A stretch of 64,000 bases of DNA, from positions 124,001 to 188,000 of IMG/VR virus record IMGVR_UViG_3300037010_001702; one strand, 5' to 3'. Origin of the DNA: a virus. The position numbers were made by a program, and so were the translations under genes. The notes beneath the pieces are model-generated. The model saw only the letters and a program-made list of their open reading frames with translations. It was not told where the DNA came from and searched no databases. This document shows positions 1-64,000 of the stretch, in pieces (position 1 is the stretch's first letter; the number at the start of each line of letters is the position of its first letter).

Positions 1-1411
1 TTACATTTTCATACGTAAGAGAAGAGTCATTCCACTCAATGTACTTTGGCTGACCGGCAAAGGTTCTGTTAATTGTCTTAAGCTTAAGGATCGTAGAGTC
101 CTTAAGTGGGTAGGTGTTATAGTCTTGTCCATTTACCATTCTGTTCTGTGAATAGTAAGTCGAAGGAGCTGACTGACGAATGTGTTCGATGTTCTCAGAC
201 GCGGCATTGTTTTGAATTGCCGCAGTTAGTGAGAATGTAAATCCGAATGTCTGTCCAACATTTACTTGGTTGACATAAGAGAAGCTGACTGGCTGGCCAA
301 CGATTGTGTTCTTTGGAATATTAACGTCTTGGTTAAGTGAGACACGAGTCCAAAATTGAAACGTTCCAACGGGCATGTCGCTAAAGTTACCATCCCCAAA
401 CAACAAAGCAATTGCATCATTTTCAAGAGTTGAAATTTCATACTTTTTGCGGGTTGATGTAACATCATTGAAGTAAAGGTTCTGCTCATTAAGAGCTTCA
501 ACACGAAGCCAATTCTCGAGGATGGTTCCATTGTCATCAACACGATATACCCAGACGTCGGTGTCATTTACATTAATTGGGTCAAGCTCAATTCTACGGT
601 TTGCAGTGGGAGATGCGATTAAGTAGTTAGTAAGGACCATTGACCCCTGCTTTACGAACCCCAAGAAGCCAGTAAAGTCAGAGCCATCACCCTTGCCATC
701 AGAAGCGTAGATGATATTGAACTGAGCGTTAGCATCAGGAGCCCGCTCGAACGGACCATTTGAATCAATGTCAGCTGGAACAAGTTCCATTTGAACTTGA
801 GAAGAATTACCTGCAACGCTGAAGGCGAGCACACCGTTTCTGAAAGCGTTAAGGTCATTGTTCAGCGTGTAGAGCTGCATCGACACGTCGCCAATCTGGA
901 ACGCCTTTGATGGATTACCAAACTTAGATGTCAGGGCCTTGTTCATAACAAGGAAGAACTGTTCCTTCCAGTTACTGTTGTTTGGATCATTCCACGTGAT
1001 AGTGGTGTTAGCAAGGTTGTTACCAAGAGAGTCATAAACTGCTTCTGAAGTAACTACAGTGTTAATCTTTACCAAACCTCTACCAGGAATGTTACGCGCT
1101 GCTGTGTAGGAAATAAGTCTTGCGAGCTTAAGGACAGACTGCTTGCGCTGAGCTGTAGTGATGAAATTTTCATGTACCATCGTATCAACGCGGTATGCCA
1201 AAAGTTCAGCAACGTACGCGAACATTTCAAGAACAGCGATAAGTTCAGAGCTTTCAATGAAGTCATTGAAGTGTTCAGCGTGATAAATTTTCAGGTACTG
1301 AAGAAGAGATTCCTTAACAGTATCGTAATCATATGACGTGAAATTAATCTGAGAAAAAGCATCATAAACCTTATCCCATGCTTCAGCTGCGTATGTGGTT
1401 CTAATGGTCAT
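1..1411 (-). CDS. gp6: Baseplate wedge protein gp6 (3' end beyond window)
   Basis: This reverse-strand frame stays open from an ATG at 1411 down to the left edge, so at least 470 residues are visible and the C-terminus is missing. The N-terminus reads MTIRTTYAAEAWDKVYDAF, followed by a helical stretch containing ESSELIAVLEMFAYVAELLAYR. That 'L...AY.....AYR' pattern is typical of the T4 gp6 family, which forms the inner ring of baseplate wedges. The start overlaps the stop of the gp25-like gene by four bases (ATGA), so the two are translationally coupled. Gene 25 followed by gene 6 is a conserved pair in T4-like phages. The family call rests on the N-terminal pattern and on synteny. Confidence 0.8.
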   Translation of the reverse strand, partial: MTIRTTYAAEAWDKVYDAFSQINFTSYDYDTVKESLLQYLKIYHAEHFNDFIESSELIAVLEMFAYVAELLAYRVDTMVHENFITTAQRKQSVLKLARLISYTAARNIPGRGLVKINTVVTSEAVYDSLGNNLANTTITWNDPNNSNWKEQFFLVMNKALTSKFGNPSKAFQIGDVSMQLYTLNNDLNAFRNGVLAFSVAGNSSQVQMELVPADIDSNGPFERAPDANAQFNIIYASDGKGDGSDFTGFLGFVKQGSMVLTNYLIASPTANRRIELDPINVNDTDVWVYRVDDNGTILENWLRVEALNEQNLYFNDVTSTRKKYEISTLENDAIALLFGDGNFSDMPVGTFQFWTRVSLNQDVNIPKNTIVGQPVSFSYVNQVNVGQTFGFTFSLTAAIQNNAASENIEHIRQSAPSTYYSQNRMVNGQDYNTYPLKDSTILKLKTINRTFAGQPKYIEWNDSSLTYENV

Positions 1412-1779
1412 TTTGTAGGTACTTCAATATTGAGGACATCACGTACGTTGAACTCAACATACAAAAGATCGGCCATCGCTAGAATGGCATTGTTGTTTGG
1501 AAGGGAGAGCACTTGAAGTGAAATAACGCTAACACGTGGATCGTAGTTAAACACTTCTGTCAGATCTGTTTCAATAATCTGGCGCGTATTATCGTCATTT
1601 GGCTCAAACACCATCATTGGAATTCTTGTGCCATAGTTAGGCATCATGAGGCGCTGACCCTTAATCGTGTAGATATGGTTCAACAAGTCTTGCTTCACAA
1701 GCTCTATATCCTTCAAGCCGAACGTTCTGTTCGCCATCCAGTTTGCAGTAGAAAAGCCATTGTAGAGTGATGTTGCCAT
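1408..1779 (-). CDS. gp25: Baseplate wedge protein gp25 (lysozyme-like fold)
   Basis: The 123-residue product has the length and layout of the gp25/GpW-type wedge protein: an N-terminal segment with FGLKDIELVKQDLLNHIYT, then GQRLMMPNYGTRIPMMVF (the family's 'G.r.m.P.yG....' motif), then a C-terminal beta region. In T4, gp25 joins gp6 and gp53 in the wedge core and helps nucleate the sheath. Despite its lysozyme-like fold it is not expected to be an enzyme in these phages. It is first in a two-gene unit with gp6 and has its own late promoter about 22 bp upstream of the start. Confidence 0.9.
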   Translation of the reverse strand: MATSLYNGFSTANWMANRTFGLKDIELVKQDLLNHIYTIKGQRLMMPNYGTRIPMMVFEPNDDNTRQIIETDLTEVFNYDPRVSVISLQVLSLPNNNAILAMADLLYVEFNVRDVLNIEVPTK

Positions 1780-1800
1780 GGTATGATCGGAGTAATGAAT

Positions 1801-1808
1801 TATTTATC
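1801..1808 (-). promoter_or_regulatory. Late promoter (GATAAATA)
   Basis: On the minus strand this reads GATAAATA, one base off the T4 late box TATAAATA, and lies about 22 bp upstream of the gp25 start. The same box recurs before many structural genes in the window. Confidence 0.7.
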
Positions 1809-1829
1809 AGAAAAATCGACTACCGTAAA

Positions 1830-3089
1830 TCACTCCTTCCAGTTAGCTCCGCGGGTACCAGAAGTTACTGGCCGCGTCCATGGCTCATGACCTGGGATTA
1901 CAGAAGGTGAGTCTGGAAGGTCTGGGCATGAAGCATCTGAAGCTACTGCAGCTGGAGGTCCGTTAAGCTGAATGCTTGCACCTGATTGCTTGATATCCCC
2001 GCCTGCGCTGATGTTTGTATCGCTTGAGCTAGAGATAATCATCGTAGCTTTTGCCTTTAGTTCCATGTTTGAAGCCGCTGTAACCTTGATGCTTGACTCA
2101 CTGTCAATATCAAACACCCCACAAGCTGACTGCTTGATGTCCTTGTTAGCCTTTAAGTGGAATGAACCGCTTATGCCAACCTTCATGTTACCAGTCAGAG
2201 CCTTTACATTAATGTTCTTACCTGCTTCCAGGTTGATGCTTCCATCAGCTGTAAGGTTGATGTCCTTTCCAGATCTAAGACTGATGGACTCAGCTCCGAA
2301 TACGTGAAAGTGACCATCCTCGTCAAGTTCCATCCATGCTTTGCCCCTAGCTGTAGAAACGTAGATGCGTTCATTCGTGTCGTCAAAGATAACCTGATGA
2401 CCTCTACCTGTCTTAAAGCGCATTCTAGAACCTTTAGGATCATCCTGCATGATGATGGCGTGTCTGCCTGGGGTTACAATGCAGTATGTCTGTGGATCAA
2501 GATAGCTGTCAACTGGGCTGTTTGCGTAGCCATCAGTGCCATCCTTGTTCGTTTTGTTCTGCGCTGCCTGACGTTCAACCCCACCACGTGTCTTAGCTTG
2601 AGAAGTGGTCATCTTACCGTCAAACTGTTCGCGAAGGTTGTTGTACTCTGGCTGAATTGGGATGGCTTGTCCAGCATCATCTTCTGAATCACCAAATGGT
2701 CCAGGATTACCAGCATCGTCTGCATTTCTACCAGCCGGTAGTGATCTATTGCGGTGAAGGCGAAGAGTTGACGCGAAGTAAAAGCGTACTGATGGATTCG
2801 CGTTTAAGCAGAACACAAGGACAGTAGCACCGATCTTTGGTATAGCCCACATGCCATATGCAACTTGAGATTGATTTGCTACTCCACTCGTAGGATACTC
2901 AACTGTAAATCCCGCGAATGGCGAAGCATACTCTGCCCAAGGGAGAGAATCAATGTCAAAATTTTCTCCATCAAGAGTAGGTACCCACAGCTTACACCGC
3001 CCCATTTGATCAGGGTCATCTGTTGCTACGACCTGTCCTTCCATAATGAAAGGAATGCCATCATCAATGAAGTCTAGTGGGCCGCTCAT
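1830..3089 (-). CDS. gp5: Baseplate hub spike, gp5-like, lacking a lysozyme domain
   Basis: This 419-residue protein has two regions of the T4 gp5/VgrG spike. Residues about 15-110 form an OB-fold-like domain (MEGQVVATDDPDQMGRCKLW). From about residue 230 there are short repeats of the type SGKDINLTADGSINLEAGKN, characteristic of the triple-stranded beta-helix needle. T4 gp5 has a T4-lysozyme domain between these parts. Here that interval (about 110-200) is short, charged and low in complexity, with no lysozyme motif, so the spike probably punctures without digesting murein. The gene overlaps the upstream hub gene by four bases. Late structural expression is expected. Confidence 0.85.
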   Translation of the reverse strand: MSGPLDFIDDGIPFIMEGQVVATDDPDQMGRCKLWVPTLDGENFDIDSLPWAEYASPFAGFTVEYPTSGVANQSQVAYGMWAIPKIGATVLVFCLNANPSVRFYFASTLRLHRNRSLPAGRNADDAGNPGPFGDSEDDAGQAIPIQPEYNNLREQFDGKMTTSQAKTRGGVERQAAQNKTNKDGTDGYANSPVDSYLDPQTYCIVTPGRHAIIMQDDPKGSRMRFKTGRGHQVIFDDTNERIYVSTARGKAWMELDEDGHFHVFGAESISLRSGKDINLTADGSINLEAGKNINVKALTGNMKVGISGSFHLKANKDIKQSACGVFDIDSESSIKVTAASNMELKAKATMIISSSSDTNISAGGDIKQSGASIQLNGPPAAVASDASCPDLPDSPSVIPGHEPWTRPVTSGTRGANWKE

Positions 3090-5137
3090 GGTTGTTTCAT
3101 TCCTTGTCCGTAGGTTATCATGTGCATGACATGATAGAACTCCCCATTTGCAAAGTGAGTGTCAATGTCTGTAATTCTGTAGATGCCCTTGTAGAAGAAC
3201 TCATCAGCAAACATGCTAGCACCATCCTTAAAGTTACCGACGTAATCAACATTGGGAGCTCTGATGTTTATCTTAGCGTAGAGCCCAAGAACAGTTGAGT
3301 CAATGCCATTTAGAAGTGGGTCGTATTTTGTCCCATTGTAGTGCGGCTTCATCACAGCATCTAAATTCTGAATTCTCTTGTTAACAAAGGTATCAATATA
3401 GCGCTGCTTTGCCGAAGCAACACCATTCTTAATAGCTGTCTGGGTTGCACCAGTGTTGTTAACATCAACATTCTTCATCAACGAGGTAAGCTCAGTCGAG
3501 GAGATGATGGTTGTGTGAGGAGGCATTCCACCGGTCGTATTCGCATCAGCTAGCTTCATGATGATATTTGGGTTACCTCTAACTGTCATTGACAGCTTTA
3601 GCGTGCTCATGTAGTTAAGGTAGGCCACGGTTTGGTTGTATTCTTGCTTTGCGCCAAGAGCTTCCTGTGATGCTCTTGAATCAATATTTTCATCTCGATG
3701 ATCAGAGTTGTTGATGCGCTGGACCTTTGTCTTCATGCCCATGAAGATAGGATCATTAGCTTGAATATCCGTTCTATCAGTTTCAGTTGAGCTTGGTTTT
3801 TCATCTGTAGCTTGTGAATCACCCTTAATAGTAGAGACCTTCTGACCACTCGCTGCTATCTCAGCAAATCTATTTCTACCAATGTGCAGTTTTTTGTCAA
3901 GTGATACTGCCGCAACTCTTCCATCAAATTCAACTCTTAGGTCCTTGATGTGAGTGTTCTTGCCAGTGAATAGGTAGTCATACGTGATAAAGTTTACCTT
4001 GTTCTCAATGATGTTTTTTGGAGACGGCATCACATGAGGATAGACATCAAAGTGAATAGTATACGTACTGTTATCGGATGTAATGACGGGACTAATTCTG
4101 AACTGTACGCCCTCACCAGCTATTCTTTTAGCGGAGCTTGACTCCTTTAGGAACTCTGATGAAAGCTCAAGGATGCTTGAGATAGCCTTGTCAATTGTAG
4201 TGCTAGCTGAGAATGCTATCTCATAGTCATCAACTATCTTATTGACTGGCTTGTAGAAGCCACGTTTAGGAAATTTCTTCTCCGTATTTCTAGCAACTGA
4301 AGCAAGGTTAGGAAGCAGTGCTCTCCATTTTGGTGGTACGGTGATCATGTACTGCACCAGCTTGCCTGGCTTTATATTTGACACTGCACTATCAGAAACG
4401 CCATTGTACTTAAGGAAGTAGGTAAGCGATTGTTCATTTAGCTGAGCTTCAAGAGAGTCAATTAGACCACCAACTGTCTTATCACGACCCTTAGTAGTGG
4501 CTGAACGGATGTCACCCATATTGAGCTGCTGATCTGAGCTAAGACCATTACCAGCTGCAACACCCTCATGATTAATGAACGCAATGTCAAACACAGAACC
4601 GGAGCTCGTGAACTCAAATGACAGGTTTGAAATCAAAAATGGTATATTGCAGGTAACTACGTGCTCTACGTTACCATTGTAGTGATGCCCGGAGAACATT
4701 ACAGTAAGCAAGAAGAACGTTGAAGATGCCGATGCATGAAGCTTGTCGGAGAACAAGTCCATAAGGTAGTTGTAAAACGTTAACCCGGTTGAATCGTGAA
4801 TCTTCATCGATCCCTGCTTACACAGCAGCATTGGGTTCTTTGGTTCTCCAACACCAGGAAAGTGGTTGAACGTTAAGTCAGTTACAGAGTACTGGGAATA
4901 CCGTCTAGTGTCAAGGACCAAGTAGGCATCTGATCCATCAATGTTCAAGCGCTGCCCAAGCTCAACGTCATGCACTCTAGCTAAGAGTGGAGAAACATTG
5001 TTGTCATCCTTACCAATAAGAGAGCGCAGGGATTCAGTGCTTGAACCAGCTGTGATGATGAAGTGATATGAGTATGTTCTAAAGTTATCCAGTGGATTTG
5101 GATAACCTGCAGCATTTGGATCAGCAGTAACTGTCAT
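3086..5137 (-). CDS. Baseplate hub protein (gp27-like position)
   Basis: A 683-residue virion protein encoded directly before the gp5-like spike, overlapping its start and also overlapping the gp53-like gene upstream. In T4 the hub trimer gp27 carries gp5, and the position and size fit a hub or late-control-D-type protein. The N-terminal half is rich in beta structure (FRTYSYHFIITAGS near residue 18; LIVN-rich segments), and the second half is charged and serine/threonine-rich. No catalytic motif was seen. The gp27 assignment comes from context and general composition rather than a clear motif, and other hub components are possible. It is longer than T4 gp27 (391 residues). Confidence 0.6.
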   Translation of the reverse strand: MTVTADPNAAGYPNPLDNFRTYSYHFIITAGSSTESLRSLIGKDDNNVSPLLARVHDVELGQRLNIDGSDAYLVLDTRRYSQYSVTDLTFNHFPGVGEPKNPMLLCKQGSMKIHDSTGLTFYNYLMDLFSDKLHASASSTFFLLTVMFSGHHYNGNVEHVVTCNIPFLISNLSFEFTSSGSVFDIAFINHEGVAAGNGLSSDQQLNMGDIRSATTKGRDKTVGGLIDSLEAQLNEQSLTYFLKYNGVSDSAVSNIKPGKLVQYMITVPPKWRALLPNLASVARNTEKKFPKRGFYKPVNKIVDDYEIAFSASTTIDKAISSILELSSEFLKESSSAKRIAGEGVQFRISPVITSDNSTYTIHFDVYPHVMPSPKNIIENKVNFITYDYLFTGKNTHIKDLRVEFDGRVAAVSLDKKLHIGRNRFAEIAASGQKVSTIKGDSQATDEKPSSTETDRTDIQANDPIFMGMKTKVQRINNSDHRDENIDSRASQEALGAKQEYNQTVAYLNYMSTLKLSMTVRGNPNIIMKLADANTTGGMPPHTTIISSTELTSLMKNVDVNNTGATQTAIKNGVASAKQRYIDTFVNKRIQNLDAVMKPHYNGTKYDPLLNGIDSTVLGLYAKINIRAPNVDYVGNFKDGASMFADEFFYKGIYRITDIDTHFANGEFYHVMHMITYGQGMKQP

Positions 5138-5508
5138 ACGACGATGGGCGAAATTGTATTAACGTCTTGCTTAGCAGATGGAATACCGCCAAGCTTAGTT
5201 GAAAGCATAAGTGACAATCTATCCTTTGATGGAATGATCAACACTCTGCCCGCAGTTGTTTCGGTGAATGGGTTCAAGATATTGTTGTACTGAGCTATTA
5301 CCCACCAGTAACGAGGTTCATTGTAGAACGCACTGGCGATAAGATCCATTCTACCTTCATAAAAGTTCTCAACGGTGTAGGCTTGGTCAGTACTGCTAGA
5401 GTCAAACACTGTTCTTTCCCACCACTCAAGGCGACTATTTGCTACCTCTGTAACACCACCAGCTACGTAGCGAGAGTACTTGTTTTGAAGACTATCTGAA
5501 TTTGCCAT
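5134..5508 (-). CDS. gp53: Baseplate wedge protein, gp53-like
   Basis: The 124-residue protein contains NEPRYWWVIAQYNNILNPF followed by GRVLIIPSKDRL. This is the 'rYWwi...N.i.nPf......iP' signature seen in T4-like gp53 wedge proteins and in LysM-like baseplate adaptors. gp53 clamps adjacent wedges around the hub. It sits in the baseplate operon, overlapping the hub gene by four bases and starting 2 bp after the stop of the upstream gp48/54-like gene. It is shorter than T4 gp53 (196 residues), so only the core domain seems present. Confidence 0.65.
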   Translation of the reverse strand: MANSDSLQNKYSRYVAGGVTEVANSRLEWWERTVFDSSSTDQAYTVENFYEGRMDLIASAFYNEPRYWWVIAQYNNILNPFTETTAGRVLIIPSKDRLSLMLSTKLGGIPSAKQDVNTISPIVV

Positions 5509-5510
5509 TA

Positions 5511-6650
5511 TTAGATTCCTCCAGCGCCAGACTTATGTCCACCACCAGGAGACATTCCTAGGTTGGCTTTTACACCATGTAGTCCATTAGTGCCAACAGC
5601 TGAAACTGTTTTCTGAGCTGTCATCGTAGCATTAGAAGCGTACTGTTGATACTCAGCAATGGAGGCTGCGGCGCGTCTACCAACTATGGTAGGTTCATTA
5701 GTATTTACACCAACAGCATCAGGTGTTTGAGTAGCAGGTTGTTGAGCTTGCACCGCCATAAATGCATTCTGCATATCACCACTGCGATATGCGGTGATGC
5801 TAAAGCCACTGTACTCTGCTGGTGACCATGACTCTTCGAGCTGAATAGACACTGATTGAATAACTGGAAATGGTACTGCTGGTATGTCAGGTGTTGAAAG
5901 CGTTTGAATATAGTCAACATCATTTGGAAAACCCAAGCTGTACGACTTAAGCACGCACTTCACTGGTCCAATCATTTGATCGCCATAAGCGCTAAGAGTT
6001 AGAATTGGTGGAGGAGCACCAAGTAAGTCTGGGTTGGTTGATTCTGTACCTATGCCGTAGTATGGCATTACCCATGATCTAATCAGGTTAATGGCGTCCA
6101 AATTCTCAGAAGCTTCTTCTGGCGTTCTTGAGATAAGCTTAGCGCTAATGCTCCACGTTCTGCTGTCAGTGCTTCTGTACTTTAGGATTTGACCTGGGTG
6201 GTGAAGTGGTGAAAATGAATCGTATTGGGCTGTGTGGGATTCATCTATCGTGGGCATTACAGTGAAGACAACGCGTGGTTGAACACCACCAACTGGTATC
6301 GATTGCGTGATCGTAACCTTAAATTCCTCTGTTCTATCTTTCCAATTCTCATATGTTGCGGGAACGCCGCCCTGTGGATTGGAAAGAACTGGAACGAAGT
6401 TAGCCTGTGAAACGAGCGCTGAAGTAGTTGACGTGGTGATGCCTAGGTTGTCACCTACCTGAACAACTTTCACGTCGGGGGTAATCGTCTTGAATGAAAC
6501 TAGTTGTCCTGTATCCTTCAAGCACTGGACAGCCTCAGCCTTCAACTTAGAAAATGAAGCGGTAGAAAAATCTTGAATCGCGTTCAGCTCTGAACCAGCA
6601 GTTGATGATAAGCCGTCAATTGTTGGTAGGTTAAGTCCGCTAAATGCCAT
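5511..6650 (-). CDS. Baseplate tail-tube cap/initiator, gp48/gp54-like
   Basis: A 379-residue protein with a central block containing LHHPGQILKYRSTDSRTWS, then SAKLISRTPEEASENLDAIN and LIRSWVMPYYG. This arrangement is typical of the tail-tube-like proteins gp48 and gp54 that cap the hub and start tube polymerisation. The C-terminal 90 residues are alanine-, glutamine- and glycine-rich and probably flexible. It lies second in the minus-strand baseplate operon, 2 bp from the nucleotidyltransferase gene. Whether it matches gp48 or gp54 cannot be decided here; a second tube-like protein lies at 39184-40464. Confidence 0.65.
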   Translation of the reverse strand: MAFSGLNLPTIDGLSSTAGSELNAIQDFSTASFSKLKAEAVQCLKDTGQLVSFKTITPDVKVVQVGDNLGITTSTTSALVSQANFVPVLSNPQGGVPATYENWKDRTEEFKVTITQSIPVGGVQPRVVFTVMPTIDESHTAQYDSFSPLHHPGQILKYRSTDSRTWSISAKLISRTPEEASENLDAINLIRSWVMPYYGIGTESTNPDLLGAPPPILTLSAYGDQMIGPVKCVLKSYSLGFPNDVDYIQTLSTPDIPAVPFPVIQSVSIQLEESWSPAEYSGFSITAYRSGDMQNAFMAVQAQQPATQTPDAVGVNTNEPTIVGRRAAASIAEYQQYASNATMTAQKTVSAVGTNGLHGVKANLGMSPGGGHKSGAGGI

Positions 6651-6652
6651 TT

Positions 6653-7360
6653 TTATTCCTTTATCGCTGCTTCGATCTTAGCAAAGAGCTTCTTAGCTAG
6701 GACTGGCTTGTCAGTAAGATCCACGATCTCCGCGAACTCCTTCTCGTATCCAAGTTCAACAGCTCTACGAGCTAGTGATCCTGAGACGATGTCAGTGCCA
6801 GCGTATCCATTGCTCTTGATCTGAGAAAGAGCTGAATCCAGGGCGGCAGCTTTGTCATCCTGTTTCGTAAGAGTAGCGTCCTCATCTCTCTCAAGGTGAA
6901 TCTTGTAGTGCTTGATTTGCTGATTGTCAGGTGTCTTAAAGTTCTTATCGAGAATCTTAATGTAGTCCTCAATGCGATCTGTTCCCGCTGCAACTGCGAT
7001 AGGTTCCATTCCTTTCTCACGACATTCTGCAAGGGCGGCAAAAGCATTTACAGCTGTCATAAATGTAACACCATTTGCTTTTCCTGAACCCTTCATGAAT
7101 GAAATTCTCTCATCAACTGAGAGAGGGTTTCTCTTCTTATCAAGATCTGACTTGCTTCCGCCAATCACAACAACCACAGGTGATACATTAAGCCCAATCT
7201 GTGGATTAGCCTTGATGAACTTTTTTACAAGGTTTATAACAGCGTAGTGGCCTTTCGTGGGAGGGTTAAATCGACCAATGATGACTGCAACCTTGTTGGT
7301 GCCCATTGGTGCCAAATCTTCAAAAAGCGTTTGAATTTCAAGTTGTTCGTTAATGTCCAT
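6653..7360 (-). CDS. Nucleotidyltransferase of the HxGH cytidylyltransferase superfamily
   Basis: The 235-residue protein carries GRFNPPTKGHYAVI at residues 29-42, the (H/N)xGH phosphate-binding motif of cytidylyltransferase/NMN-adenylyltransferase enzymes, preceded by the beta-strand KVAVIIG. A second signature, NPLSVDERISFM, resembles the ISSTR/R-x-x-M region. Such enzymes transfer NMP to a phosphorylated substrate; an NAD-salvage or sugar-nucleotide role is possible but the substrate is unknown. It heads the baseplate operon and has its own late promoter, so it is made late, which is odd for a metabolic enzyme. The N-terminus, with IQTLFED at residues 9-15, resembles the capsid-targeting peptide of T4 Alt, so packaging in the head is a possibility. 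Confidence 0.8.
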   Translation of the reverse strand: MDINEQLEIQTLFEDLAPMGTNKVAVIIGRFNPPTKGHYAVINLVKKFIKANPQIGLNVSPVVVVIGGSKSDLDKKRNPLSVDERISFMKGSGKANGVTFMTAVNAFAALAECREKGMEPIAVAAGTDRIEDYIKILDKNFKTPDNQQIKHYKIHLERDEDATLTKQDDKAAALDSALSQIKSNGYAGTDIVSGSLARRAVELGYEKEFAEIVDLTDKPVLAKKLFAKIEAAIKE

Positions 7361-7386
7361 TGGATTATCCTGATGCAGTGTATGGA

Positions 7387-7394
7387 TATTTATT
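7387..7394 (-). promoter_or_regulatory. Late promoter (AATAAATA)
   Basis: The minus strand reads AATAAATA 27 bp upstream of the nucleotidyltransferase start. It is the likely late promoter for the leftward baseplate operon. Confidence 0.65.
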
Positions 7395-7424
7395 GGATGG
7401 GGTCAATCCAATTCTGGTCATCAG

Positions 7425-7454
7425 TTTACTAAATTACTAAGATTAGAGTATAAT
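7425..7454 (+). promoter_or_regulatory. Host sigma70-type promoter
   Basis: TTTACT (7425-7430), an 18-bp spacer and a perfect TATAAT (7449-7454) lie 40 bp upstream of gene 55. The promoter is divergent from the late baseplate promoter, consistent with gene 55 being made before late transcription begins. Confidence 0.65.
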
Positions 7455-7493
7455 ATCTTTAATCTCTATTGTTCAACATATGGAGAATTAAGT

Positions 7494-8288
7494 TTGATTA
7501 CAAAAACAATAAAAGAGAAGAAGTCTAAGCAGAAGAGAGAAAAATCTACTTCTACGAAGGGACATTATGTCACCAATGCTGTACTACTCCCAGCCGTTAT
7601 CGAAGCCAAAGCGCAAAATCTGGTAACGAACAAGCTAATCCGTATGATTCAAATGATTGCCGAGCGGTATTCCCGTAAGGCAAACTTTATCGGGTACTCA
7701 TTCAGAGAAGATATGGTGTCTGCGGCTGTAATGAACCTGTGCAATAATGCACTTAAGTTCAATCCCGAAAAGTACAACAATCCTTTCTCTTACTACACCA
7801 CTGCCATTCACAACTCCTTCCTCCAGTACCTAGCTGATGAGAAGAAGCACCGAAATCTACGCGATGCCTTGTTGATTGATGCAGGTTCGAACCCAAGCTT
7901 CAACTTTATGGACGATGAGAAGGATGAATCGTTCTTTGAAGTCAAGGAATCCGATGAGTACTTTCTTCCAGAGCTGGATGAAGATGGGCTTGCCACGCTT
8001 GATTCAGAAACTGCAGCTGAACTTGTCGTGCCAGCAGTTGAATCTATCGGTGAAGCGGACGTTGAATTCATTCCGAAGACACTGAAAGAAGCGAAGTACC
8101 GCTATCAGCACAGAATTCCTGGACCTGTTACACGTTACGGTCCGAAAGACATTGAAATTGATGCAGATGGAAACATTACAATCAAACCCAAACCTGAACC
8201 AAAGCCAAGAAAACCACGAGCACAGAAAGAAGATGTAGCACCAGTAAAGGCTGCTAAAAGGACTGCCAAAGTTGCTAAGGGTAAATAA
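7494..8288 (+). CDS. gp55: Late-transcription sigma factor gp55
   Basis: This is a 264-residue relative of T4 gp55, the small sigma factor that directs host RNA polymerase to late promoters. The diagnostic core is SREDMV-like FREDMVSAAVMN followed by NPFSYYTTAIHNSFLQYLADE (about residues 96-117) and the segment SNPSFNF. The start is a TTG at 7494, preceded by GGAGAA at the right distance; the ATG at 7480 stops after three codons. It is longer than T4 gp55 (185 residues): the C-terminal 80 or so residues are a basic, Pro/Lys-rich tail (PKPEPKPRKPRAQKE). Genes 55, 47 and 46 follow one another, as in many T4-like phages. Confidence 0.88.
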   Translation: MITKTIKEKKSKQKREKSTSTKGHYVTNAVLLPAVIEAKAQNLVTNKLIRMIQMIAERYSRKANFIGYSFREDMVSAAVMNLCNNALKFNPEKYNNPFSYYTTAIHNSFLQYLADEKKHRNLRDALLIDAGSNPSFNFMDDEKDESFFEVKESDEYFLPELDEDGLATLDSETAAELVVPAVESIGEADVEFIPKTLKEAKYRYQHRIPGPVTRYGPKDIEIDADGNITIKPKPEPKPRKPRAQKEDVAPVKAAKRTAKVAKGK

Positions 8289-8316
8289 TGAATTATACGA
8301 AAATATATAATTCATT
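8287..8316 (+). terminator. Hairpin after gene 55
   Basis: An 11-bp perfect inverted repeat (8287-8297 pairing with 8306-8316, 8-nt loop) begins at the gene 55 stop codon. It is A/T-rich with no clear T-tract, so it may stabilise mRNA or act as a weak terminator before gene 47. Confidence 0.5.
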
Positions 8317-8346
8317 AGTTGATAGAGCCCTGCAAAAGGAGGTCAA

Positions 8347-9369
8347 ATGAAAATAGCATTAATGACTGATATTCATTGGGGTGCTAAAAATAATTCTATT
8401 CAGCACAATCTTGATTGTGCTGAATATATAGATTGGTTTATTAAAAATTTAATTGAAAATAATTGTAAGGCTATTTGTTTTCTTGGGGATTGGTTCGAAA
8501 ATCGGAATAGTGTTAATATCCAAACACTTAATAAATCCTTTGATTCATTAGCAAAATTAGATGAACTGAATATTCCAATATATTTTTGTGTTGGCAACCA
8601 CGATTTGTTTCACCGCGAAAATAGAAATCAGTTTTCTACGTATCATTATTCTAAGTTTAAAAATATCATCTTGGTTAATGAACCTATGCAAGTTGGTAAG
8701 ATGATGTTTTTCCCATATTTGTTCAAGGACGAATATGCTAACGCTGCTAGTTTGATAGAGAAAGAAAAGCCAGATTATGTATTTGGACATTTTGAATTTA
8801 GAAATTTTGTGGTGACTGGAACTGATAGGAGAATGGACCATGGACCAGACCATTCGCTCTTTAAAATACCTAAATATCTTTTTTCTGGGCATTATCACAA
8901 ACGCCAAATGCAAGATAATGTCATTTACATCGGCAATACGTTTCCTACTAATTATGGTGATGTGTGGGATGATGCGCGAGGCATGTGTATTCTGGATGCA
9001 CAAGATGACGACGTTTCATTTATTGATTGGGGTGATTGCCCCAAGTATCGAAAGGTTAAATTGTCTGATGTGTTGAATGGTCAGCTAGATTTTCCTGCTA
9101 AGTGTCGTGTTCGTTGTTTGATTGACATCGACGTTGGTTATTCAGAAGCGCAAACACTACGAGAAGAAATGATTAAGACATTAGGACTTCGTGAATTCTC
9201 TTTAGAAGAAAACTCTGCTGAACGTAAGGAAGCAATTGCTGGTGAAGAGATGGAAGACTTTGATATGGGATCATTGAATGATGCTGTTATCAGAATGCTT
9301 CAAACAGGTATCTCCGGCACTACTACGATTAATGCTAGCAAACTTATTGAAATTTATGGCCAGCTTTAA
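8347..9369 (+). CDS. gp47: Recombination endonuclease subunit gp47 (Mre11/SbcD-like)
   Basis: A 340-residue calcineurin-like phosphoesterase. Metal-ligand motifs are visible in order: DIHWG (residues 8-12), GDWFENRN (about 47-54), GNHDLFHRENR (about 83-93), GHFEF and SGHYHKR. The protein is the nuclease partner of gp46, and the complex resects DNA ends during recombination-dependent replication. A strong AGGAGG site lies 4 bp before the ATG. The first several hundred bases look clearly more AT-rich in third positions than the neighbouring genes, which may mark a separate origin. Its 3' end overlaps the next ORF by 14 bp. Confidence 0.95.
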   Translation: MKIALMTDIHWGAKNNSIQHNLDCAEYIDWFIKNLIENNCKAICFLGDWFENRNSVNIQTLNKSFDSLAKLDELNIPIYFCVGNHDLFHRENRNQFSTYHYSKFKNIILVNEPMQVGKMMFFPYLFKDEYANAASLIEKEKPDYVFGHFEFRNFVVTGTDRRMDHGPDHSLFKIPKYLFSGHYHKRQMQDNVIYIGNTFPTNYGDVWDDARGMCILDAQDDDVSFIDWGDCPKYRKVKLSDVLNGQLDFPAKCRVRCLIDIDVGYSEAQTLREEMIKTLGLREFSLEENSAERKEAIAGEEMEDFDMGSLNDAVIRMLQTGISGTTTINASKLIEIYGQL

Positions 9370-9757
9370 AGAACAATTTGATTCCGATATTACATGCTCG
9401 GACATAGAAGCGATTCATCAAGCACTACGAGTGTGTTGCTTCTATCCACACCAGAATGTTGCTTTTATAGTTCCTAAATTTTCTTTTGCTGCCCAAATAT
9501 CAAACAATATTTGGGCAGCGCATGCTACTGTTCCGGTGTGGATGGCATTTGCAAAATTAATTAGAAAAACTCGCATGATCACAGAGTTTGATAATGGAAG
9601 TAGGATACAATTCATTTATACTTCTAACCATCTAAAGGGTAGAGCACTTAGCTATGTGTTCATACATCGTTTAGTAGAGATGAATGAGGATATGGTAGGC
9701 GCTTTACTCCCGTCAATTTATCACAATAAGACACGTTCTATAGAATATTTTAAATGA
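9356..9757 (+). CDS. Small terminase-ATPase-like protein between gp47 and gp46
   Basis: The ORF begins at an ATG inside the end of gene 47 and ends overlapping the gene 46 start by four bases, giving 133 residues. It aligns by eye with the middle of the large terminase encoded at 48869: NVAFIVPKFSFAAQ against the terminase QTIVIASKNNSHAM, and EFDNGSRIQF against EFDNGSRIKS. It continues with GRALSYVFIHRLVEM where the terminase has the Walker B segment ISKLYLDELAF. The Walker A segment is absent and the Walker B Asp/Glu are replaced by His/Arg, so ATPase activity is unlikely. Tight overlaps with both nuclease genes suggest co-translation. Its function is unknown. Confidence 0.75.
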   Translation: MASFKEQFDSDITCSDIEAIHQALRVCCFYPHQNVAFIVPKFSFAAQISNNIWAAHATVPVWMAFAKLIRKTRMITEFDNGSRIQFIYTSNHLKGRALSYVFIHRLVEMNEDMVGALLPSIYHNKTRSIEYFK

Positions 9758-11514
9758 GCACACCTTTTAAATTTAAATCTTTGTCTTTGCGAAATTTTTT
9801 ATCGTTTGGCAACGTGGCTATTGAAATTGATCTTTCTGATACCACGAGCACCCTTGTTCAGGGAGATAATGCAGATACTGGTGGAGCGAATGGATGCGGA
9901 AAAACAACTATTCTAAATGCAATCTGTTATGCTCTCTATAACAAACCATTCGATAACATCTCTCTGCAAAAGCTGATTAACACTACCAACAGTTCAAAGA
10001 ACACTTTGATGGAAGTTAGATTGACCTTTGAAAAGGGCAAAGATGTGTTTGAAATCCTCCGGCAACGTGGTGAAACTTTCAACATCAATATATCAATGAA
10101 TGGTGAAGATGTAACACTTGATAGTGTTACAGAGAATGATAGGTTCATATGCGAGATAGTTGGTATGAGCTACGAACTATTCACTAAGGTTGTTATCTTC
10201 TCTGGAAGTTCGACTCCATTCCTGCAAATGCCTGTCTCACAACAGCGTGCGCAAATTGAAGAGCTCTTCAACATCACCATGCTTACGGAGAAGGCGATTA
10301 AGCTAAAGGAAATCATCAAGACAACTGAAGGTAGCATTGCAATTCAAGAAGCTATCATCAAGGAACAAGAAGGCCAAGTAGCTCTCTACAATCGACAGCT
10401 AAAAGATGCGGCTGCTCGTGTATTTCGGTGGGATGAAGATCGTGAAAAGCAAGTTAACATTCTGCGCAGTGAACTTCATCGGGTGCAGCAAGTTAATATG
10501 GCTGAGGAAAAGGAACTCCACGCTCTGGTAGCTGACTTAGCAAAGCAAGAACGTGAGATAAATGCTCAGCTTCAAGTTCTTAGAACTGAAAAACTTGCAA
10601 TGTCAAATGATGCGAAGAAGCTTGATGGCGAATTAAAGCATCTGACAGAAGCTAAGTGTCCTTACTGTTTGCAAGCGTATGCAGGTGCTGCAGATAAGCT
10701 GGTAGAAAAGCAGAAGTTATTCGAGCGTAAGAAGAGCCAGCTTGCTGATCTTACTGCTAAGATTGATAACAAGACTACAGAATCTATCGAGCTAGAAGAT
10801 CAGCAGGCTGCAGCTAAAGAGGTTATGCAGTTTTCTAGCTTAGAAGCAGCAATCAAAGCAGAAAATTCTGCTCTCACCGCGCAGTCTAAGATCGATGATC
10901 TCGTTGCGTCTGCAAACCCTCACATTGAAGCTCATGAACAGCTGAAGTCGCAAGCAGTCAAGACTGTTTCGTACTCTGACTTGGATAACATTCGAAAGGA
11001 ATTAGAGCACCAGCAATTCTTGCTGAAGCTTCTTACAGATAAGAACTCGTTCATTCGTCGTAAGATTATCAGCAAGACAATTCCTTTCTTGAACAAGCAG
11101 CTTATGCTCTATACAAAAGAGACAGGTCTTCCTCACGTTGTAAAGTTTGATGATGACATGAGCTGCACAGTTTCTGAATATGGGCGTGAACTAGATTTCG
11201 GTAATCTATCTGGTGGTGAAAAGAAGCGAGTCAACCTTTCCCTATCATTAGCATTCAGAGATGTGCTTCATCACCTTCACTCATGGGTAAATTGTTTATT
11301 CATAGACGAGATTGATGCTTCATTAGACGGGTCTGGTGTTGAAAGTATTTTTAAACTACTAAAGACTAAAGCTAGAGATGAACATCTCGGGCTTTGGATT
11401 ATCTCTCACCGCCCAGAAGCAGTAGGAAGATTTGATAGAACGGTTATTGTTCGTAAAGAGAATGGCTTCTCTAGAATTCTAGATGAGAGTGGTTCTGAGT
11501 TAGGAGTAACATGA
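9754..11514 (+). CDS. gp46: Recombination endonuclease subunit gp46 (Rad50/SbcC-like)
   Basis: A 586-residue SMC-like ATPase. It has an N-terminal Walker A (GGANGCGKTT, about residues 43-52), two coiled-coil arms flanking a zinc hook KCPYCLQAY near residue 300 (CxxC), the ABC signature LSGGEKKR near 485, Walker B CLFIDEIDASLD near 515 and the H-loop ISHR. It partners gp47 in DNA-end processing. The start codon overlaps the previous stop (ATGA). The length is close to T4 gp46 (560 residues), and all key residues are present. Confidence 0.95.
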   Translation: MSTPFKFKSLSLRNFLSFGNVAIEIDLSDTTSTLVQGDNADTGGANGCGKTTILNAICYALYNKPFDNISLQKLINTTNSSKNTLMEVRLTFEKGKDVFEILRQRGETFNINISMNGEDVTLDSVTENDRFICEIVGMSYELFTKVVIFSGSSTPFLQMPVSQQRAQIEELFNITMLTEKAIKLKEIIKTTEGSIAIQEAIIKEQEGQVALYNRQLKDAAARVFRWDEDREKQVNILRSELHRVQQVNMAEEKELHALVADLAKQEREINAQLQVLRTEKLAMSNDAKKLDGELKHLTEAKCPYCLQAYAGAADKLVEKQKLFERKKSQLADLTAKIDNKTTESIELEDQQAAAKEVMQFSSLEAAIKAENSALTAQSKIDDLVASANPHIEAHEQLKSQAVKTVSYSDLDNIRKELEHQQFLLKLLTDKNSFIRRKIISKTIPFLNKQLMLYTKETGLPHVVKFDDDMSCTVSEYGRELDFGNLSGGEKKRVNLSLSLAFRDVLHHLHSWVNCLFIDEIDASLDGSGVESIFKLLKTKARDEHLGLWIISHRPEAVGRFDRTVIVRKENGFSRILDESGSELGVT

Positions 11515-11631
11515 TAAGTAGAGTTCCAATGACACCAGGACAGCTGAATGACGCGATTTGGTTTCTGCCAACATGACAGTAAATGGACTGTAAGACTTGA
11601 TATGTGGTGGTTTGGCTACAGACTAACGTAG
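11511..11631 (+). pseudogene. Small ORF with a +1 frameshift after gp46
   Basis: An ATG overlapping the gp46 stop opens a frame reading MISRVPMTPGQLNDAIWF that then hits TGA at 11574. Reading one base further on continues as CQHDSKWTVRLDMWWFGYRL and ends at TAG 11629-11631. The joined product would be about 40 residues, so a 1-nt insertion (in the T-runs around 11557-11563) has probably broken a small gene. It sits immediately upstream of a homing endonuclease. No function is recognised. Confidence 0.5.
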
Positions 11632-11661
11632 TCATCCTGTGCCCTTTTATTTCCCTATGCC

Positions 11662-11669
11662 TATAAATA
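11662..11669 (+). promoter_or_regulatory. Late promoter (TATAAATA) abutting the GIY-YIG start
   Basis: A perfect TATAAATA lies only 4 bp before the ATG of the GIY-YIG gene. Transcription from it would begin at or just past that ATG, so the box may limit or re-time endonuclease synthesis. Confidence 0.6.
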
Positions 11670-11673
11670 CAGG

Positions 11674-12396
11674 ATGGGTGGAATATATTTTATTTTTTGC
11701 AAAACAAACAACAAGACTTATATTGGTTCAGCAAAGAACCTTCATACTCGGTGGGATGAGCATAGAGGAATGCTTATTAAGCAAACTCACTTTAACAGAA
11801 ATTTGCAAAGTGCATGGAACAAATACGGTGCGGAACAATTTGAATATTCTATTAAAGAAGAGCTGGGCGAGTATGACAAGAAATATTTCTTTCTTAGAGA
11901 GAATTATTGGATTGATTTGTATAGAGAAAGTAAAATACCGATTTTTAACATTGCTAGAGCTGAAGGTGGATGGGGCCCTGAAACATTCTTAAGAAAGAAT
12001 GAAATAGGGGCCAAGATTTCTACTTCACTTAAGGAGCATGCCAAATCCCTTACTCAAGAAGAGCGAAATGCTCTTTATGGTAAAGGGAAAAAGGGTATTG
12101 CACTTAGTGAAGAGCACAAAAGAAAAACATCTGAAGGTCTAAGGGGAATAAAGAAATCCGAAGAAACTAAAAAACGGATGTCCTTAGCTCAGCAAAATAC
12201 AAATCCTATGAGAGCAGAAAACATGGCTCACATAGGAAAACAAAATATCGGAAGAACTCCCATTAATGCAATACCAATAATTATAGATGGGGTTGAATAC
12301 AAATCCTGTCAACTAGCATCTATCGTTTTGGGAATTCCTTATAGGCAGGTAACTAAAATGAGAAAGGCTCAAAATGACAGTCGAAAAGACGGATAA
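11674..12396 (+). CDS. Free-standing GIY-YIG homing endonuclease
   Basis: A 240-residue protein with GGIYFIFCKTNNKTYIGS at residues 2-19 (GIY...YIG), then the catalytic-helix Arg in LHTRWDEHRG and the downstream N/E region IARAEGGWG. Residues about 130-175 hold two NUMOD3-type repeats (ALSEEHKRKTSEGLRG; KKSEETKKRMSLAQ). The C-terminus (VEYKSCQLASIVLGIPYRQV) looks like a NUMOD1/HTH DNA-binding unit. This is the Seg-type architecture of T4 mobile endonucleases. It is AT-rich compared with its neighbours and is inserted between gene 46 and a nuclease-like gene, overlapping the latter by 23 bp. No intron core was found around it. Confidence 0.9.
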   Translation: MGGIYFIFCKTNNKTYIGSAKNLHTRWDEHRGMLIKQTHFNRNLQSAWNKYGAEQFEYSIKEELGEYDKKYFFLRENYWIDLYRESKIPIFNIARAEGGWGPETFLRKNEIGAKISTSLKEHAKSLTQEERNALYGKGKKGIALSEEHKRKTSEGLRGIKKSEETKKRMSLAQQNTNPMRAENMAHIGKQNIGRTPINAIPIIIDGVEYKSCQLASIVLGIPYRQVTKMRKAQNDSRKDG

Positions 12397-12925
12397 GAAA
12401 AAGAGATTTAATTCCAAGGGGAAAGGCAATGGATTTGAATTAACAGTAGCAAAGAAATTATCAACTGCGCTTGCGCCTCTTACCTTTATACGCGCGCCCC
12501 AGAGCGGGGCGCGCGTAGGTGGTAAGAACTTCGAAATCTTTGGTAAGATGTTCGGTGAAGATGCTATGAAGCTTTTCGTGGGTGATGTTGTTCCTACAAA
12601 TGAAAAAGATACTCAAACAGTATTCCATTGGTCTATTGAATGCAAATCTTATGCTAAGTCAGATAGCTTTGAAACAATGGTTGCAGGCAACTCAAACATC
12701 TTCAAATGGTTTGAAGAATCAGTTATCGATGCTGCTAAGACTAACAAGAAACCTATCCTGGTGTTTAAATGGAACCATACACCTGTCTATGTTGCTGTTA
12801 GTGGTGAAGACAGCAGGCCCGAAAGAGAACGTATGACAATATCACAAGGTGCTCGGTCATTAGACATATTTTATCTTGATGATCTTTTGCAGGTCCCAAG
12901 CTTCTGGTATGGGAGCAGTGTATAA
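12374..12925 (+). CDS. Putative PD-(D/E)XK nuclease
   Basis: The 183-residue protein begins with a basic tail, then GKGNGFELTVAKKL (Glu22), an R-x-P-x-S-G-A segment (RAPQSGARVGG, residues 40-50), LFVGDVVP (Asp71) and FHWSIECKSY (Glu89-x-Lys91). This Glu...Asp...ExK order, with 'GD' before the acid, is the pattern of archaeal-type Holliday-junction resolvases and related PD-(D/E)XK nucleases. With an endonuclease VII gene decayed nearby (16025-16470), a substitute resolvase role is an attractive inference but not shown. The stop overlaps the next ATG. The fold call depends on motif order only. Confidence 0.55.
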   Translation: MTVEKTDKKKRFNSKGKGNGFELTVAKKLSTALAPLTFIRAPQSGARVGGKNFEIFGKMFGEDAMKLFVGDVVPTNEKDTQTVFHWSIECKSYAKSDSFETMVAGNSNIFKWFEESVIDAAKTNKKPILVFKWNHTPVYVAVSGEDSRPERERMTISQGARSLDIFYLDDLLQVPSFWYGSSV

Positions 12926-13584
12926 TGGATAATGCAAAGACAGTAGAGGATATTAACCGTTGGAATGCTAAACTTGATGTCTATCGTCCAACAACAGAGT
13001 TTTCAGATTTGCTTAAGATTGTCGCATGTTACTATGAACAGTATTCTCGTGCAGTAACATTCTTAGGACCATGGATAGCTAAGCAGTTCGGCAGCACGAT
13101 GTTCTTCTCACCTACGAAGGAGCAAATGGAAACAGCTTTGGGAACACAGAGACCGGCAATTAGCTTTAGAGCTAGGACAGCATTTATTGATGCGCTCATT
13201 AGTTATCTTTCTAAGAATAAAGGAAAGAAAACTTTGATCACTCCTAGCCCAAGCTCTCACCACTCTGCACAGTTCCCGTCTGGAACATTTGAGATTAGTG
13301 AAGTAAAGGATGCTCATCCTAGACTTAGAGATGATAAGATGATTAGGAAGGAAGTTAGAACGCTTCATAAGATTGAGTTTGCTAACGCGCAAGAACCAGT
13401 CTATGTAGAGAATTTGGTTATCCCTCCAGATCAAATCAGTTTTATCATCTTGCGGCCCAAGCTTGGTAAGTTAGGAACAGCAAGTGCTAATAGATGGGAA
13501 GTATTATTGTATAAGCGCCATCACGGGTATATTGTGGAGCATGTTGACTCCCATCTTAACCCTAAGTTTTCTGGCATTTTTTAG
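12925..13584 (+). CDS. Protein of unknown function
   Basis: The 219-residue protein follows the nuclease-like gene with a one-base overlap (TAATG). It has a helical N-terminal half and a mixed C-terminal half with a basic Ser/His patch (SPSSHHSAQFPSGTF). No recognised motif, signal peptide or membrane segment is visible. The tight coupling suggests it works with the upstream nuclease. The gene ends with TAG, and the convergent HNH remnant begins just beyond. Confidence 0.6.
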   Translation: MDNAKTVEDINRWNAKLDVYRPTTEFSDLLKIVACYYEQYSRAVTFLGPWIAKQFGSTMFFSPTKEQMETALGTQRPAISFRARTAFIDALISYLSKNKGKKTLITPSPSSHHSAQFPSGTFEISEVKDAHPRLRDDKMIRKEVRTLHKIEFANAQEPVYVENLVIPPDQISFIILRPKLGKLGTASANRWEVLLYKRHHGYIVEHVDSHLNPKFSGIF

Positions 13585-13586
13585 AT

Positions 13587-14023
13587 CTATTTTGAGCTGA
13601 TATTTTGAGTTTTGCTAAATGTTCTGGAGAAAATTTTCGCCCCTTTAGAGCTAAGGACTGTTTGTTTTTTTGTTTCTTCTGAAAGTTTTTTGCCTAGTTG
13701 TGCTTGAGACATATTGAACCGTGCTTCTTCTGATCTCTTTTCGCCTGTGCGTTTAAGTATGTTTTCTTCAGACATTCTTCTGCCTTTATTTGCTTTAGAT
13801 ATGCGGGCCTTAGTTTCGTCAGACGTGGCCGGCCTTTTTCTTAGTTTAGCAGATTCAGACATTTTGATTTTTGCATCTTCAGTATGAGTTTTCCCTTGCC
13901 ACCACATGATTTAGGTATGATGTGATGTTTTTCAAAAGGCTTTTGAATTTCACGGTGCTTAGCACGTTCTATTATCGAAGTGTACCAGGTAGAATATTTT
14001 GATTTATTAAGCATGATAAACAA
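13587..14023 (-). pseudogene. Broken HNH homing endonuclease with NUMOD3 repeats
   Basis: The minus-strand frame from 14023 begins MFIMLNKSKYSTWYTSIIER and reaches EKHHIIPKSCGG, the start of the HNH motif of T4-type Mob endonucleases, then ends prematurely near 13841. A second frame, overlapping it from 13907 to 13587, carries GKTHTEDAKIKMSESAKLRK and further NUMOD3-like 'S.E.r.kmS' repeats. The rest of the HNH domain is absent, so an internal deletion plus a frameshift has inactivated the gene. It has its own late box upstream (14046-14053) and lies opposite to its neighbours, as expected for a mobile insertion. Confidence 0.75.
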
Positions 14024-14045
14024 CGGATTAAAGTTAGAGTTAACT

Positions 14046-14053
14046 TATTTATA
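14046..14053 (-). promoter_or_regulatory. Late promoter (TATAAATA) of the HNH remnant
   Basis: A perfect minus-strand TATAAATA 23 bp upstream of the first ATG of the broken HNH gene. Confidence 0.65.
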
Positions 14054-14062
14054 GGAAAAATA

Positions 14063-14284
14063 ATGAACAGTAAGAAAGCAAAGAAACTTCGTCAGCTCAC
14101 TAGAGTCATGCAAGACAAGGGTGTAGTAGATAAGGAATGGAAGGTGGGAGGAAGCATCTCGCATGATCGTTCTACCATGGATGATGTGGTGATGGGCACA
14201 ATGACTTCAGTAAAGCAAAGTGTGCTCAAACCAGAATGTGGTCAGGCAGTTTATAAAGCAATGAAAAAGAGGGCAATGCCGTGA
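14063..14284 (+). CDS. Small basic protein of unknown function
   Basis: A 73-residue ORF starting MNSKKAKKLRQLTRVMQDKG, strongly basic at the N-terminus, with one Cys (PECGQAVY). The ATG follows AGGAAAAATA. The stop overlaps the start of the deoxyribosyltransferase-like gene by four bases, so the two genes are coupled. No family was recognised. Confidence 0.6.
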   Translation: MNSKKAKKLRQLTRVMQDKGVVDKEWKVGGSISHDRSTMDDVVMGTMTSVKQSVLKPECGQAVYKAMKKRAMP

Positions 14285-14772
14285 TCAAAGTTCTTCAACC
14301 ACCTGCAGCAGTTGAGGCGGTTAATCCAAATGTCTTGACAATATTCTTAGCTGGTTCTATTGAGATGGGAACTGCTGAAGATTGGCAGAAAAAGCTTATT
14401 TATGATCTTCATCAGTTAGTTGCAGTAGCATTTAATCCTAGACGAGATGACTGGGACCCGAAGTGGGCACAAACTATTGTGAATGATAATTTTAGAGCTC
14501 AAGTTATCTGGGAATTAGATGCACTTGACCGTGCTGATCTGGTTATATTTTATTTTGATCCTAAAACTACGTCACCCATTACTCTAATGGAACTTGGCAT
14601 GCAAGCAGAGCAGCAGCAGTTCCAACCAGATAAAACTGTAATCGTATGTTGCCCTGAAGGTTATTTTCGTAAAGGCAACGTAGATATTGTATGCAAGCGA
14701 TATGGTATACAATTAGTAGATGAATATTCAAAGCTTGTAAAAGCTATCAAGAAACATTACACTGAACTCTGA
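14281..14772 (+). CDS. Nucleoside 2-deoxyribosyltransferase-like enzyme
   Basis: The 163-residue protein (GTG start, overlapping the upstream gene) shows the family's Rossmann-like landmarks: FLAGSIEMG at residues 22-30, FNPRRDDWD at 51-59 and DRADLVIFYFDP, followed by SPITLMELGM, whose Glu is in the place of the nucleophile. Such enzymes move a deoxyribose between bases or hydrolyse nucleotides and would serve nucleotide metabolism during infection. The length matches phage and bacterial relatives. Substrate specificity cannot be read from the sequence. Confidence 0.75.
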   Translation: MIKVLQPPAAVEAVNPNVLTIFLAGSIEMGTAEDWQKKLIYDLHQLVAVAFNPRRDDWDPKWAQTIVNDNFRAQVIWELDALDRADLVIFYFDPKTTSPITLMELGMQAEQQQFQPDKTVIVCCPEGYFRKGNVDIVCKRYGIQLVDEYSKLVKAIKKHYTEL

Positions 14773-16028
14773 TGTTAGTATTCCACCCTGTAGAAGTAGA
14801 ACAAGATTTGAATCGTGATAATCCTCTGTTCGTCGGCAATTTCTTTAATCTTGATGGCATGTGGTGGAGAAAACGAAAGCAGCGGCAAGGTCTAATCTTA
14901 TCAATGGCTGTAGCTTGGTATCGATTAACTAAACGGAATTCTGCCGCTCCTGGTTTTATCGGCGAAGAAGTGCTAATTACCTCTTTGACTAAACAAGTCA
15001 AGGATGCGAAAGTTATCCTTGAGAAATTCTTCACGATAAACCAGATCGGTTACAATTTCGGTAATGGCAACAAGCAAGCAACTCAAATAAGCCCGAAGAG
15101 ATTGAGTGGTAAGATGATGGCAGCAATCATCAACATCATTGATGAAGTTCAATTTGCGCCAGGACTTCCACCGACAGATGAGAACCTAACTGTATCAACA
15201 GTCAAGATACAGCCAGGAATTTCAGTAGCTGTCATTCGACGCTTAGAGGATGAAGAACGTGAGGACCTTATCCCAGCTGTAAGATGGCTTCTAAAGCAAG
15301 AGACCCACAAGTTCTACTATGAACGAGCTGGCACTCTGCTTGCACGCGATAAGTCTGTTTGGCCTATCAAGGCAATTGAGATGTGGCCTGGTTGGTTGCG
15401 CACGATGCTATTTGGCAGAGTGATTGACATCGAAAATGCTTATTGCCAGTTCATTATCAAAACGATTGCACCAAAGTATAAAGACAATCCAGCAAAGATG
15501 ACGATGAAGTACCCAGACTTAGTTCGTTTGGATAAAGATAAAACAAACTATCGCGTTGAACTTTGTAGAGACCTAAAGTTAGAACCTACTGATGACAACA
15601 TTTCTCTTGTTAAAAGATTGATCATGTCCTTAGCAAATGGATCTAACGCAACCCCAGCACTCATGATGAACGGGTCTGGTAGATCTGAAGCAGTACGGAT
15701 TGTTCATGAAATGAATCCTGATTTACTACCTTCTGATCTAATCGTAATAGGGAATAAACTATCCTCTATCGCAAAGCAGTTTAAAAGCATTAAGAAAGAT
15801 TTATGCTTGCATGTGTTGAAAATTAAACCTTCACGTGAAAACCAAAAGAAAATCTTCAAGATGTATTTTGGCTGGGAGCGTGAGTGCAGATATAAAATAT
15901 GGAACATGGTTGGCCAATCTGGATTGCATTTACACGATGGAATAGATGGCGCGATTATGGTCAACCCTGAAAAAATCGTAGATGAAATATACGAGCTACA
16001 CCAATTACGCGTGAGTGTTGAAGCGTGA
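14772..16028 (+). CDS. Unknown protein with polymerase-palm-like motifs
   Basis: A 418-residue protein with no family I can name with confidence. Three spaced segments resemble the A, B and C motifs of a template-dependent polymerase. VIDIENAYCQFI at 217-228 has the Asp-x-x-x-x-Tyr form. KRLIMSLANGSNATPALM at 281-298 has the Lys-x7-N-G form. LHLHDGIDGAIM at 385-396 has an HDG turn between hydrophobic strands, like motif C of Pol I/T7-type enzymes. The N-terminal 200 residues have no obvious exonuclease motif. The start overlaps the previous stop. The polymerase idea is tentative, and a different nucleic-acid enzyme is possible. Confidence 0.45.
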   Translation: MLVFHPVEVEQDLNRDNPLFVGNFFNLDGMWWRKRKQRQGLILSMAVAWYRLTKRNSAAPGFIGEEVLITSLTKQVKDAKVILEKFFTINQIGYNFGNGNKQATQISPKRLSGKMMAAIINIIDEVQFAPGLPPTDENLTVSTVKIQPGISVAVIRRLEDEEREDLIPAVRWLLKQETHKFYYERAGTLLARDKSVWPIKAIEMWPGWLRTMLFGRVIDIENAYCQFIIKTIAPKYKDNPAKMTMKYPDLVRLDKDKTNYRVELCRDLKLEPTDDNISLVKRLIMSLANGSNATPALMMNGSGRSEAVRIVHEMNPDLLPSDLIVIGNKLSSIAKQFKSIKKDLCLHVLKIKPSRENQKKIFKMYFGWERECRYKIWNMVGQSGLHLHDGIDGAIMVNPEKIVDEIYELHQLRVSVEA

Positions 16029-16470
16029 CTGAAGTATTAAGGGAGGAAGAATCTTTTGACATAAATGATTACTATTAGATTCACAAAATAATATTTGGCC
16101 GTTGTGCGGGAATAATTTAGACACTGAAGACGCAGTATTAGACCACTGCCATGATAGTGGTAATATTCGAGCCGTACTCCATGATCGGTGCAATAGAGCA
16201 TTAGGATTTACAGAATGGGCTATCATTCTTTCCTAGAAGGGTGTTCAGCAGTCACTGACATGGGCCAAGTCAATGAATAGTTTATTGGTTATTGCCGGAC
16301 ACCGTCAAAAATCATTTCATCTAGACTTACAAGAGCAATGCTAACAGGCAGATATTGCCTGCCACGGTGAATTGACGTGGCATTGTGATCCCGCTAAGCT
16401 GCATGTTGAAAACACCAAATATAGAATTTATAAATTCTATAAGAACATTTACTATGCAACAATTGATTAG
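16025..16470 (+). pseudogene. gp49: Decayed endonuclease VII (T4 gp49-like)
   Basis: A GTG overlapping the preceding stop opens MTEVLREEESFDINDYY then TAG. In another frame from 16069 the sequence reads IWPLCGNNLDTEDAVLDHC then HDSGNIRAVLHDRCNRALG. This is the C-x-x-C...DH-x-H...G-x-x-R...C-x-x-C-N-x-x-x-G zinc/His-Me signature of recombination endonuclease VII, although the first Cys of the first pair has become Trp/Pro. The same frame has TAG at 16234 and TAA at 16339 yet keeps coding character to 16470. At least one frameshift, two nonsense codons and a lost ligand imply an inactive gene. Confidence 0.8.
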
Positions 16471-16486
16471 TATTAGTATGACGAAC

Positions 16487-16520
16487 AAAGGGCTCCTTAT
16501 TTAAGGGAGCCCTTTTCTTT
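16487..16520. terminator. Bidirectional terminator between convergent genes
   Basis: AAAGGGCTCC (16487-16496) pairs with GGAGCCCTTT (16506-16515), and the stem extends through TTA/TAA with one bulged G. A T-rich tail follows on the plus strand and an A-rich flank serves the minus strand. It lies between convergent transcripts. Confidence 0.75.
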
Positions 16521-16552
16521 TGCCTCTACAAGTGTCTGAATTCGAGGCGCGA

Positions 16553-16777
16553 TCAGAATACTGGGAACATTGTCTTTGAAGCTATCTTCAATCGTTCATT
16601 GATAAACTCAACGGCCATTTCACGTTCTCCTTGGGACATTAGGAGCACTTGGTGATAAGACCAAGCACCTCTTGAGTAGTATGAAATTTCAAGAGCTGAC
16701 TTAACGAGCATCTTGATCTCGGCGCCGAGCTTTACGATCAGGTTTTGCACGGCTCCAATGTCCCCCAGTCTAATCAT
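16553..16777 (-). CDS. Small late protein coupled to gp26
   Basis: This 74-residue protein, rich in helix-forming residues (AWSYHQVLLMSQGEREMAVE; FINERLKIASK), overlaps the gp26-like stop by four bases. In T4-like phages a small gene next to gene 26 is often a baseplate-hub assembly factor (gp51-type) or tail-assembly chaperone partner. The 'Y..v..L...ER......I.eR' pattern is common in such proteins. Assignment is by position and size. Confidence 0.5.
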   Translation of the reverse strand: MIRLGDIGAVQNLIVKLGAEIKMLVKSALEISYYSRGAWSYHQVLLMSQGEREMAVEFINERLKIASKTMFPVF

Positions 16778-17556
16778 TCGGTGAAAAAAGACACTGGGTT
16801 GATTGGAATTTCAACCTCAAAATCCTTTCCACAATCCTTGCAAGTGCACTTCCACTTAAGGTCTGGGCCCCAGCTGTTTATCTTCTCAACCTTCTCAGCA
16901 ATTCTAGCCACAAGCGGTGATGAGATGTGTCTAGCCCATTCTTCAATGTGCGCTCTGTCCGTAACACCATCAACTGACTCTATGACACCAAGCAACATCA
17001 TGATAAGGTTGGTTTGTTGGTCTTTAGGTGTAATTGCGGTTTTGTTTGTATTTGCCTTGATCAAGTTGAGAACTTCATCATAGCGATTTGGACGCAGTGT
17101 GACAACTTGTTTGTTTGGTAGCGTAATGGTGTACATCGACTGAATCATGGTTGGATCAACTGACGTCATGTTGTTTATGAGCGTGTCAATGTCAGCGAGG
17201 TAATTGTGGTTCTTTCCGTCAGTACAGAAGTGCTTAGCTGAAAATTCATAGCTTGGACCATATGTAACGACTCGAAGGAAAAGCATGATAGCATCTACAT
17301 CCTTTGACAGTAAGTCTTCAGGTTTATCGATCCCTGTAATACACTGCTTAAAGACTGTCTTAACAGCTTCACCTGAGAAAAGCTGATCAGGGTTCTTCAT
17401 GTTGATTTCGTCCAGCGCACTCATAGGGTGAACGTGAATTTCACCATCCTTTACACCTGGGGATAGTTCACCATTCTTGTAAAACATTCCTTTTGATGGA
17501 AGCTGAAAGATTCTGCCTGGTAGGCGTAGATTGGCTAAAAGTGGATTTTCTGACAT
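16774..17556 (-). CDS. gp26: Baseplate hub protein gp26-like
   Basis: The 260-residue protein begins with RLPGRIFQLPSKGMFYKNGE and HVHPMSALDEINMKNPDQLF, then GEAVKTVFKQCI. This is the arrangement of the T4-type baseplate protein family that includes gp26. The C-terminus contains CTCKDCGKDFEVEI, a four-residue-spaced Cys knuckle (CxCxxC) that may bind zinc. It is the first gene of a two-gene leftward unit facing the tape-measure gene, and its AGGAG site is well placed. A hub or tail-assembly-chaperone role is expected from the family. Confidence 0.7.
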   Translation of the reverse strand: MSENPLLANLRLPGRIFQLPSKGMFYKNGELSPGVKDGEIHVHPMSALDEINMKNPDQLFSGEAVKTVFKQCITGIDKPEDLLSKDVDAIMLFLRVVTYGPSYEFSAKHFCTDGKNHNYLADIDTLINNMTSVDPTMIQSMYTITLPNKQVVTLRPNRYDEVLNLIKANTNKTAITPKDQQTNLIMMLLGVIESVDGVTDRAHIEEWARHISSPLVARIAEKVEKINSWGPDLKWKCTCKDCGKDFEVEIPINPVSFFTE

Positions 17557-17589
17557 CCTGTTCTCCTATTTTTTGTTATCTGATTATGT

Positions 17590-17597
17590 AATAAATA
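17590..17597 (+). promoter_or_regulatory. Late promoter (AATAAATA) for the tape-measure gene
   Basis: AATAAATA 46 bp upstream of the 17644 start; transcription should begin near 17604, facing a leftward box at 17611-17618. Confidence 0.65.
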
Positions 17598-17610
17598 ATT
17601 TGTTATTCTA

Positions 17611-17618
17611 TATTTACA
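17611..17618 (-). promoter_or_regulatory. Candidate leftward late promoter (TGTAAATA)
   Basis: The minus strand reads TGTAAATA about 55 bp upstream of the gp26 start. The same GTAAATA form precedes the LysM gene at 29177, which supports it as a weaker variant. Confidence 0.45.
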
Positions 17619-17643
17619 TCAAACTGGACTCTTTCAGAATCAC

Positions 17644-20568
17644 ATGGCGACACTAGATCAATCAGATTTAAAACTACTAAGTAAGGCCTTCTCTGATGCT
17701 CTTCACTCTGCGGGGGCATTGGGCAAGTCTGGCTTTGGTGCTCCTTCGAAGCCATACATTGGCGATAAGGCTCGTCGATCCAACAGGGAAAATGATAGTG
17801 CTCAGGACAATGTAACAGATGGACTCAGGAAATCATTTAAGGCGCTAAAGCAATCTACGGCCAGTTTGACCAAACTAGCCGAGACGTACTACAAAGCAGA
17901 CGTTCTTTCACAAGAATATCAGAATGCCGAGAAAAAGTTCACCGAGGCAATAAAGGATTCAACTAACTACCTTGATGCATACACTACCAGGGTAGCTAAG
18001 ATGGCAAGTCTTGATCTACCAGCGCAAGCATGGGCTATCAAGCGGCTAGTCGACTCTTCCTCATCATTTTCATCTAAGCTTGCTAAGTCACAGCAGGCAG
18101 CGTCTCTTCTAAGCGCATCTCTTATTAGCAATCACAAGGGATTAGAAGAGGGCACTGGTGAATATGGTGTCTTTATTGAAAGATTATCCAATGCTGCTAA
18201 TGGAATGAGTGAGCAGTTCCTTAAGCAAGAACAGATGTGGGATGACTTGGCAGGTGGTATCAGGGATAACCTTGGACCAGAAGACTTTGCTAGACTTCGC
18301 ACTAGACTTGGCGAAGCTGGAACAACTCTCACCAAGAATTTTGAAGGACTTAGCGGACTTGGTATCAAGAACATTCATGACCTAGCTTCACTAGGTAGCA
18401 CTCAAGGCGCGACGTTCAGAGGATCAGCTGCAGCTGGGCATGAGGATGAACTCGGTAAAGTTCTTCTCGCAACGGTTAAGGAGCTTACCGTTAAGGGTTA
18501 TTCAATTAACGGTCTCAAGGCTTCTAATGGCATTGAAATTTCTGATACGGATATTAGACACTTTGTTGCTGATACAGCTACAGCAGCCGCAGCACTTTCT
18601 GACTTTGCAAAAACTGCTGAAGTAGATACTTTACGTCTTGACACTGCAGCGAAAGATGCGGCGACGGTTACTGGAAGGCTTGCCATGAAATTGCAAGGCT
18701 TTTCAAAGGATATCACTGGAACATTTTTACGGCATCTAGGATCCGATGCAGCAGCAGCAAAAGGCGCTGCAAGATTAAAGGATGGTTTAACGCAGACCTA
18801 TAATGAGTTGACATCATTCAATATGGCACAGGTGCCAGCTAGCTTTGGCCAAGTTGCAGAAATAGCTGTTAGAATGGGACTAAGCTTCGAACAAGCTACA
18901 AAGTTTCTTCAAGACAACCAGCACGCCCTAGCACTTCTTGGCCCGCAACAGTTTTCAGTTCTGCGCGCTTCTCTCGGCGAATCATTCCAAAAATTTGGCT
19001 ACAACCTTGAGCAGTCTTCAACCCTAATTGGTCCAGCTCTTCAGATGGCGATTGCTTCTGGTGGCGTTGACCTCCAAGATAAAAATGCTGTACGGGGTTT
19101 TGTTGATACAACATTAGAGTCATTCAGTAGAGTATCAGCTGCAACAGGTGCTACGGCAGATGAATTCTTCAAGGTACATACCGCGCTTCTAAATTCAGAA
19201 GGTGTATCAAGAACACTTCTTGGTCTAGGTAAGTCTCAAGCAGCTCAATATGCTAAGAGCATTACACTGGCCACCCAGGAAATTGCGGTTAGAACTGGTT
19301 CATTGGCACTTGCTCAACAGCTAGTTCAAGAACAGGAAAGTGCAAAGCGTGAGGACATTGACTCTCGTGTAACAGAAGCAGCTCAACTATCTCAACTTGC
19401 TCAACAACTGGGTTATGGTAGTGAAGACGCAAATAGACTTTACCAAACTATCCTTGCTGGTAATGCAGCCTCGCAGCAAGATCAGGAATGGATGAGAAAA
19501 ATTCTTCCTGAAATGTCAAAGCGCAATGCTGAAAATGCTAACCAATACGCCGGTACTGGAAATATTTCTGGACAGATTAGCACAGAACTTCTTCACAAGG
19601 CATTTGAACCTGATGGTGCATTTGGCAAGTTGTTGAAGGGTAATGAAGAAGTTGCGCGTCTTGGACAGTCCAACGCTCTTCTAAGTCAAGAGCAAGCTGC
19701 AGCTGCAGCTAAGGCAGCCCAAGGAAGCAAGATTGGCGCTGAAACATCATCCTTTATAAATTCAATTGGGGCATTCTTTAACAATGGCTTTGTAAAAATT
19801 ATCACTGGGACCGGCCTTGCTATTACTGCACTGGGCATTCAGTCTATCTTCGCAGCACGATCTCTTGGTAGTATGGCTGGTAGCGGACTTCTTAGCAATG
19901 TCAAATCACTTCTTGGTATGGGTGGTGCAGCAGCTACCACCGGAACAACTGTTGCTGGGTCTGCGGCAGGTGGTCTTGCTGCAGGTGGTGGGCTTCTTGC
20001 TACTCTAAAGGGCGGTGTGGGTAGTGCTGCTGCTGGAGTAGCTAATCGTGGTCCCGGTGCTCTTAAGATGGGACTTGGTGGCGCATTGCTTGGACTTGGT
20101 GGTGATCTTGCTACTGGAGCAGGATATAACAATGTTGGTGCCGTTGCAGGAATTGGAGCTGACGCTCTTTCAGGTGCAGCTCTTGGCGGTCTTCTTGGCC
20201 CAATTGGTGCAGTCATTGGTGGTCTTGCTGGAGCTGGTTACGGCCTTTACAGCCATATAGGTGAGTTTGGAAACTCAAACATACCATCTCCTAACTCTCC
20301 CTTAATCGCAGGTCAGCCTGACAATGGGTCACAAGCAGGAACAGTAAATAACCAGTCTGAACAACCAGCTCAAGCATCAGCTTCTGGAATCAATAATGTA
20401 TCTGATCCTGCGGCAATTCAACAGCTGACGATGATTGCTGAAAATACAGCTCTCTCAGCCAAGATTCTTCAGCAGATAATGGACAGCGGAACAAGAGGCA
20501 CCCAGCTCTCACCTATGGCGGCAGGTCAACGTACTACTGCTTATGATTATCAAACTGGGCGACGTTAA
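17644..20568 (+). CDS. Tail tape-measure protein (gp29-like role)
   Basis: A 974-residue protein, long and mainly helical with an alanine/serine/glutamine-rich body, followed at about residues 700-870 by hydrophobic glycine/alanine-rich segments (IITGTGLAITALGIQSIFAA; AALGGLLGPIGAVIGGLAGA). Helical coil plus late transmembrane-like segments is typical of tape-measure proteins, which fix tail length and may line the ejection channel. It is larger than T4 gp29 (590 residues), which would imply a longer tail if length scales in the usual way. It lies between the gp26 pair and the portal gene. Confidence 0.75.
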   Translation: MATLDQSDLKLLSKAFSDALHSAGALGKSGFGAPSKPYIGDKARRSNRENDSAQDNVTDGLRKSFKALKQSTASLTKLAETYYKADVLSQEYQNAEKKFTEAIKDSTNYLDAYTTRVAKMASLDLPAQAWAIKRLVDSSSSFSSKLAKSQQAASLLSASLISNHKGLEEGTGEYGVFIERLSNAANGMSEQFLKQEQMWDDLAGGIRDNLGPEDFARLRTRLGEAGTTLTKNFEGLSGLGIKNIHDLASLGSTQGATFRGSAAAGHEDELGKVLLATVKELTVKGYSINGLKASNGIEISDTDIRHFVADTATAAAALSDFAKTAEVDTLRLDTAAKDAATVTGRLAMKLQGFSKDITGTFLRHLGSDAAAAKGAARLKDGLTQTYNELTSFNMAQVPASFGQVAEIAVRMGLSFEQATKFLQDNQHALALLGPQQFSVLRASLGESFQKFGYNLEQSSTLIGPALQMAIASGGVDLQDKNAVRGFVDTTLESFSRVSAATGATADEFFKVHTALLNSEGVSRTLLGLGKSQAAQYAKSITLATQEIAVRTGSLALAQQLVQEQESAKREDIDSRVTEAAQLSQLAQQLGYGSEDANRLYQTILAGNAASQQDQEWMRKILPEMSKRNAENANQYAGTGNISGQISTELLHKAFEPDGAFGKLLKGNEEVARLGQSNALLSQEQAAAAAKAAQGSKIGAETSSFINSIGAFFNNGFVKIITGTGLAITALGIQSIFAARSLGSMAGSGLLSNVKSLLGMGGAAATTGTTVAGSAAGGLAAGGGLLATLKGGVGSAAAGVANRGPGALKMGLGGALLGLGGDLATGAGYNNVGAVAGIGADALSGAALGGLLGPIGAVIGGLAGAGYGLYSHIGEFGNSNIPSPNSPLIAGQPDNGSQAGTVNNQSEQPAQASASGINNVSDPAAIQQLTMIAENTALSAKILQQIMDSGTRGTQLSPMAAGQRTTAYDYQTGRR

Positions 20569-20584
20569 TAAAGAGAACAACTAA

Positions 20585-22201
20585 ATGGCATCTTGGACTA
20601 ATTACTGGAGAATTGTAACTCCGCCATCAAGAAAAACTTCCTATTCACAGCCAGCTACTGTGACAATGGATGATGGTATGAATTTGAATTCTGCAGGTTA
20701 CGCGGCCTTCTCAACGGTATCCTGGTTTACGAACCTCATGAAGGGAGCAACAGCTCGTCTTCAACGCTATAAGCAGTATGAAGCGATGGACCTTGGGGAT
20801 ATCTCCAGAGCGCTCGACATCATCGCTGAAGAAATGTCAAACCCAGACAAAAAGACCGGTTTGCCATTCATCATTGACTATCAGACTGAAGAGAATCAAG
20901 AAATTCCCGGCACGACAGTAACAACTCTTAGAGCTGCCCTCCGTCACTGGGCAAAGTTTCACAACCTTAACAAGCGCATCTTTAACACAGCTCGTGTCAT
21001 GGTTAAGTATGGTGACTGCTTCTTTCGCAAGACATCTGATACCAAGAAATGGGAATACGTTGATCCAACACGAGTGATCGGCATTGAAATTGACACTGAA
21101 GGTGAGAAGGTAGCTTATCATATCCGTCCATCAAGCTTCAGAAATACCGTCTCGGGAAATACTGGCAAGCAAGAGTCAGTTGAAATTACTCCTGCGGCAG
21201 CAATGATTCACTTCACCTTGTCAGATGACACTGGCGATTCGGCTCCATTCGGTCTTTCAGTACTTCAACCAGCATTCAAGGACTATCAAAAGTTATCCAT
21301 GCTGGAAGACTCATCGATTATTTACCGCATTGTAAGAGCACCAGAGCGCAGAGTGTTCTACATTGACGTTGGTAACATGCCACCTCAACGTGTCAAGCAG
21401 TACCTTGAACAGATTCGTAATGACATTCGCCAAAAGAGAATGCCAAGCCAGAACAATGCTAATCAAACTGATTCAACCTACAACCCAGAGTCAATTCAGG
21501 AAGACATCTTCTTCCCAACGACAGCAGCTGGACGTGGTTCACGAGTTGAAACTCTTCCTGGTGGTACTACGTGGGAAATTCCTGAGCTTGATTACTTCCA
21601 GAACAAGGTCTTCCGTGCTCTTCGAGTACCTACTTCCTACATGAAGGGCGCAGATGCAGCTACAGCTGGTGCAGCCTACACCGATGGTAAGACCGGTGTT
21701 GCTTACATGGAAGAACGTATCTTTGGTAACTTCATCCAGCGTCTTCAAACGTGTTTAGAAGAAGTACTTGATGAACAGTTCAAGATTTATCTTCAGGTTA
21801 CGGGTATCAACATCGATACCGACATGTTCAAGATCAAGCTTCCAGAACCACAGAACTTCGACCTTTACCGTCAAGCAGCTCTTGACACCGACTTGATTAC
21901 CTCGTTCAAGGCAATTGAAGATACGAAGTACCTGAGCCGTAGATTCATCTTGAAGCGTTACCTAGGTCTCACTGAAGATGACATCCAGATGAATGAAACG
22001 CTTCTTAAGCAAGAAACGAACATTAAGGACGCTACTGTCGGTGAACTACAACAAATTTATGACCCAGCAGTCTATGACAATCGTGAGAAGATCAGCGTAG
22101 AAGCTCCTCCAGAGGAGGAAGGTGGTGGGGCTGGAGAGGAGGAAGCTCCAGAAATCAATACAGAAGTATCCGGTGGTGAAGATGAAGCTCCAGCAACATA
22201 A
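20585..22201 (+). CDS. gp20: Portal protein gp20
   Basis: The 538-residue protein has classical T4-type portal segments: DISRALDIIAEEMSNPD, DYQTEENQEIPGTT and YGDCFFRKTSDTKKWEYVDP in the stem and wing region, IRAPERRVFYIDVGNMPP-like VRAPERRVFYIDVGNMPP near the middle, then DYFQNKVFRALRVPTSYMKG. The portal dodecamer nucleates the prohead and is the packaging channel. The C-terminal 40 residues are acidic and low-complexity (PPEEEGGGAGEEEAPE). The length matches T4 gp20 (524 residues). It starts 16 bp after the tape-measure gene. Confidence 0.95.
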   Translation: MASWTNYWRIVTPPSRKTSYSQPATVTMDDGMNLNSAGYAAFSTVSWFTNLMKGATARLQRYKQYEAMDLGDISRALDIIAEEMSNPDKKTGLPFIIDYQTEENQEIPGTTVTTLRAALRHWAKFHNLNKRIFNTARVMVKYGDCFFRKTSDTKKWEYVDPTRVIGIEIDTEGEKVAYHIRPSSFRNTVSGNTGKQESVEITPAAAMIHFTLSDDTGDSAPFGLSVLQPAFKDYQKLSMLEDSSIIYRIVRAPERRVFYIDVGNMPPQRVKQYLEQIRNDIRQKRMPSQNNANQTDSTYNPESIQEDIFFPTTAAGRGSRVETLPGGTTWEIPELDYFQNKVFRALRVPTSYMKGADAATAGAAYTDGKTGVAYMEERIFGNFIQRLQTCLEEVLDEQFKIYLQVTGINIDTDMFKIKLPEPQNFDLYRQAALDTDLITSFKAIEDTKYLSRRFILKRYLGLTEDDIQMNETLLKQETNIKDATVGELQQIYDPAVYDNREKISVEAPPEEEGGGAGEEEAPEINTEVSGGEDEAPAT

Positions 22202-22202
22202 T

Positions 22203-22234
22203 TTATAAGGGAGCACAAGGTTCCCTTATAAATA
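22203..22234 (+). promoter_or_regulatory. Hairpin overlapping a late promoter upstream of gp21
   Basis: A 10-bp perfect stem (22203-22212 with 22222-22231) directly follows the portal gene. Its right arm runs into TATAAATA at 22227-22234, 30 bp before the gp21 start. The terminator-like hairpin and the late promoter share bases. Confidence 0.65.
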
Positions 22235-22264
22235 ATTCATCAGAAATGCACAGGAGATTTCCCA

Positions 22265-22879
22265 GTGAAACAACAACTTCTAATTGAACACCTTACACCA
22301 GCCGCAGCGGCTCTTGTAGAATCACGCGATATGGAGAAGAATCTTTACTTGGCGGGCCGTATTATGGCTGCTGAGCAAAAGAATCTTAACCAGCGCGTGT
22401 ACCCTAAAGCTGAGATCGCCCGCGCCGTAAGTCTCATTGCTGAAAAAGCAAAGGAAGGTGCTTTCATTATGGGTGAACTTAACCACCCAGACAACCTTTC
22501 AGTTGACCTTAAAAATGTCTCTCATATTATCACAGAAGCTTGGATGGATGGCGCCAACGCTATCGGTAAGTGCAAGATTTTGAATACACCATCTGGTCTC
22601 ATCGTTCAGAATCTTATCTCCGGTGGTGTTAAGCTTGGCGTATCATCTCGGGGTACTGGCAATGTAACAACAGAGGGTGTAGTTGAAGATTTCGCTTTCG
22701 TTACTCTTGACATCGTAGCTCAACCTTCAGGCCCAGGCTGTTACCCAGATGTTGTCCGTGAATCTGTTGAAAACACAAAAATTCTTACTCTTGCAGAAGC
22801 AGTTCAGTACGACAAGAAAGCTCAGAAGTATTTGACTTCTGAAATTCAAAAGTTCATCTCTTCACTTACGAGAAAATAA
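22265..22879 (+). CDS. gp21: Prohead core protease gp21
   Basis: A 204-residue serine protease of the T4 prohead/herpes assemblin (S78/U9-type) group. The catalytic regions are visible as GELNHPDNLS (His74) and LGVSSRGTG (Ser127/128). It cleaves scaffold, capsid and internal proteins at (I/L)-x-E sites during head maturation, and many proteins in this window end their N-terminal peptide at such a site. The start is a GTG preceded by AGGAG. The gene lies between portal and core genes, as in T4. Confidence 0.93.
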   Translation: MKQQLLIEHLTPAAAALVESRDMEKNLYLAGRIMAAEQKNLNQRVYPKAEIARAVSLIAEKAKEGAFIMGELNHPDNLSVDLKNVSHIITEAWMDGANAIGKCKILNTPSGLIVQNLISGGVKLGVSSRGTGNVTTEGVVEDFAFVTLDIVAQPSGPGCYPDVVRESVENTKILTLAEAVQYDKKAQKYLTSEIQKFISSLTRK

Positions 22880-22881
22880 TC

Positions 22882-23145
22882 GTGCTAATTAAACAATTAC
22901 TTTGCATCAACGAAGCGTACCAAGAGTCTTCAGACTTTGATGCAGCTTATACTGCAATTCAAAAGCATCTTAAAGATGCTAAAGCTATTGTCCAGTCTGC
23001 TAATTGGAGAAAGCATATGCAAGATGCTGATAGCAATTTTGGTACATCAAGTATTCAATATTCTCAGGATGCACTTAAATCATTGAATGAAGCTATTGCT
23101 GCATTTGAAGAATTCTATAACCACATTGAAAAGGTAGCACAATGA
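22882..23145 (+). CDS. Putative prohead core/internal protein
   Basis: An 87-residue helical protein starting (GTG) LIKQLLCINEAYQ. The N-terminal LLxINE-A resembles a gp21-cleavable capsid-targeting peptide (I-N-E|A). It has no enzymatic motif. It starts 2 bp after gp21 and overlaps the next gene by four bases, a position in which T4 encodes core proteins. A minor core or internal head protein is likely. Confidence 0.6.
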   Translation: MLIKQLLCINEAYQESSDFDAAYTAIQKHLKDAKAIVQSANWRKHMQDADSNFGTSSIQYSQDALKSLNEAIAAFEEFYNHIEKVAQ

Positions 23146-23744
23146 ACAACTTAAGAATTAGACAACTAGCAGGTCTTTCAACAGACCGCGCAGCCTTGGT
23201 CGAAGCAAAGAAGGCTAAGTTTATTGACACGGCAGAAACCAAGGAAGAACCACCAGAAGGTTTGTTCGCCACTGGTTCAAAGGCAAAGATCGTTAAGTGG
23301 TTGAAGTCCAACCACAAGGACCTTAAGAGCGCAATGTCTGCTCTTAACTTCTACATTAACCGTGCTGGTAAGAACCTTGATGAAGACCGTAAGGCAGTGC
23401 TTGACTCTTGCAAGGAAGCACTTGAAAAAGCATTTGCTGTTAAGGAAAGTTCAGAATTCCTTCGCAAGATTGCTGGTCTTTCACCTATCATTGAATCTGA
23501 TGAAGTTGAAGACACAGCAGATGGCGAGGGTGATGAGGGCGAGGGTGATGAGGGCGAAGAAGAACTTCCAGCCGTTATCAGGAAGATTGCCAAGGCCGCC
23601 GAAGGTAAGGAAGGCGAAGAGCTTGAAGAACTTCTTATGAAGGTCTATGAAGCTGGCCAGAAGGACGGTAAGAAGCAAGCTGAAGAAGCTGCAAGCAAGA
23701 GTGATTCGGTCGCCGATGCCGAAGATAAGCCAGCTAAAGAGTGA
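23142..23744 (+). CDS. Acidic prohead core protein (gp68-like position)
   Basis: The 200-residue protein begins MNNLRIRQLAGLSTDRAALV, followed by E|AK, a possible gp21 site (L-V-E). It has a helical middle and then a very acidic tract built from repeated GAGGGTGAT units (about 23526-23562, GEGDEGEGDEGEEE). A long Lys/Glu-rich C-terminal helix follows. Charged scaffold proteins of this type (T4 gp67/gp68) are processed to small acidic peptides that remain in the head. The gene is coupled to both neighbours. The position between protease and scaffold supports the call. Confidence 0.6.
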   Translation: MNNLRIRQLAGLSTDRAALVEAKKAKFIDTAETKEEPPEGLFATGSKAKIVKWLKSNHKDLKSAMSALNFYINRAGKNLDEDRKAVLDSCKEALEKAFAVKESSEFLRKIAGLSPIIESDEVEDTADGEGDEGEGDEGEEELPAVIRKIAKAAEGKEGEELEELLMKVYEAGQKDGKKQAEEAASKSDSVADAEDKPAKE

Positions 23745-23915
23745 TGAAGCTTCATCAAGTCAAAGAAGGTATTAAGTCCGTTGAAGAGCTAAAAGGTCTT
23801 ACACGAGAAGCTTAGCTCTTCAACCAATAAATACCGTGCGCTCAAGACACCTGCCACTCTAAAGGGCGTGCAGAATGTCGAAGACAAGACCGAGAAAGCT
23901 CTCGATCAAAAATAA
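23744..23915 (+). pseudogene. Small core-type ORF interrupted by a +1 frameshift
   Basis: An ATG overlapping the previous stop opens MKLHQVKEGIKSVEELKG, which ends at TAG 23813. In the +1 frame, from within 23787-23805 onward, it continues as EKLSSSTNKYRALKTPATLK and VQNVEDKTEKALDQK to TAA 23913-23915. The likely cause is one extra base in the run at 23788-23793. Joined, it would be about 57 residues of core-like composition. A programmed shift is possible, but no known slippery motif is present. Confidence 0.5.
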
Positions 23916-23984
23916 TCAACGCCGTTTAAAGAGGTCGGCTAAACCTCTAAAACCCATTGGCTCATAGCCTAAGGAGATAACAAT

Positions 23985-24176
23985 ATGGATAAGCGCGAGG
24001 CCCTAAAAAGCATGCTCAACAATTTGATCAATGATAAGCCAGAAGAGGCAGCTCTTGATCTTCATGGTTACATGACAGTAAAGATGCAAGAAATTTCAGG
24101 AATTGGCAAATTAGCCACATCCGCTCCAACAGATGAAGAGCAAATTACTGTTGGTAATGAAAGTGAAACAGAGTAA
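23985..24176 (+). CDS. Small prohead core protein
   Basis: A 63-residue protein starting MDKREALKSMLNNLINDKPE, with an acidic C-terminus (TDEEQITVGNESETE). An AGGAG site lies 7 bp before the ATG. Its place between the acidic core gene and the scaffold gene 22, and its length, fit the gp67 (PIP)-type core peptides of T4-like phages, but sequence similarity is too short to be firm. Confidence 0.55.
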   Translation: MDKREALKSMLNNLINDKPEEAALDLHGYMTVKMQEISGIGKLATSAPTDEEQITVGNESETE

Positions 24177-24234
24177 GTTTGAAGTTTGATAGCATATAAA
24201 GTATGCTTGATTTTTATGGAATTTTACGCGTTTG

Positions 24235-24242
24235 TATAAATA
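24235..24242 (+). promoter_or_regulatory. Late promoter (TATAAATA) for scaffold and capsid genes
   Basis: A perfect TATAAATA in the 178-bp gap before gene 22. The gap also holds three ACGCG copies (near 24226, 24257 and 24292) of unknown meaning. Confidence 0.75.
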
Positions 24243-24354
24243 AAATTGTACGTTTCACGCGATGTTTATTTTTAAATATTGAACGCGTTAAAGTTCTAAG
24301 CCATTAAAGACGGCTATTCAGTCTTTAATTCCCCCAACAATAAAGGAGAACTGC

Positions 24355-25233
24355 ATGGATTTAATCCTTCAGAAATTGCTAAACTCTGAGCTATTAAGCG
24401 AAGAGGCAAGAGCAGAAATCTCTACCCAATGGACAGCTTCCGTCGAACAGTATAAAACTACTGTTCGTGAAGAAGTTACCCTTGCAGTAAGAGGTGAAAT
24501 TGCTGAACAGTGGGCTAACGAACGCGACAGCTTGATTGAGAACGTCGAAACTTTCGTTGCTAAGAAACTTGAAGAAGAAATCGAAGAGCTTCGTCATGAC
24601 ATCGAACGCTTCCGCGACCTTGAAGCAGAATATGCTGAAAAGATCGTTGAAGAAAAGCATGCTATGGCTGAGACCCTTTCAGAAGAACTCGACCAATTAG
24701 TAGATAAGATGGACGCATTCTTTGACCTTCGTTTGACCGAAGAGTTCAAGGAACTTCGCGAAGATCTTGAAATCGTTAAGCAAAACGAATTTGGTCGCAA
24801 AATCTTCGAAGCATTCGCTACTGAATTCAACACTGCACATATCGACGAAGATTCAACTCAATCTAAGTTACAAGCGGCCGTAGCTAAACTAAGCGACGCA
24901 GAATCCACAATCGCTAAGCTTGAAGAATCTTCAGCTAAGTTGATTCGCGAATCTAAATTAGAAAAAATACTTGCTCCTCTTCAAGGAAAGAAACGCGAGC
25001 AAATGTCCTTCGTTCTTCAGAACGTAGAGACTGCGCGTCTTGAAGAAGCATTCAATCACTTCATTGGCCGTGTTCTAAAGGAAGAGCAATCTCCTGCAGT
25101 ACGCCAAGAAGCAGATGCTAAGGCTCTCACCGAGTCTGTTGTTGTAACTGGTGATGAGCTTTCTGCTCCAACCAAAACTGTAGCTAGCGATAAGCATTCT
25201 GAATTAAGAAGACTTGCTGGCATGAACTCTTAA
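24355..25233 (+). CDS. gp22: Prohead scaffold core protein gp22
   Basis: A 292-residue, very acidic, almost wholly helical protein (for example KKLEEEIEELRHDIERFRDL) preceding the major capsid gene, as T4 gene 22 does. The N-terminus (LLNSELLSEEARAEI) contains L-x-E sites for gp21, as expected of a scaffold that is degraded after head assembly. AAGGAG lies 6 bp before the ATG. The length is close to T4 gp22 (269 residues). Confidence 0.88.
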   Translation: MDLILQKLLNSELLSEEARAEISTQWTASVEQYKTTVREEVTLAVRGEIAEQWANERDSLIENVETFVAKKLEEEIEELRHDIERFRDLEAEYAEKIVEEKHAMAETLSEELDQLVDKMDAFFDLRLTEEFKELREDLEIVKQNEFGRKIFEAFATEFNTAHIDEDSTQSKLQAAVAKLSDAESTIAKLEESSAKLIRESKLEKILAPLQGKKREQMSFVLQNVETARLEEAFNHFIGRVLKEEQSPAVRQEADAKALTESVVVTGDELSAPTKTVASDKHSELRRLAGMNS

Positions 25234-25254
25234 TTAGTCCTAAGGAGAATTTCA

Positions 25255-26493
25255 ATGGAACTATATGAAAACTGGCAAGAAACCAAAGATACCCTTCTTG
25301 AAGGTCTATCAGAAAGCAAGAAGAGAATCTTAGCTCCGGTTCTTGACAACCAACTTCAGCACTTGCAAGAAACTGCAGCTGCTGGTACAAACACCGCTGG
25401 CGCAATCGGTAACTTCCAAAAGATCGTTATCCCTATGATTCGCCGTATTATCCCTGGCACAATTGCTACTGAACTTGTTGGTGTACAGCCAATGAGCGGT
25501 CCAGTTGGTCTTGTATACTCTATGCGTTTCTTGTTTGCAGAAACTGTAGCTACTACAGCTCTTGCAGGCACTCTTGACGGTGGTACAGCTGATGACATCT
25601 CCTCTGGCGATGAAATCTTCGGTAACAACAGCAAGACAAAGCGTTTCTACTCTACTTCTGACGTTGCTGCTCCTGCAGGTGGCCCAGCCGCTGGTACCTC
25701 TACTGGTGTTGCTGCTGCTACTTCCGACTTCGAAGCATTCGGTGGTCGTGCTCTTACTCTTGAAGTATTGAAGCAAACTGTTACAGCTGGCTCACGTAAG
25801 TTGCAAGCACGTTGGACCCCAGAAGCTATGCAGGATTTGAAGGCATCTCATGGTCTTGACCTTGAAGCTGAAATCACTGCATCTCTTTCTGCAGCAGTTG
25901 TTTCTGACGTTGACAATGAATTGATTAATGACCTTATCGCTCTTGCAGGTACAACTGCTTCCTTCGATATGGCTGGTTCATTCACTGGTGTGCCTAACTA
26001 CATTGGCGACCGTCACGCAGTTATTGGTGTTCTTATCAACAAGGTCGCTAACGAAATCGCTCGTAAGACACGTCGTGGACCAGCTAACTGGATCGTTGTT
26101 TCTCCACTTGTAGTTTCCGTTCTTCAGTCTGCTGCTAAGTCTGTCTTCGCACCAGCTGTTTCCGGTTCCTTCGATGGTCCAAACAACACGAAGCTTGTTG
26201 GTACTCTTAACGGTTCCATCAAGGTTTACACCTACATCTATCACGATCAAGGTACAGAACCAATCTTAGTGGGCTTCAAGGGTGGCTCTGGTGAAATGGA
26301 CGCTGGTTACTTCTACTGCCCATACATTCCTCTTATGTCTTCTGGTGTTGTTGTTGATCCTAATACGTTCAACCCACACGTTTCCTTGATGACACGTTAT
26401 GGTAAAGCTACCTTTACCTCAAGCGCAACGTCTCTTGGCAACTCTGCCGACTATTATGGCCGGATCAGCGTAGCTAACCTTTCATTCATTTAA
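25255..26493 (+). CDS. gp23: Major capsid protein gp23
   Basis: A 412-residue T4-type capsid protein. It shows the family sequence QKIVIPMIRRIIPGTIATEL then VGVQPMSGPVGLVYSMRF near residues 58-95, RKLQARWTPEAMQDL near 182-196 and RKTRRGPANWIVVSP near 272-286. A likely gp21 cleavage site is H-L-Q-E|T at residue 39/40, removing the N-terminal delta domain. The codon usage has the marked preference for GCT/GTT/CTT seen in highly expressed genes here. A strong UUCG-loop terminator follows. Confidence 0.96.
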   Translation: MELYENWQETKDTLLEGLSESKKRILAPVLDNQLQHLQETAAAGTNTAGAIGNFQKIVIPMIRRIIPGTIATELVGVQPMSGPVGLVYSMRFLFAETVATTALAGTLDGGTADDISSGDEIFGNNSKTKRFYSTSDVAAPAGGPAAGTSTGVAAATSDFEAFGGRALTLEVLKQTVTAGSRKLQARWTPEAMQDLKASHGLDLEAEITASLSAAVVSDVDNELINDLIALAGTTASFDMAGSFTGVPNYIGDRHAVIGVLINKVANEIARKTRRGPANWIVVSPLVVSVLQSAAKSVFAPAVSGSFDGPNNTKLVGTLNGSIKVYTYIYHDQGTEPILVGFKGGSGEMDAGYFYCPYIPLMSSGVVVDPNTFNPHVSLMTRYGKATFTSSATSLGNSADYYGRISVANLSFI

Positions 26494-26522
26494 TCGAATA
26501 AAGAAGCTAGTAAGCTAAAGTA

Positions 26523-26550
26523 AAAAAGGAGGTCTTCGGATCTCCTTTTT
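26523..26550 (+). terminator. UUCG-loop terminator after gp23
   Basis: A 12-bp stem (26523-26534 with 26539-26550, one G-T pair) capped by TTCG and ending in T5: a textbook intrinsic terminator 30 bp after the capsid stop. Confidence 0.9.
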
Positions 26551-26564
26551 CATGCCCCGGAACA

Positions 26565-26572
26565 GATAAATA
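26565..26572 (+). promoter_or_regulatory. Late-type box (GATAAATA) after the gp23 terminator
   Basis: GATAAATA lies just downstream of the terminator and upstream of a relict reading frame (26611-26787). It may be the promoter left from a gene that has decayed. Confidence 0.5.
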
Positions 26573-26610
26573 ATCCAGACTTTGGATTCAGGGCAAAAAT
26601 CTGCTGGTAA

Positions 26611-26787
26611 ACCCGCTACAAGCCTGATGCCTACCACAAGAAGCATCCTAGAGAAAGACCTTACTTCAGGGGATACTCTCAAGCAACCTTTGGCAGAAGA
26701 AAGCAGATGAAGCTAGGCAGTCCTAAAGGGAGTCATGGCCTTCATTTTAAGCGTCGCAACCCACAGGTGATTAAGTACTTCAGCTGA
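26611..26787 (+). pseudogene. Relict reading frame downstream of the capsid gene
   Basis: The interval 26551-26821 has no intact gene. One frame is open from 26611 to TGA 26785-26787 and reads TRYKPDAYHKKHPRERPYF, then RGYSQATFGRRKQMKLG, ending RNPQVIKYFS. It is basic and protein-like but preceded in frame by TAA at 26608 and lacks a start before an internal ATG at 26707. It looks like a small gene that has lost its 5' end, or has a frameshift near 26608. Confidence 0.35.
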
Positions 26788-26821
26788 GAGTCACCGAAGC
26801 ATCTCTACAGAGCCTTTAACC

Positions 26822-26829
26822 AATAAATA
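26822..26829 (+). promoter_or_regulatory. Late promoter (AATAAATA)
   Basis: AATAAATA 27 bp upstream of the 26856 start codon. Confidence 0.65.
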
Positions 26830-26855
26830 AAGTAATATCTTTTAGGGGTTCAAAC

Positions 26856-28253
26856 ATGCTCATCCATCAACTAACTACAATCCAAGAAGCAAAGCTTAAG
26901 CATGAAACCGCTGCTCAGGCGTTCGCGCGCTATGAAAAGCTTAAGAAGTCTAATGCTGATCCAAAAATGCTAGCTAACGTTCTTAAGCTAGCTAATGATC
27001 AGATGGATTTTGAAATGAAAGCTAAGATGAAGAACCTGGATGCTAAGTATGCAGGTGAAGATTGGTGGGAAACTGTGAAGACGTTCTACAAGGTTGAGGA
27101 GCGCAATCATGAATGGGCTATCATCTCTGATGCCAGGGATTGGAAAGAGCAGAAGGAATGGGTTTATCCTACTAAGTACGAAGCTGACGAGCAGCTCATG
27201 AAGCTAATCGGCTACAAGATAGCTGACCGCAAGAAGGGACATGGTAGCGAGGATAAGGACTTTGAACGCGCGGAAGAGCTAAAGAAGCGACGTGACGTTA
27301 AGGAAGAGTATGCTGTTGGTGACATTGTGAAGGTTTGCCAGTCAGTCAAGGGCGCTGACGATGGGCTGTACGGTAAGTTCAACATCGAGAAAATTACCCC
27401 AACAACCATCATAGTCTATGATCACAAGACAAAAGAAACAATGAAGTTTAATGCTAAGAGCCTTCGCGGCATTGGAGCATCAGACCACCTTATGATCAAG
27501 GAGTCTGAAGAAGTTTCAAAGGAAAATTCATCGTCAGAGGAAAAGGAAGAGCGCTACGCTGATGACATCGCAAAGCGCCTACCAGCTGATCTTAAAACAG
27601 AAAAGGATATCCTAGAAGCCGGAAAGAAGATGGCTGAGAAGGACATAGGCCGCAACTCAGCTAACTACTATTTTGATTACGATGAGAACTTCACTAAGGA
27701 CCTTATCGACGCATATATGGCAGTTCACCCACTTGGAGCTCTCGGAACACAGAAGCAGGAATCCTATGGTCGCAGAGTGATGAGCAAGGTCTTGGAAGCT
27801 AAGAATGAAAAGTATTCTGTACTTGCTGGTGATTTTGCCGCCAACGAGCAAGCTCAAAAGGAGCTTGACGACTGTCTTAAGCACAAGCTCCATACTGTTA
27901 GCGAGCAAAAGTGTGCTATCAAAAAGAATGAAGGCCTGAAGGAAAGTTTCCTTCAGCTGGCAGTTAAGAAGCTGCTGTGCGGGCGCCTTGATGAGGCAGA
28001 ACAGTTTAAAGGTACTAATGTCTCCCATGAGCCAGATGGGGTGATGGTACTTGTTATGGGACCAGATGCTGATGCGCAAGATGATTACTATTATGGCATC
28101 AATGTTGTTTTTGGTAAGCCGGGAACTAAGCCTGATCTCGTAACATTCGATGCACTTGGTAACAAGCAAGTGCATAAGTATAAGGCACAAATTATCGCAG
28201 CTGCGGAAAAGTGCTTGGGCAAGAAAGATAAAGAACACTTAGCGAGCCTGTAA
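26856..28253 (+). CDS. Putative internal head protein, possibly processed
   Basis: A 465-residue late protein starting MLIHQLTTIQEAKLKHETAA. The N-terminal I-Q-E|A fits a capsid-targeting peptide. Further (L/V)-x-E|(A/S) sites occur between apparent domains: MSKVLEAKNEK, NEGLKESFLQL and GRLDEAEQFKG. Residues about 150-190 (YAVGDIVKVCQSVKGADDGL) look like a small SH3/KOW-type barrel, and the middle is highly charged. It follows the capsid gene with its own late promoter and is immediately followed by a membrane protein gene. No enzyme motif was recognised. The internal sites raise the possibility of cutting into several peptides. Confidence 0.5.
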   Translation: MLIHQLTTIQEAKLKHETAAQAFARYEKLKKSNADPKMLANVLKLANDQMDFEMKAKMKNLDAKYAGEDWWETVKTFYKVEERNHEWAIISDARDWKEQKEWVYPTKYEADEQLMKLIGYKIADRKKGHGSEDKDFERAEELKKRRDVKEEYAVGDIVKVCQSVKGADDGLYGKFNIEKITPTTIIVYDHKTKETMKFNAKSLRGIGASDHLMIKESEEVSKENSSSEEKEERYADDIAKRLPADLKTEKDILEAGKKMAEKDIGRNSANYYFDYDENFTKDLIDAYMAVHPLGALGTQKQESYGRRVMSKVLEAKNEKYSVLAGDFAANEQAQKELDDCLKHKLHTVSEQKCAIKKNEGLKESFLQLAVKKLLCGRLDEAEQFKGTNVSHEPDGVMVLVMGPDADAQDDYYYGINVVFGKPGTKPDLVTFDALGNKQVHKYKAQIIAAAEKCLGKKDKEHLASL

Positions 28254-28254
28254 C

Positions 28255-28650
28255 ATGGAAGACTTTTACGTGCCCCTAACAATCCTCGTATCGTTTGTCT
28301 CGGGTATGTCAGCGCTACTTGGCGGATGGGTTCTAATACCGTTCATCTCCTACTACCAAGAGTACATCTGGATAAAGTATAACCATGAGATTGACAGTGG
28401 TGTTCTCGCGCATGGTTACATTACCGCCTGCGTGGCTATTGTATCAGGCTTAAATTTCTTCTACCGTATCTACTTCATTTATACAAATGGACATGACTTT
28501 GCAGCAATGGACTGGTTGCTTCCTAATCTCTTCACTGGGGTGTTCATGTTCCTAAGCAGCTACTTCCTGCTTTCACTTTACCGTGAGCGTCGTAGGATAG
28601 AAAAGATAGTAGCAGACCGCAATGATGACCAGCTTTCAGAAATGTTCTGA
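28255..28650 (+). CDS. Membrane protein with three predicted TM segments
   Basis: The 131-residue product has hydrophobic spans at about residues 6-34 (LTILVSFVSGMSALLGGWVL), 53-73 (HGYITACVAIVSGLNFFYRI) and 86-109 (LLPNLFTGVFMFLSSYFLLS), and ends in a basic then acidic tail (YRERRRIEKI). Length and topology would suit a holin or other inner-membrane phage protein, but nothing specific identifies one. It starts 1 bp after the previous stop. Confidence 0.65.
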   Translation: MEDFYVPLTILVSFVSGMSALLGGWVLIPFISYYQEYIWIKYNHEIDSGVLAHGYITACVAIVSGLNFFYRIYFIYTNGHDFAAMDWLLPNLFTGVFMFLSSYFLLSLYRERRRIEKIVADRNDDQLSEMF

Positions 28651-28750
28651 TTGAAGTTTTTATCAGCTTGTCACTGGTTTATAATCAATCAACATGATGA
28701 ACTTCCTAAGGCGCTTGCTCGCCAGAAAAATAACCATAAAGGATAACTAT

Positions 28751-28963
28751 ATGCAGCACTTCTCACAAGAATACCTTGACAAGCTAATCGCGGAACATAA
28801 GCTTGTTTCCGCCAGCATTGGCCGCCTTCAAGGAGTTGATTACAGCCGTCAGACCCGCAGTCACGGGGTTATGAGGGTTGACAACACATTGGCTGCAATG
28901 GCAACCCGCAAGATTGAACTTGAAGCCTACATCGATACTCTAAACGAACATCTTAACGGTTAA
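28751..28963 (+). CDS. Small helical protein of unknown function
   Basis: A 70-residue product (MQHFSQEYLDKLIAEHKLVS...) with two helical segments; the C-terminus is IELEAYIDTLNEHLNG. I chose ATG 28751 because AAGGAT lies 6 bp upstream; the frame is open from an ATG at 28694, which would add 19 basic residues but has no ribosome site. It converges with the LysM gene, overlapping it by 11 bp. Confidence 0.5.
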   Translation: MQHFSQEYLDKLIAEHKLVSASIGRLQGVDYSRQTRSHGVMRVDNTLAAMATRKIELEAYIDTLNEHLNG

Positions 28964-29177
28964 AGACAGCATCGTGATGACGCACTAGAATTGGTATCAG
29001 GGCACTCATTCCTGGCTTAATAACACCAGGTGCATTTATCTGCTTGTACTCTTCAATCATAGCGTCCATCTCTTGCTTTGAGATGTCAAAGAGGTTGTAC
29101 TTCTTGATCACGCCTGATACGGTATCTCCTGGCATGTAAAGGTGCCTCTTTGCTTTTGTACGATCGTTGATGCTCAT
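28953..29177 (-). CDS. LysM-like small baseplate/tail protein
   Basis: A 74-residue product in which GDTVSGVIKKYNLFDISKQ and APGVIKPGMSALIPIL give the LysM outline (G-D-T-v......y......in....i.pG..l.iP). Small LysM proteins occur among T4-like baseplate components, where the fold is structural. It is transcribed leftward from a GTAAATA box, opposite to the flanking genes. Murein binding is the alternative role. Confidence 0.65.
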   Translation of the reverse strand: MSINDRTKAKRHLYMPGDTVSGVIKKYNLFDISKQEMDAMIEEYKQINAPGVIKPGMSALIPILVRHHDAVFNR

Positions 29178-29198
29178 GAATGTTCTCCACTGTTTCTT

Positions 29199-29206
29199 TA
29201 TTTACT
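29199..29206 (-). promoter_or_regulatory. Candidate late promoter (AGTAAATA form)
   Basis: The minus strand reads AGTAAATA about 22 bp upstream of the LysM gene start, at the usual distance for the late boxes here. Confidence 0.45.
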
Positions 29207-29253
29207 TGAAGTGATCCTTTAAATCTGAAAGACACCGTAATCCTGTTAGATAG

Positions 29254-29261
29254 CATAAATA
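29254..29261 (+). promoter_or_regulatory. Late promoter (CATAAATA) for gp13
   Basis: CATAAATA 31 bp upstream of ATG 29293. This also argues against the in-frame GTG at 29263, which would lie upstream of the expected transcript start. Confidence 0.65.
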
Positions 29262-29292
29262 TGTGATAACAATTCACATTGTCAGGATATCA

Positions 29293-31164
29293 ATGTCAGA
29301 TCAGCTTCAACTCTCAACGCACGAGCTTTGGAATGATGGTAGAGCTATGACTCTAACCGTCATTAAGACAAACCCAACCACGCTTAGAATTTCCTGGGAC
29401 CTACCTGTTAATTCAGCAACCTATGCTGGCGCGGTAGTTCTTCTGTCAGAAGAGCGTTTTTCTGCTGTCAACTTTCCAACAGATGGTACCCGCTACATTG
29501 CATCATCAAACTGGGCAGCCCCTGCTGATAAGATCGACACAGCTCAAGTCGTTGCCGCCTTCTACGGTTTCTTCGGTGACAATATTCAACAGACGTACGT
29601 TGATGTTACTAATGTAGACCCAAATAAGATCTACTTCGCTTCGATCCATGCTGCCTCAAACATTCTTCAATACTACACGCTTGGTCAGCAATCATACCCA
29701 CTTGACTCAAACAGCGTTATTGAGAAGTCTTCTAACTCCTACGCGGGTTCGATCCCTTCTGCCATCCTCCCTCCAGACAATCCAGTCAACGGTCAAATCT
29801 ATTTTGACCCAACAGCTAACAGTGTGCTGGTATGGAATGATCAGATGTCAGCTTGGATTAAGAGTAATCAAGCTACAGTTCCAATCGGTGATTCCCTTCC
29901 AATTGAGAAGAGCATGCTGTTCTTCAACAGCATCGATCAACACCTTAAATACTTTGATGGTACGCAGTGGGTCATCTGTGACCCAACCAACACCCTTGTA
30001 AAGCTTGGAGCTGCATGGGCTCCATTCAACAGCATTGCGAGCGTTTCATCTCTTCCTACTTCAGCTGTCACTGGCGACTTTGCCTATTTATCCATCCAGG
30101 CAGTCATAGCAGCACCCGCCACCTACTCGCTTAAGTTCTACAGTCTTGGGCAGTGGTTTGATCCTTCACCTGACTTGGTTCACGTTTTCGCTGGTGGTAG
30201 CTTTGTAAGCATTGCCCAGTCTAACCTGATTGGTGGTACGTTTGACCCATACATACCGCAGATCGGTGACTTCTTCTACAATACCTCCACTTCATCCTTA
30301 ATGGTTTGGGTTGGAACGGGATGGTCTCGCGCAGACACATCTAGCGCTGGCACCCCGATCTCTGATAAGGTCGGAGTAGGTACAGACGGCTCATATGCCG
30401 AGCGTCTTCGCCTAATCAAGATTTTGAAGAACCAGCTTGGATGGCCAGCTGTCTGTAACGAGCTAAATGAAGATCACTTTAACGTTGCTATTGACAACGC
30501 GCTTGATGAATTCCGCCGTAGGGCCGACAATGCATACAGTCACCGTCACGTGTCTTACACGCTTAAGCGCGGTCAGACACTGTACTATCTAAATGATCCG
30601 CGTGACAAGACTGACAAGATCGTGAACGTGTTGAAGGTTCACCGGATTGGCCAGCTTGGCATTAGCTCCATCTCAGCTGAAAATGGTTTGTATGCTCAAG
30701 CATTCTTCAACCAGCTTTACCAGGGTTCGAACGTTGACATCCTTTCAATTCACTTGATGGCTCAGCTAGCTGAATCCTATGAGAAGATTTTCGCTGGTAA
30801 CATTGTCTTTACGTGGGATGAAGCTACTCGTCAGCTTCTTATCCTTCGCAACCTTAACCAGGAACAGGAACGCGTTGTACTTGAAGTCGTAATGGAACGT
30901 ACAGAGCAGGAACTTCTTCTTGATCGTTGGGCTAAGCAGTGGCTCCAAGGATGGGCACAGTCTGAACTTTGGGAAATGCTTGGCGAGATTCGTTCCAAGT
31001 ACACGAGCTCTCTTCCAGGTGCAAATGGTGGCATCACCTTGAATGGTGAAAGCCTGCTTCAGCGCTCCACCGAACAACAGACAGAGCTTCTTCGACAGAT
31101 CACCGACTATGAAGTTGGTAATGGTGGTCTTAATTTTGGTAACGCGGCACTTTTCTTTGGCTAG
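29293..31164 (+). CDS. gp13: Neck protein gp13 with a large N-terminal extension
   Basis: A 623-residue protein. The C-terminal 250 residues match gp13 of T4: LIKILKNQLGWPAVCNELNE followed by AIDNALDEFRRRADNAYSHR, and at the end RWAKQWLQGWAQSELWEMLG with PGANGGITLNGESLL (T4: LPGGVTIDGQRLI). gp13 joins the portal vertex to the tail. The first 370 or so residues are extra. They are beta-rich with modules like NGQIYFDPTANSVLVWND and SMLFFNSIDQHLKYFDGTQW that recall fibre or decoration domains. The start was taken at ATG 29293 (AGGAT upstream). Confidence 0.75.
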   Translation: MSDQLQLSTHELWNDGRAMTLTVIKTNPTTLRISWDLPVNSATYAGAVVLLSEERFSAVNFPTDGTRYIASSNWAAPADKIDTAQVVAAFYGFFGDNIQQTYVDVTNVDPNKIYFASIHAASNILQYYTLGQQSYPLDSNSVIEKSSNSYAGSIPSAILPPDNPVNGQIYFDPTANSVLVWNDQMSAWIKSNQATVPIGDSLPIEKSMLFFNSIDQHLKYFDGTQWVICDPTNTLVKLGAAWAPFNSIASVSSLPTSAVTGDFAYLSIQAVIAAPATYSLKFYSLGQWFDPSPDLVHVFAGGSFVSIAQSNLIGGTFDPYIPQIGDFFYNTSTSSLMVWVGTGWSRADTSSAGTPISDKVGVGTDGSYAERLRLIKILKNQLGWPAVCNELNEDHFNVAIDNALDEFRRRADNAYSHRHVSYTLKRGQTLYYLNDPRDKTDKIVNVLKVHRIGQLGISSISAENGLYAQAFFNQLYQGSNVDILSIHLMAQLAESYEKIFAGNIVFTWDEATRQLLILRNLNQEQERVVLEVVMERTEQELLLDRWAKQWLQGWAQSELWEMLGEIRSKYTSSLPGANGGITLNGESLLQRSTEQQTELLRQITDYEVGNGGLNFGNAALFFG

Positions 31165-31209
31165 GGCACATTTTTGCAATGTTCTATAAAAATTTCACAA
31201 GGAGAAATT

Positions 31210-31910
31210 ATGAATAGAGCTGAACAGAGAAAATATCATGCAATTTATAAAACGACGTGCATTGTCGCCAAGAAGTTTTATTTGGGCATGCACTCGACAG
31301 ATAATTTAGATGGTGGGTATTTAGGAAGTGGTTCAATTCTATCACGTTCAATAAAGAAACACGGTAGAGAGAAACATTTTATTGAAATTCTAATAAATCC
31401 TGAACTTAGATCAGACCTTATGTGTATGAATATTAGAAGCGGTGGGACGGGAAATCAGCACGGCTCTTCTCTAAAAGAAGAGACAAAGATAAAAGTTTCT
31501 GAAGGATTGAAAAAACGTGGGCACAAAGATTGGCAGATGGCTATATAGCTCCCAAACAATCTCCAGAACAGATCACAAACAGAGTTGCTAAGAATACTGG
31601 ACAGAAACGTAGCAAAGAAGTGAGACAGAAGATGCGGACTGCTCAGAAAGAAGTTAAAGCTAGATTAGCTAATGATGAAGAGTACAAAACAAAACTTTCC
31701 AAGATCACCAGTAATAGTCTAAATAATAGATCAGATGAAGAAAAAGAAAATCATCGTAAGAAGCTGTCAGCAGCAAAGAAAAAGGCACCTATGAGTTTGG
31801 AAACTAGAGCACAAATAGCTCTTTCAAATAAAGCAAAAATTGGAATGATACGTTCACAGGATTCCTGTGAACGTATGCGTCAAGCTGCTCTAAACAGAAA
31901 GGCCGCATAA
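31210..31910 (+). pseudogene. Frameshifted GIY-YIG-like homing endonuclease
   Basis: The first frame (ATG 31210, AAGGAG upstream) begins MNRAEQRKYHAIYKTTCIVA then KKFYLGMHSTDN, the 'YKTTc......yyiGmHST' pattern of phage GIY-YIG endonucleases, then SGGTGNQHG. It stops at 31548. A second frame from about 31530 continues with NUMOD3-type repeats (SPEQITNRVAKNTGQKRSKE). A -1 shift near 31530-31545 would join them, and the usual middle of the nuclease domain seems shortened. It is AT-rich and lies between neck genes 13 and 14. It is probably inactive, or makes only the N-terminal domain. Confidence 0.7.
31848..31876. repeat. 13-bp perfect inverted repeat
   Basis: Arms 31848-31860 and 31864-31876 (ATACGTTCACAGG and its complement) with a 3-nt loop, inside the 3' end of the endonuclease remnant and 36 bp before gene 14. 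It could form an mRNA hairpin. Confidence 0.6.
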
Positions 31911-31911
31911 T

Positions 31912-33816
31912 ATGCCCCAGACATTACCTTGCGAAAATGGCGCTGGAAGTATTAACAATCCAGATGGTTCTCGCGCACAGACGGGATTAAACACCTCCGC
32001 GCTAGCAACATACGCAGCTCCTACTTTAGACTCTGGCACCTGGCAGATTTCTGGTTTAACCCAAGACGTCTGTGCTGCTAATGATCAGACACGCCAGGAG
32101 ACATACGTAGCTGAACAGCTCAACATCTCTGGAGCTCCAATCAATCTCTTCAAGATGCTTGGTGTCCACGAGCAGGGTAATGGTTCAGTTCTCAGTCAAG
32201 GAAGCTTGTTCTCGTCAACGTCCTACCCTGGCTATCCTCTGTCAGGTATTAATTCGGGTTCCTCATCTTGGAAATCATCTCAGGTGGGAAGTGCTATCGC
32301 CGGCTTTGCCTACATTGGTATTGACTTTGGCGTAAAGACAGTTTACAGTGGTGAGTCAGAATATGACCCACAAAAGTCAAAGTGGACCAGCATTGGTTCA
32401 ATTAGCATCACACAGGCAAATACTCCTAATGAGTATGCTCGCCAAGTAAAGGTTGAAATTTCAGATGGTTCATGTGAGGCAACTTCTCCTATCTTTACTG
32501 GAACTGGTGATGGCACGATAGCTATTACCGTCCTTGGTCCTAACGTAAGTCAGGGAATGGTCAGAGCTATCGCAACCTCTCCTACTTCATTTTCTGTATC
32601 TACCACTCTTGCAAATGGTTCTATCTTGAACCTTGGAGTAGCTACCATAGGTTCACCTTTCCAAACAACCTATGCATCATTTACAATCAATCAAGGCGTT
32701 ACTAGCTTCGCTTCTGGCGATATGTTTAGCTTCCAGATCAACTACGTTTGGAAGCGCCTTGGTATGTACAACCTTATTCAATCACCGCTTCCACAGACGT
32801 TGAACTTCAAGCACGTAGTGACGACAAGAGCTGTTAGAGTTACGCCTACAATGTTTACTGGTAGCGGTAGCTGGGAAGTTATTTCCTTTGACATTACCGA
32901 CACTGTTCCGACGGACATCAACAACATTCAAGACCTGTTCTTCAATGAGAACCGCGATCGTGACTACGCTCTCGAACCAACCTTCATGAAGGCGATGTAC
33001 TCTCCTGCTGACTCAATGTCTGACTTGAGCCGCTTTGGTTTGTCCATCCTTGACTCATACTCATTCACGGTCTCCTTTGCTACAATGGTCTCATTGATAG
33101 GTAGACCTATCGTTGTCGGTGACATTGTTGAGGTTATTCCTGAGCTTCAGTACGACCAAAATCTTCGTCCAGTTAGAAAGTTCCTTGAAGTTACAGACAC
33201 TGGTTGGGCATCAGAAGGATTCAGCACGTCGTGGAGACCAACTGTCTATCGCTTTTCTGCTGCTCAAGCTCTCCCATCTCAAGAGACACGCGACATCTTT
33301 GGAACAATTGATACTCAGAAGTACCTTGTTGCTGATTCCATTCTTTCAGATGGAATTGGTGAGCAGATAGATGACACACCGCTCACACAAACAGAAGAGA
33401 TTATTACTGCCGCTGCTAACAAGGTTCCAGAAACTGGTTCCGCAGATGGTAGAGAGCTTGATGCTGTCAAGCTTCACCCTATCATGCCACCATCAAATGC
33501 AAAAGGTCAGCCACCTGCTGCTGGTTCAAGCGCTAAGCCTAATCTCTACATCGAAGATGGCCTTCCAAAAGATGGTCAACCATTCACCGAGGGATACAAG
33601 CTGCCAGACGTTACAACGGCAACCGATGGTGAGTACTACCGTCTTAACTATCCAGCGCATCTTAAGCTACCACCACGCCTTTACCGCTTCTCAATGGTAA
33701 AGAACCGCTGGTTGTACCTTGAGACTGATCGTCGTGGTGACTACAGCTCGCATAAGCCATCTGTACGAAACATTCTTCAGTCACCTACTAACCAAGCTCT
33801 TAGCACTAAAGTATGA
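31912..33816 (+). CDS. gp14: Neck/virion protein, gp14-like with an inserted beta domain
   Basis: A 634-residue structural protein in the T4 order 13-14-15. Residues about 345-460 contain NENRDRDYALEPTFMKAMYS, then RPIVVGDIVEVIPELQYDQN, RPVRKFLEVTDTGW and PSQETRDIFGT, comparable with the gp14 segment around 'KEGDLIYFPMD'. Residues about 196-278 form an extra beta domain (GTGDGTIAITVLGPNV) of the same kind as two domains in the tail sheath gp18 encoded downstream. The C-terminal 150 residues are proline-rich. The gp14 label relies mainly on synteny, and the protein is far longer than T4 gp14 (256 residues). Confidence 0.6.
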   Translation: MPQTLPCENGAGSINNPDGSRAQTGLNTSALATYAAPTLDSGTWQISGLTQDVCAANDQTRQETYVAEQLNISGAPINLFKMLGVHEQGNGSVLSQGSLFSSTSYPGYPLSGINSGSSSWKSSQVGSAIAGFAYIGIDFGVKTVYSGESEYDPQKSKWTSIGSISITQANTPNEYARQVKVEISDGSCEATSPIFTGTGDGTIAITVLGPNVSQGMVRAIATSPTSFSVSTTLANGSILNLGVATIGSPFQTTYASFTINQGVTSFASGDMFSFQINYVWKRLGMYNLIQSPLPQTLNFKHVVTTRAVRVTPTMFTGSGSWEVISFDITDTVPTDINNIQDLFFNENRDRDYALEPTFMKAMYSPADSMSDLSRFGLSILDSYSFTVSFATMVSLIGRPIVVGDIVEVIPELQYDQNLRPVRKFLEVTDTGWASEGFSTSWRPTVYRFSAAQALPSQETRDIFGTIDTQKYLVADSILSDGIGEQIDDTPLTQTEEIITAAANKVPETGSADGRELDAVKLHPIMPPSNAKGQPPAAGSSAKPNLYIEDGLPKDGQPFTEGYKLPDVTTATDGEYYRLNYPAHLKLPPRLYRFSMVKNRWLYLETDRRGDYSSHKPSVRNILQSPTNQALSTKV

Positions 33817-34223
33817 TAATCTTTAAAAATTTCCTAAACGAAGCCACGAAGGTAGTTGAACCTTCGTGGGTAGATGACTATGCGTTAGGTTATGCTCATC
33901 TAAGGGACATTCAGCGATGCCTGTCTGAAAAGAACATTATGCAACAGCTCTTCGTGCCAAAGCACCGTGATCCAAAGCTGATGAAGAAAAGAGCTGATGG
34001 CACACTGTGGCGAGATATAAAGCTCGAGATTCCTGATGAGCTTAAAGAAGCTTCTATTCCAGTTTCAACGAGCTTCAGAGAAACTCCACCAGGTGATAGC
34101 AAACCAGCTCACGCATTCTGGACCTCTACAGCCATCAAACTGAAGGATGGAACGTACACTTGTGATACTACAAACCTTACGGAACAAGATAAAACAAACT
34201 TTAAACGAGCATACGGAATATGA
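33813..34223 (+). CDS. Internal head protein with capsid-targeting peptide
   Basis: The 136-residue protein begins MIIFKNFLNEATKVVEPSW. FKNFLNE|A matches the T4 internal-protein leader (MKTYQEFIAEA), which is cleaved by gp21 after (I/L)-x-E. The rest has a phosphate-binding-looking basic patch (PKHRDPKLMKKRADG) but no known motif. It overlaps gp14 and gp15 by four bases on each side, so it is made with neck proteins. Probably packaged and injected; its activity is unknown. Confidence 0.65.
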   Translation: MIIFKNFLNEATKVVEPSWVDDYALGYAHLRDIQRCLSEKNIMQQLFVPKHRDPKLMKKRADGTLWRDIKLEIPDELKEASIPVSTSFRETPPGDSKPAHAFWTSTAIKLKDGTYTCDTTNLTEQDKTNFKRAYGI

Positions 34224-34966
34224 TCACCAGCTACTTTTACGAAGGTCAACTTCGTTCCTACCTCCTTCAGTTCTGCAACATCTTCGCAGGTCTTACTGTA
34301 AAGACAGGTAAGGGCGAGTGTGCTGAAGAAGAGTTCATTTCCGTTCCTATTGCCATTGGAAGCAGGGATAGGGTAGTTGCGGCTATTCAGGCTGGTAACA
34401 CGCAGAACAAACCATTCACGGTGCCGTCAATGGTTGCTAATATGGCTGGTCTTGAAATCTCATCGCAGCGCAAGGGTATCGGCGTAGTCGATCGTAGAAC
34501 ATTTCTACCTGCTGGTGGTGTCTATCCTGCTGACCTGAAGACTGTTACTCGTGTTATGCCTATCCCATACATCATGACAACAGAGCTTGCTATAATTGCA
34601 TCTAACACGCAGCAAATGCACCAAATTTTGGAGCAGCTTCTTGTTCTGTTTGATCCCATTCTTCAGATCCAAACCTCTGACGCTGCTCTTGACTGGACGA
34701 AGATAGCCTCAGTTGAGCTCACTGGAATCAACAATGAGGAAAACTATCCTCCTGGTGGTGAACGCCGTCTTCTCATGTGGACACTTACCTTTGCGACAAA
34801 CATCTGGCTTTCAGCCCCAGTTGATATGAAGGATGATGTGGTTCGAAAAATTACGCTTAGAATCGGTGACCTGTCAAGCTTCCAGATCAACGAGTACGAT
34901 GACGAGGGTAACCTTGTTCCCTTCACCAACGGTCCAGAGTATGGAACAATCGATATAACAGGTTAA
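34220..34966 (+). CDS. gp15: Tail terminator/sheath completion protein gp15
   Basis: The 248-residue protein shows gp15 family landmarks: MITSYFYEGQLRSYLLQFCN at the start, VPIAIGSRDRVVAAI, RTFLPAGGVYPADL, VMPIPYIMTTELAIIASNTQ and QILEQLLVLFDPILQIQTSD, and a C-terminal IRIGDLSS-like strand. gp15 caps the completed sheath and tube and binds the neck. The length equals that of T4 gp15 (272) within normal variation. It is coupled to the internal-protein gene upstream. Confidence 0.88.
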   Translation: MITSYFYEGQLRSYLLQFCNIFAGLTVKTGKGECAEEEFISVPIAIGSRDRVVAAIQAGNTQNKPFTVPSMVANMAGLEISSQRKGIGVVDRRTFLPAGGVYPADLKTVTRVMPIPYIMTTELAIIASNTQQMHQILEQLLVLFDPILQIQTSDAALDWTKIASVELTGINNEENYPPGGERRLLMWTLTFATNIWLSAPVDMKDDVVRKITLRIGDLSSFQINEYDDEGNLVPFTNGPEYGTIDITG

Positions 34967-35003
34967 AAGAAGCTGTTGTTCTGGCCCCGAAACCTGGAAA
35001 GAA

Positions 35004-35011
35004 CATAAATA
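35004..35011 (+). promoter_or_regulatory. Late promoter (CATAAATA) for gp18
   Basis: CATAAATA 73 bp upstream of the sheath start, with an AAGGAG site at 35071-35076. Confidence 0.65.
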
Positions 35012-35084
35012 CATAGTCACAAACGCAAATGCAGCTCAACAACCCAAGATGCATTAAAAGAGATATATTAAGGAGATATTAAAT

Positions 35085-36926
35085 ATGGCAACCCTTGTTT
35101 CCCCAGGCGTGTCAGTTACAGTTATCGATGAATCATTCTTCATCCCAGCAGCGGCATCAACAGTTCCATTGTTCTTCGTTGCAACTGAAAAGAATAAAGT
35201 TCAACCAAATGGTCTTACTATTGCATCGGGTACTACAGAGCACTCGGTTGTTCGTACAGTAACCTCTATTGGTCAGAGCACGCAGCTTTATGGTATTCCA
35301 TCGTTCAGAGCTGATTCTGCCGGTAACCAATTCCATGGCGATGCTCGTAATGAGTACGGGCTTTTTGCTCTTAACCAGTTCCTTGGTTTGGCAAATCGCG
35401 CTTACGTTGTTCGCGCAAACGTCGACTTGACAGATGCTGCAGAAACGTTTATTGCAGTTGGTATCCCGCACGCTGGTCCAACTACTCGTGTGGGTGCTGG
35501 CAATGGTATCATGACTGGCGCTGATGTATCATCCAGCCAAGTTAAGCCTGAAACAATCAACGTGGTGTTCACAAGCCCAACTGGTTACACCGTAACTGGT
35601 TCTGACACTGGCATCATTGGTACTGGTACTGTTAACACCTTATTCACGTCTTCAAAGGTTACGTTCACAATTACTTCTGGTTCAGTTGCCTTTACAGCAG
35701 ATGACTACTTTACCTTCGACATCGTTTATACGCCAAACAGCTTCACCGGAACTGGCAATGGTACGATGACTGGCTTAGTAGCTGACGTTAACGCTACAGT
35801 TGAAACATGGGTTATCACTTTTACCAGTGCAACAACCTTCTCAGTAACAGGTACAGTATCTGGTCCATCTATCATGGGTCAAGTTGGTGTTCCTTATGAC
35901 AACAACTTCATTAACTTCTTGATTAGTGCTGGAACAGTTCCATTTGTTGCCGGAGATGATTTCACCGTTTCACTTGTGATGGTTAACCTTACGGCTCCTC
36001 TTGGTGCTAATGATGCTGCTAAGAGAGTTGCTATCGCTACAGCGCTGGCTGCTGAAATTAACAGCAACCAAGAAGTACGTTCTGAAATTTATGAGTATAA
36101 CTTGATCCTTGCCCCAGGTTACCCAGAAGTTGTTAATGAACTTGTAGCTCTTTCAAACTCCATCAATGATGAAGCGTTTGTTATTGCTGATGTTCCTCTC
36201 AATAAGACTCCTGAACAAGCTGCTACATGGGCACTTACTACAGAACGCGTTACATCATCTAATGCAGCTTACTACTACCTATGGGGCATGGCATCTAATC
36301 TTGATGGTACAAATATTGTTGTTGCTCCATCCGGGATTGCAGTTCGCACCTACGCATACAGCGACAATCAGGCATATGTTTGGTTTGCTCCAGCTGGTGT
36401 CCGCCGTGGTTCAGTTACTGGTGTTACTTCTGTTGGATACGTTTCAGGAACTCTTGGAACAGCTACAACATTCATTGAGACCAACCTTAACCAAGGTCAG
36501 CGTGATAACTTGTACGAGTACTTCAAGAACATCAACCCAATTGTATTCTTCCCAGGAAACGGTTTGATTGTTTGGGGCCAGAAGACTTCCTATGGTGCAG
36601 CTTCCGCTCTTGATCGTGTTAATGTAATGCGCTTGCTTATGTACATCAAGAGAGCTCTTCGCAAGGGTGCTTTCCCATTCGTCTTCGAACCTAACGACAA
36701 GATCACTCGCGACAACCTTAAGTCAGTCGCTGATGGATTCTTGAATGACATCATGGCTAAGCATGGCTTGTATGACTTCGTAACTCTTTGCGACGAATCA
36801 AACAACACTCCAACAGTGATCGACAATAACCAGCTGATTATGGACGTTGCTCTTAAGCCAATGGATGCAGCTGAATTTATCTACATTCCAATCCGCGTTC
36901 TTTCTACTGGCGCTTCAATGCCTTAA
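35085..36926 (+). CDS. gp18: Tail sheath protein gp18 with two tandem inserted domains
   Basis: A 613-residue contractile sheath protein. The N-terminus SPGVSVTVIDESFFIPAAAS and the C-terminal handshake region (NINPIVFFPGNGLIVWGQKT, then RALRKGAFPFVFEPNDKITR) are typical of the family. Between residues about 137 and 298 lie two copies of a beta domain of roughly 78 residues. Copy 1 begins GAGNGIMTGADVSSS and copy 2 begins GTGNGTMTGLVADV. Both end with a 'ft.....F...D.Ft..iV' pattern. Such insertions sit on the outside of sheath proteins. A long GC-rich hairpin follows the gene. Confidence 0.93.
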   Translation: MATLVSPGVSVTVIDESFFIPAAASTVPLFFVATEKNKVQPNGLTIASGTTEHSVVRTVTSIGQSTQLYGIPSFRADSAGNQFHGDARNEYGLFALNQFLGLANRAYVVRANVDLTDAAETFIAVGIPHAGPTTRVGAGNGIMTGADVSSSQVKPETINVVFTSPTGYTVTGSDTGIIGTGTVNTLFTSSKVTFTITSGSVAFTADDYFTFDIVYTPNSFTGTGNGTMTGLVADVNATVETWVITFTSATTFSVTGTVSGPSIMGQVGVPYDNNFINFLISAGTVPFVAGDDFTVSLVMVNLTAPLGANDAAKRVAIATALAAEINSNQEVRSEIYEYNLILAPGYPEVVNELVALSNSINDEAFVIADVPLNKTPEQAATWALTTERVTSSNAAYYYLWGMASNLDGTNIVVAPSGIAVRTYAYSDNQAYVWFAPAGVRRGSVTGVTSVGYVSGTLGTATTFIETNLNQGQRDNLYEYFKNINPIVFFPGNGLIVWGQKTSYGAASALDRVNVMRLLMYIKRALRKGAFPFVFEPNDKITRDNLKSVADGFLNDIMAKHGLYDFVTLCDESNNTPTVIDNNQLIMDVALKPMDAAEFIYIPIRVLSTGASMP

Positions 36927-36931
36927 TAGAG

Positions 36932-36959
36932 GGGGGGAGGACCTTAAGGTCCTCCCCCC
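36932..36959 (+). terminator. GC-rich hairpin after gp18
   Basis: A perfect 12-bp stem (GGGGGGAGGACC, 36932-36943, with 36948-36959) and TTAA loop, followed by AAAT rather than a T-tract. It lies 5 bp after the sheath stop and 7 bp before the next ATG; it may terminate or protect mRNA. Confidence 0.7.
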
Positions 36960-36966
36960 AAATCCT

Positions 36967-37323
36967 ATGGAAAATCTTATAGCACAACTATTTGCAGCTC
37001 GTGATCTAGCACATATGCTTCATCTTCGCACGCGTTCTTTTGCACAGCATTTAGCTCTAAATGATTTGTATGAAGGCTTGCTTGAGGGTGCTGACACTGT
37101 TGCTGAACTTTACCAAGGCAAGTATGGTATTCTAAATATCCCAGCGACGACTGCACTCGTGTTTCAAACACAAGATGCACAGACATTTATTCGTGAACTA
37201 GCTATATGGGCAGAATCTTCACGCTCAGTATTTAATCCAGCAGACACTAATCTCTTAAATGAATGGGATAATGTTCTTTCTATTATCTACCGTGCAAAAT
37301 ATAAATTAGAAAACTTGACATGA
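36967..37323 (+). CDS. Helical ferritin-like protein (DUF5856-type)
   Basis: The 118-residue protein starts at ATG 36967 (MENLIAQLFAARDLAHMLHL). It shows 'lf..R...H..Hl.T.S.a.H.AL...Y......D...E.yQGkyGi' (RTRSFAQHLALNDLYEGLLE; ELYQGKYGIL), the pattern of a phage family I know as DUF5856 with a Dps/ferritin-like four-helix outline. His/Glu residues could bind metal. Its function is unknown. It overlaps the next gene by four bases. Confidence 0.6.
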   Translation: MENLIAQLFAARDLAHMLHLRTRSFAQHLALNDLYEGLLEGADTVAELYQGKYGILNIPATTALVFQTQDAQTFIRELAIWAESSRSVFNPADTNLLNEWDNVLSIIYRAKYKLENLT

Positions 37324-38195
37324 GACCAAGCTTTAAAGAATTCCTTAACGAGAGCGCGGCTGTGGTTCCTCTATTCGTGAGTCTGCCCCGTATTAAGAAC
37401 GAGTGCAAGTACTTTCTTAACGAGTCTGGGGATTCCCCACTTTTAAGAGGAATTCGCGGTATAAGCGAAGATCAAGCCACCTTCTCACCAGCCTCAAAGA
37501 ATAGAGCCCCCAAGGATTCTGGTCCAGGATTCAACTTCATGTTCAACATGGGCTATCAACTTGCTTTTGGCTATAAGTCTATTCGCGCAAACTGTCTTTA
37601 CGCGACTGGTTCACAGGCGATGGCGAAGGCTTACGGACCCACCCACTTTATCTTCCCTGCTGGTGATTTTAGCTTCACCTACTCTCCAGAGTACGCTGAC
37701 TCATACGAGGAATCCTCTTCCATGTTCAGTGAAATAGCTAAAGAGCTAGGTGGATCCGTTGACGTGTACCTCGTTCAGTCAATGTTTGAAGATTTTGCTA
37801 AGAAATTTACAGTTGACGAGTTCATCAAGGGCAGTCCCGAAGTTCAAGAATATATCACCGATGTTTTAGAACACAGTGTTTCAGATGAGAAAATGGAAAA
37901 GATTGATCTGAAAACCTTTAGAGCAGAAATAGTTATGGCTACCAAGTCACTCTTTAAGCATAACTATATTGAATCAAGAGACCTTGAACACGCTATCAAT
38001 TTAAAGCACGAGATCGGTTTCTTTGACTTTCCTGGATACTGGGCTATTCCGATGTCTAAAGTGTATGAAATCCTTAAGCAGGATCAAACGGACTATGGAA
38101 CCAGATACTATCATTCATTTGATACACCCGCTGAATTAAAAGGTGATGCTAAGGGGCTCTACGAGTACCTTCTTCGGCTTATAAAGAACGCTTAG
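37320..38195 (+). CDS. Internal head protein, LRG/ART-like paralogue 1
   Basis: The 291-residue protein starts MRPSFKEFLNESAAVVPLF, a clear capsid-targeting peptide (FKEFLNE|S). It then shares a signature with the proteins at 41879 and 44866: PLLRGIRG (Arg43), RAPKDSG (62-68), GYKSIRANCLYATGSQAMAKAYG split over residues 84-106, and HFIFPAGDF. The 'L-x-R-G ... (S/T)G(S/T) ... YG' order recalls R-S-E ADP-ribosyltransferases such as T4 Alt, which is also packaged, but no convincing E-x-E was found. It sits between sheath and tube genes. An injected effector is the best inference. Confidence 0.6.
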   Translation: MRPSFKEFLNESAAVVPLFVSLPRIKNECKYFLNESGDSPLLRGIRGISEDQATFSPASKNRAPKDSGPGFNFMFNMGYQLAFGYKSIRANCLYATGSQAMAKAYGPTHFIFPAGDFSFTYSPEYADSYEESSSMFSEIAKELGGSVDVYLVQSMFEDFAKKFTVDEFIKGSPEVQEYITDVLEHSVSDEKMEKIDLKTFRAEIVMATKSLFKHNYIESRDLEHAINLKHEIGFFDFPGYWAIPMSKVYEILKQDQTDYGTRYYHSFDTPAELKGDAKGLYEYLLRLIKNA

Positions 38196-38230
38196 CCCCC
38201 GTCAATTTTACCGAGAAATCACGATTAAGT

Positions 38231-38238
38231 GATAAATA
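38231..38238 (+). promoter_or_regulatory. Late promoter (GATAAATA) for gp19
   Basis: GATAAATA 49 bp upstream of the tail-tube start. Confidence 0.65.
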
Positions 38239-38286
38239 ACCTATGAATGAGATTAACTCTTACGACTTATCAAACAAGGAGATACT

Positions 38287-38877
38287 ATGGCAACATTAAG
38301 TCAAATGGGGATTCCGGGTGCCGGCTTTGGCGTGTTGCATCCTAAGCAACAATATAGATGGCAGGTCACCTTCGTGAATCTTGCACGCTTAGTTTCAGGT
38401 GCTTCATCTCGCGAAATTACTCGTCAAGCTGTCAAGATGGACAGACCTAACTTGTCATTTGAAGAAATAAAAATTGAGCGCTATAACAGCACGGCTTACG
38501 TTGCTGGCAAGCACTCATGGGAAGCTATTAACATTACGGTTGAAGACGATATTACTGGTCTTGCAGCTTACGCTGTCCAAGGACAACTTGAAACTCAACA
38601 ACGCTTGATTGGCGCCGACCTTGCAGGCACATGGTTGAATTCAGCAGCTACTGGTTCTGACTACAAGTTTGGTACTATCCTTCAACAGTTGGATGGTAAC
38701 GAAGGTGTTGTTGAAACGTGGAAGCTTGAAGGTTGCTTCTTGCAGAAGGCTAGCTATAGTGGCCTTGACTACGGTTCAAGCGAAGCATTAACAATTGATC
38801 TTACGATTCGTTTTGACCATGCGCGTCAAGAGCTTACCGGTCAAGGATACGGTACAGCATTGGCTGGTAACCTTTAA
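38287..38877 (+). CDS. gp19: Tail tube protein gp19
   Basis: A 196-residue protein with the T4-like tube pattern: N-terminal HPKQQYRWQVTFVNLARL, KMDRPNLSFEEIKIERYNST, HSWEAINITVEDDITG and FHARQE-like RFDHARQELTGQGYG near the end. Stacked hexamers make the inner tube. The length (T4: 163) is slightly greater. It is followed after 18 bp by a small repetitive ORF and then a terminator. Confidence 0.92.
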   Translation: MATLSQMGIPGAGFGVLHPKQQYRWQVTFVNLARLVSGASSREITRQAVKMDRPNLSFEEIKIERYNSTAYVAGKHSWEAINITVEDDITGLAAYAVQGQLETQQRLIGADLAGTWLNSAATGSDYKFGTILQQLDGNEGVVETWKLEGCFLQKASYSGLDYGSSEALTIDLTIRFDHARQELTGQGYGTALAGNL

Positions 38878-38895
38878 ACTTAGGAGAAACAAATT

Positions 38896-39045
38896 ATGGC
38901 AACATCACCAACCCCTATCAAGGATCTTTTTGATTCCGTTCCCGGGGTTAAGACGGATTGGAAGGAAGATTGGAAGGAAGACGCTATAGCTGATTGGAAG
39001 GAAGATTGGGTTCCTCCAGCTCCTCCAGCATCACCAGCTTCTTAA
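38896..39045 (+). CDS. Micro-ORF with tandem DWKED repeats
   Basis: A 49-residue ORF with a GGAG site 10 bp before its ATG: MATSPTPIKDLFDSVPGV, then four DWKED or DWKEDW units separated by KT/AIA, ending VPPAPPASPAS. At DNA level the unit GATTGGAAGGAA recurs four times between about 38956 and 39009. Trp/acid repeats with a proline-rich tail suggest a binding peptide. It is expressed with the tail tube and precedes a good terminator. No homologue is known to me. Confidence 0.6.
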   Translation: MATSPTPIKDLFDSVPGVKTDWKEDWKEDAIADWKEDWVPPAPPASPAS

Positions 39046-39061
39046 TAGGATAGCAACTTTT

Positions 39062-39090
39062 AAAAGGGACCGAACGGTCCCTTTTATTTT
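39062..39090 (+). terminator. Intrinsic terminator after the tube operon
   Basis: AAAAGGGACC (39062-39071), GAAC loop and GGTCCCTTTT (39076-39085), followed by ATTTT. Confidence 0.88.
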
Positions 39091-39151
39091 GCTTGGCTAA
39101 ATCATCTTCCTCATAAATCATCTTCCTCATCTTCCAAGTAGTGCAGGTCCT

Positions 39152-39159
39152 AATAAATA
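39152..39159 (+). promoter_or_regulatory. Late promoter (AATAAATA)
   Basis: AATAAATA 25 bp upstream of the 39184 start, downstream of the terminator. Confidence 0.65.
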
Positions 39160-39183
39160 AGTCATCCACATTTAGGAAATGCA

Positions 39184-40464
39184 ATGTCAGATATCTCAGG
39201 TTTAATTGGTAGCACGGGCGTAGCTCTCGAGTCAGAAGCGTACCGCCAGTTCGGGGCTGCAGTTGAAAATCAGGTTAGTGGTGAGCTTGGAAAAATATTC
39301 ACGACTGCTTCTACTCAAATAGCTGGCCCGAATGACGCTGCATCTGTCATTAAAAATGTTCAGACTGGGGTCTGGGATCCTACTCCATACGCTTCAGCTC
39401 TTACAAACTTTTCTGGTGGCTTTGATCCTAAGAATAAGTTCCTCTTCAAGGTTGAATTTAAATTCCACCCAGAGCCAGCGCAAATGGCTTCATCACTTGG
39501 CTTCAATGTCAATGACATCAGCCGAGACCTTACGTTCGTAGTTAAGTCAATCGATCTGCCAAAGGTAAAGTTTGACTATGAAGAAGTGAATATGTACAAC
39601 TTCAAAACGAAGATTCTTAAGGGCATCGCCCATGAAAACCTTAACTTGGTCTTTTATGATGACGTTGCGAATCATGCTTTAGCTTTCGTTAATGCGTACA
39701 TGATGCTCTTCAGCCCAATCACACGCAACAAACAGCAAGATGATGACAACATGGAAAACCATGGCTTCGCCTTTAATCCAAACTATCAAGGGCTTGACAC
39801 TGGTAATCGCGGTGCTATTGCAAATGGTAATCGTGGTCGAAAGGACATCTTAAAGTCATTGACAATCGACCAGTTTTACGTGAACATGTCAGATAAGACT
39901 GCCTCAAGTCTTCCAAACTTGGTGCGCGTTAACAGCTTCATTTTCACAAATCCGCGTCTAGCAGAGTACAACACTCAAAACCAAGACCATGAAAGTGGTT
40001 CTGAAGCTGCAACAATTTCAGCCTCATTCGACTATGATGCTCTTCACATCACCCTTGGTGGTGATGGTATGGGAGCAACAACGGTGCTGGGCAACACATT
40101 CCCGGGTGGTGACATATTGAATGGCTACAGCGCTACTGAAGCCAACATCATTAGAGGCCAGTCTGGTTCTGCTGCTGGTAACAATCGCAATCCATTTATT
40201 GACATCCTCGCGCGCCAAGGTTCTAGAATGGCTCAGACGACTGTTAGCAATGCTCTTCGCGGAATGTTTGGTGATGTTGCGGGTGGAGCTTTATCAACTA
40301 CAATCTCTTCAGTAAGTGGTACCCTTGGACAAGCAACGGCAAAGACTCTTGCTAATGCAGCAAGTGGTGTATCCCAAGCTATTGCCCGCCCATCTCCTAC
40401 TCTTGTCACTGACAATGCTGGAGTTACAACACCACCTTCACAGGTAATTAGCAGTTCAGAATAA
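39184..40464 (+). CDS. Tail-tube-like structural protein
   Basis: A 426-residue protein. Residues about 78-190 contain GFDPKNKFLFKVEFKFHP, DLTFVVKSIDLPKVKFDYEE and NMYNFKTKILKGIAHENLNL, then FVNAYMMLFSPITR. This resembles the tube fold shared by gp19, gp48 and gp54. A beta-rich middle and a Ser/Ala/Thr-rich C-terminal tail follow. It may be the gp54-like partner of the gp48/54-like protein in the baseplate operon, or a tube-associated virion protein. It is the first gene of a unit that continues with two head-completion nucleases; the stop overlaps the next ATG (TAATG). Confidence 0.6.
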   Translation: MSDISGLIGSTGVALESEAYRQFGAAVENQVSGELGKIFTTASTQIAGPNDAASVIKNVQTGVWDPTPYASALTNFSGGFDPKNKFLFKVEFKFHPEPAQMASSLGFNVNDISRDLTFVVKSIDLPKVKFDYEEVNMYNFKTKILKGIAHENLNLVFYDDVANHALAFVNAYMMLFSPITRNKQQDDDNMENHGFAFNPNYQGLDTGNRGAIANGNRGRKDILKSLTIDQFYVNMSDKTASSLPNLVRVNSFIFTNPRLAEYNTQNQDHESGSEAATISASFDYDALHITLGGDGMGATTVLGNTFPGGDILNGYSATEANIIRGQSGSAAGNNRNPFIDILARQGSRMAQTTVSNALRGMFGDVAGGALSTTISSVSGTLGQATAKTLANAASGVSQAIARPSPTLVTDNAGVTTPPSQVISSSE

Positions 40465-40940
40465 TGGCCTTTAGAGCACGATTCATTCCTAAGAATGCTT
40501 CCAAGTACGTTGGAGACATTGAAAAAATATTTGCCCGCTCTTCATGGGAGCTAACAGTAATGAAATTCTTTGACTCATCTTCAGCTGTTATCAGATGGGG
40601 ATCAGAAGAGCAGGTTATACCATACCTTAGCCCCGTAGATAGTAGAGTTCATGAGTACTGGCCTGACTTCTTTGTTGAGTACGTCGATAAGACTGGAGCT
40701 ACTAAGAAGGAAGTCGTAGAGGTAAAACCACGTCATGAATCAGTAGAGCAGTATGCTAAGTCAGAACGATCAAAGGCGGCACTTGAAGTAAATGAAGCAA
40801 AGTGGAAGGCAGCCAATATCTTCTGTGAATCAAGAGGCTGGACGTTCAGGGTAATTACAGAGCACAGCATCTACCACCAAGGCGTTAAGCAGACTAAACC
40901 TCCGAAGGTTCGAAAGAAGAAGGAGCTAGTAAGTGGCTAA
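40464..40940 (+). CDS. gp4: Head completion nuclease-fold protein gp4 (copy 1)
   Basis: The 158-residue protein matches T4 gp4 (gp50): FIPKNASKYVGDIEKIFARS then SWELTVMKFFD, WGSEEQVIPYLSPVDSRVHE, YWPDFFVEYVDK and VVEVKPRHE. The residues Glu (SWE), Asp (PDF) and E-x-K (EVK) form a PD-(D/E)XK/TnsA-like active site. gp4 acts on filled heads before tail joining. A second, more diverged copy follows immediately with an 8-bp overlap. Confidence 0.88.
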   Translation: MAFRARFIPKNASKYVGDIEKIFARSSWELTVMKFFDSSSAVIRWGSEEQVIPYLSPVDSRVHEYWPDFFVEYVDKTGATKKEVVEVKPRHESVEQYAKSERSKAALEVNEAKWKAANIFCESRGWTFRVITEHSIYHQGVKQTKPPKVRKKKELVSG

Positions 40941-41418
40941 CGTAACCAGACAGTCAATCGATCCACGGTTCGCTAAATACTCAGGTCATAAGATTCCTAC
41001 ATTCAGGTCATCCTGGGAAACAGCTTACGCTGGAGCTCTTGAAAGATCACCAGCCGTAAAGTCCTGGTCTTCTGAACCATTTAGCATCACGTACTACAAT
41101 CCAATCAAGAAGCGCAACACGCTTTACTGGCCAGACTTTGTAGTTGAGTATGCTAATGGCTTTGTGTTAATAGTGGAGATCAAGCCATTGAAAGAAGCTC
41201 TTGCTGAAAAGGCTAGAACGCTTTACGATAAGGCAATGGTCCTACAGAACACGGCAAAGTGGCAGGCAGCTGCAGCATTTGCTAAGACACAAGGATGGGG
41301 ATTCAGAGTCTATACTGAGAAGGACCTCGCTGGTCTTATTAACAAGAAGCAGACAGCAAGAACGAATCCTGCGAGACCAGGAAATAGAACCATTAGAACT
41401 AGAGGTATGAGAAAATGA
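40933..41418 (+). CDS. Head completion nuclease-fold protein gp4-like (copy 2)
   Basis: The 161-residue protein (GTG start) repeats the gp4 layout: RFAKYSGHKIPTFRSSWETA, WSSEPFSITYYNPIKKRNTL, YWPDFVVEYANG and VLIVEIKPLKEA, again with Glu, Asp and E-x-K. It ends in a basic Arg/Pro tail (TARTNPARPGNRTIRTRGMR). It is a tandem paralogue of the preceding gene. Whether one copy has a new role is unknown. It overlaps the terminase-small-like gene by four bases. Confidence 0.8.
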   Translation: MANVTRQSIDPRFAKYSGHKIPTFRSSWETAYAGALERSPAVKSWSSEPFSITYYNPIKKRNTLYWPDFVVEYANGFVLIVEIKPLKEALAEKARTLYDKAMVLQNTAKWQAAAAFAKTQGWGFRVYTEKDLAGLINKKQTARTNPARPGNRTIRTRGMRK

Positions 41419-41882
41419 AACCTGTTACATCAATGTCCCACCCACTCGAATCCGTCTTTGGAATGGAAGATGGTACTATTGACATCGCGCAGGAATATAC
41501 GGTAGCTGAACAAGTTCCGCAAGGACAGCTTACTGAAGCTCCAGTAGATCACAAGGATGAGGATGACAAGGTCATTGAAGAACGTCTCGACTTGGTCTAT
41601 GAGACTGCACTCCAAACATTCCACCAACAAACAGCTTATACCGAGATCATTGAACCTCGATATGCAGCCAGAAATGCAGAAGTTGCTGCCAATTACTTAA
41701 ATATAGCTTTAGCAGCAGTGAACAGCCGCGCTAAGGTAAAGTCAGATCGTAAGAGAGCAAACCAAGTGTTCGCACCTTATTCACCAGGTGGAGGTAAGAC
41801 AACCAACAACTTGGTGATTGCCTCCAGGGAAGAAGTATTACGTATGATCAATATTGATGGAATTAGTAAAGAGGTAAAATGA
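41415..41882 (+). CDS. gp16: Putative small terminase subunit gp16
   Basis: The 155-residue protein has an acidic N-terminal third (DHKDEDDKVIEERLDLVYET), then a helical centre IIEPRYAARNAEVAANYLNI with AAVNSRAKVKSDRKRANQVF, comparable to the coiled-coil core of T4 gp16 ('sPR..EV...l......N....L.'). The C-terminus holds a glycine-rich stretch (PGGGKTTNNLVIAS). The large terminase is 7 kb downstream, separated by internal-protein genes, unlike the adjacent 16-17 pair of T4. The assignment is moderate. Confidence 0.5.
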   Translation: MKPVTSMSHPLESVFGMEDGTIDIAQEYTVAEQVPQGQLTEAPVDHKDEDDKVIEERLDLVYETALQTFHQQTAYTEIIEPRYAARNAEVAANYLNIALAAVNSRAKVKSDRKRANQVFAPYSPGGGKTTNNLVIASREEVLRMINIDGISKEVK

Positions 41883-42820
41883 TTTCGTTCAAGCAATTCC
41901 TGTCTGAGACAGCCATAAAGAAGTGGGATGTCGAACACATTGGCCTCGAGGGTCTGGTAACGCTTCTTAATGCCCAGTTTAAGTCTGGACTTGAGTCCAT
42001 TAAGAATGGTAGCATCTTGTTTCGTGGGCTGTCTGGTGGAAAGAACGAAGCAGATGGTTATAAAATAATCGACACTACTAAAGCGCACCGAACATCTAGA
42101 GATACAAACAATATTTACCAGCTGCTAATGGATAATTCAGCGGGCTTTAAGGATTATCCAAAGAGAAAGAATTCACTTATCTGTTCAACTGGATTAACAA
42201 CAGCTGAAAACTATGGCACTGTAAATGTTTTGATTCCGATAGATGGAACAAAAATAGCAGCACTTAAACATCCTGATATTTTTTCACAATCATTGCACAC
42301 CCCACTTGTCCAATCAGGAATTGGGGTGCAGGAGGTGAGTAATGAAATTGAAATGTTTCTGAGAGAACTAGGACTGCGTGGCAATAAGGTATTTGATGAT
42401 ATGCAGGTGCTTGATGATTTTTTAACTAATGTTGCCCCGGACAAAATTATAAAAGCTATAAGTGACAGTGAAACTGGTAATTGCTTTAACTACACTGAAT
42501 GCCTTAAGCTCTTCTCACGCTGTCTTGATGATAAAAAGATGACAACTCTCGCCAATGCGTTGTTCTCTCCTACCTCAATGGACATTAGACTGCTTACAGC
42601 GGGTGATGACATTCCACCTCACAATCAATTGGGGGTTGAAGCATGGTTCTCGGGCGTGGCAGTATCAATGCCACTGGCCACCTTTGCTGATATGCTTTAT
42701 GATTTGAAGAAGAGCGGATTCCCAGTGCATAAATCATTCGACAAGTATATGAAGTTGGAACTTAAGAAGGCTGCAGAACGCTATGATGCACAGCTACGCA
42801 GGGACCAGTCAAATGAGTAA
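41879..42820 (+). CDS. Internal head protein, LRG/ART-like paralogue 2
   Basis: The 313-residue protein starts MISFKQFLSETAIKKWDVEH, a capsid-targeting peptide with an L-S-E|T site. It continues with NGSILFRGLSGG (Arg), TSRDTNNIY, NSLICSTGLTTAENYG and VNVLIPIDGTK. The LFRG ... STG ... YG ... IP(I/A)(G/D)G order is shared with the proteins at 37320 and 44866 and recalls R-S-E ADP-ribosyltransferases. E-x-E at EVSNEIEMFL is a candidate catalytic pair. It is coupled to its neighbours by four- and eight-base overlaps. A packaged effector is inferred. Confidence 0.6.
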   Translation: MISFKQFLSETAIKKWDVEHIGLEGLVTLLNAQFKSGLESIKNGSILFRGLSGGKNEADGYKIIDTTKAHRTSRDTNNIYQLLMDNSAGFKDYPKRKNSLICSTGLTTAENYGTVNVLIPIDGTKIAALKHPDIFSQSLHTPLVQSGIGVQEVSNEIEMFLRELGLRGNKVFDDMQVLDDFLTNVAPDKIIKAISDSETGNCFNYTECLKLFSRCLDDKKMTTLANALFSPTSMDIRLLTAGDDIPPHNQLGVEAWFSGVAVSMPLATFADMLYDLKKSGFPVHKSFDKYMKLELKKAAERYDAQLRRDQSNE

Positions 42821-43385
42821 TATTTCCTTTAAAGAATTCCTCGCTGATGCTGTCCTTAAGAAGCGGGACCAGCAAAACTTAAGCCTTAAGCTTGTTGAGT
42901 TTGGTAAGAAGCTTCCTCTTGATCGAGAGGTTTGGTTCTCAAGCAAAGCTATTTTGACTAAGGACGACAAGTTTGATAGTATTGACGACGCGACCAAACA
43001 GCAGAAGAAAATCAAGATCGAGGAAGAAGTTAATGACAAGATTTTCTACACTGACTTCAAGAAAGAAAAGGAAATCCTCGATGGTAAGTACAAGCTAGTT
43101 GCTACTTGTGGTTGGGTAAAGATGAATGCTAAGCCAGCACACAAGAGCGAACAGTTTAGAATAGTAGCTAAAACAGCAGGCGGCACTGAGTGTGGCTGGG
43201 TAAATTTCGAGAAGCATGGTGATCATCTAGAGGCTCTTGATCTTTCTGTGCAACCAGCTCACAGACGTAAAGGCATTGCTACTGAAATGTATAAGCTCGC
43301 ACGAGAGTGCGGCAATGACGTAGCACCTTCTAAACTTCAAACAGGAATGGGTAAGACATTCTGGAATAAGGATCATTCAAAATGA
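42813..43385 (+). CDS. Packaged GNAT-family acetyltransferase
   Basis: The 190-residue protein (ATG 42813) begins MSNISFKEFLADAVLKKRDQ; FKEFLAD|A is a capsid-targeting peptide with Asp at the cleavage position. The C-terminal half is a GNAT domain: CGWVNFEKHGDHLEALDLSV then QPAHRRKGIATEMYKLAREC, whose (R/Q)-x-x-G-x-(G/A) acetyl-CoA loop is RRKGIA. The substrate is unknown. The gene overlaps the previous one by 8 bp and the kinase-like gene by four. Acetylation of a host target just after DNA entry is a reasonable inference. Confidence 0.75.
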   Translation: MSNISFKEFLADAVLKKRDQQNLSLKLVEFGKKLPLDREVWFSSKAILTKDDKFDSIDDATKQQKKIKIEEEVNDKIFYTDFKKEKEILDGKYKLVATCGWVKMNAKPAHKSEQFRIVAKTAGGTECGWVNFEKHGDHLEALDLSVQPAHRRKGIATEMYKLARECGNDVAPSKLQTGMGKTFWNKDHSK

Positions 43386-44056
43386 GATTAAAAATGAGAT
43401 TCAAAGAATTCATAACAGAGTGGTCAAACACAGCCAGTGGTATCAGAAAATCCTTAGAAAAGAAGGGCTATAAGTATATTGGCAAAGGTGTTGATCAATC
43501 TGCATATCTTGAACCAAAGACTGGTAGGGTGCTGAAAGTATTTGGCACTGGTCATGGTGGCGATGATGCTGGATTTTCTAAAGATCAATACATGTTTAAA
43601 GCCTGGGCTGCTTATTGTAAAAAGAATAGCACTAATGAATTTCTTCCAAAATTTGATGGTTGGGAATCATTTAAGTGGAAAGAAGAAATGTATCTTCAGA
43701 TCAGAATGGAAAAATTACAGAAGCTTCCAGACGATCTTGCTAACGCTCTTGAAAATATCTCAGAAGAGATTGATCGATCACATAATAAAGCAAAGACAAT
43801 CAATGACATTGTAATGCACGTGCACGAGCTAGACAATGAGGATGAATCCCCCATTCATCTTTTAAGATCACAAGCGGAAGCAATTGAAGAATTAATGGTT
43901 CTTCTAGGAGAAAAGGATTTTAGACTTCTTCTAACAACTATTGGTGATCTATCTAGAATAGCTTATGACGATGGTTATAGGTTTGATCTTCATGGCGGCA
44001 ATTTCATGCATCGTAATGACGGTATTCCCGTCATCGTTGATCCTTGGGTAATATAA
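43382..44056 (+). CDS. Packaged protein-kinase-like protein
   Basis: The 224-residue protein begins MRLKMRFKEFITEWSNTASG, with a capsid-targeting peptide (FKEFITE|W). Then come kinase landmarks: glycine-rich loop IGKGVDQSAYLE (33-44), the ATP-binding Lys in RVLKVFG (Lys52), a hinge-like YLQIRMEKLQ, the catalytic loop FDLHGGNFM (Asp202, Asn207) and the metal-binding Asp in VIVDPWV (Asp220). DLHxxN and DPW are seen in small or atypical kinases and aminoglycoside phosphotransferase relatives. The domain is complete but short. The substrate is unknown; it is likely injected. Confidence 0.75.
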   Translation: MRLKMRFKEFITEWSNTASGIRKSLEKKGYKYIGKGVDQSAYLEPKTGRVLKVFGTGHGGDDAGFSKDQYMFKAWAAYCKKNSTNEFLPKFDGWESFKWKEEMYLQIRMEKLQKLPDDLANALENISEEIDRSHNKAKTINDIVMHVHELDNEDESPIHLLRSQAEAIEELMVLLGEKDFRLLLTTIGDLSRIAYDDGYRFDLHGGNFMHRNDGIPVIVDPWVI

Positions 44057-44059
44057 ATA
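44052..44059 (+). promoter_or_regulatory. Late promoter (TATAAATA)
   Basis: A perfect TATAAATA overlapping the stop of the kinase-like gene, 75 bp upstream of the next start (GTG 44135). Confidence 0.7.
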
Positions 44060-44134
44060 TCTTTACACTTAGCATTCTCTATGATAGAGAAATACCATCT
44101 ACTATATTTGTTCTGAAGTAACACAAGGACTACC

Positions 44135-44869
44135 GTGCAGTTATCTTTCAAAAATTATTTATTAGAATCTAGTTCGGACAAGGGCATCCTAAAGGCTATC
44201 TTTGTTATTGGAATACCTGGATCTGGTAAGTCTTACACTACTGCACAACTAAATGGGGTGGTATCCCCAAAGATTGTGAATACTGACAAAGCTTCAGAGT
44301 TTATGTCTGCAAAAATTGATAAGAAAATTAATTCTGAAACATGGGATGATTTTAAAGACTCTGCACACCGCATAACAAAGACTATGTTAATGAATTATCT
44401 GGACGGGGTATTACCACTATTCATCGATGGTACATCTAGTAATTTGAAAAATATCCATAGACGTATTGGCATTTTAAAATCGGTGGGCTATGATATCGGC
44501 ATTATTAATGTGACTACATCACTAGAAACGGCAAAGAAGCGAGCAAAGGAACGAGAAGAAAAAATTGGTAGAGCTGTTGATGTGTCATTTATCGAAGCTA
44601 ATTTTAAGAAGAGCGCTGAAAATGCAGCCGAATTAAAAAGTCAAGTTTCATTCTTTAGAGAAATCAATAATGATTCTGGCGTACTAGATGATGCTGCTAT
44701 GAAAAAATTATTCAATGAAGTGCAAGACTTCTATTCTAAGAAAGTATCTAACCTTACTGGCCGTAGGGTTCTAGAAGAAATGAATAGCAAGAAGACCAAG
44801 TATCTTGCTCCAGAAATAATGTCAAGAAAAGAGTTAGAACTTCTTTGCAATGGATGGTACCGAGAATGA
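44135..44869 (+). CDS. Packaged P-loop kinase, zeta-toxin/PNK-like
   Basis: The 244-residue protein (GTG start, AAGGA upstream) begins MQLSFKNYLLESSSDKGILK, a capsid-targeting peptide (YLLE|S). Walker A GIPGSGKS is at residues 26-33, preceded by AIFVI. A later LPLFIDGTSSNLKNIHRR gives the Asp and Arg features of the polynucleotide-kinase/zeta-toxin group, and AKKRAKEREEKIGR is a lid-like basic helix. Such enzymes phosphorylate nucleic-acid ends or UDP-sugars; which applies here is unknown. It overlaps the next gene by four bases (ATGA). Confidence 0.75.
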   Translation: MQLSFKNYLLESSSDKGILKAIFVIGIPGSGKSYTTAQLNGVVSPKIVNTDKASEFMSAKIDKKINSETWDDFKDSAHRITKTMLMNYLDGVLPLFIDGTSSNLKNIHRRIGILKSVGYDIGIINVTTSLETAKKRAKEREEKIGRAVDVSFIEANFKKSAENAAELKSQVSFFREINNDSGVLDDAAMKKLFNEVQDFYSKKVSNLTGRRVLEEMNSKKTKYLAPEIMSRKELELLCNGWYRE

Positions 44870-45510
44870 TCTCTTTTAAACAATTCTTAAGCGAAGCATC
44901 TGAGTTTGACTTAGAAAAATTCAAGAAAGAGTGTTCTGTATATCTTGCCATGCTAAAGGGTACGCATGGCCGACAGATGCTATATCGCGGCACCCACAAT
45001 ATACCGAAAGACTATCAAGTAGAAACTTGGAAAGAACGTGAAGGACCCAGAGATTCTTCATTCACTATGCATGACGGTATTAACAAATACTTCGAAGACA
45101 AGTTTGGCGTAAAGGCTAGAGACTGGATGTTCTGCTCAGGTAGTCCTAATGATGCAGCAATCTACAGTGCAAGTCGTAAAGACCTTACTATCATTTTTCC
45201 AATAGGCAATTTTGAATGGCTTTGTGCAACTGACGATGATGCTCATGATATGACTGGTTTCTACAACCGGTGCGGTGGTCGTAATGATCCAACATATGAC
45301 AATCCTGAAATTGAAAAGAGTAATAAGCTTGCTGTAGAAATTATGAAAGATAAGATGGAAAAATGGCATTGGAAAGATAGTGAGGACATTGTTGGATGCA
45401 TAAAGTCTAATAACGAAATAATGTTCAGATGTGGTAAGTTTTATGCTTTCAATCATAATGGACCTACTGCAGAAAGCCCTGAGTTTCAAGACTTCTTTCT
45501 ATCAATCTGA
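44866..45510 (+). CDS. Internal head protein, LRG/ART-like paralogue 3
   Basis: The 214-residue protein (ATG 44866) begins MISFKQFLSEASEFDLEKFK, nearly the same leader as the protein at 41879. Shared motifs are GRQMLYRGTHNIP (Arg), EGPRDSSFTMH, FGVKARDWMFCSGSPNDAAIY and LTIIFPIGNFEW. The LYRGT element is the most ADP-ribosyltransferase-like of the three paralogues. No clear E-x-E is present near the C-terminus. It is the last gene before a late promoter and the 718-residue candidate polyprotein. Confidence 0.6.
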   Translation: MISFKQFLSEASEFDLEKFKKECSVYLAMLKGTHGRQMLYRGTHNIPKDYQVETWKEREGPRDSSFTMHDGINKYFEDKFGVKARDWMFCSGSPNDAAIYSASRKDLTIIFPIGNFEWLCATDDDAHDMTGFYNRCGGRNDPTYDNPEIEKSNKLAVEIMKDKMEKWHWKDSEDIVGCIKSNNEIMFRCGKFYAFNHNGPTAESPEFQDFFLSI

Positions 45511-45535
45511 TCTAACCTACTTCTTCTGGACATTC

Positions 45536-45543
45536 GATAAATA
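45536..45543 (+). promoter_or_regulatory. Late promoter (GATAAATA)
   Basis: GATAAATA 22 bp upstream of ATG 45566. Confidence 0.65.
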
Positions 45544-45565
45544 AGCTATCATATTGGAGACACTA

Positions 45566-47722
45566 ATGAAACTTACACAGCAACTTCTTTCTATTTCAGA
45601 AGAATCAGCAGTAGCAAAGTCAGCTCAGCTGCAAGCAGACTTACTAAAGGCTCACCAGAAAGCTAAGAAGGTCAGTGCAGATCAAGGCGTAGTTCAATAC
45701 ATCAATAAGGATAAGAACACAGGTCGCATTTATGCATCTGATTGGTATGATGACGATGAAACTATTGCATCATACAACAATGGTAAGCTAAAAGGTGCAG
45801 TCAAAGAAGAAATCGTTCCTTTATCAAAATTAAAACCAGGAATGAAGATTCGTTGGGTAGAAGACGGTGACGAAAAAATAGGCACTATTATTGCTGATCC
45901 AAAATATAATGGTGGGATGAGAATCGGGGGTCGTTCTGTTAAAAATATTTTCGATCAAGGTTCTACAACAGAATTAACAATCATAAAAGAAGCTTCCGAA
46001 CTGAATGATGCCACCATTAATTACATGGAAGATAAGAAGAAAGAGGGTGCTAATAAGAATGCTGATCTAATGGAGGAAGATGATGAAGATTATGAAGATG
46101 ATGAAGATTATGAAGATGATGAAGATGATGAAGACCCAAATACTTTCTATGTAGCATTCTGTTATGAAGATGAGCACCGCTCATGGATTGGTAAAGTCAC
46201 TAAGACAAATGGTGGTAAGTGGCGTGAAGAGAAGTATCAAGGTAAGCCCGACTATCATTGGGGCACTTCATACATGAGCTACTTGAAGCCACAAGACGTT
46301 ATGAACTGGATTCATAAAGACTATAGCTCTCGTCGTGGTTTGGAAATTGAAGGTCCATTCTTTACTCCAGCAGAAGCTATTGAGTATGCAGAACACAATG
46401 GGGGTTCTATTAAAGAATCAGTTGGGATGACGGAAGCCCAAGCTTATACTGACTTTGAAGATTGGAAGCAAGCAGTTTTGAATTCATATCCACGACAAGC
46501 TAAGAAGATTAAATTCAAGGGTCGCATGGAAGGTGGTAAGGATACTATCTCTGCTGAAGTTCCAGGAGAAGACCGTTGCTATGGCGTGTGGAGTCAAGAC
46601 AAAGAGAAGGGTGTTGTTCTTTCTGAAGCTGCAAAGGACATGATTGAAGCTTATGGAATTCGTGGTATGAAGCGTACTCCGTGGCGGCGTACCTTCAAGA
46701 ATGAGGATGCTCTCATCAAGTGGGCCGAGAAGAATGATGCTGAAGTATATGGCCAGCGTGAAACTGATTATGCTATCGAGCTCAACAAGAACAGCAAGCA
46801 TAAGGGTGAGAAGGTTTCAGAAGCGTTTAAGGGTAGCTTTAACGACGACGATTGGTATGAAGTAAATCCAAAAACAAATGAGGTTGTTAAGTACGCTGGT
46901 GGTAAGGATAGCTACAAAACTGTTTATGGCGGTGAGCACAAGCTTGGCAATGGAAATGTTGTAATGCGTGGTATGAAGGCTAAGCACCTTAAGCCAATTG
47001 AAGAAGCATTAGACCTTTCTAACTTCTCACCCGAGATTCAGTGGCGCAAGAATAAGATTGCTGTGCTTGAAAAGCAGATTGAGAAGAAACCATCCGTCGC
47101 AAAGCAGATTAAAGATCCGAAAAGACAAATAAAGGAAAAGGAACTTGCAATGACATTTAACGAAGCTAAGGTGCCACGCAAGGGTTCCATTGCCTATAAT
47201 GCAATGATGAAACGCAAGGAAGAAGAGAATAAGCCAGAGAATATCAAGAATACTGAAAAGATTGGTAACACGAACCATATGGTCGGGACAGCTAAGGTAG
47301 TGCATGACGAAGCTAATGAAGGTATATCTCCTTACAAGCCAAATGCGCGAGTAAAGATCATCTCTGGGCCTAAGGACTGCATTGGTAAGGAAGGAACGAT
47401 TGGCGAGGTAGTTACTACCAATGGTCAAAAATCCTACACCGTTGACTACGATCATGACTACAAGTCAAGCAAACCTAACTTCGGTGCTAAGTCAGTGAGA
47501 CTTCAACCAAGGGACATCAAGCTTATTCGTGGGCCAGTAAAGGAAGCAAAAGATACTCAGCTTGAGGTTATTAACAGATCTCACATAGAGCATGGCCTTC
47601 CTAAGAAAGTTCTCTTCACTGGCAACAAGGAAGAGTGCTATGAATTCATGCGTAAGCACAAGTCTCTTCTCATGGATCTTATGGATAAAGCTACGGGAAA
47701 GTTGGTGTCCTATGTCCTATAA
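45566..47722 (+). CDS. Large internal protein with repeated gp21-type sites (candidate polyprotein)
   Basis: A 718-residue protein starting MKLTQQLLSISEESAVAKSA (S-I-S-E|E). Possible gp21 sites separate small domains along its length: TIIKEASELN, GSIKESVGM, KVSEAFKGS, PIEEALDLS, TFNEAKVP, HDEANEG and PVKEAKDT. Domains between them include a short barrel-like piece (LKPGMKIRWVEDGDEKIGTI), an extremely acidic tract (EEDDEDYEDDEDYEDDEDDE) and a second barrel-like piece (PNARVKIISGPKDCIGKEGT). No enzyme motif was found. The start was chosen at ATG 45566 (GGAG 6 bp upstream). An internal head polyprotein is inferred. It overlaps the next gene by 11 bp. Confidence 0.5.
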   Translation: MKLTQQLLSISEESAVAKSAQLQADLLKAHQKAKKVSADQGVVQYINKDKNTGRIYASDWYDDDETIASYNNGKLKGAVKEEIVPLSKLKPGMKIRWVEDGDEKIGTIIADPKYNGGMRIGGRSVKNIFDQGSTTELTIIKEASELNDATINYMEDKKKEGANKNADLMEEDDEDYEDDEDYEDDEDDEDPNTFYVAFCYEDEHRSWIGKVTKTNGGKWREEKYQGKPDYHWGTSYMSYLKPQDVMNWIHKDYSSRRGLEIEGPFFTPAEAIEYAEHNGGSIKESVGMTEAQAYTDFEDWKQAVLNSYPRQAKKIKFKGRMEGGKDTISAEVPGEDRCYGVWSQDKEKGVVLSEAAKDMIEAYGIRGMKRTPWRRTFKNEDALIKWAEKNDAEVYGQRETDYAIELNKNSKHKGEKVSEAFKGSFNDDDWYEVNPKTNEVVKYAGGKDSYKTVYGGEHKLGNGNVVMRGMKAKHLKPIEEALDLSNFSPEIQWRKNKIAVLEKQIEKKPSVAKQIKDPKRQIKEKELAMTFNEAKVPRKGSIAYNAMMKRKEEENKPENIKNTEKIGNTNHMVGTAKVVHDEANEGISPYKPNARVKIISGPKDCIGKEGTIGEVVTTNGQKSYTVDYDHDYKSSKPNFGAKSVRLQPRDIKLIRGPVKEAKDTQLEVINRSHIEHGLPKKVLFTGNKEECYEFMRKHKSLLMDLMDKATGKLVSYVL

Positions 47723-48014
47723 GCCATCATTTCGCCAGTTTATTGAAGAACAGACTCTTCAAGCGACCATTAATAATGTTGCGATGCAGATGGTCGGAGG
47801 ACCGATTCAAAAGATTGACTCCATCAAGGAAAGAGATATTGAAACAGCAAGAGAACTTCTGCACCGCTTTGTAAAGGCAGCAGATGGTTCTTGGATAATC
47901 AATGTGTTCAAAGCGACATGGGGTAAGTTCATTCGAATTGACCCACCTAAGGGTTCTCCTGCACCACAGGAGTTCTATGTTCCAGTTAATAAAGAGGAAG
48001 AATATGCTACTTAA
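47712..48014 (+). CDS. Small internal head protein with capsid-targeting peptide
   Basis: The 100-residue protein (ATG 47712) begins MSYKPSFRQFIEEQTLQATI; FRQFIEE|Q is a targeting peptide with an I-x-E site. The rest is a small alpha/beta protein (ELLHRFVKAADGSWIINVFK) without a known motif. It is nested between two genes with overlaps of 11 bp at each end, so it is translated with them. The longer in-frame start at 47592 would remove the leader from the N-terminus and has no ribosome site. Confidence 0.6.
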   Translation: MSYKPSFRQFIEEQTLQATINNVAMQMVGGPIQKIDSIKERDIETARELLHRFVKAADGSWIINVFKATWGKFIRIDPPKGSPAPQEFYVPVNKEEEYAT

Positions 48015-48507
48015 ACAACTAATGGAAGTTAAGACCATCAAAGAAGGTCAGATGAAGAATGCAATTATGGATACGGTTGAAGACCAGTGCCGCAATGCAG
48101 ATATTCCAAAGGGCGCATCATATGATCAAGCAGTTGCTGCTATCGTAAAGAGCATTCGCAAAACAGACACCATAGCTGCTGAGTGCTCAGTATCAGAACT
48201 AACTGGCTATGTAAAGGAATACTTTACTGAGGACGAGTATGTTGCAGAATCTGCAGACCTTGCTAAGCAACTTGTTTGTGGCGAAGACGCGTCAATGAAT
48301 CCTAACTTTGCTTCTACTCAAGGTGAGCAACCTTCCGACGTAGCTCAAGCACCAGCTCAAGCACCACTTCCACCAGAACAAATTGGTAAGGCTGGTGATT
48401 ACCTCGTCATGCTTGATCAAAAGTCTGAAATTGTTACGATCACGAAAGGCGGACAGGTTATTACCAGCATGCCACTTGTTATTTGGACTCAACTTAAGAG
48501 AAGCTAA
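48004..48507 (+). CDS. Putative internal/core protein
   Basis: The 167-residue protein (ATG 48004, AGAGG upstream) begins MLLKQLMEVKTIKEGQMKNA, with an I-K-E|G site. A helical, Cys-containing middle (VEDQCRNADIPKGASYDQAV) is followed by a Pro/Ala/Gln linker (SDVAQAPAQAPLPPEQ) and a C-terminal beta piece (KAGDYLVMLDQKSEIVTITK). No enzymatic motif is visible. The overlap with the upstream gene suggests the same late transcript. Confidence 0.5.
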   Translation: MLLKQLMEVKTIKEGQMKNAIMDTVEDQCRNADIPKGASYDQAVAAIVKSIRKTDTIAAECSVSELTGYVKEYFTEDEYVAESADLAKQLVCGEDASMNPNFASTQGEQPSDVAQAPAQAPLPPEQIGKAGDYLVMLDQKSEIVTITKGGQVITSMPLVIWTQLKRS

Positions 48508-48814
48508 ATATTATCATCCAGAGAATTTCTTGCAGAAGCTGTCATTAGTAAGATGCCGGACTTTGAGGTGGTGAATGTGAAGAAAGCTATTAAAGCTTTC
48601 TTCATAAAAACTACGGAGCGCACCCACGGTGGTGGGTGCTTACAGTCCTGAAAAGACTGGTTTTAAGGTTCTCACCACTAAAACGCTCCATACCGTCTCA
48701 GAAACAACTGAAGTTTGGGTTGGTGGTAAAGTAGTTTTTATCAGACCTGACCTACTGCAAGAAGTAAAGGAAGCTCTTAACGAGCACCGATTGCCTTCCT
48801 GTCACTATAAATAA
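48508..48814 (+). pseudogene. Broken internal-protein gene (ATA at the start position, frameshift)
   Basis: Directly after the previous TAA the frame reads ATA then LSSREFLAEAVISKMPDFEV, i.e. a capsid-targeting peptide (REFLAE|A) whose expected ATG is now ATA. It continues to THGGGCLQS then stops near 48651. The +1 frame from about 48629 carries VGAYSPEKTGFKVLTTKTLH and continues to TAA 48812-48814. A 1-nt insertion in the GGTGGTGGG run at 48627-48635 probably separates the halves. It is likely a pseudogene of about 100 codons. Confidence 0.65.
48806..48813 (+). promoter_or_regulatory. Late promoter (TATAAATA) for the large terminase
   Basis: A perfect TATAAATA overlapping the end of the broken gene, 55 bp before the terminase ATG, which has a GGAG site. 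Confidence 0.75.
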
Positions 48815-48868
48815 ATTGCAGGTTATTAAAACGTCTCACGTGTCCCTGCGATATTATAGGAGATAATT

Positions 48869-49753
48869 ATGGCAGGAAATGAGCTCATTAAACGAGCATA
48901 TACGGAATCGGAATATACCCCCGAGCTTATTCAAGAGCTCGTAAGGTGTCAAAAGGACCCCGTCTACTTTATTAGAAAGTACGTCTGGCTCCAGCACCCA
49001 AAGCGCGGTAAAATTCTATTTGACTTGTATCCCTATCAAGAGGAGCTTATTCACGCGTGTGAGAACAATACCCGTGTTATCGCTCTTATCTCCCGTCAGA
49101 TGGGTAAGACGCAGACCATCTCCATGTACCTTTTGTGGTATGCGATGTTCCACCGAGATCAAACGATTGTCATCGCTTCTAAGAACAATAGCCACGCTAT
49201 GGAAATTATGGATCGTATCCGCTTCGCGTACGAAGAACTTCCGCACTGGCTAAAGGCAGGTTGTAAGTACTATAACAAGCACAACATTGAATTCGACAAT
49301 GGTTCCCGCATTAAGTCTGAAGCTACTACCGAAAAGACTGGTCGGGGATTGGCAATTTCAAAGCTTTACCTTGACGAATTGGCCTTCATCTCACCACGCG
49401 TTCAAACTGAAATGTGGCGCTCACTATCGCCAACTCTTTCAACTGGTGGTTCTGCTATCATCTCATCTACTCCTAATGGTGATACTGACCTGTTTGCTAC
49501 TCTTTGGCGTGGTGCTAAATCAGGTGAGAACAACTTCAAGCCAGTGTTCTTCCCGTGGCACCTTCACCCTGATCGCAAGGAAGAGTACATTAAGCAGATG
49601 CAGGGCGAACTTGGTCCTGTAGGTTTCCGACAGGAAGTTCTGTGTTGCTCAAGTTGGGCCTCTATAAATACTTCTATTGGTAAAACCACTTTAGAAGAAC
49701 TTTATGAATGCCTATTAGAAGGGCAAGAGCAGGTGTATCACATCAATGTTTGA
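48869..49753 (+). CDS. gp17: Large terminase gp17, N-terminal half plus N-intein
   Basis: A 294-residue ORF. Residues 1-258 are the terminase ATPase: ALISRQMGKTQT (Walker A, 72-83), FDNGSRIKSE, KLYLDELAF (Walker B, 165-173) and SSTPNGDTD (coupling motif III). They end at GFRQEVL. From Cys259 the sequence is an intein start: CCSSWASINTSIGKTTLEEL then YECLLEGQEQVYHINV and TGA. C-x7-I-x-T-x2-G-x5-EELYE matches block A of inteins. The missing terminase half plus the C-intein is at 50214. Splicing would join ...RQEVL to CEFISS..., restoring the family's 'RQE..CEF' sequence. The N-intein is only 36 residues. Confidence 0.93.
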   Translation: MAGNELIKRAYTESEYTPELIQELVRCQKDPVYFIRKYVWLQHPKRGKILFDLYPYQEELIHACENNTRVIALISRQMGKTQTISMYLLWYAMFHRDQTIVIASKNNSHAMEIMDRIRFAYEELPHWLKAGCKYYNKHNIEFDNGSRIKSEATTEKTGRGLAISKLYLDELAFISPRVQTEMWRSLSPTLSTGGSAIISSTPNGDTDLFATLWRGAKSGENNFKPVFFPWHLHPDRKEEYIKQMQGELGPVGFRQEVLCCSSWASINTSIGKTTLEELYECLLEGQEQVYHINV

Positions 49754-50213
49754 CACGAAGGATTACAACCTGACGACTGGGGGGCATTTCAAGCATGTGG
49801 TGACCCCAGGGCGCACCTCTTCCGCACTACGGAAAACTGGACTGCTTCTTCTGATAAGTATAGAAAACATTCGAAGAACATCCGAATGTTCTTGCAGCAA
49901 GAACTAAGATAATTCACGAAGCTAACTTAAAAGCAGGTGAGGATGGTTAACGGTTACAAGCGCACTGCAAAAGGACGAAATCTATGTTCTGACGCGTGTT
50001 GAAAACAAAAAGATTATAGAGTTCTATGGTAACTATTGGTATGCTTGCCTAAAAAGTACAGACCTGATGAAGTGGTAGGTTGTAAAGGCCAAACATCACG
50101 GCAAATCTGTGACGCGGATGCCACCAAGATCAAGTTGGCAGAAGATGCATGGTATCAAGTTAAGATAGTATAAGAACCGGAATACAAGAAAAACCTAAGA
50201 AGGTGGTAGATGA
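49754..50213 (+). pseudogene. Decayed core of the terL intein between the two halves
   Basis: This 460-bp gap has no intact ORF but is not random. After the TGA at 49751 the same frame goes on as HEGLQPDDWGAFQACGDPRA then HLFRTTENWTASSDKYRKHS to TAA 49910. Five successive -1 shifts then keep it protein-like: KIIHEANLKAGED; TSALQKDEIYVLTRVENKKI; KKYRPDEVVGCKGQTSRQIC; KPKKVVDECIAWLK; and finally the frame of the C-intein. It reads as the former middle of a longer contiguous intein, without a recognisable endonuclease motif. Confidence 0.7.
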
Positions 50214-51353
50214 ATGCATAGCATGGCTCAAACAATAAAGAACACAAAGGGCGTTAAAGTTCAAACTCCAACTGGGATGAAGAATTTTAGCGGTATGTCT
50301 AAAAGCTGGCATGAGCAAGTTGTTGAAATAGTATCAGCAACAAGAAAAATAACGTGCGGGATGAAGCATAAATTTCTTGTTGAGCCAGGTTGGGTTGATG
50401 CTGAGCACATTGAGCCGGGTATGTCATTTACGACAATTGATGGCAAGGATGATCCTATCCTTAGTGTTCAGGTTAAAAATGATCCACAGTGGTTGTATGA
50501 TCTACTTGATGTTGAGGGTGGTAGTGCCTACATAACAGAGGGGGTCATATCGCACAACTGTGAATTTATTTCATCAGACGCGCTGTTGATGGACTCACTT
50601 AAACTGTCCTACATTAAGGCCACACCTCCGGTTACCCAGAACATGGGCTTTAACTTCTGGCGAGAGTCAATAGGTGGGCGAGGTAAGACGTACTTAGTAG
50701 GTGTAGACCCGGCTACTGGTAACAGTAAGGACTTTACTGTCATTGAAGTTATCGAGTACCCGTCAATGGAGCAGGTGGCAGAATTCAGAAGCAACACCGT
50801 TCACATTCCACTGATCTATGCTAAGCTCAAGTGGTTGTTTAAGTTCCTTCATCAACCTGATCCAAACAGGGGTAGAGCTGAAATTATCTGGTCATTTGAG
50901 CGCAACGGTGTTGGTGAAGCTCTTGTTGCAATGATTCAAAATGACGACTCTATGGATGGTGGTATCTACCTTGACGGTGTTGAACTGTACAATGAGAGCT
51001 CAACCAGTCAGCGCCTTGGTTGCTACACTACTGGTAAGTCAAAGCTTCTTGCCTGTATGCAGCTTAAGAACCTTTTGGAAAAGGGAGATGGTATCAAGAT
51101 CAACTCAGAACACTTGCTATACGAGCTTCAGAACTTCGTGGCAGTTAATGGCACCTACCAAGCTAAGCAGGGTTGTACTGATGACACGATCATGGCAATG
51201 GCGGTTGTTATGAAGGTTCTCGGCAGACTCGCATCATACGATGACAAGGCAAGAAAGCTTGTGTATGAGTCAGTTGACCCGGACTCTGACAAGCTTCCGG
51301 AGGAAAACCCAGATCAATTTGGAGATGACTACGTTCCGTTTGCAATAGTCTGA
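50214..51353 (+). CDS. gp17: C-intein plus large terminase gp17, C-terminal half
   Basis: A 379-residue ORF. Residues 1-115 are the intein C-part: GVKVQTPTGMKNFSGMSK (13-30), block B ITCGMKHKFLVEPGW (46-60), block F QWLYDLLDVEGG and block G ITEGVISHN|C (Asn115, +1 Cys116). The Thr usual four positions before the block B His is Gly. Residues 116-379 are the terminase nuclease: YLVGVDPATGNSKDFTVIEV (first acidic residue), EIIWSFERNGVGEAL and GCTDDTIMAMAVVM. Spliced TerL would have 522 residues. An AAGG site lies upstream of ATG 50214; ATG 50223 is an alternative start. Confidence 0.92.
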   Translation: MHSMAQTIKNTKGVKVQTPTGMKNFSGMSKSWHEQVVEIVSATRKITCGMKHKFLVEPGWVDAEHIEPGMSFTTIDGKDDPILSVQVKNDPQWLYDLLDVEGGSAYITEGVISHNCEFISSDALLMDSLKLSYIKATPPVTQNMGFNFWRESIGGRGKTYLVGVDPATGNSKDFTVIEVIEYPSMEQVAEFRSNTVHIPLIYAKLKWLFKFLHQPDPNRGRAEIIWSFERNGVGEALVAMIQNDDSMDGGIYLDGVELYNESSTSQRLGCYTTGKSKLLACMQLKNLLEKGDGIKINSEHLLYELQNFVAVNGTYQAKQGCTDDTIMAMAVVMKVLGRLASYDDKARKLVYESVDPDSDKLPEENPDQFGDDYVPFAIV

Positions 51354-51359
51354 TAAATA
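51352..51359 (+). promoter_or_regulatory. Late promoter (GATAAATA)
   Basis: GATAAATA overlapping the terminase stop, 68 bp before the fibre-like gene at 51427. Confidence 0.65.
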
Positions 51360-51426
51360 GATTCAAGATCAGTAAGGCCGGAAAGCTGTTCTGAATTTTT
51401 AATGCGACCCGGCGCATGGAGTAAAA

Positions 51427-52770
51427 ATGTCAAATAATATCACTTGGACAAGTGGTGGTACAGAAGGTATTCTCGGGAAGTCAACAATTGTTCTTCCACC
51501 TAAGACCCTTAACCAATCTTCCACATCCCTATCCCTTACTGGCAAGGGGGTCTTCAACTATGGTGAGTATCAGCAGGAAAATTTCCTGCGCATCCTCGAA
51601 AGCTTTGCATCTGCAAACATACCAGCAAACCCAACGATAGGTCAAATTTGGTTTAACACGACTGAGAGCACTCTCTATGTCTGTGCCGACTCCCAAACCG
51701 TTCCAGCTACCATGCAGCAGTACCATATAAATGGTCGCTACGTTTGGCTTAAGGCTGGTAGCTCAACTGCAATTGGGGATATTTCTGTAGGTCTAGGCTA
51801 TATCCCAGCTCCACCCGTTGCAATCGCGTCCGATTCTCAGACAGCAATGTCAGTTGCTATTACGGGTGGCGGCACCCAAACAACTCTTCACATCAACAAG
51901 TCAGATGGTACGCACGATGGTTACCTAGCAGCTGCGGACTGGTCTCGCTTTGACACCGTGCAAAGCAAGTTTCCAACAACAAGCACTGGAACCATCATGG
52001 TGACTGATGGTGACACGATGACTGGGCCACTGATCCTCGCAGGTGATCCAACTAATTCAAATGGCGCTGCTACCAAAAATTACGTTGACAACCACAGTGT
52101 ATCGAGCATCATAGCTGGAAGTAACATTACGATTGACCACAGTCAGGGTAACGTAACTATTAGCGGTATGCCGGGAACGGTTACTAGTGTTACAGTTGGT
52201 GGTACAGCTGGCAGAATTACTGGTTCTGGAACGATTACATCATCAGGCTCAATCGCTCTTGACCTAGCAACTTCTGGAGTATCCGCTGGTTACTACGGAA
52301 TGGCAAACGTAAATGTTGACGCCTACGGTAGAATCACAAGCGCAGTTCCCGGCACTCTAACAGTTCAAGGTACTGGTGCTCTTAGTGGGGGCGGAACTAT
52401 TGGATCTGGTGGCACTGCTACCCTTGACATGGCAGTAATCCATGGCGGTGGTTACTTCACTAATGCGAGCGTTCAGCTTGACGGATATGGTAGAGTAATC
52501 GGGGCTTCTTCTGGCACAAATACAGCAACAGCTCCAAATAATAGTGGTGGTATTGGATCATGGGTTGTTCTTGGTAGCGGACCGAGTGGTGATGGCGTTC
52601 CAGCCCAACTACCCCCAGGTGGAACATGGGCTTACTTTGTGATGAATATCGTGGATGATGGTAACGTAACTGATATTGAAAGTCTCGCTGGTGTTGCGGC
52701 TGGTGGTACACTTCTGGTTGGTAGCGCTGTCTTCCACTCAGGTCAAGGATTTGCTTGGAGAATTGCATAA
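51427..52770 (+). CDS. Tail fibre-like virion protein
   Basis: A 447-residue protein. The N-terminal 110 residues contain FNYGEYQQENFLRILESFAS and NPTIGQIWFNTTESTLYVCA, a conserved attachment module of fibre and baseplate proteins in T4-like phages. The rest is glycine/threonine/serine-rich beta structure with fibre-like repeats (TGAGSV-type GTGALSGGGTIGSGGTATLD; DGYGRVIGASS; DAYGRITSAVPG). The GDTMTGPLILAGDPTNSNGA segment with 'AATKNYVDN' is the classical fibre motif. It is followed directly by a fibre chaperone-like gene (TAATG overlap), which supports a host-binding role. Confidence 0.8.
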   Translation: MSNNITWTSGGTEGILGKSTIVLPPKTLNQSSTSLSLTGKGVFNYGEYQQENFLRILESFASANIPANPTIGQIWFNTTESTLYVCADSQTVPATMQQYHINGRYVWLKAGSSTAIGDISVGLGYIPAPPVAIASDSQTAMSVAITGGGTQTTLHINKSDGTHDGYLAAADWSRFDTVQSKFPTTSTGTIMVTDGDTMTGPLILAGDPTNSNGAATKNYVDNHSVSSIIAGSNITIDHSQGNVTISGMPGTVTSVTVGGTAGRITGSGTITSSGSIALDLATSGVSAGYYGMANVNVDAYGRITSAVPGTLTVQGTGALSGGGTIGSGGTATLDMAVIHGGGYFTNASVQLDGYGRVIGASSGTNTATAPNNSGGIGSWVVLGSGPSGDGVPAQLPPGGTWAYFVMNIVDDGNVTDIESLAGVAAGGTLLVGSAVFHSGQGFAWRIA

Positions 52771-53168
52771 TGTCTAAACTAACCAATCTTGGATTTTCTG
52801 GTCCATACAACTTAAATGCTGATGGTAGCGTTAACGCAATCTTCAAAACCTACCCATATCACATTCATGAGACTGCTACTCCTGAAGCGTGGATGGCTCT
52901 TCAAGCAGATCTTGCTGACGCTTCTTCAGGAGTGGTTCTGGTTCCTTACGTAGAACCAGTTATTAATCCTGCTGAGCAGCTTCGCATTTTAAAGTCGGCA
53001 GCAAGTGCAGCTCTCAACCAATCTGACACTGTGGTTATCCGATGTGCAGAAGCCGGTGTGGCTGTTCCTCAGGACTGGAAGGACTATCGTTCAGCTCTTA
53101 GAGCGATTATCTCTGGAACAGCAATCGTTGCTCTTCCTGTAAAACCAGCCTATCCTGCTGGAACATAA
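52770..53168 (+). CDS. Tail fibre assembly chaperone-like protein
   Basis: The 132-residue protein (ATG 52770 overlapping the fibre stop) ends with a region like the Tfa/gp38-type chaperones: AGVAVPQDWKDYRSALRAII ('P..W..YR.aLR.i'), after a helical stretch AEQLRILKSAASAALNQ. The N-terminus (LGFSGPYNLNADGSVNA) is beta-rich and probably contacts the fibre tip. It sits in the usual place, right after the fibre gene. Confidence 0.75.
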   Translation: MSKLTNLGFSGPYNLNADGSVNAIFKTYPYHIHETATPEAWMALQADLADASSGVVLVPYVEPVINPAEQLRILKSAASAALNQSDTVVIRCAEAGVAVPQDWKDYRSALRAIISGTAIVALPVKPAYPAGT

Positions 53169-53181
53169 GATTACTTTCGGT

Positions 53182-53209
53182 CTGACATTGTAATATAATC
53201 TAACTTAGA
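53182..53209 (+). promoter_or_regulatory. Host sigma70-type promoter
   Basis: CTGACA (53182-53187), 16-bp spacer and TATAAT (53204-53209), 14 bp before the ATG at 53223. It marks the switch from late structural to early/middle small genes. Confidence 0.65.
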
Positions 53210-53222
53210 TTAAGGATCAGAC

Positions 53223-53441
53223 ATGTACAAATTTGCAGGATATGGTATCAAGATTGGTGGCGACATTGCTCAATTCGCCCGCAACTTTGAAATTGCCACG
53301 ACGATTAAGCAGCAAAAACATTTAAACGATGATGCTGTTGTCATGCTTTACGTCTTTGAACAGCTCAAGGAAATGGCTCCTGTTAAAACGCAAACCGACG
53401 ATGCGATAGACCTTACAAAAGAAGATGATGGAACAAATTGA
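53223..53441 (+). CDS. Small protein of unknown function
   Basis: A 72-residue protein (MYKFAGYGIKIGGDIAQFAR) with a helical middle (QKHLNDDAVVMLYVFEQLKE) and an acidic end. AAGGAT precedes the ATG, and the sigma70-type promoter is immediately upstream. It overlaps the next ORF by 17 bp. No family was recognised. Confidence 0.6.
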   Translation: MYKFAGYGIKIGGDIAQFARNFEIATTIKQQKHLNDDAVVMLYVFEQLKEMAPVKTQTDDAIDLTKEDDGTN

Positions 53442-53812
53442 AGGATTTATGGTATTTTGGATCGATGTTACTGACATCGGTTCGCGTAGTGCATTTTTCA
53501 GCCACGAAGATTATGCTGACCCAATGGGTGAAGCGATGAAGCTTATGGCTGAACTTCGTATTGAACCTCAGAACCAATTTGTTACGATGGCATCACAGAA
53601 CAAGAATTCTGTCGGTAAGTCAGGAGTTGATTCCATTGTTGATGGGAAGACTCCAGACGGTTATGCATATGAATGGTCCAAGGCGGGAAGGGCCGGTAAA
53701 ATGAAGCGTTCTCGCCACGCTGCAAGTTCCAGTTAGAACTGCAGATCCAGCAGCGATGTCAGAAATGCTAACTGATCCGACTATTTCTACCACTTTAGAG
53801 TTCAAGTTGTAA
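53425..53812 (+). pseudogene. Small ORF with a +1 frameshift
   Basis: The ATG at 53425 opens a 103-codon frame (MMEQIEGFMVFWIDVTDIGS ... AGRAGKMKRSRHAASSS) ending at TAG 53734. In the +1 frame from about 53711 the sequence continues as LATLQVPVRTADPAAMSEML then TDPTISTTLEFKL to TAA 53810. A single extra base in CGTTCTCGCC (53707-53716) would explain it. The joined product would be about 128 residues. The N-terminal domain is intact and could still be made. Unknown function. Confidence 0.5.
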
Positions 53813-53854
53813 CAGAGTAACATAAAAGTAACCTTAATTTGGTTACTTTGTTAC
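53809..53854 (+). promoter_or_regulatory. Alternative hairpins (attenuator- or terminator-like)
   Basis: GTAACAGAGTAAC (53809-53821) can pair with GTTACTTTGTTAC (53842-53854; one G-T). Alternatively AAAGTAACC (53825-53833) pairs perfectly with GGTTACTTT (53841-53849). The two folds exclude each other and lie between a stop codon and a -10 box at 53889. Confidence 0.5.
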
Positions 53855-53888
53855 ACAAATAACTGTGTTCATTTATCAGGTTCTGTTG

Positions 53889-53894
53889 TATAAT
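53889..53894 (+). promoter_or_regulatory. -10 box (TATAAT) upstream of 53914
   Basis: A perfect TATAAT 19 bp before the ATG; the -35 region (TGTTCA at 53866-53871) is weak. Confidence 0.45.
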
Positions 53895-53913
53895 AACTTA
53901 TCAACGGAAACAA

Positions 53914-54228
53914 ATGATGAATCTGCCTTTTAACTTTATCGGTCATTGCTACTCTTCAGACAATTTCCTTTGGAGTAAGGAATACGGTCATTTCTCCGCC
54001 AATATTGCTGAAGTTCCCTCAGTTCTCCGTCAAATGTTCAATGATTCGATGGACCTTGGTTTCGCGATGCGTTCCTCGAAGACAGGCAGCATTGTTTACT
54101 TCACTCTTGAAGATGTTTTTCGTAACTCAGATGGTGATGTTATCCGATGGGATTTTGTTCCTACTGCTGCTACAGTGAATGCACATCCAGCATTACGTTC
54201 TGTTAAGGTTACCATCTATAACGACTGA
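53914..54228 (+). CDS. Protein of unknown function
   Basis: A 104-residue protein (MMNLPFNFIGHCYSSDNFLW) with mixed beta/alpha composition (KSGTGSIVYFTLE-like SSKTGSIVYFTLEDVFRNSD) and no recognised motif. It starts under a TATAAT box and is followed after 9 bp by the zincin-like gene, so an early or middle operon is likely. The second codon is also ATG, so the exact start is uncertain by one residue. Confidence 0.6.
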   Translation: MMNLPFNFIGHCYSSDNFLWSKEYGHFSANIAEVPSVLRQMFNDSMDLGFAMRSSKTGSIVYFTLEDVFRNSDGDVIRWDFVPTAATVNAHPALRSVKVTIYND

Positions 54229-54237
54229 AAGAGGAAA

Positions 54238-54678
54238 ATGGAATTCTCAGTTGAAGGAAGCGCCAAGAATAGCAAGTTTGCAAATGCTTTGATGCCCTCG
54301 ATTATCAAGCAACTCAAGATCGAAAACAGTGTTTCTGCGGTTTGTGTGATCATTGATGATGGCTTTGGTGACAATGAGGGTATTACGGTTAACATGGGTA
54401 TTAGTGGTGTTGATTGCATCTTGGTTGTGATCAAGCCCCAACTTCTTCGTGGCAATAAGTTCTTGATTGCTCACAAGGAACTCGCTTTGTCTTTAGCACA
54501 CGAGATGGTTCATGTAAAGCAATTGGTAAAGGGTCAGTTAAAGAGTATGGCTGATGGTTCTCAGACCTGGTTAGGAAAGAGTTATCCAGCAGATACACCA
54601 TATTTGGATCGTCCATGGGAGATTGAAGCATTCTCCCGTCAAGAATTGATTATGCGGCGGGCCATAGAATTGATGTGA
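54238..54678 (+). CDS. Zincin-like putative metallopeptidase
   Basis: A 146-residue protein with LALSLAHEMVHVKQLV (His88-Glu89-x-x-His92), the HExxH zinc site on a helix, then PYLDRPWEIEAFSRQ, where Glu128 or Glu130 could be the third ligand ('E.EA'). This layout occurs in small SprT/M78-type domains found in many phages. The substrate is unknown; protein cleavage or a structural zinc role are both possible. AGAGGAAA precedes the ATG. It overlaps a short downstream ORF. Confidence 0.75.
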   Translation: MEFSVEGSAKNSKFANALMPSIIKQLKIENSVSAVCVIIDDGFGDNEGITVNMGISGVDCILVVIKPQLLRGNKFLIAHKELALSLAHEMVHVKQLVKGQLKSMADGSQTWLGKSYPADTPYLDRPWEIEAFSRQELIMRRAIELM

Positions 54679-54830
54679 TTACGAAAGTTCAAGATCGTTA
54701 TAAGCACCGCGAAAGTAAGGCACCAGTGGTTGAGGTTGAATTTGGCTATGACATGATTAATTATGCATTCCTCTGTGATGCTGGTAATGGTTTCATTTAC
54801 ACTGCTCCAATTGCCGATTTTCTCAAATAG
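54675..54830 (+). CDS. Short protein of unknown function
   Basis: A 51-residue ORF starting at GTG 54675, overlapping the zincin stop: (V)ITKVQDRYKHRESKAPVVEV then EFGYDMINYAFLCDAGNGFI and a TAG stop. The overlap and protein-like composition support it, though it is short and starts with GTG. Confidence 0.5.
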   Translation: MITKVQDRYKHRESKAPVVEVEFGYDMINYAFLCDAGNGFIYTAPIADFLK

Positions 54831-54859
54831 TATACCACCTATGCTAAGGTGAAATGTAA

Positions 54860-55045
54860 ATGTGGACTCTTCTTCTAGTCATTCTGATAAATGGTGGAGA
54901 ACAAACTAAATTTGAAACCCACGTTTACCAAACAGAAGAGCAGTGTATAATAGCTCAACACAGGTTTGAAACAGCAAGTACTTATGGTTATTGCAAATTA
55001 ACAAAGGAAGAATCAGATGTGCATCACCACTTTTCTCCACGATAG
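54860..55045 (+). CDS. Short protein with hydrophobic N-terminus
   Basis: A 61-residue protein starting MWTLLLVILINGGEQTKFET. The first 11 residues are hydrophobic, like a short signal or anchor. Two cysteines follow (EEQCIIAQHR; YGYCKLT). AAGGTGAAATG precedes the start. It overlaps the next ORF by 29 bp in another frame. The function is unknown; a small envelope protein is possible. Confidence 0.5.
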   Translation: MWTLLLVILINGGEQTKFETHVYQTEEQCIIAQHRFETASTYGYCKLTKEESDVHHHFSPR

Positions 55046-55358
55046 TGAATTGAATGTTCCTACCTCTAATGAGGAGTTGAACAAGATATTAAAGACTGTT
55101 CGTGATGAGACCAAAGAAGATTGGCAGGTTATCGAACGCTCTTATGTTCAACGTAAGATTTTCAAGAAGCCTGTTGTTGTAAAGTATTTTGAACTTTACA
55201 AGTGGATTGGCGGATTCGGTCCTTGGCAGTTGATAAACTTTTATCGGGCCAATTCCGAAACATCAATCAATACTGAGAATTCTGCAGATGTCGTGGTATC
55301 GTTTCTGATGGGAATTCGTTCTGGCTTTTATACTAAAGGTGCAAAAAATGCAAGTTGA
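55017..55358 (+). CDS. Protein of unknown function
   Basis: The 113-residue protein (MCITTFLHDSELNVPTSNEE) contains a charged helix (LNKILKTVRDETKEDWQVIE) and an aromatic-rich middle (YFELYKWIGGFGPWQLINFY). AAAGGAAG lies 9 bp upstream. The 3' end overlaps the next gene by 11 bp. No family was recognised. Confidence 0.55.
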   Translation: MCITTFLHDSELNVPTSNEELNKILKTVRDETKEDWQVIERSYVQRKIFKKPVVVKYFELYKWIGGFGPWQLINFYRANSETSINTENSADVVVSFLMGIRSGFYTKGAKNAS

Positions 55359-55677
55359 TCAAATCAAGACCCAAATCGAACTAGCTCTTCAAGCTGCACG
55401 GGCTGCAGCTCAAAAGATGATCAATGATAATCCAGATGTCTGGTATCCTTGCGGTTTTGCATGGGTAAAGATTCGTCCAGCTCGTGGTCCAGTTGTAAAG
55501 GCTCTCAAAGAGATGGGTCTTGGAAAGGTAGATAGCTACGCTGGCGGATACATGGTTTATAACCCAAGTGGTAATGCTACTCAATGGATGGATGCAAAGA
55601 TTGAAGGGGCCCGTGCTTTTGCTGGTGTGCTCAAGAAGATGGGAGTCAATGCAACTGTACAATCTAGAATTGATTGA
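55348..55677 (+). CDS. Protein of unknown function
   Basis: The 109-residue protein (ATG 55348, AAAGG at 55335-55339) begins MQVDQIKTQIELALQAARAA, a long amphipathic helix, then DVWYPCGFAWVKIRPARGPV and a small alpha/beta end. The stop overlaps the next ATG by one base (TGATG). It is part of a chain of tightly packed small genes. No family was recognised. Confidence 0.55.
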   Translation: MQVDQIKTQIELALQAARAAAQKMINDNPDVWYPCGFAWVKIRPARGPVVKALKEMGLGKVDSYAGGYMVYNPSGNATQWMDAKIEGARAFAGVLKKMGVNATVQSRID

Positions 55678-55886
55678 TGGAGCAGCATTTCAAGCACATG
55701 GCTCCAGAGGCATCGAGATTTTATACTCGATGTGTAAATGAGATTTTACTGAACATCTTTGCTGTTCGAGCTGGTCATTATGGACGATACATGCAAGAGA
55801 TGAAGGATGATGAAGACCTCCAAGAATGGAGGGAATGTTTACCTTTAGTAACAGCCATTATGGCATATAGAATGGGACAAATATGA
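55677..55886 (+). CDS. Small helical protein of unknown function
   Basis: A 69-residue protein (MEQHFKHMAPEASRFYTRCV) that is mostly helical (RYMQEMKDDEDLQEWRECLP). The ATG overlaps the upstream stop and its own stop overlaps the next ATG, so the set is translationally coupled. Confidence 0.5.
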   Translation: MEQHFKHMAPEASRFYTRCVNEILLNIFAVRAGHYGRYMQEMKDDEDLQEWRECLPLVTAIMAYRMGQI

Positions 55887-56155
55887 TGAAAAACATAGCA
55901 AGGCAAGTCAAGATTTATCCGAAGTTTTCTGCTGGAGAGTGGCAGCTGAACACTGCTTCCAGGGATTGTAAACCTGCTGCAGATGCTTTGAATAAAGCTC
56001 TCAGGCTGGCAGTGAATACTGATGGTAGCACCAAAGACACTGCCCAAGAATACATGATGAGCATCATGCGACAGTTTGCTGAGTATGGTGCTTATGATTC
56101 AGAACCTATCTGGTTTTTGCGGGATGTTCTAACTCAAGTTTACAAACGACCCTAA
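55883..56155 (+). CDS. Small protein of unknown function
   Basis: A 90-residue protein (MMKNIARQVKIYPKFSAGEW), basic at the N-terminus, with a helical C-terminal half (EYMMSIMRQFAEYGAYDSEP). The -35 box of the next gene's promoter lies inside its 3' end. No motif was recognised. Confidence 0.5.
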   Translation: MMKNIARQVKIYPKFSAGEWQLNTASRDCKPAADALNKALRLAVNTDGSTKDTAQEYMMSIMRQFAEYGAYDSEPIWFLRDVLTQVYKRP

Positions 56156-56167
56156 TAAGATTATAAT
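56139..56167 (+). promoter_or_regulatory. Host sigma70-type promoter for the HD-domain gene
   Basis: TTTACA (56139-56144), 17-bp spacer and TATAAT (56162-56167), 15 bp before ATG 56183. One of the best sigma70-like matches in the window. Confidence 0.75.
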
Positions 56168-56182
56168 GGAATTTTGGAGATA

Positions 56183-56791
56183 ATGTTGTCTGATGTACAA
56201 GAACGTTTCGATGCTTTCTTTAAGCGTTTTCGAATGACTCAAATGTGGCGCGACATGGTTAACACTCGTGAAGATAGCACATGGCATCGTGAAGAGAACG
56301 TGTCAGTGCATACGCGCATGTTGCTGGATTGGTACAAAGATAACCTGTTCAACTATCGTAATGATGTGCAGCGTGTTTTGACAATGGTAGCCTGTCTGTT
56401 TCATGATGTGGGTAAGCCACCAGCTCAAGTGGTAAAGACCTCTGCCGAGCGTGGTGAGTATCGTTCCTACCATGGTCATGAGCAATTGTCTGCTCGCATG
56501 TGGATAGATTATGCGATGTCTAACCAAGAGATGGTAAAGGAAACCCTGAGACTGTCCAACTTAGATATCTCCAACATAGCGCTGATGATCGAGTATCACG
56601 TTCCATTTATGCTGAAGGATAAGAAGAAGCGTAAGGCTCTAAAGGAATCTCTGATTAATCGAATGGGTAATGCTGGGCATCAAGCGTGGCTGGATATGCT
56701 GCTGTGTGATACCCATGGCCGTAACTCTGATGATCAAGCTGAAAATCTGGCCGCTGTAGATGCCTGGATGAAGGGCTGGGAAATAGTATAA
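56183..56791 (+). CDS. HD-domain phosphohydrolase-like protein
   Basis: The 202-residue protein (ATG 56183, GGAG 4 bp upstream) carries an HD metal site in order: WHRE...VSVH (His35 and His43), CLFHDVGKPP (His74-Asp75), SYHGHEQLS (His97, His99) and a later D in LDMLLCDTHGR. The HDVGKP form is typical of HD domains of tRNA-nucleotidyltransferase and phosphohydrolase families. The substrate (a nucleotide or cyclic nucleotide) is unknown. It has its own host-type promoter and lies before a structured gap and a P-loop kinase gene. Confidence 0.85.
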   Translation: MLSDVQERFDAFFKRFRMTQMWRDMVNTREDSTWHREENVSVHTRMLLDWYKDNLFNYRNDVQRVLTMVACLFHDVGKPPAQVVKTSAERGEYRSYHGHEQLSARMWIDYAMSNQEMVKETLRLSNLDISNIALMIEYHVPFMLKDKKKRKALKESLINRMGNAGHQAWLDMLLCDTHGRNSDDQAENLAAVDAWMKGWEIV

Positions 56792-56838
56792 TACAAGATC
56801 AAGAGACGGCTGAATTGAAGCTTCAGCTTTACTCGCTC

Positions 56839-56913
56839 ACTAGTAGATGTAAAATCGAATGGCGAAGGAGCTATTGAATTAGCGTGAGCACATAGCGTTT
56901 CATCTCTACTAGT
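56839..56913 (+). ncRNA. Structured intergenic segment (possible RNA)
   Basis: ACTAGTAGATG (56839-56849) can pair with CATCTCTACTAGT (56901-56913, two-base bulge). GCTCAC (56835-56840) can instead pair with GTGAGC (56884-56889). A small internal hairpin GCTA/TAGC lies near 56870-56883. It is not a tRNA: no T-arm motif was found. Confidence 0.35.
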
Positions 56914-56962
56914 ACAACATCATTAATGGGGCTGGAATTACCAGTCAAGTCTGGAGAAGAGA

Positions 56963-57523
56963 ATGGCTAAGGTTTGTTTTGTCATGGTTGGTGTATCTGG
57001 TTCGGGCAAGTCCACGACCATATCGCGCATCAAGAAGATTGCTGGTGATGGACTACACATGGTCTTCTCCCTGGATAACTGTCGTATTCGTTTCCTGATG
57101 TCAAAGACTGGAATGGTTTCTGACCTGGATGATGAGAAGTCCATCTACGAGATGGCTTTCCAACATGCAAATGATAATCAGAAGGAGTTCGACGCATTCG
57201 TAAATGAATTGTGGGCTAAGTGCCTGGCTGCAGATATTCTGTTTGTCGACAACATGAACCTGACTCGTAAGTCTCGGGCTCGTTGGATTCAAGATGCACG
57301 TTCGAAGAAGTTTGCGATTTGGGGTGTTGAGATGATGACTCCTCTGGATACCATCCTCTCTCGTCAGTCAACTCGTACTGATAAGACTGTGCCTGAATCT
57401 ATGGTACGTGATATGTACATGCGCCAGCAATCTCTGATGGTTGGTGATGAAGTAGATTTTCTGGTTGTTGTAGACGGCTCCAAAGATCGAACAGCAACTG
57501 AAAGGTATCCTGTTCCGGGCTGA
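56963..57523 (+). CDS. P-loop kinase, polynucleotide-kinase-like
   Basis: A 186-residue protein with VMVGVSGSGKSTTIS (Walker A 10-17), then MVFSLDNCRIRFLM, and ILFVDNMNLTRKSRARWIQD, where VDNxNLTxxxR is characteristic of the 5'-kinase domain of T4 PNK and its relatives. A lid-like stretch RQSTRTDKTVPESMV follows. It lacks a phosphatase domain, unlike full T4 Pnk. It may phosphorylate 5' ends of nucleic acid. The TGA overlaps a CTG that seems to be the degraded start of the next gene. Confidence 0.8.
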   Translation: MAKVCFVMVGVSGSGKSTTISRIKKIAGDGLHMVFSLDNCRIRFLMSKTGMVSDLDDEKSIYEMAFQHANDNQKEFDAFVNELWAKCLAADILFVDNMNLTRKSRARWIQDARSKKFAIWGVEMMTPLDTILSRQSTRTDKTVPESMVRDMYMRQQSLMVGDEVDFLVVVDGSKDRTATERYPVPG

Positions 57524-57823
57524 TTGATATCCTGAACACTCCAAATCCTATTACTAAAACGGTGTACCTGGATGTGTTCAAAGACAAGGGTTACTACTCT
57601 AAAAGCAGCCTCATTACAAGTGGAGCTTTGCTCATACTCCTGCTGAGGCTATGTAATATGCAACTGAAAAGCGGGTACTAGAGCAAAGTGGGGTAATTCT
57701 GCATTGTCAAATTTGCTCGTCAAGGCTGAAACAAAGTCACCAATACTTCTGAAACTTGGCGAGAAGAAAGCAGCACAGGGACCCATCGAGAAGATCACTC
57801 TGACTTCTTTAATTGCAAAATAA
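57520..57823 (+). pseudogene. Decayed small gene (CTG at start position, two indels, one nonsense)
   Basis: CTG at 57520 overlaps the upstream TGA where an ATG would be expected. The frame reads IDILNTPNPITKTVYLDVFK, then DKGYYSK. A -1 shift in the A-run 57601-57604 gives QPHYKWSFAHTPAEAM, then in-frame TAA 57654, YATEKRVLEQ, and a further shift near 57687 gives KWGNSALSNLLVKAETKSPI ending at TAA 57821-57823. Together this is about 100 codons with at least three lesions. Function unknown; the gene is almost certainly dead. Confidence 0.6.
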
Positions 57824-57826
57824 GAG

Positions 57827-57855
57827 TTTACTACACCGCCAGCGCAGTGTATAAT
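57827..57855 (+). promoter_or_regulatory. Host sigma70-type promoter upstream of gp32
   Basis: TTTACT (57827-57832), 17-bp spacer and TATAAT (57850-57855). It could drive early/middle expression of gene 32, whose late box is at 57965. The rest of 57856-58033 holds no gene I can support. Confidence 0.65.
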
Positions 57856-57964
57856 AACCTTTACAGACAATGCAATGTTGTCTAGATGATGACTTTGTTC
57901 AAGAGTTCTTCTTGAACCACCCATGATGAATTTAATGTCTTAACTACATACTGGTTGAGCGTAC

Positions 57965-57972
57965 TATAAATA
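57965..57972 (+). promoter_or_regulatory. Late promoter (TATAAATA) for gp32
   Basis: A perfect TATAAATA 61 bp upstream of the gp32 start, giving this gene both early and late signals as in T4. Confidence 0.7.
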
Positions 57973-58033
57973 TTTTGTGCAATTCAATTGCACAGTTTAT
58001 TTTACTTTGATTTTTAATTTTTAGGAGAAATTT

Positions 58034-58909
58034 ATGTCCAGCGCAAAAAACAAACTTGAAGCTCTAAAGAGCGCCTTTGATAAGAAGGCCTCCACTACAG
58101 GTGGAGGCGACCAATCTTGGAAGCTTAAGTATCCCTTCTGGAAAATGCCAGATGACTCTACAGCAGTTGTTCGTTTCCTCCCCGACCTTGACGACGAAAA
58201 CAGCCTCGGATTCCTTGTTGAAAATCTTCAGCACGAGTTGATTATTAATGGGCAGAAAAAGACTGTTCCTTGCCTTTCCATGTATGGTGAAGATTGCCCA
58301 ATCTGTGCTCTTTCACGTAAGTACTACGATGAGAAGAATGAAGAGATGGGTAAGAAGTATTACCGCAAGAAGTCCTACATCGGACAGGTAATTGTTATCG
58401 AGTCCCCAATTGAACATGACCAATCTCAACTTGTTAAGTTGATCGAATTTGGACCAGCAGTGTTCAAACAAATCCAAGCTGCATTCCAGTCTGGAGACTT
58501 GGAAGTACCTCCTTACGAGCTTAAGGGTGGATACAACTTCCGCATCAAGAAGACAAAGAATGGTCAGTACGCTTCTTACACCACATCCAGCTTTGCTCCT
58601 AAGCAATCTGATTTGGAAGATGAGATTCTTGAAGCCATCAATCTTTACAACCTTGCTGACTACCGTGGTGCCAAGATGGACCGTGCTACAGTTGAAGCTC
58701 TGCTTACAGCAGACCAAACTGGTGCAGCATTCAAGGAAAGTAGTCATGATGAAGATGAAGCTCCTGCTGCAAAGCCAGCTCTAGTAGCTAAGCAAGCTCC
58801 AGCACCTACTCCTGTAGAAGAGGAAGCACCTACACCAGCTAAGACTGGTTCTGTCCTTGAACAACTCAAGGCTCGCGCTAAAGCTAAAGCAGCAGCTGAA
58901 GCTCAGTAA
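58034..58909 (+). CDS. gp32: Single-stranded DNA-binding protein gp32
   Basis: A 291-residue protein with T4 gp32 architecture. A basic N-terminus for cooperativity (KNKLEALKSAFDKK) precedes the core, which has a zinc site reading His67-x12-Cys80-x7-Cys88-x2-Cys91 (HELIINGQKKTVPCLS; EDCPICALSRKYYDE), near the T4 H-x12-C-x9-C-x2-C spacing. OB-fold strands follow. The acidic tail is replaced by an Ala/Pro/Glu-rich linker (APTPVEEEAPTPAKTG) and a basic end. It coats ssDNA in replication and recruits UvsX/UvsY, encoded just downstream. AGGAG precedes the ATG. Confidence 0.93.
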   Translation: MSSAKNKLEALKSAFDKKASTTGGGDQSWKLKYPFWKMPDDSTAVVRFLPDLDDENSLGFLVENLQHELIINGQKKTVPCLSMYGEDCPICALSRKYYDEKNEEMGKKYYRKKSYIGQVIVIESPIEHDQSQLVKLIEFGPAVFKQIQAAFQSGDLEVPPYELKGGYNFRIKKTKNGQYASYTTSSFAPKQSDLEDEILEAINLYNLADYRGAKMDRATVEALLTADQTGAAFKESSHDEDEAPAAKPALVAKQAPAPTPVEEEAPTPAKTGSVLEQLKARAKAKAAAEAQ

Positions 58910-58919
58910 TCCACAAATA

Positions 58920-58955
58920 GGAATGCTTGGGGGATAATTACCCTCCAGCATTTCC
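58920..58955 (+). terminator. Imperfect hairpin between gp32 and uvsX
   Basis: GGAATGCT-TGGGGG against CCCTCC-AGCATTTCC forms a stem of about 13 bp with small bulges, then TTTCA. It probably attenuates transcription from gp32 into uvsX. Confidence 0.5.
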
Positions 58956-58971
58956 TTTCACGAGGAAAAAT

Positions 58972-60048
58972 ATGGCCGGATTATCATTTCTAAAAGATTT
59001 CCAAAAGGCTGCTAAGAAAATCAGTACGATCTCTATTGGGGTTCGACAGGTTAATGAGTGGCTTTCATCTGGAAATTATGCATTAAACTACTCGCTCACT
59101 GGCGACTGGAATAAATTTGTACCACTTGGCCGCTCTACAGCTCTTGTAGGCCCATCTGGTTCAGGCAAATCATTTCTAGCAACCTCTGCTATTCGTGAGG
59201 CACAGCGATCGGGCTGGCACGTATTGCTTCTTGATTCTGAAAATGCTCTTGACATTACTTATCTTCAAAAGATTGGTGTTAAGATTGACGAAGACTCAAT
59301 GACGTATGTCAAGGTCACCATGATTGAAGATGTGAACCAAGTTCTCTCTGAGTTCTTTAGTTCATACATCAAGAGCTATGGCACTAATAATTATGATGCC
59401 CCTCGTGTTCTTATTGTTATTGATTCTTTGGCTATGCTTGCATCTACCACTGAATTGGAAAACTATGAACGCGACGGCACTGTTAAAGGTGACCTTGGTC
59501 AGCTAGCAAAACGTCGTAAGGCAATGTTGAAGATGCTTCATGGCAAAATTGCAATGCTTCCAATGGCACTCGTGTTTACCGACCACGTCTACCCGCAAGA
59601 CATCATGATGGGAGATGGCGCATGGGCAATGACTAACAGCGTTAAGTTCTTCCCGTCTATTACTGCTTTGGCTACCAAGCTTAAGTTGAGGGAAGGTACT
59701 GACATTGTCGGTATCAGAATGCGAGTTGAAACATACAAATCGCGCTTTGCGAAAATCGGAAGTAAAGTTGAACTTGAACTTCCATACAGCACTGGATTAT
59801 CTCCATTCTCTGGTCTAGCAGAGCTTTTGGAAGATCTTGGTGTGATTACAAAATCTGATGTTCCTGGTAAGAAACAGGGATGGATGATGTCCGTTGGGCC
59901 TATTGATGGTGAAACATATTTCTTTAAGCCTGACAACATGACGCACGAAGATGCAGCAAAGCTCTTCAAGCACCCTAAGGCACAACCAACAATTGCAGCA
60001 GATGAGATGCCAGAACTTCCTGATCTCGATGCTGAAGAAGGAGAATAA
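58972..60048 (+). CDS. uvsX: RecA-like recombinase UvsX
   Basis: A 358-residue protein (ATG 58972, GAGGA upstream) with ALVGPSGSGKSFLA (Walker A 60-67), LLLDSENALDITYL, VLIVIDSLAML (Walker B) and the L2-like region GDGAWAMTNSVKFF, characteristic of T4 UvsX rather than host RecA. The C-terminus is acidic (MPELPDLDAEEGE), as in UvsX. It forms filaments for strand exchange with gp32 and UvsY. The in-frame start at 58927 lies in the hairpin and is not used by this reading. Confidence 0.95.
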   Translation: MAGLSFLKDFQKAAKKISTISIGVRQVNEWLSSGNYALNYSLTGDWNKFVPLGRSTALVGPSGSGKSFLATSAIREAQRSGWHVLLLDSENALDITYLQKIGVKIDEDSMTYVKVTMIEDVNQVLSEFFSSYIKSYGTNNYDAPRVLIVIDSLAMLASTTELENYERDGTVKGDLGQLAKRRKAMLKMLHGKIAMLPMALVFTDHVYPQDIMMGDGAWAMTNSVKFFPSITALATKLKLREGTDIVGIRMRVETYKSRFAKIGSKVELELPYSTGLSPFSGLAELLEDLGVITKSDVPGKKQGWMMSVGPIDGETYFFKPDNMTHEDAAKLFKHPKAQPTIAADEMPELPDLDAEEGE

Positions 60049-60049
60049 C

Positions 60050-60250
60050 ATGGCAAAAAATACATACGGTGAATCAATCACAATCGAAATCGTTTCAGGC
60101 GGTTTCATTCTTACTTACCCAGTTAAGAGCGATCAAGCATCTGACTCTTATGACAGCGCTCAACGTGAAGTATTTGCTTCACCCCGCAAACTAAATAAGA
60201 AAATCCAAGAGGTTATCAAGGACATTGGGCTTGTAGCTGACGAAGACTAA
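60050..60250 (+). CDS. Small protein downstream of uvsX
   Basis: A 66-residue ORF (MAKNTYGESITIEIVSGGFI) with a beta-rich N-terminal half and a basic helical end (PRKLNKKIQEVIKDIG). GAAGGAG precedes the ATG, 1 bp after the uvsX stop. Length and composition suggest a small cytoplasmic protein. The GC-rich hairpin after it closes the unit. Function unknown. Confidence 0.6.
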   Translation: MAKNTYGESITIEIVSGGFILTYPVKSDQASDSYDSAQREVFASPRKLNKKIQEVIKDIGLVADED

Positions 60251-60262
60251 GTAACCAAACCA

Positions 60263-60288
60263 GGAGAGGGCTAAATTTAGCCCTCTCC
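60263..60288 (+). terminator. Hairpin terminator after the uvsX unit
   Basis: GGAGAGGGCTAA (60263-60274) pairs perfectly with TTAGCCCTCTCC (60277-60288), followed by CTTTC. Confidence 0.8.
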
Positions 60289-60295
60289 CTTTCAA

Positions 60296-60583
60296 ATGAA
60301 TAATTTTTTGACGTATTGCGCTCTAGCAAAATTCAAACATCTAATTGAGTCTACGCCCGGGTGTGTAGCTGTTGCTCTCACTGCTGGTAAAGGTGGTGGG
60401 TTTGAAATAGAATTTTTGTTTTCTTCCGGGTCAAAGAGTGATATAATGATCTCTAATTCACCCAGAGTCTTTACTGATGTTCCAACCCTTCAACTCATGA
60501 AGGAAGATTCAGTAGATTTCAGTTATGATTCAGGGGAATTCATAATAACAAAGGATTCAAATGTCATTCCTGCTTTTGCTTGA
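60296..60583 (+). CDS. HesB/IscA-like protein lacking the cluster cysteines
   Basis: The 95-residue protein follows the A-type Fe-S carrier outline by eye: VAVALTAGKGGGFEIEFLFS (the usual '...gGCsG..Y.f'), then a vDe-like MKEDSVDFSYDSGEFIITKD and a final NVIPAF. The three ligand cysteines (GGC-S-G and C-terminal CGCG) are absent: the first is Gly (33-35) and the protein ends before the second pair. Cys8 and Cys23 are elsewhere. T4-like cyanophages often carry a hesB gene, so a divergent, non-metal-binding version is plausible. It overlaps uvsY by 23 bp. Confidence 0.45.
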   Translation: MNNFLTYCALAKFKHLIESTPGCVAVALTAGKGGGFEIEFLFSSGSKSDIMISNSPRVFTDVPTLQLMKEDSVDFSYDSGEFIITKDSNVIPAFA

Positions 60584-61022
60584 AGAAGATAAATTAGGCG
60601 CGGTGTTGGATAGATTACCGGCCTATGAAAAGAAACTTCAAGACGCTGAGCCAATCTTCAAATTAGAAGGCAGACGTCTTGAAGAGATTGCTAGAACACT
60701 TCCACACTATCAGGCCTCTTATGATCAAACTCTTCAAGAGTTGAGAGCTCTTGAAGAGTGGTTGAACAATTTAAAAGAGAAACGTGTTGCTAAATACTGG
60801 AAAAAGTATCTGGAAGGTTATCAGCGCACACTTACCTCTCGCGATATCCAAGCATACATTGCTGGCGAAAAAGAAATTGTTGAGCTCAATCAAATCATCA
60901 TTGAAGTTGCTCTTATGAAGAGTAACGCTTTATCTATTGTAGAGGCTATTAAGAATCTTGGATGGATGGTAGGTCATATAACTAAATTGAGAGTTGCAGA
61001 AATGCAAGATGCTGTACTATGA
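60561..61022 (+). CDS. uvsY: Recombination mediator UvsY
   Basis: The 153-residue all-helical protein ends with ALSIVEAIKNLGWMVGHITK then LRVAEMQDAVL, matching the T4 UvsY C-terminus ('ALDAIKSRGFAIKHIQDMRAFE'). Charged helices (EEWLNNLKEKRVAKYWKKYL) fit its hexamer and DNA-binding role. UvsY loads UvsX on gp32-coated ssDNA. It lies between uvsX and uvsW, an order like the T4 uvsY-uvsW pair. The stop overlaps a small broken ORF by four bases. Confidence 0.88.
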   Translation: MSFLLLLEEDKLGAVLDRLPAYEKKLQDAEPIFKLEGRRLEEIARTLPHYQASYDQTLQELRALEEWLNNLKEKRVAKYWKKYLEGYQRTLTSRDIQAYIAGEKEIVELNQIIIEVALMKSNALSIVEAIKNLGWMVGHITKLRVAEMQDAVL

Positions 61023-61132
61023 ACACACCAGGATTTACAGGAAAATTTAAAGTTGATGAAGATCTTCTTAGCTAGATTGCTGGTCTAGAAGATAAAGAGT
61101 TGTCAAAGTATTCATACACTTTTGCTGCATAA
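61019..61132 (+). pseudogene. Small ORF with an in-frame amber codon
   Basis: ATG 61019, overlapping the uvsY stop, reads MNTPGFTGKFKVDEDLLS, TAG (61073-61075), then IAGLEDKELSKYSYTFAA to TAA 61130. A 37-codon gene with CAG/TAG-type nonsense is the simplest reading. TAG serves as a normal stop elsewhere in the window. Confidence 0.45.
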
Positions 61133-61161
61133 CACAAACTAGAACGGCACTTCTAAATCAC

Positions 61162-62220
61162 ATGAAATGTATTCTGCGAATAACCGATGAAGTATGGTGC
61201 CAGATATCTGGTATAATGCCTGGGCATGTAGAGACATTAGTAAAAGCATTTTCTGTTCACCCAGAAGGTTATTTTTTTATGCCTGCCTTCAAGCTTGGGA
61301 GATGGAACGGATATATCCAATTTTATTCTCCAACAGGTAAGACCTATGTCCGTCTATTAGATCAGGTTATCCCTTACTTAGAGAAGTGGGGATATGACAT
61401 TGAGCTGATAGATAATCGAAAGTACTTTGAACCTCCTGTAGTTGGCGGTAAGCTTTTGACTATTGACCCTGCGGGCATTGCTCTCACTGCTTCTGGGACT
61501 AACATAATGGGCGATGATGTTGTCGTTGGCGGAAAGGTATTCAATCTCCGCCCATACCAATTACAGTGTGTTCAGATTGCTGTAGAGAATGGAAGTGGTT
61601 TCATTATCGCAGGAACTGGTGCAGGCAAAACCTCCATCACAGGTGCTCTCTCCTACTACTATGCCAATGCCGGCTATAAAGTAATCACGATTGTTCCATC
61701 CGGTGATCTTGTAGACCAAACAGCTGAGTGGTATGAACTCCTAGGTCTAGATGTAGGCACCTATTCTGGTACAGAGAAGGACCTTGACCACATGCACATC
61801 GTTGCAACGTGGCAGGCAGTACAGTATAATCCTACAATCATGCATGACTTTCAATGTCTGATTTGGGATGAGTGTTTTTGTGGTGAGACTCCTGTATTGA
61901 TGTCTGACATGACGGAAAAGAAAATAAAAGACGTTCGGGTCGGTGATTATGTTTTATCAATGGACGCAAACGGAAATTTCGAGCCTTGTAAAGTGTTAAA
62001 AACTCACATTAATTTACCAAAATCTAAGGTAAAAATGCTTCGGCTAACGTTTGATAATGGACGTTATTTAGATGTTACCGAAAATCATATTTTCTATCTA
62101 AAAGATGGTAGAAAGGTTATGGCAAAAGATTTAACTGAGCGTGATGATATATGTGAATTCTCCTTAAATAAAATGAAAGCTCATGGAGATAAAGTGAATG
62201 AAGAAGAAAATCATAAATGA
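61162..62220 (+). CDS. uvsW: Helicase UvsW, N-terminal part plus N-intein
   Basis: A 352-residue ORF. Residues 1-237 are UvsW: the N-terminal DNA-binding piece (FFMPAFKLGRWNGYIQFYSP), RPYQLQCVQIAVENG (Q-motif-like), FIIAGTGAGKTSITG (Walker A, 148-162) and the first half of the DExH box, QCLIWDE. From Cys238 it becomes an intein: CFCGETPVLMSDM, VRVGDYVLSMDANG, block B RYLDVTENHIFYL (T-x-x-H) and MAKDLTERDD, ending with a stop after 115 residues. The remaining helicase half and C-intein lie at 63084. The HE gene between them overlaps this ORF by 23 bp. Confidence 0.93.
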   Translation: MKCILRITDEVWCQISGIMPGHVETLVKAFSVHPEGYFFMPAFKLGRWNGYIQFYSPTGKTYVRLLDQVIPYLEKWGYDIELIDNRKYFEPPVVGGKLLTIDPAGIALTASGTNIMGDDVVVGGKVFNLRPYQLQCVQIAVENGSGFIIAGTGAGKTSITGALSYYYANAGYKVITIVPSGDLVDQTAEWYELLGLDVGTYSGTEKDLDHMHIVATWQAVQYNPTIMHDFQCLIWDECFCGETPVLMSDMTEKKIKDVRVGDYVLSMDANGNFEPCKVLKTHINLPKSKVKMLRLTFDNGRYLDVTENHIFYLKDGRKVMAKDLTERDDICEFSLNKMKAHGDKVNEEENHK

Positions 62221-63115
62221 TTTACTAGGAGATGAATTTTTAATAGATATTAAGTTTTTACCTAGAACCGGATCAGTCAGATTGCCTTTTGATTCAGCTG
62301 TATTTTCATGTGGTCGCAAGCTTAATAAAAAAGAGTTTGGTAAATTTTATAGACTATTAATGCAAGGTCATCTTGAAGAAGCTAGGACTTTTGTAGCAGC
62401 TCCACAAGAATTTGAAAAATTAAACAAACAACGAAGGCAGATTGCTGCTTCTAAAGGTGGTAGGGCTGCCATGTTAGATCCGAAAAATTATGTTTGTAAT
62501 AAAAATGGTACGCATTGGAATAGAGGGACAGTTGGATTAGTTAAGGCATGGAACAAAGGATTAACTAAAAATACTGATGTTCGATGCAAAAACATCTCTA
62601 TCGCTAAAATGGGAGCAAAAAACCCAATGTATGGTAGACCAGTATCAGCTTTAACGCGTGAAAAGTTATCATTAAAAGCAAAGCAAAATATTGAATCAGG
62701 TAAATGGACCCCTAATACGTTTAATTCTAGAACAAGAAAGCAACTTAAATTTAGAGATAAACTTTTCAGAAGTAGCTGGGAGGCTCTTTTTTATCAAGCA
62801 TTTCCACAAGCAGAATACGAAAAGATTAGAATACCGTATTTTACTGATAAGCATCACGTTTACATTACCGATTTTAAAGTTGGTAATGTAATTTATGAAA
62901 TAAAACCTGAGAAGTACGTAAAATTAAAACAACCCATTCTTGATATAGTAGCACGCTGGTGTGTTAGCAATGGATTTGAATTTGTTATATTAACTGAATT
63001 TTCTTTAACAGAACTAATACCAAAACACACTGTTAATTTTAGTGAATTTGATGAAAATACTGAAAAACTATTAAGAGGATTATATGCATCTGTTGAAAAA
63101 AGAAGAAATAGATAA
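62198..63115 (+). CDS. Split-intein-associated homing endonuclease (Vsr/PD-(D/E)XK-like)
   Basis: A 305-residue AT-rich ORF between the two uvsW halves, overlapping both (23 and 32 bp). Residues about 100-160 hold NUMOD3-like repeats (WNRGTVGLVKAWNKGLTKNT; NISIAKMGAKNPMYGRP). Residues 190-240 form a PD-(D/E)XK/Vsr-like nuclease core: FRSSWEALFYQ (Glu195), VYITDFKV (Asp225) and IYEIKPEKY (E-x-K 234-236). This arrangement, a free HE between split-intein halves, is the known fractured-gene organisation of phage split inteins. GGAG is 9 bp before the ATG. All active-site residues seem intact. Confidence 0.88.
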   Translation: MKKKIINDLLGDEFLIDIKFLPRTGSVRLPFDSAVFSCGRKLNKKEFGKFYRLLMQGHLEEARTFVAAPQEFEKLNKQRRQIAASKGGRAAMLDPKNYVCNKNGTHWNRGTVGLVKAWNKGLTKNTDVRCKNISIAKMGAKNPMYGRPVSALTREKLSLKAKQNIESGKWTPNTFNSRTRKQLKFRDKLFRSSWEALFYQAFPQAEYEKIRIPYFTDKHHVYITDFKVGNVIYEIKPEKYVKLKQPILDIVARWCVSNGFEFVILTEFSLTELIPKHTVNFSEFDENTEKLLRGLYASVEKRRNR

Positions 63116-63941
63116 GCCAGAAAAAGTTTATGATTTAACTGTTGATAAACACCACAACTATATTGTTAATGGTGCTGTTGTTTCGAATTGTCACGGTATC
63201 AAAGCTACTGTTGCGCAGAAACTTGTCAATGATAATGGTAAGCACATTGCATTCCGCTTTGGCGTAACAGGAACATTCCCTAAACCAGAGTCTGAAAAGC
63301 TTTCTCTTATTACTTCAATTGGGCCTATCCTCAAAGAGATTCCTGCTGCGTGGTTAATTGACCATGGTTATCTTGCTAAGGTTCAGATTCAGCCTGTTGA
63401 ATTGAATGAGAGTTATATCGATGAAGACTTTCCTGACTATGCTGCTGAGAAATCCTTCTTAGCTAAGAGCACTAATCGAATGGAGATCATTGCTGATTTG
63501 ATCATCTCTCAATGTGCAGCGCATGGCAATACTCTTGTCCTGGTTAACTCTATTCCATTTGGTGAAAAGTTAGCTAAGCTGATTAAGGGTGCTGTCTTTC
63601 TTTATGGCGAATCACCAAAAGACTTGCGCCGCGAACATTATGATATGTTTGAAGAGAATGATGATATAATAGTAATAGCCTCAGCAGGTATTGCTTCAAC
63701 AGGCCTCTCGATTGACCGTATTTTCTGTATGATGTTTGTAGATGCAGGTAAATCCTTCATCAAAGCTATTCAATCAGTAGGGCGCGGTCTTCGTATTGGA
63801 CATGACAAAGATTCTGTTATGGTTGTCGATGTTCACTCTAAACTAAAATGGGCAGTGAGGCACTTTAAGGAACGAGTGAAGCACTACAAAGAAGCTGGAT
63901 ACCCAATAAACAAGAAACAAACTTTGAAAGTAAAAGGTTAA
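63084..63941 (+). CDS. uvsW: C-intein plus helicase UvsW, C-terminal part
   Basis: A 285-residue ORF. The first 35 residues are a C-intein: MHLLKKEEIDKPEKVYDLTV (block F) and DKHHNYIVNGAVVSN, with terminal Asn35 and +1 Cys36; the usual penultimate His is Ser. The extein resumes as CHGIKATVAQKLVN, completing the DE|CH helicase motif II, then RFGVTGTFPK (motif III), VNSIPFGEKLAKLI, VIASAGIASTGLSIDRI and QSVGRGLRIG (motif VI). Spliced UvsW would have 487 residues, close to T4 UvsW. AGAGG lies 6 bp before the ATG. The 63942-64000 tail holds no gene I can support. Confidence 0.93.
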   Translation: MHLLKKEEIDKPEKVYDLTVDKHHNYIVNGAVVSNCHGIKATVAQKLVNDNGKHIAFRFGVTGTFPKPESEKLSLITSIGPILKEIPAAWLIDHGYLAKVQIQPVELNESYIDEDFPDYAAEKSFLAKSTNRMEIIADLIISQCAAHGNTLVLVNSIPFGEKLAKLIKGAVFLYGESPKDLRREHYDMFEENDDIIVIASAGIASTGLSIDRIFCMMFVDAGKSFIKAIQSVGRGLRIGHDKDSVMVVDVHSKLKWAVRHFKERVKHYKEAGYPINKKQTLKVKG

Positions 63942-64000
63942 ACTATAACTTTGCAGCATCAAATTCTAAATGCACTTTTTAGTGGTGAGTTTTGTTATCT

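What the first reader, a model, noticed from the sequence alone, without database searches (positions are those of the whole stretch)
49643..50558. terL is broken by an unusually split intein, with the decayed intein core still present between the halves
Seen: the ATPase half ends ...FRQEVL, then a 36-residue N-intein (Cys259, SIGKTTLEELYE). 460 bp later a new ORF gives a 115-residue C-intein (VQTPTGMKNFSG, CGMKHKF, ITEGVISHN) and CEFISSD..., the rest of TerL. The gap translates as protein-like sequence through one nonsense codon, a further stop and five successive -1 frame changes, ending exactly in the C-intein frame. Known: atypically split inteins with an N-part of only about 25 residues exist in phage terminases (AceL-TerL type), and the motifs here line up with those block by block. 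Inferred: a contiguous intein decayed in its middle and survives as a trans-splicing pair. That would be a snapshot of how atypical split inteins arise.
Basis: partly seen in the sequence, partly recalled or inferred. Interest (0 to 1): 0.92.

Follow-up and report, generated by a model that had tools for sequence, protein, structure and literature searches.

The report
Split-intein terminase with dead homing endonuclease
A large phage makes its DNA-packaging motor protein in two pieces that a split intein most likely joins, and the scrambled DNA between the pieces is the wreck of a selfish endonuclease gene, not the missing middle of the intein; this is a well-documented new example of a known arrangement.

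Summary
The two halves are real. TerL residues 1-258 plus a 36-residue N-intein are followed, 460 bp later, by a 115-residue C-intein plus the rest of TerL. The insert is exactly 49643-50558. Intein-free relatives lack it, and it is identical in two other contigs. The C-intein's closest solved relatives are the atypically split CatC and VidaL. The gap is not intein core: N-part plus C-part already make a full splicing domain, and contiguous mini-inteins at this TerL site are only 130-148 residues. The gap is a pseudogene (49704-50238) of a Vsr/EDxHD-type homing endonuclease. Three gap peptides in three frames are the top three of 2,408 window peptides against an independent profile. An intact copy (379 aa) sits at the same place in L082, one with a single stop in L018, and only its tail in L020. 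So this is the 'fractured gene' arrangement with a dead endonuclease; the split did not arise by decay of the gap. The same genome has three more fractured genes (uvsW, nrdA, T4-type RNA ligase) with intact endonucleases. The wider lead is that one split point in TerL hosts several unrelated endonuclease families, endonuclease-less forms and apparently re-fused contiguous forms.

The parts
48869..49642 (+). TerL N-extein (ATPase part, residues 1-258)
   Evidence: Pfam Terminase_6N E 4.7e-14; 94% identical to the closest intein-free relatives
49643..49750 (+). N-intein, 36 aa, Cys1 at 49643; stop TGA 49751-49753
   Evidence: exact insertion boundary against L005-L013; aligns with N-inteins of L018, L020, L082 and contiguous inteins L021/L027
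49704..50238 (+). pseudogene of a Vsr/EDxHD-type homing endonuclease: stops at 49716 and 50171, several frame changes, about 490 bp shorter than the L018 copy; overlaps N-intein ORF by 50 nt and C-ORF by 25 nt
   Evidence: phrog_22677 E 6.5e-8; tblastn of L018 and L082 endonucleases; independent profile ranks gap peptides 1-3 of 2,408; intact homologues in L082, L077, L014
50200..50206 (+). AAGGTGG, Shine-Dalgarno-like, 7 nt before ATG 50214
   Evidence: read from the sequence
50214..50558 (+). C-intein, 115 aa, own start codon, ends ...ISHN
   Evidence: phmmer to CatC 6dsl E 8.5e-9 and VidaL 6vgv E 4e-4; Pfam Intein_splicing 3.2e-6, below curated cut-off; pN/pS 0.24 against L018
50559..51353 (+). 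TerL C-extein (nuclease part), Cys+1 at 50559
   Evidence: PHROG terminase large subunit E 2.9e-19; 81-86% identical to the closest intein-free relatives

Best explanation
TerL is a 'fractured gene'. Its two halves are translated separately, each ending or starting in one half of an atypically split intein (36 + 115 residues). The halves meet, fold into one HINT domain and trans-splice to give full-length TerL (inferred from conserved residues; not shown). Between them lies a free-standing endonuclease gene of the Vsr/EDxHD homing family. When alive, it would have cut intein-free terL alleles and spread the whole cassette (inferred). Here it is dead: stops, frame changes, internal deletions and loss of invariant catalytic residues (shown). 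Only splicing is still under selection. The last codons of the pseudogene survive next to the C-intein's ribosome-binding site and start.
For: C-intein is nearest to atypically split CatC/VidaL. Exact insertion at ...EVL|CEF. C-intein pN/pS 0.24 against L018, the same as the exteins at 0.23-0.29. Gap matches phrog_22677 (6.5e-8), also hit by the L018, L082 and L077 endonucleases; the annotated VSR endonuclease that lies between the intein halves of split DNA polymerase in Aeromonas phages is homologous. Gap peptides rank 1-3 of 2,408 against an independent endonuclease profile (shuffles). Intact copy at the same TerL site in L082 (379 aa), one stop in L018, remnant tail in L020. AF2 model of the L018 domain (pLDDT 86.5) has Vsr 1vsr/1cw0 and I-Bth0305I 3r3p as Foldseek ranks 1-3, weak E but 3r3p TM 0.50. 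Residues invariant in three intact homologues (D9, D22, H25, W49, W70) are V, N, Y, C and stop in the gap. Only one terL in the record: the second hit is PhoH. Cultured phages with split TerL inteins exist: VP-1 (same site) and PX29 (one residue away).
Against: No splicing was observed. The N-intein has unusual block-A residues (C2, S4, W5, A6 where relatives have S/T at position 6) and a high pN/pS (0.57-0.75, 36 codons), so reduced splicing cannot be excluded; but L018 and L020, each with an open TerL, also differ strongly from each other there (0.86). Foldseek E-values for the nuclease are above 0.1. The genome record may be incomplete.
Confidence: 0.9

Rival explanations
1. One reading: a contiguous intein decayed in its middle and survives as a trans-splicing pair; the gap is residual intein core.
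For: Gap is protein-like and the frames can be strung together into the C-intein frame.
Against: Contiguous inteins at the same TerL site are 148 and 130 aa with at most about 15 residues between the aligned N- and C-parts. The gap matches an endonuclease family in order and in three frames. The same split with intact endonuclease exists in L082 and nearly intact in L018.
Confidence: 0.03
2. A contiguous large intein with a built-in endonuclease domain was broken apart by the frame changes, so that the split is secondary to endonuclease decay.
For: Some inteins carry endonuclease domains; the window's lesions alone do not show which came first.
Against: In L018 and L082 the endonuclease is a separate ORF in another frame overlapping the intein ORFs. 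Same separate-ORF layout in Aes508 polymerase and in this genome's uvsW. The C-ORF has its own SD-like sequence and start.
Confidence: 0.04
3. Splicing has been lost: the N-intein is decaying too, and TerL works as two separate polypeptides or the phage lineage is defective.
For: Unusual block-A residues and high pN/pS in the N-intein.
Against: Cys1, C-terminal HN, Cys+1 and the HKF motif are kept. C-intein is under strong purifying selection. The same sequence is in other contigs.
Confidence: 0.08
4. Self-splicing RNA intron or assembly error.
For: Frame changes in the gap resemble indel errors.
Against: No Rfam match in 49400-50800 at E up to 1. Intein motifs abut the junctions exactly. Identical in L003, and identical across the insert in L004, which differs by one SNP elsewhere.
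Confidence: 0.02

Closest known systems
AceL-TerL, GOS-TerL and consensus Cat atypically split TerL inteins
   Same: TerL host, short N-part (25 / 37 / 30 aa) and long C-part (104 / 115 / 104 aa; table in PMC11766414); here 36 + 115; CatC is the top PDB hit
   Different: C-intein about 36% identical to the CatC segment; gap holds a Vsr-type endonuclease pseudogene; unusual N-intein block A
Fractured genes (Dassa et al. 2009, doi 10.1093/nar/gkp095; paper not held, its title seen in the reference lists of PMC10448857 and PMC3229294; content from my own knowledge)
   Same: host gene broken by a split intein with an endonuclease gene in the break
   Different: endonuclease is dead; split position is atypical
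Aeromonas phage Aes508/Aes123 split DNA polymerase with VSR endonuclease (L014, L015)
   Same: same endonuclease family between N- and C-intein ORFs, overlapping ORFs. The Aes123 PolB1 split intein trans-splices in vitro (PMC11923092)
   Different: different host gene, canonical split position, intact endonuclease
I-Bth0305I (3r3p) EDxHD homing endonuclease
   Same: nuclease domain family
   Different: window copy is a pseudogene; I-Bth0305I is an intron endonuclease

Membership tests
Atypically split TerL intein (AceL/GOS/Cat type) | N-intein of about 25-40 aa and C-intein of about 100-115 aa on separate ORFs | tested here: met
   36 and 115 aa
Atypically split TerL intein (AceL/GOS/Cat type) | Sequence homology to the family | tested here: met
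   CatC E 8.5e-9, VidaL 4e-4; about 40 split loci found from the alignment with CatC
Atypically split TerL intein (AceL/GOS/Cat type) | Cys1, penultimate His and terminal Asn, Cys+1 | tested here: met
   Cys codon at 49643...SHN up to 50558, Cys codon at 50559
Atypically split TerL intein (AceL/GOS/Cat type) | Block A Ser/Thr at position 6 (usual, not known to be strictly required) | tested here: not met
   Ala in the window; Ser or Thr in the aligned relatives
Atypically split TerL intein (AceL/GOS/Cat type) | Protein trans-splicing | not testable with these tools
   needs co-expression
Fractured gene arrangement | Split-intein halves flank a separate endonuclease ORF | tested here: met
   as a pseudogene in the window; intact in L082, one stop in L018
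Vsr-like / EDxHD homing endonuclease | Sequence homology to the family | tested here: met
   phrog_22677 6.5e-8; independent profile
Vsr-like / EDxHD homing endonuclease | Fold of Vsr/I-Bth0305I (tested on the L018 relative) | tested here: inconclusive
   Foldseek ranks 1-3 but E 0.25-0.52; 3r3p TM 0.50
Vsr-like / EDxHD homing endonuclease | Open frame and intact active-site residues (a working enzyme) | tested here: not met
   stops, frame changes, D/D/H replaced
Decayed contiguous intein core | Gap homologous to intein sequence between N- and C-parts | tested here: not met
   no intein match in the gap; contiguous relatives have no such segment
Group I intron | Covariance-model match | tested here: not met
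   no Rfam match

The most novel reading that the evidence does not exclude
The atypical split point of TerL inteins is a recurrent landing site. Unrelated endonuclease families (Vsr-like, GIY-YIG, HNH and an unclassified PD-(D/E)XK-like one) occupy the same break in different phages, die or are deleted while the split persists (window, L020, L045), and the intein can fuse back into one frame (L021 nested among split relatives in the TerL tree, 98/94). If so, a split intein is a stable platform through which homing endonucleases turn over, and splitting is reversible.
Probability: 0.4. Interest if true: 0.6.

Novelty: new member of a known kind. Interest (0 to 1): 0.38.

Why it matters
It corrects a tempting misreading: the debris is a dead selfish gene, not half an intein. 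With L082, L018 and L020 it gives a graded series (intact, one stop, many lesions, only the tail left) of endonuclease death inside one essential gene while the split intein stays under selection. That makes the homing cycle of split inteins testable at a single site, and it adds a new natural short-N split intein for protein labelling work.

Tried and rejected
Direct tblastn of the read-through gap against cultured phages gave nothing at 1e-5 and only Aeromonas VSR endonucleases at E 0.2. Pfam and PDB searches of the gap gave only chance hits. AF2 of the L018 endonuclease without an alignment was useless (pLDDT 38.7); it was repeated with 52 homologues. Rfam: nothing. Dassa 2009, Bachmann 2015 and Taylor 2011 are not held in the library.

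Full report
What is there. The N ORF (48869-49753) carries the terminase ATPase part and, after residue 258, the peptide CCSSWASINTSIGKTTLEELYECLLEGQEQVYHINV. The C ORF (50214-51353) starts with 115 residues ending ...ITEGVISHN and continues CEFISSD... as the terminase nuclease part. Relatives 78-94% identical over the N-extein, without any insert, read ...RQEVLCEFISSD... straight through, so the insert is exactly 49643-50558, 916 bp. Two other contigs (L003, L004) hold the same insert base for base; L004 differs from the window by one SNP in 9,137 bp. Whether these samples are related is not known to me.

The intein. The C-part's best PDB relatives are CatC (6dsl, E 8.5e-9) and VidaL (6vgv, 4e-4), both atypically split. 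A review lists GOS-TerL as 37 + 115 residues and AceL-TerL as 25 + 104 (PMC11766414), so 36 + 115 is ordinary for the group. A search with the window C-intein and the CatC segment found 52 loci. Where both halves could be scored at the TerL site, 41 were split and 5 contiguous (two copies of the window's own sequence, L016/L017, are among the 41). The contiguous ones are 148 aa (L021-L023; L067 is cut by the contig end) and 130 aa (L027), and they align from end to end with the window's N-part plus C-part. So no core is missing and the gap cannot be one.

The gap. Three peptides from the gap, in three different frames, are the top three of 2,408 six-frame window peptides against a profile of 54 Vsr-like endonucleases that does not include the window. 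The best of 1,000 shuffles scores 10.4 bits against 24.7 and 21.6. The joined reading scores phrog_22677 at 6.5e-8. The same PHROG is hit by the L018, L082 and L077 endonucleases. The annotated VSR endonuclease of Aeromonas phages, which sits between the halves of their split DNA polymerase, is homologous and has the same 353-residue length as that PHROG. L082 holds an intact 379-aa version at the same TerL site; it matches the window in order at its N-terminus, middle and C-terminus. L018/L019 hold a version with one stop. L020 keeps only the last dozen codons (AIKEHIEWYKR*, read by eye). The window's pseudogene starts at ATG 49704 inside the N-intein, in a different frame, and ends at 50238, overlapping the C-ORF by 25 nt, as in L018. 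Its frame changes, two stops and about 490 missing bp, and the replacement of residues invariant in intact homologues, show that it is dead. The structure model of the L018 nuclease domain ranks Vsr and I-Bth0305I first, with weak E-values, so the family name rests mainly on sequence.

How it works. Shown: two ORFs, precise insertion, conserved splice residues, C-intein under purifying selection equal to TerL, no second terL in the record. Inferred: trans-splicing, and past homing by the endonuclease. Cultured phages with split TerL inteins (Vibrio VP-1 at the same site; Aeromonas PX29 one residue away, annotated 17A/17B with putative N- and C-intein) make a working split TerL plausible. The main doubt is the N-intein, whose block A is unusual and fast-changing.

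Evolution. In the TerL tree the window sits among intein-free relatives, while the carriers L018, L020 and L082 are interspersed with other intein-free ones. This patchiness fits horizontal spread, loss, or both. The split is shared with L018 and L020 (intein clade 97/96), so it predates the endonuclease's decay here. Elsewhere the same break holds a GIY-YIG (Pfam 5.3e-8), an HNH (4.5e-12) or an unclassified ORF with a PD-(D/E)XK-like motif seen by eye, or nothing (L045, nested in the GIY-YIG clade). L021 is contiguous yet nested within split relatives (98/94), which suggests re-fusion. These points go beyond the finding and rest on few sequences.

Genome context. Three more fractured genes lie in the same record, all with canonical split positions and open endonuclease ORFs: uvsW (in the window, 61162-63941), nrdA, and a T4-type RNA ligase whose endonuclease lies on the opposite strand.

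Verdict. The thing is a new member of a known kind, with a useful decay series around it.

Noticed in passing
window 61162-63941: Second fractured gene: UvsW-type helicase split by a canonical split intein, with an intact 305-aa TnsA-like/NUMOD3 endonuclease ORF (62198-63115) overlapping both halves.
   Followed up: partly
L078 4716-8260 (G000:C1:189715-193259): nrdA (ribonucleotide reductase large subunit) fractured by a split intein with a 268-aa GIY-YIG endonuclease ORF between the halves.
   Followed up: partly
L077 1030-3643: T4-type RNA ligase 1 gene fractured by a split intein; the Vsr-like endonuclease between the halves lies on the opposite strand (1583-2620), which I have not seen described.
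   Followed up: partly
L018, L024-L026, L029, L034, L045, L020 (TerL site): One TerL split point holds at least three or four unrelated endonuclease families in different phages, or none.
   Followed up: partly
L021-L023, L067: Contiguous 148-aa mini-intein nested in the TerL tree among split relatives (98/94): possible re-fusion of a split intein.
   Followed up: partly
L027, L041, L163 (Vibrio phage VP-1): TerL genes with two inteins, one near the Walker A motif and one at this site; in VP-1 the first is contiguous and the second split with a GIY-YIG domain fused to the N-part.
   Followed up: no
L012 1801-3530: About 1.7 kb insertion in terL near residue 80 in a relative that is intein-free at the window's site.
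   Followed up: no

What the first reader, a model, noticed from the sequence alone, without database searches (positions are those of the whole stretch)
61873..63188. uvsW helicase fractured at its DExH box by a split intein with a resident Vsr-like homing endonuclease
Seen: UvsW reads ...LIWDE then a 115-residue N-intein (CFCGETPVLM, TENH block B), a free ORF with Glu/Asp/ExK nuclease residues and NUMOD3 repeats, then a 35-residue C-intein ending VVSN, then CHGIKATVAQ. Known: 'fractured genes' with split inteins and Vsr-related endonucleases were described from marine phage metagenomes in replication genes. Inferred: this is another host gene for that system, with the insertion cutting the catalytic DE|CH motif so that helicase activity depends completely on trans-splicing. 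The penultimate His is Ser, unusual for a working intein.
Basis: partly seen in the sequence, partly recalled or inferred. Interest (0 to 1): 0.85.

Follow-up and report, generated by a model that had tools for sequence, protein, structure and literature searches.

The report
Split-intein homing element in phage helicase
A selfish DNA element has cut a large phage's repair-helicase gene in two at its catalytic motif and almost certainly lets the halves rejoin by protein splicing; the same element recurs in many phages, where every stage from empty site to endonuclease loss and gene re-fusion can be seen.

Summary
uvsW (61162-63941) is split between DE and CH of its DExH box by 61873-63188: a 115-aa N-intein, a free endonuclease ORF and a 35-aa C-intein. 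No second UvsW exists in the 239-kb record. Best explanation: a trans-splicing split intein plus a homing endonuclease, moving as one unit. Evidence: exact empty sites in relatives; exteins saturated at synonymous sites while the intein is near-identical (window versus L004); other phage pairs share intein and endonuclease at 91-100% but exteins at 62-88%; purifying selection on intein and endonuclease. Corrections: (1) the endonuclease is TnsA-like PD-(D/E)XK with NUMOD3, not Vsr/EDxHD; (2) penultimate Ser is the norm here (62 of 74 loci); (3) not a first host gene: Salmonella phage S16, Proteus phage PM2 and dozens of IMG/VR contigs carry it at the same junction. Beyond the finding, relatives show endonuclease-bearing split, endonuclease-less split and contiguous cis-intein forms in one clade; the cis form keeps a scar of the lost endonuclease, so the split was reversed naturally. 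The same genome has four more fractured genes (terL, nrdA, rnlA, an ATPase). No splicing or cleavage was measured.

The parts
61162..61872 (+). UvsW N-extein, 237 aa, ends ...LIWDE (Walker B / DExH, first two residues)
   Evidence: ResIII 1.3e-10, UvsW_N 1.7e-4, PHROG 16259 'DNA helicase' 5.8e-48
61873..62220 (+). N-intein, 115 aa plus stop: Cys1, block B TENH; last ~15 aa overlap the endonuclease ORF region and are likely dispensable (most family members have 97-100 aa)
   Evidence: Hint 5e-11 over cut-off; family lengths; solved relatives hedgehog and gp41-1 intein 9e-5 to 9e-4
62198..63115 (+). free-standing homing endonuclease, 305 aa: NUMOD3 133-158, TnsA-like PD-(D/E)XK domain ~180-280 (E195, D225, E234-x-K236)
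   Evidence: own Shine-Dalgarno-like GGAG
63084..63188 (+). C-intein, 35 aa, MHLLKK...HHNYIVNGAVVSN, own ATG and GAGG upstream
   Evidence: TIGR01443 3.9e-8, Intein_splicing 2.2e-5; RBS context
63189..63941 (+). UvsW C-extein, 250 aa, starts with +1 Cys (CHGIK...), helicase motifs to QSVGRGLR
   Evidence: Helicase_C 1.4e-7 over cut-off, PHROG 9690 1.8e-50
61873..63188 (+). whole inserted element (1316 bp), absent at the homologous site of L027 and other relatives

Best explanation
61873-63188 is a homing element. Shown: a split intein whose two coding parts flank an endonuclease gene sits exactly between DE and CH of uvsW; empty alleles exist; the element's DNA is far more alike between phages than the gene it sits in; intein, endonuclease and both exteins are under purifying selection. 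Inferred: the two uvsW half-proteins are made separately (each ORF has its own start), the intein halves associate and trans-splice (Cys1, TENH, Asn, +1 Cys), giving a 487-aa UvsW with a restored DECH box. The NUMOD3/TnsA-like endonuclease cuts intein-less uvsW in a co-infecting phage, and recombination copies the whole In-endonuclease-Ic block across. Placing the cut inside the catalytic motif protects the element, because imprecise loss kills the helicase. With time the endonuclease is lost and the split intein stays, or is re-fused into a contiguous intein.
For: Anatomy and family matches. No other UvsW. Closest relative L027 (90% aa) has uninterrupted uvsW and also uninterrupted nrdA; L152 versus L088: 90% and 85% identical flanks, insertion exactly at DE|CH. 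Window versus L004: third-position identity 40% and 44% in exteins, 89% and 86% in the intein parts, steps at the two junctions; intein dN 0.038, dS 0.26. Other pairs: exteins 62%, 75%, 79% versus intein 91%, 95%, 100% and endonuclease 93%, 96%, 100%; endonuclease dN/dS 0.12-0.35. Exteins versus L027 dN/dS 0.06 and 0.05. Occupied and empty states interleave on the UvsW tree, at least 7-9 changes. A contiguous intein at the same site derived from the split form.
Against: No splicing, cleavage or transcript data. Net charges of In and Ic are about 0 and -1, without the usual acidic/basic complementarity. The nearest empty allele reads DEAH, not DECH, so that exact sequence would lack the +1 Cys until converted. 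The endonuclease of this very locus has no intact close homologue with which to test its own selection.
Confidence: 0.93

Rival explanations
1. Genes in pieces without splicing: the two UvsW halves assemble non-covalently, as in the split NrdA of some T-even-like phages, and the intein remnants are inert.
For: Non-spliced split enzymes are known in T4-like phages (PMC2988022, discusses split polypeptides that assemble into functional complexes).
Against: Intein catalytic positions are kept in 74 loci, intein dN/dS about 0.15 between distant phages; the break is inside DE|CH with foreign domains on both ends; contiguous cis forms at the same site must splice to give UvsW.
Confidence: 0.04
2. 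Decaying gene: uvsW is a pseudogene broken by a mobile element, and the phage uses another helicase.
For: Three frames are needed to read it; the relative L004 has lost most of the endonuclease.
Against: Exteins under strong purifying selection (dN/dS 0.05-0.06 versus L027; 0.05-0.11 in other pairs); no other UvsW in the record; halves open in dozens of phages.
Confidence: 0.02
3. Free-standing endonuclease merely lodged in an old split intein, targeting somewhere else; the intein itself is not mobile now.
For: Related endonucleases also sit in other genes (terL in L174, L179), and split inteins without endonuclease persist.
Against: Intein and endonuclease distances track each other (r 0.86) better than either tracks the exteins (0.68, 0.67), and whole elements are identical between phages with 79% identical UvsW.
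Confidence: 0.06

Closest known systems
Fractured uvsW of Salmonella phage S16 / STP4-a (Gelderlandvirus) and Proteus phage PM2 (Bragavirus)
   Same: Same order (UvsW-N+In, endonuclease, Ic+UvsW-C), same DE|CH junction, homologous intein and endonuclease (29-31% identity)
   Different: Half-proteins only 27-34% identical; C-intein ends LAHN rather than VVSN; annotated there merely as two 'DNA helicase' genes and a hypothetical protein
'Fractured genes' of Dassa et al. 2009 (NAR 37:2560; paper not held here, seen only as a reference in PMC10448857 and PMC6892783; content from memory)
   Same: Conserved phage DNA-metabolism gene broken by a split intein with a free endonuclease gene between
   Different: Endonuclease here is TnsA-like with NUMOD3, not the Vsr-related (EDxHD) family; whether uvsW is among their host enzymes could not be checked
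PD-(D/E)XK nucleases of the TnsA type (Tn7 TnsA)
   Same: Catalytic-domain fold (Z 8.4, 117 residues, 2.8 A) and Pfam TnsA-like N-terminal domain
   Different: Here placed behind a NUMOD3 DNA-binding segment and encoded inside an intein; 12-13% identity to Tn7 TnsA, no transposon genes alongside
GOS-TerL / AceL-TerL atypical split inteins
   Same: The terL intein of this genome (window 48869-51353) has a short In (~36 aa) and a 115-aa Ic like GOS-TerL (37/115, PMC11766414)
   Different: That is a second element of the same phage, not the uvsW one, which is split at the usual place

Membership tests
split intein (class 1, Cys1) | N-terminal Cys1 and block B TxxH in the N part | tested here: met
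   CFCG..., TENH; Hint 5e-11
split intein (class 1, Cys1) | C part ending in Asn followed by Cys/Ser/Thr | tested here: met
   VVSN|C; TIGR01443 3.9e-8; penultimate Ser in 62 of 74 homologues
split intein (class 1, Cys1) | trans-splicing activity | not testable with these tools
   needs co-expression
fractured gene arrangement | one enzyme gene split in two ORFs by intein halves with an endonuclease ORF between | tested here: met
   no intact copy elsewhere
Vsr-related / EDxHD homing endonuclease | Vsr/EDxHD motif and fold as best match | tested here: inconclusive
   No Vsr/EDxHD family hit in 34 members; residues E, D, ExK; I-Bth0305I Z 5.7, below TnsA 8.4; the two are distant members of one superfamily
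PD-(D/E)XK nuclease, TnsA-like | TnsA-like N domain with conserved E...D...ExK | tested here: met
   25 of 34 members hit PF08722, best 1.8e-10 (window protein 25.9 bits, just under the cut-off of 26.5); E195, D225, E234 invariant, K236 in at least 90%; TnsA Z 8.4 and 8.1
homing endonuclease | element present/absent at the same site in related genomes and transferred between lineages | tested here: met
homing endonuclease | site-specific cleavage of the empty allele | not testable with these tools
   needs purified enzyme
UvsW helicase | UvsW_N, DExH helicase and Helicase_C domains in order | tested here: met
   UvsW_N 22.4 bits (cut-off 25.3), ResIII and Helicase_C over cut-off; PHROG DNA helicases 5.8e-48 and 1.8e-50

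The most novel reading that the evidence does not exclude
At one site (uvsW DE|CH) natural phages show a complete, reversible cycle: empty; In-endonuclease-Ic; split intein with endonuclease scar; split intein with no endonuclease; and a contiguous cis-intein re-created from the split form by deleting the endonuclease. So splitting an intein by endonuclease insertion is not an evolutionary dead end, and a TnsA-type nuclease, not only Vsr-type, can drive it. The phage of this window carries five such fractured genes at once, with several nuclease types.
Probability: 0.75. Interest if true: 0.75.

Novelty: new member of a known kind. Interest (0 to 1): 0.6.

Why it matters
The locus itself is a further example of a known arrangement, but the family around it is a ready natural experiment on how split inteins arise, spread, decay and re-fuse. 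L183 (endonuclease present), L261 (endonuclease gone, still split) and L234 (re-fused) have UvsW exteins roughly 88-93% identical, so the three states can be compared almost without background. The family also supplies dozens of untested natural split inteins with a non-His penultimate residue, of possible use for protein ligation, and a class of TnsA-like NUMOD3 homing endonucleases whose target is predictable.

Tried and rejected
Vsr-like assignment: no Pfam, NCBIfam or PHROG Vsr hit for the endonuclease; TnsA matches better. Sequencing frameshift producing the three frames: excluded by identical independent contigs and by homologues with the same overlaps. Second uvsW: none. Sequence search of the endonuclease against solved structures gave nothing useful. 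Foldseek alone was weak (best E 0.2; TnsA prob 0.72); VIA-align gave the TnsA match. Close relatives of this exact intein: only L004 besides the same virus. Literature: no held paper found that joins uvsW with a split intein; Dassa 2009 is not held. DNA-level match of the uvsW region to sequenced phages: none. Charge complementarity of In and Ic: not seen.

Full report
WHAT IS THERE. uvsW is read as two ORFs, 61162-62220 and 63084-63941, with a third ORF, 62198-63115, between and overlapping both. The inserted block runs from codon Cys at 61873 to 63188. Removing it joins ...LIWDE to CHGIK... and gives a 487-residue UvsW. Domain searches give Hint (5e-11), ResIII (1.3e-10), UvsW_N (1.7e-4) for the N half, Helicase_C (1.4e-7) and intein C-terminal models (3.9e-8; 2.2e-5) for the C half. 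Each downstream ORF has its own ATG with a GGAG or GAGG before it. Two other IMG/VR contigs are identical over 5.8 kb, so the frames are not an error. The window lies in a 239,441-bp virus record in which UvsW is found only as these two halves.

THE ENDONUCLEASE. The family alignment of 34 members has invariant R191-SSWE195, E208, D225 and E234, and K236 in at least 90%: the E...D...ExK signature of PD-(D/E)XK nucleases. Of 34 members, 25 match the Pfam TnsA-like N-terminal domain (best 1.8e-10) and 22 match NUMOD3 (best 4.6e-12); none match a Vsr family. AlphaFold gives mean pLDDT 80, above 90 over most of the catalytic domain. Among solved structures, the re-alignment puts Tn7 TnsA first (Z 8.4, 117 residues, 2.8 A; and 8.1) and the EDxHD enzyme I-Bth0305I at Z 5.7; Foldseek itself was weak. 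By sequence, a Vsr/EDxHD-like motif (VLEVQGDFWHANP) is instead seen in the endonuclease inside this phage's rnlA (PHROG homing endonuclease); that one was not tested by structure.

THE INTEIN. Cys1, TENH, terminal Asn and +1 Cys are in place. The penultimate Ser was called unusual; among 74 complete fractured uvsW loci (many are near-copies of each other; 43 rows remained after near-copies were removed) it is Ser in 62, Ala 5, Lys 3, His 2, Glu 2. From general knowledge, the efficient Npu DnaE split intein also ends in Ser-Asn.

NOT ALONE. Salmonella phage S16 and relatives and Proteus phage PM2 have the same order, the same DE|CH junction and homologous intein and endonuclease. Two PHROG families match the half helicases with their intein parts. 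In IMG/VR nearly all endonuclease relatives found lie in uvsW at this junction; exceptions are terL (L174, L179, L180).

MOBILITY. The nearest relative, L027 (90% aa identity; 79-87% DNA), has an uninterrupted uvsW, and its nrdA, also fractured in our phage, is uninterrupted too. Its site reads DEAH, so it lacks the +1 Cys. A cleaner pair is L152 (occupied) and L088 (empty): 90% and 85% identical flanks with the insertion exactly at DE|CH. Between the window and L004, third codon positions agree at 40% and 44% in the exteins but 89% and 86% in the intein parts, with steps at the two junctions: the intein moved after the phages had parted. The same holds for other pairs, e.g. L141/L142 (exteins 62%, intein 91%, endonuclease 93%) and L143/L144 (79%, 100%, 100%); endonuclease dN/dS is 0.12-0.35. 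On the UvsW tree the occupied and empty states need 9 changes, 7 forced by well supported branches; the sampling is biased, since empty sites were found largely by a DECH pattern and occupied ones by the endonuclease.

DECAY AND REVERSAL. A search with the intein and classification of 81 loci found 66 with an endonuclease-family match (a few of these only a remnant or elsewhere in the locus), others with a scar (L004 174 bp, L231/L249 181 bp, L211/L213/L215 49 bp), others still split with no endonuclease between (L247, L221, L261, L263/L264, L214), and contiguous inteins at the same site (L234 and four near-copies, 139 aa; L201, 134 aa). The L234 intein keeps about 32 bp of the 3' end of the endonuclease gene, now read in the C-intein frame; the breakpoints against L183 show a deletion of about 0.9 kb. 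So here the contiguous form was made from the split form. L183, L261 and L234 form one well supported clade with all three states (98). The endonuclease-less state needs at least five to seven changes on that tree. For L201 the direction is not known.

HOW IT WORKS. Shown: structure, empty sites, transfer, selection, loss and reversal. Inferred: trans-splicing, cleavage of empty uvsW near DE|CH, and copying during co-infection. The position explains the persistence: neither half has a whole DExH box, so helicase needs splicing, and only precise loss would be tolerated.

THE REST OF THE GENOME. Intein models find four more broken genes in the same record: terL in this window (short In, 115-aa Ic, like GOS-TerL in PMC11766414); nrdA with a GIY-YIG endonuclease 1.8 kb past uvsW; rnlA (T4 RNA ligase 1), cut at KRDG|SLI, with an endonuclease on the opposite strand; and an ATPase-like gene of unknown family cut at GKGG|TGKT with a DUF559-type endonuclease. 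Four of the five cuts fall in catalytic motifs by sequence; this is typical of inteins, but five in one phage, with several nuclease types, is notable.

VERDICT. Real, well read, and mostly rightly interpreted; a member of a known kind of arrangement, with the wrong nuclease class named, an unneeded worry about Ser, and a far wider distribution than supposed. The reversible cycle around it is the most interesting result.

Noticed in passing
window 48869-49753 and 50214-51353: Terminase large subunit is also fractured: short N-intein (~36 aa, CCSSWASINTS...) and 115-aa C-intein ending ISHN|CEFIS, matching solved VidaL and engineered CatC inteins; 460 bp between the halves hold no endonuclease-like ORF.
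   Followed up: partly
L018 9716-13260 (record 189715-193259, 1.8 kb past uvsW): nrdA fractured at NL|C...N|CTE with a GIY-YIG homing endonuclease; the close relative L027 has it uninterrupted.
   Followed up: partly
L017 3030-5643 (record 70529-73142): T4-type RNA ligase 1 fractured at its KRDG|SLI nucleotidyl motif; the endonuclease between the halves is on the opposite strand and carries an LEVQGDFWHAN (Vsr/EDxHD-like) motif.
   Followed up: partly
L026 1170-4210 (record 20669-23709): ATPase-like gene of unknown family (PHROG 1250) fractured in a Walker A-like motif GKGG|TGKT, N-intein starting with Ser and only ~34 aa, +1 Thr, DUF559-type endonuclease between.
   Followed up: partly
L234 2501-2917 versus L183 3367-4682: Contiguous cis-intein carrying a ~32-bp relic of the endonuclease gene's 3' end read in another frame: natural reversal of a split intein.
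   Followed up: yes
L027 4001-5461: Closest intein-less UvsW has DEAH instead of DECH at the insertion point, possibly a homing-resistant allele.
   Followed up: no
L174, L179, L180: The same TnsA-like endonuclease family also sits in fractured or intein-bearing terL genes of other phages, so it can change host gene.
   Followed up: no
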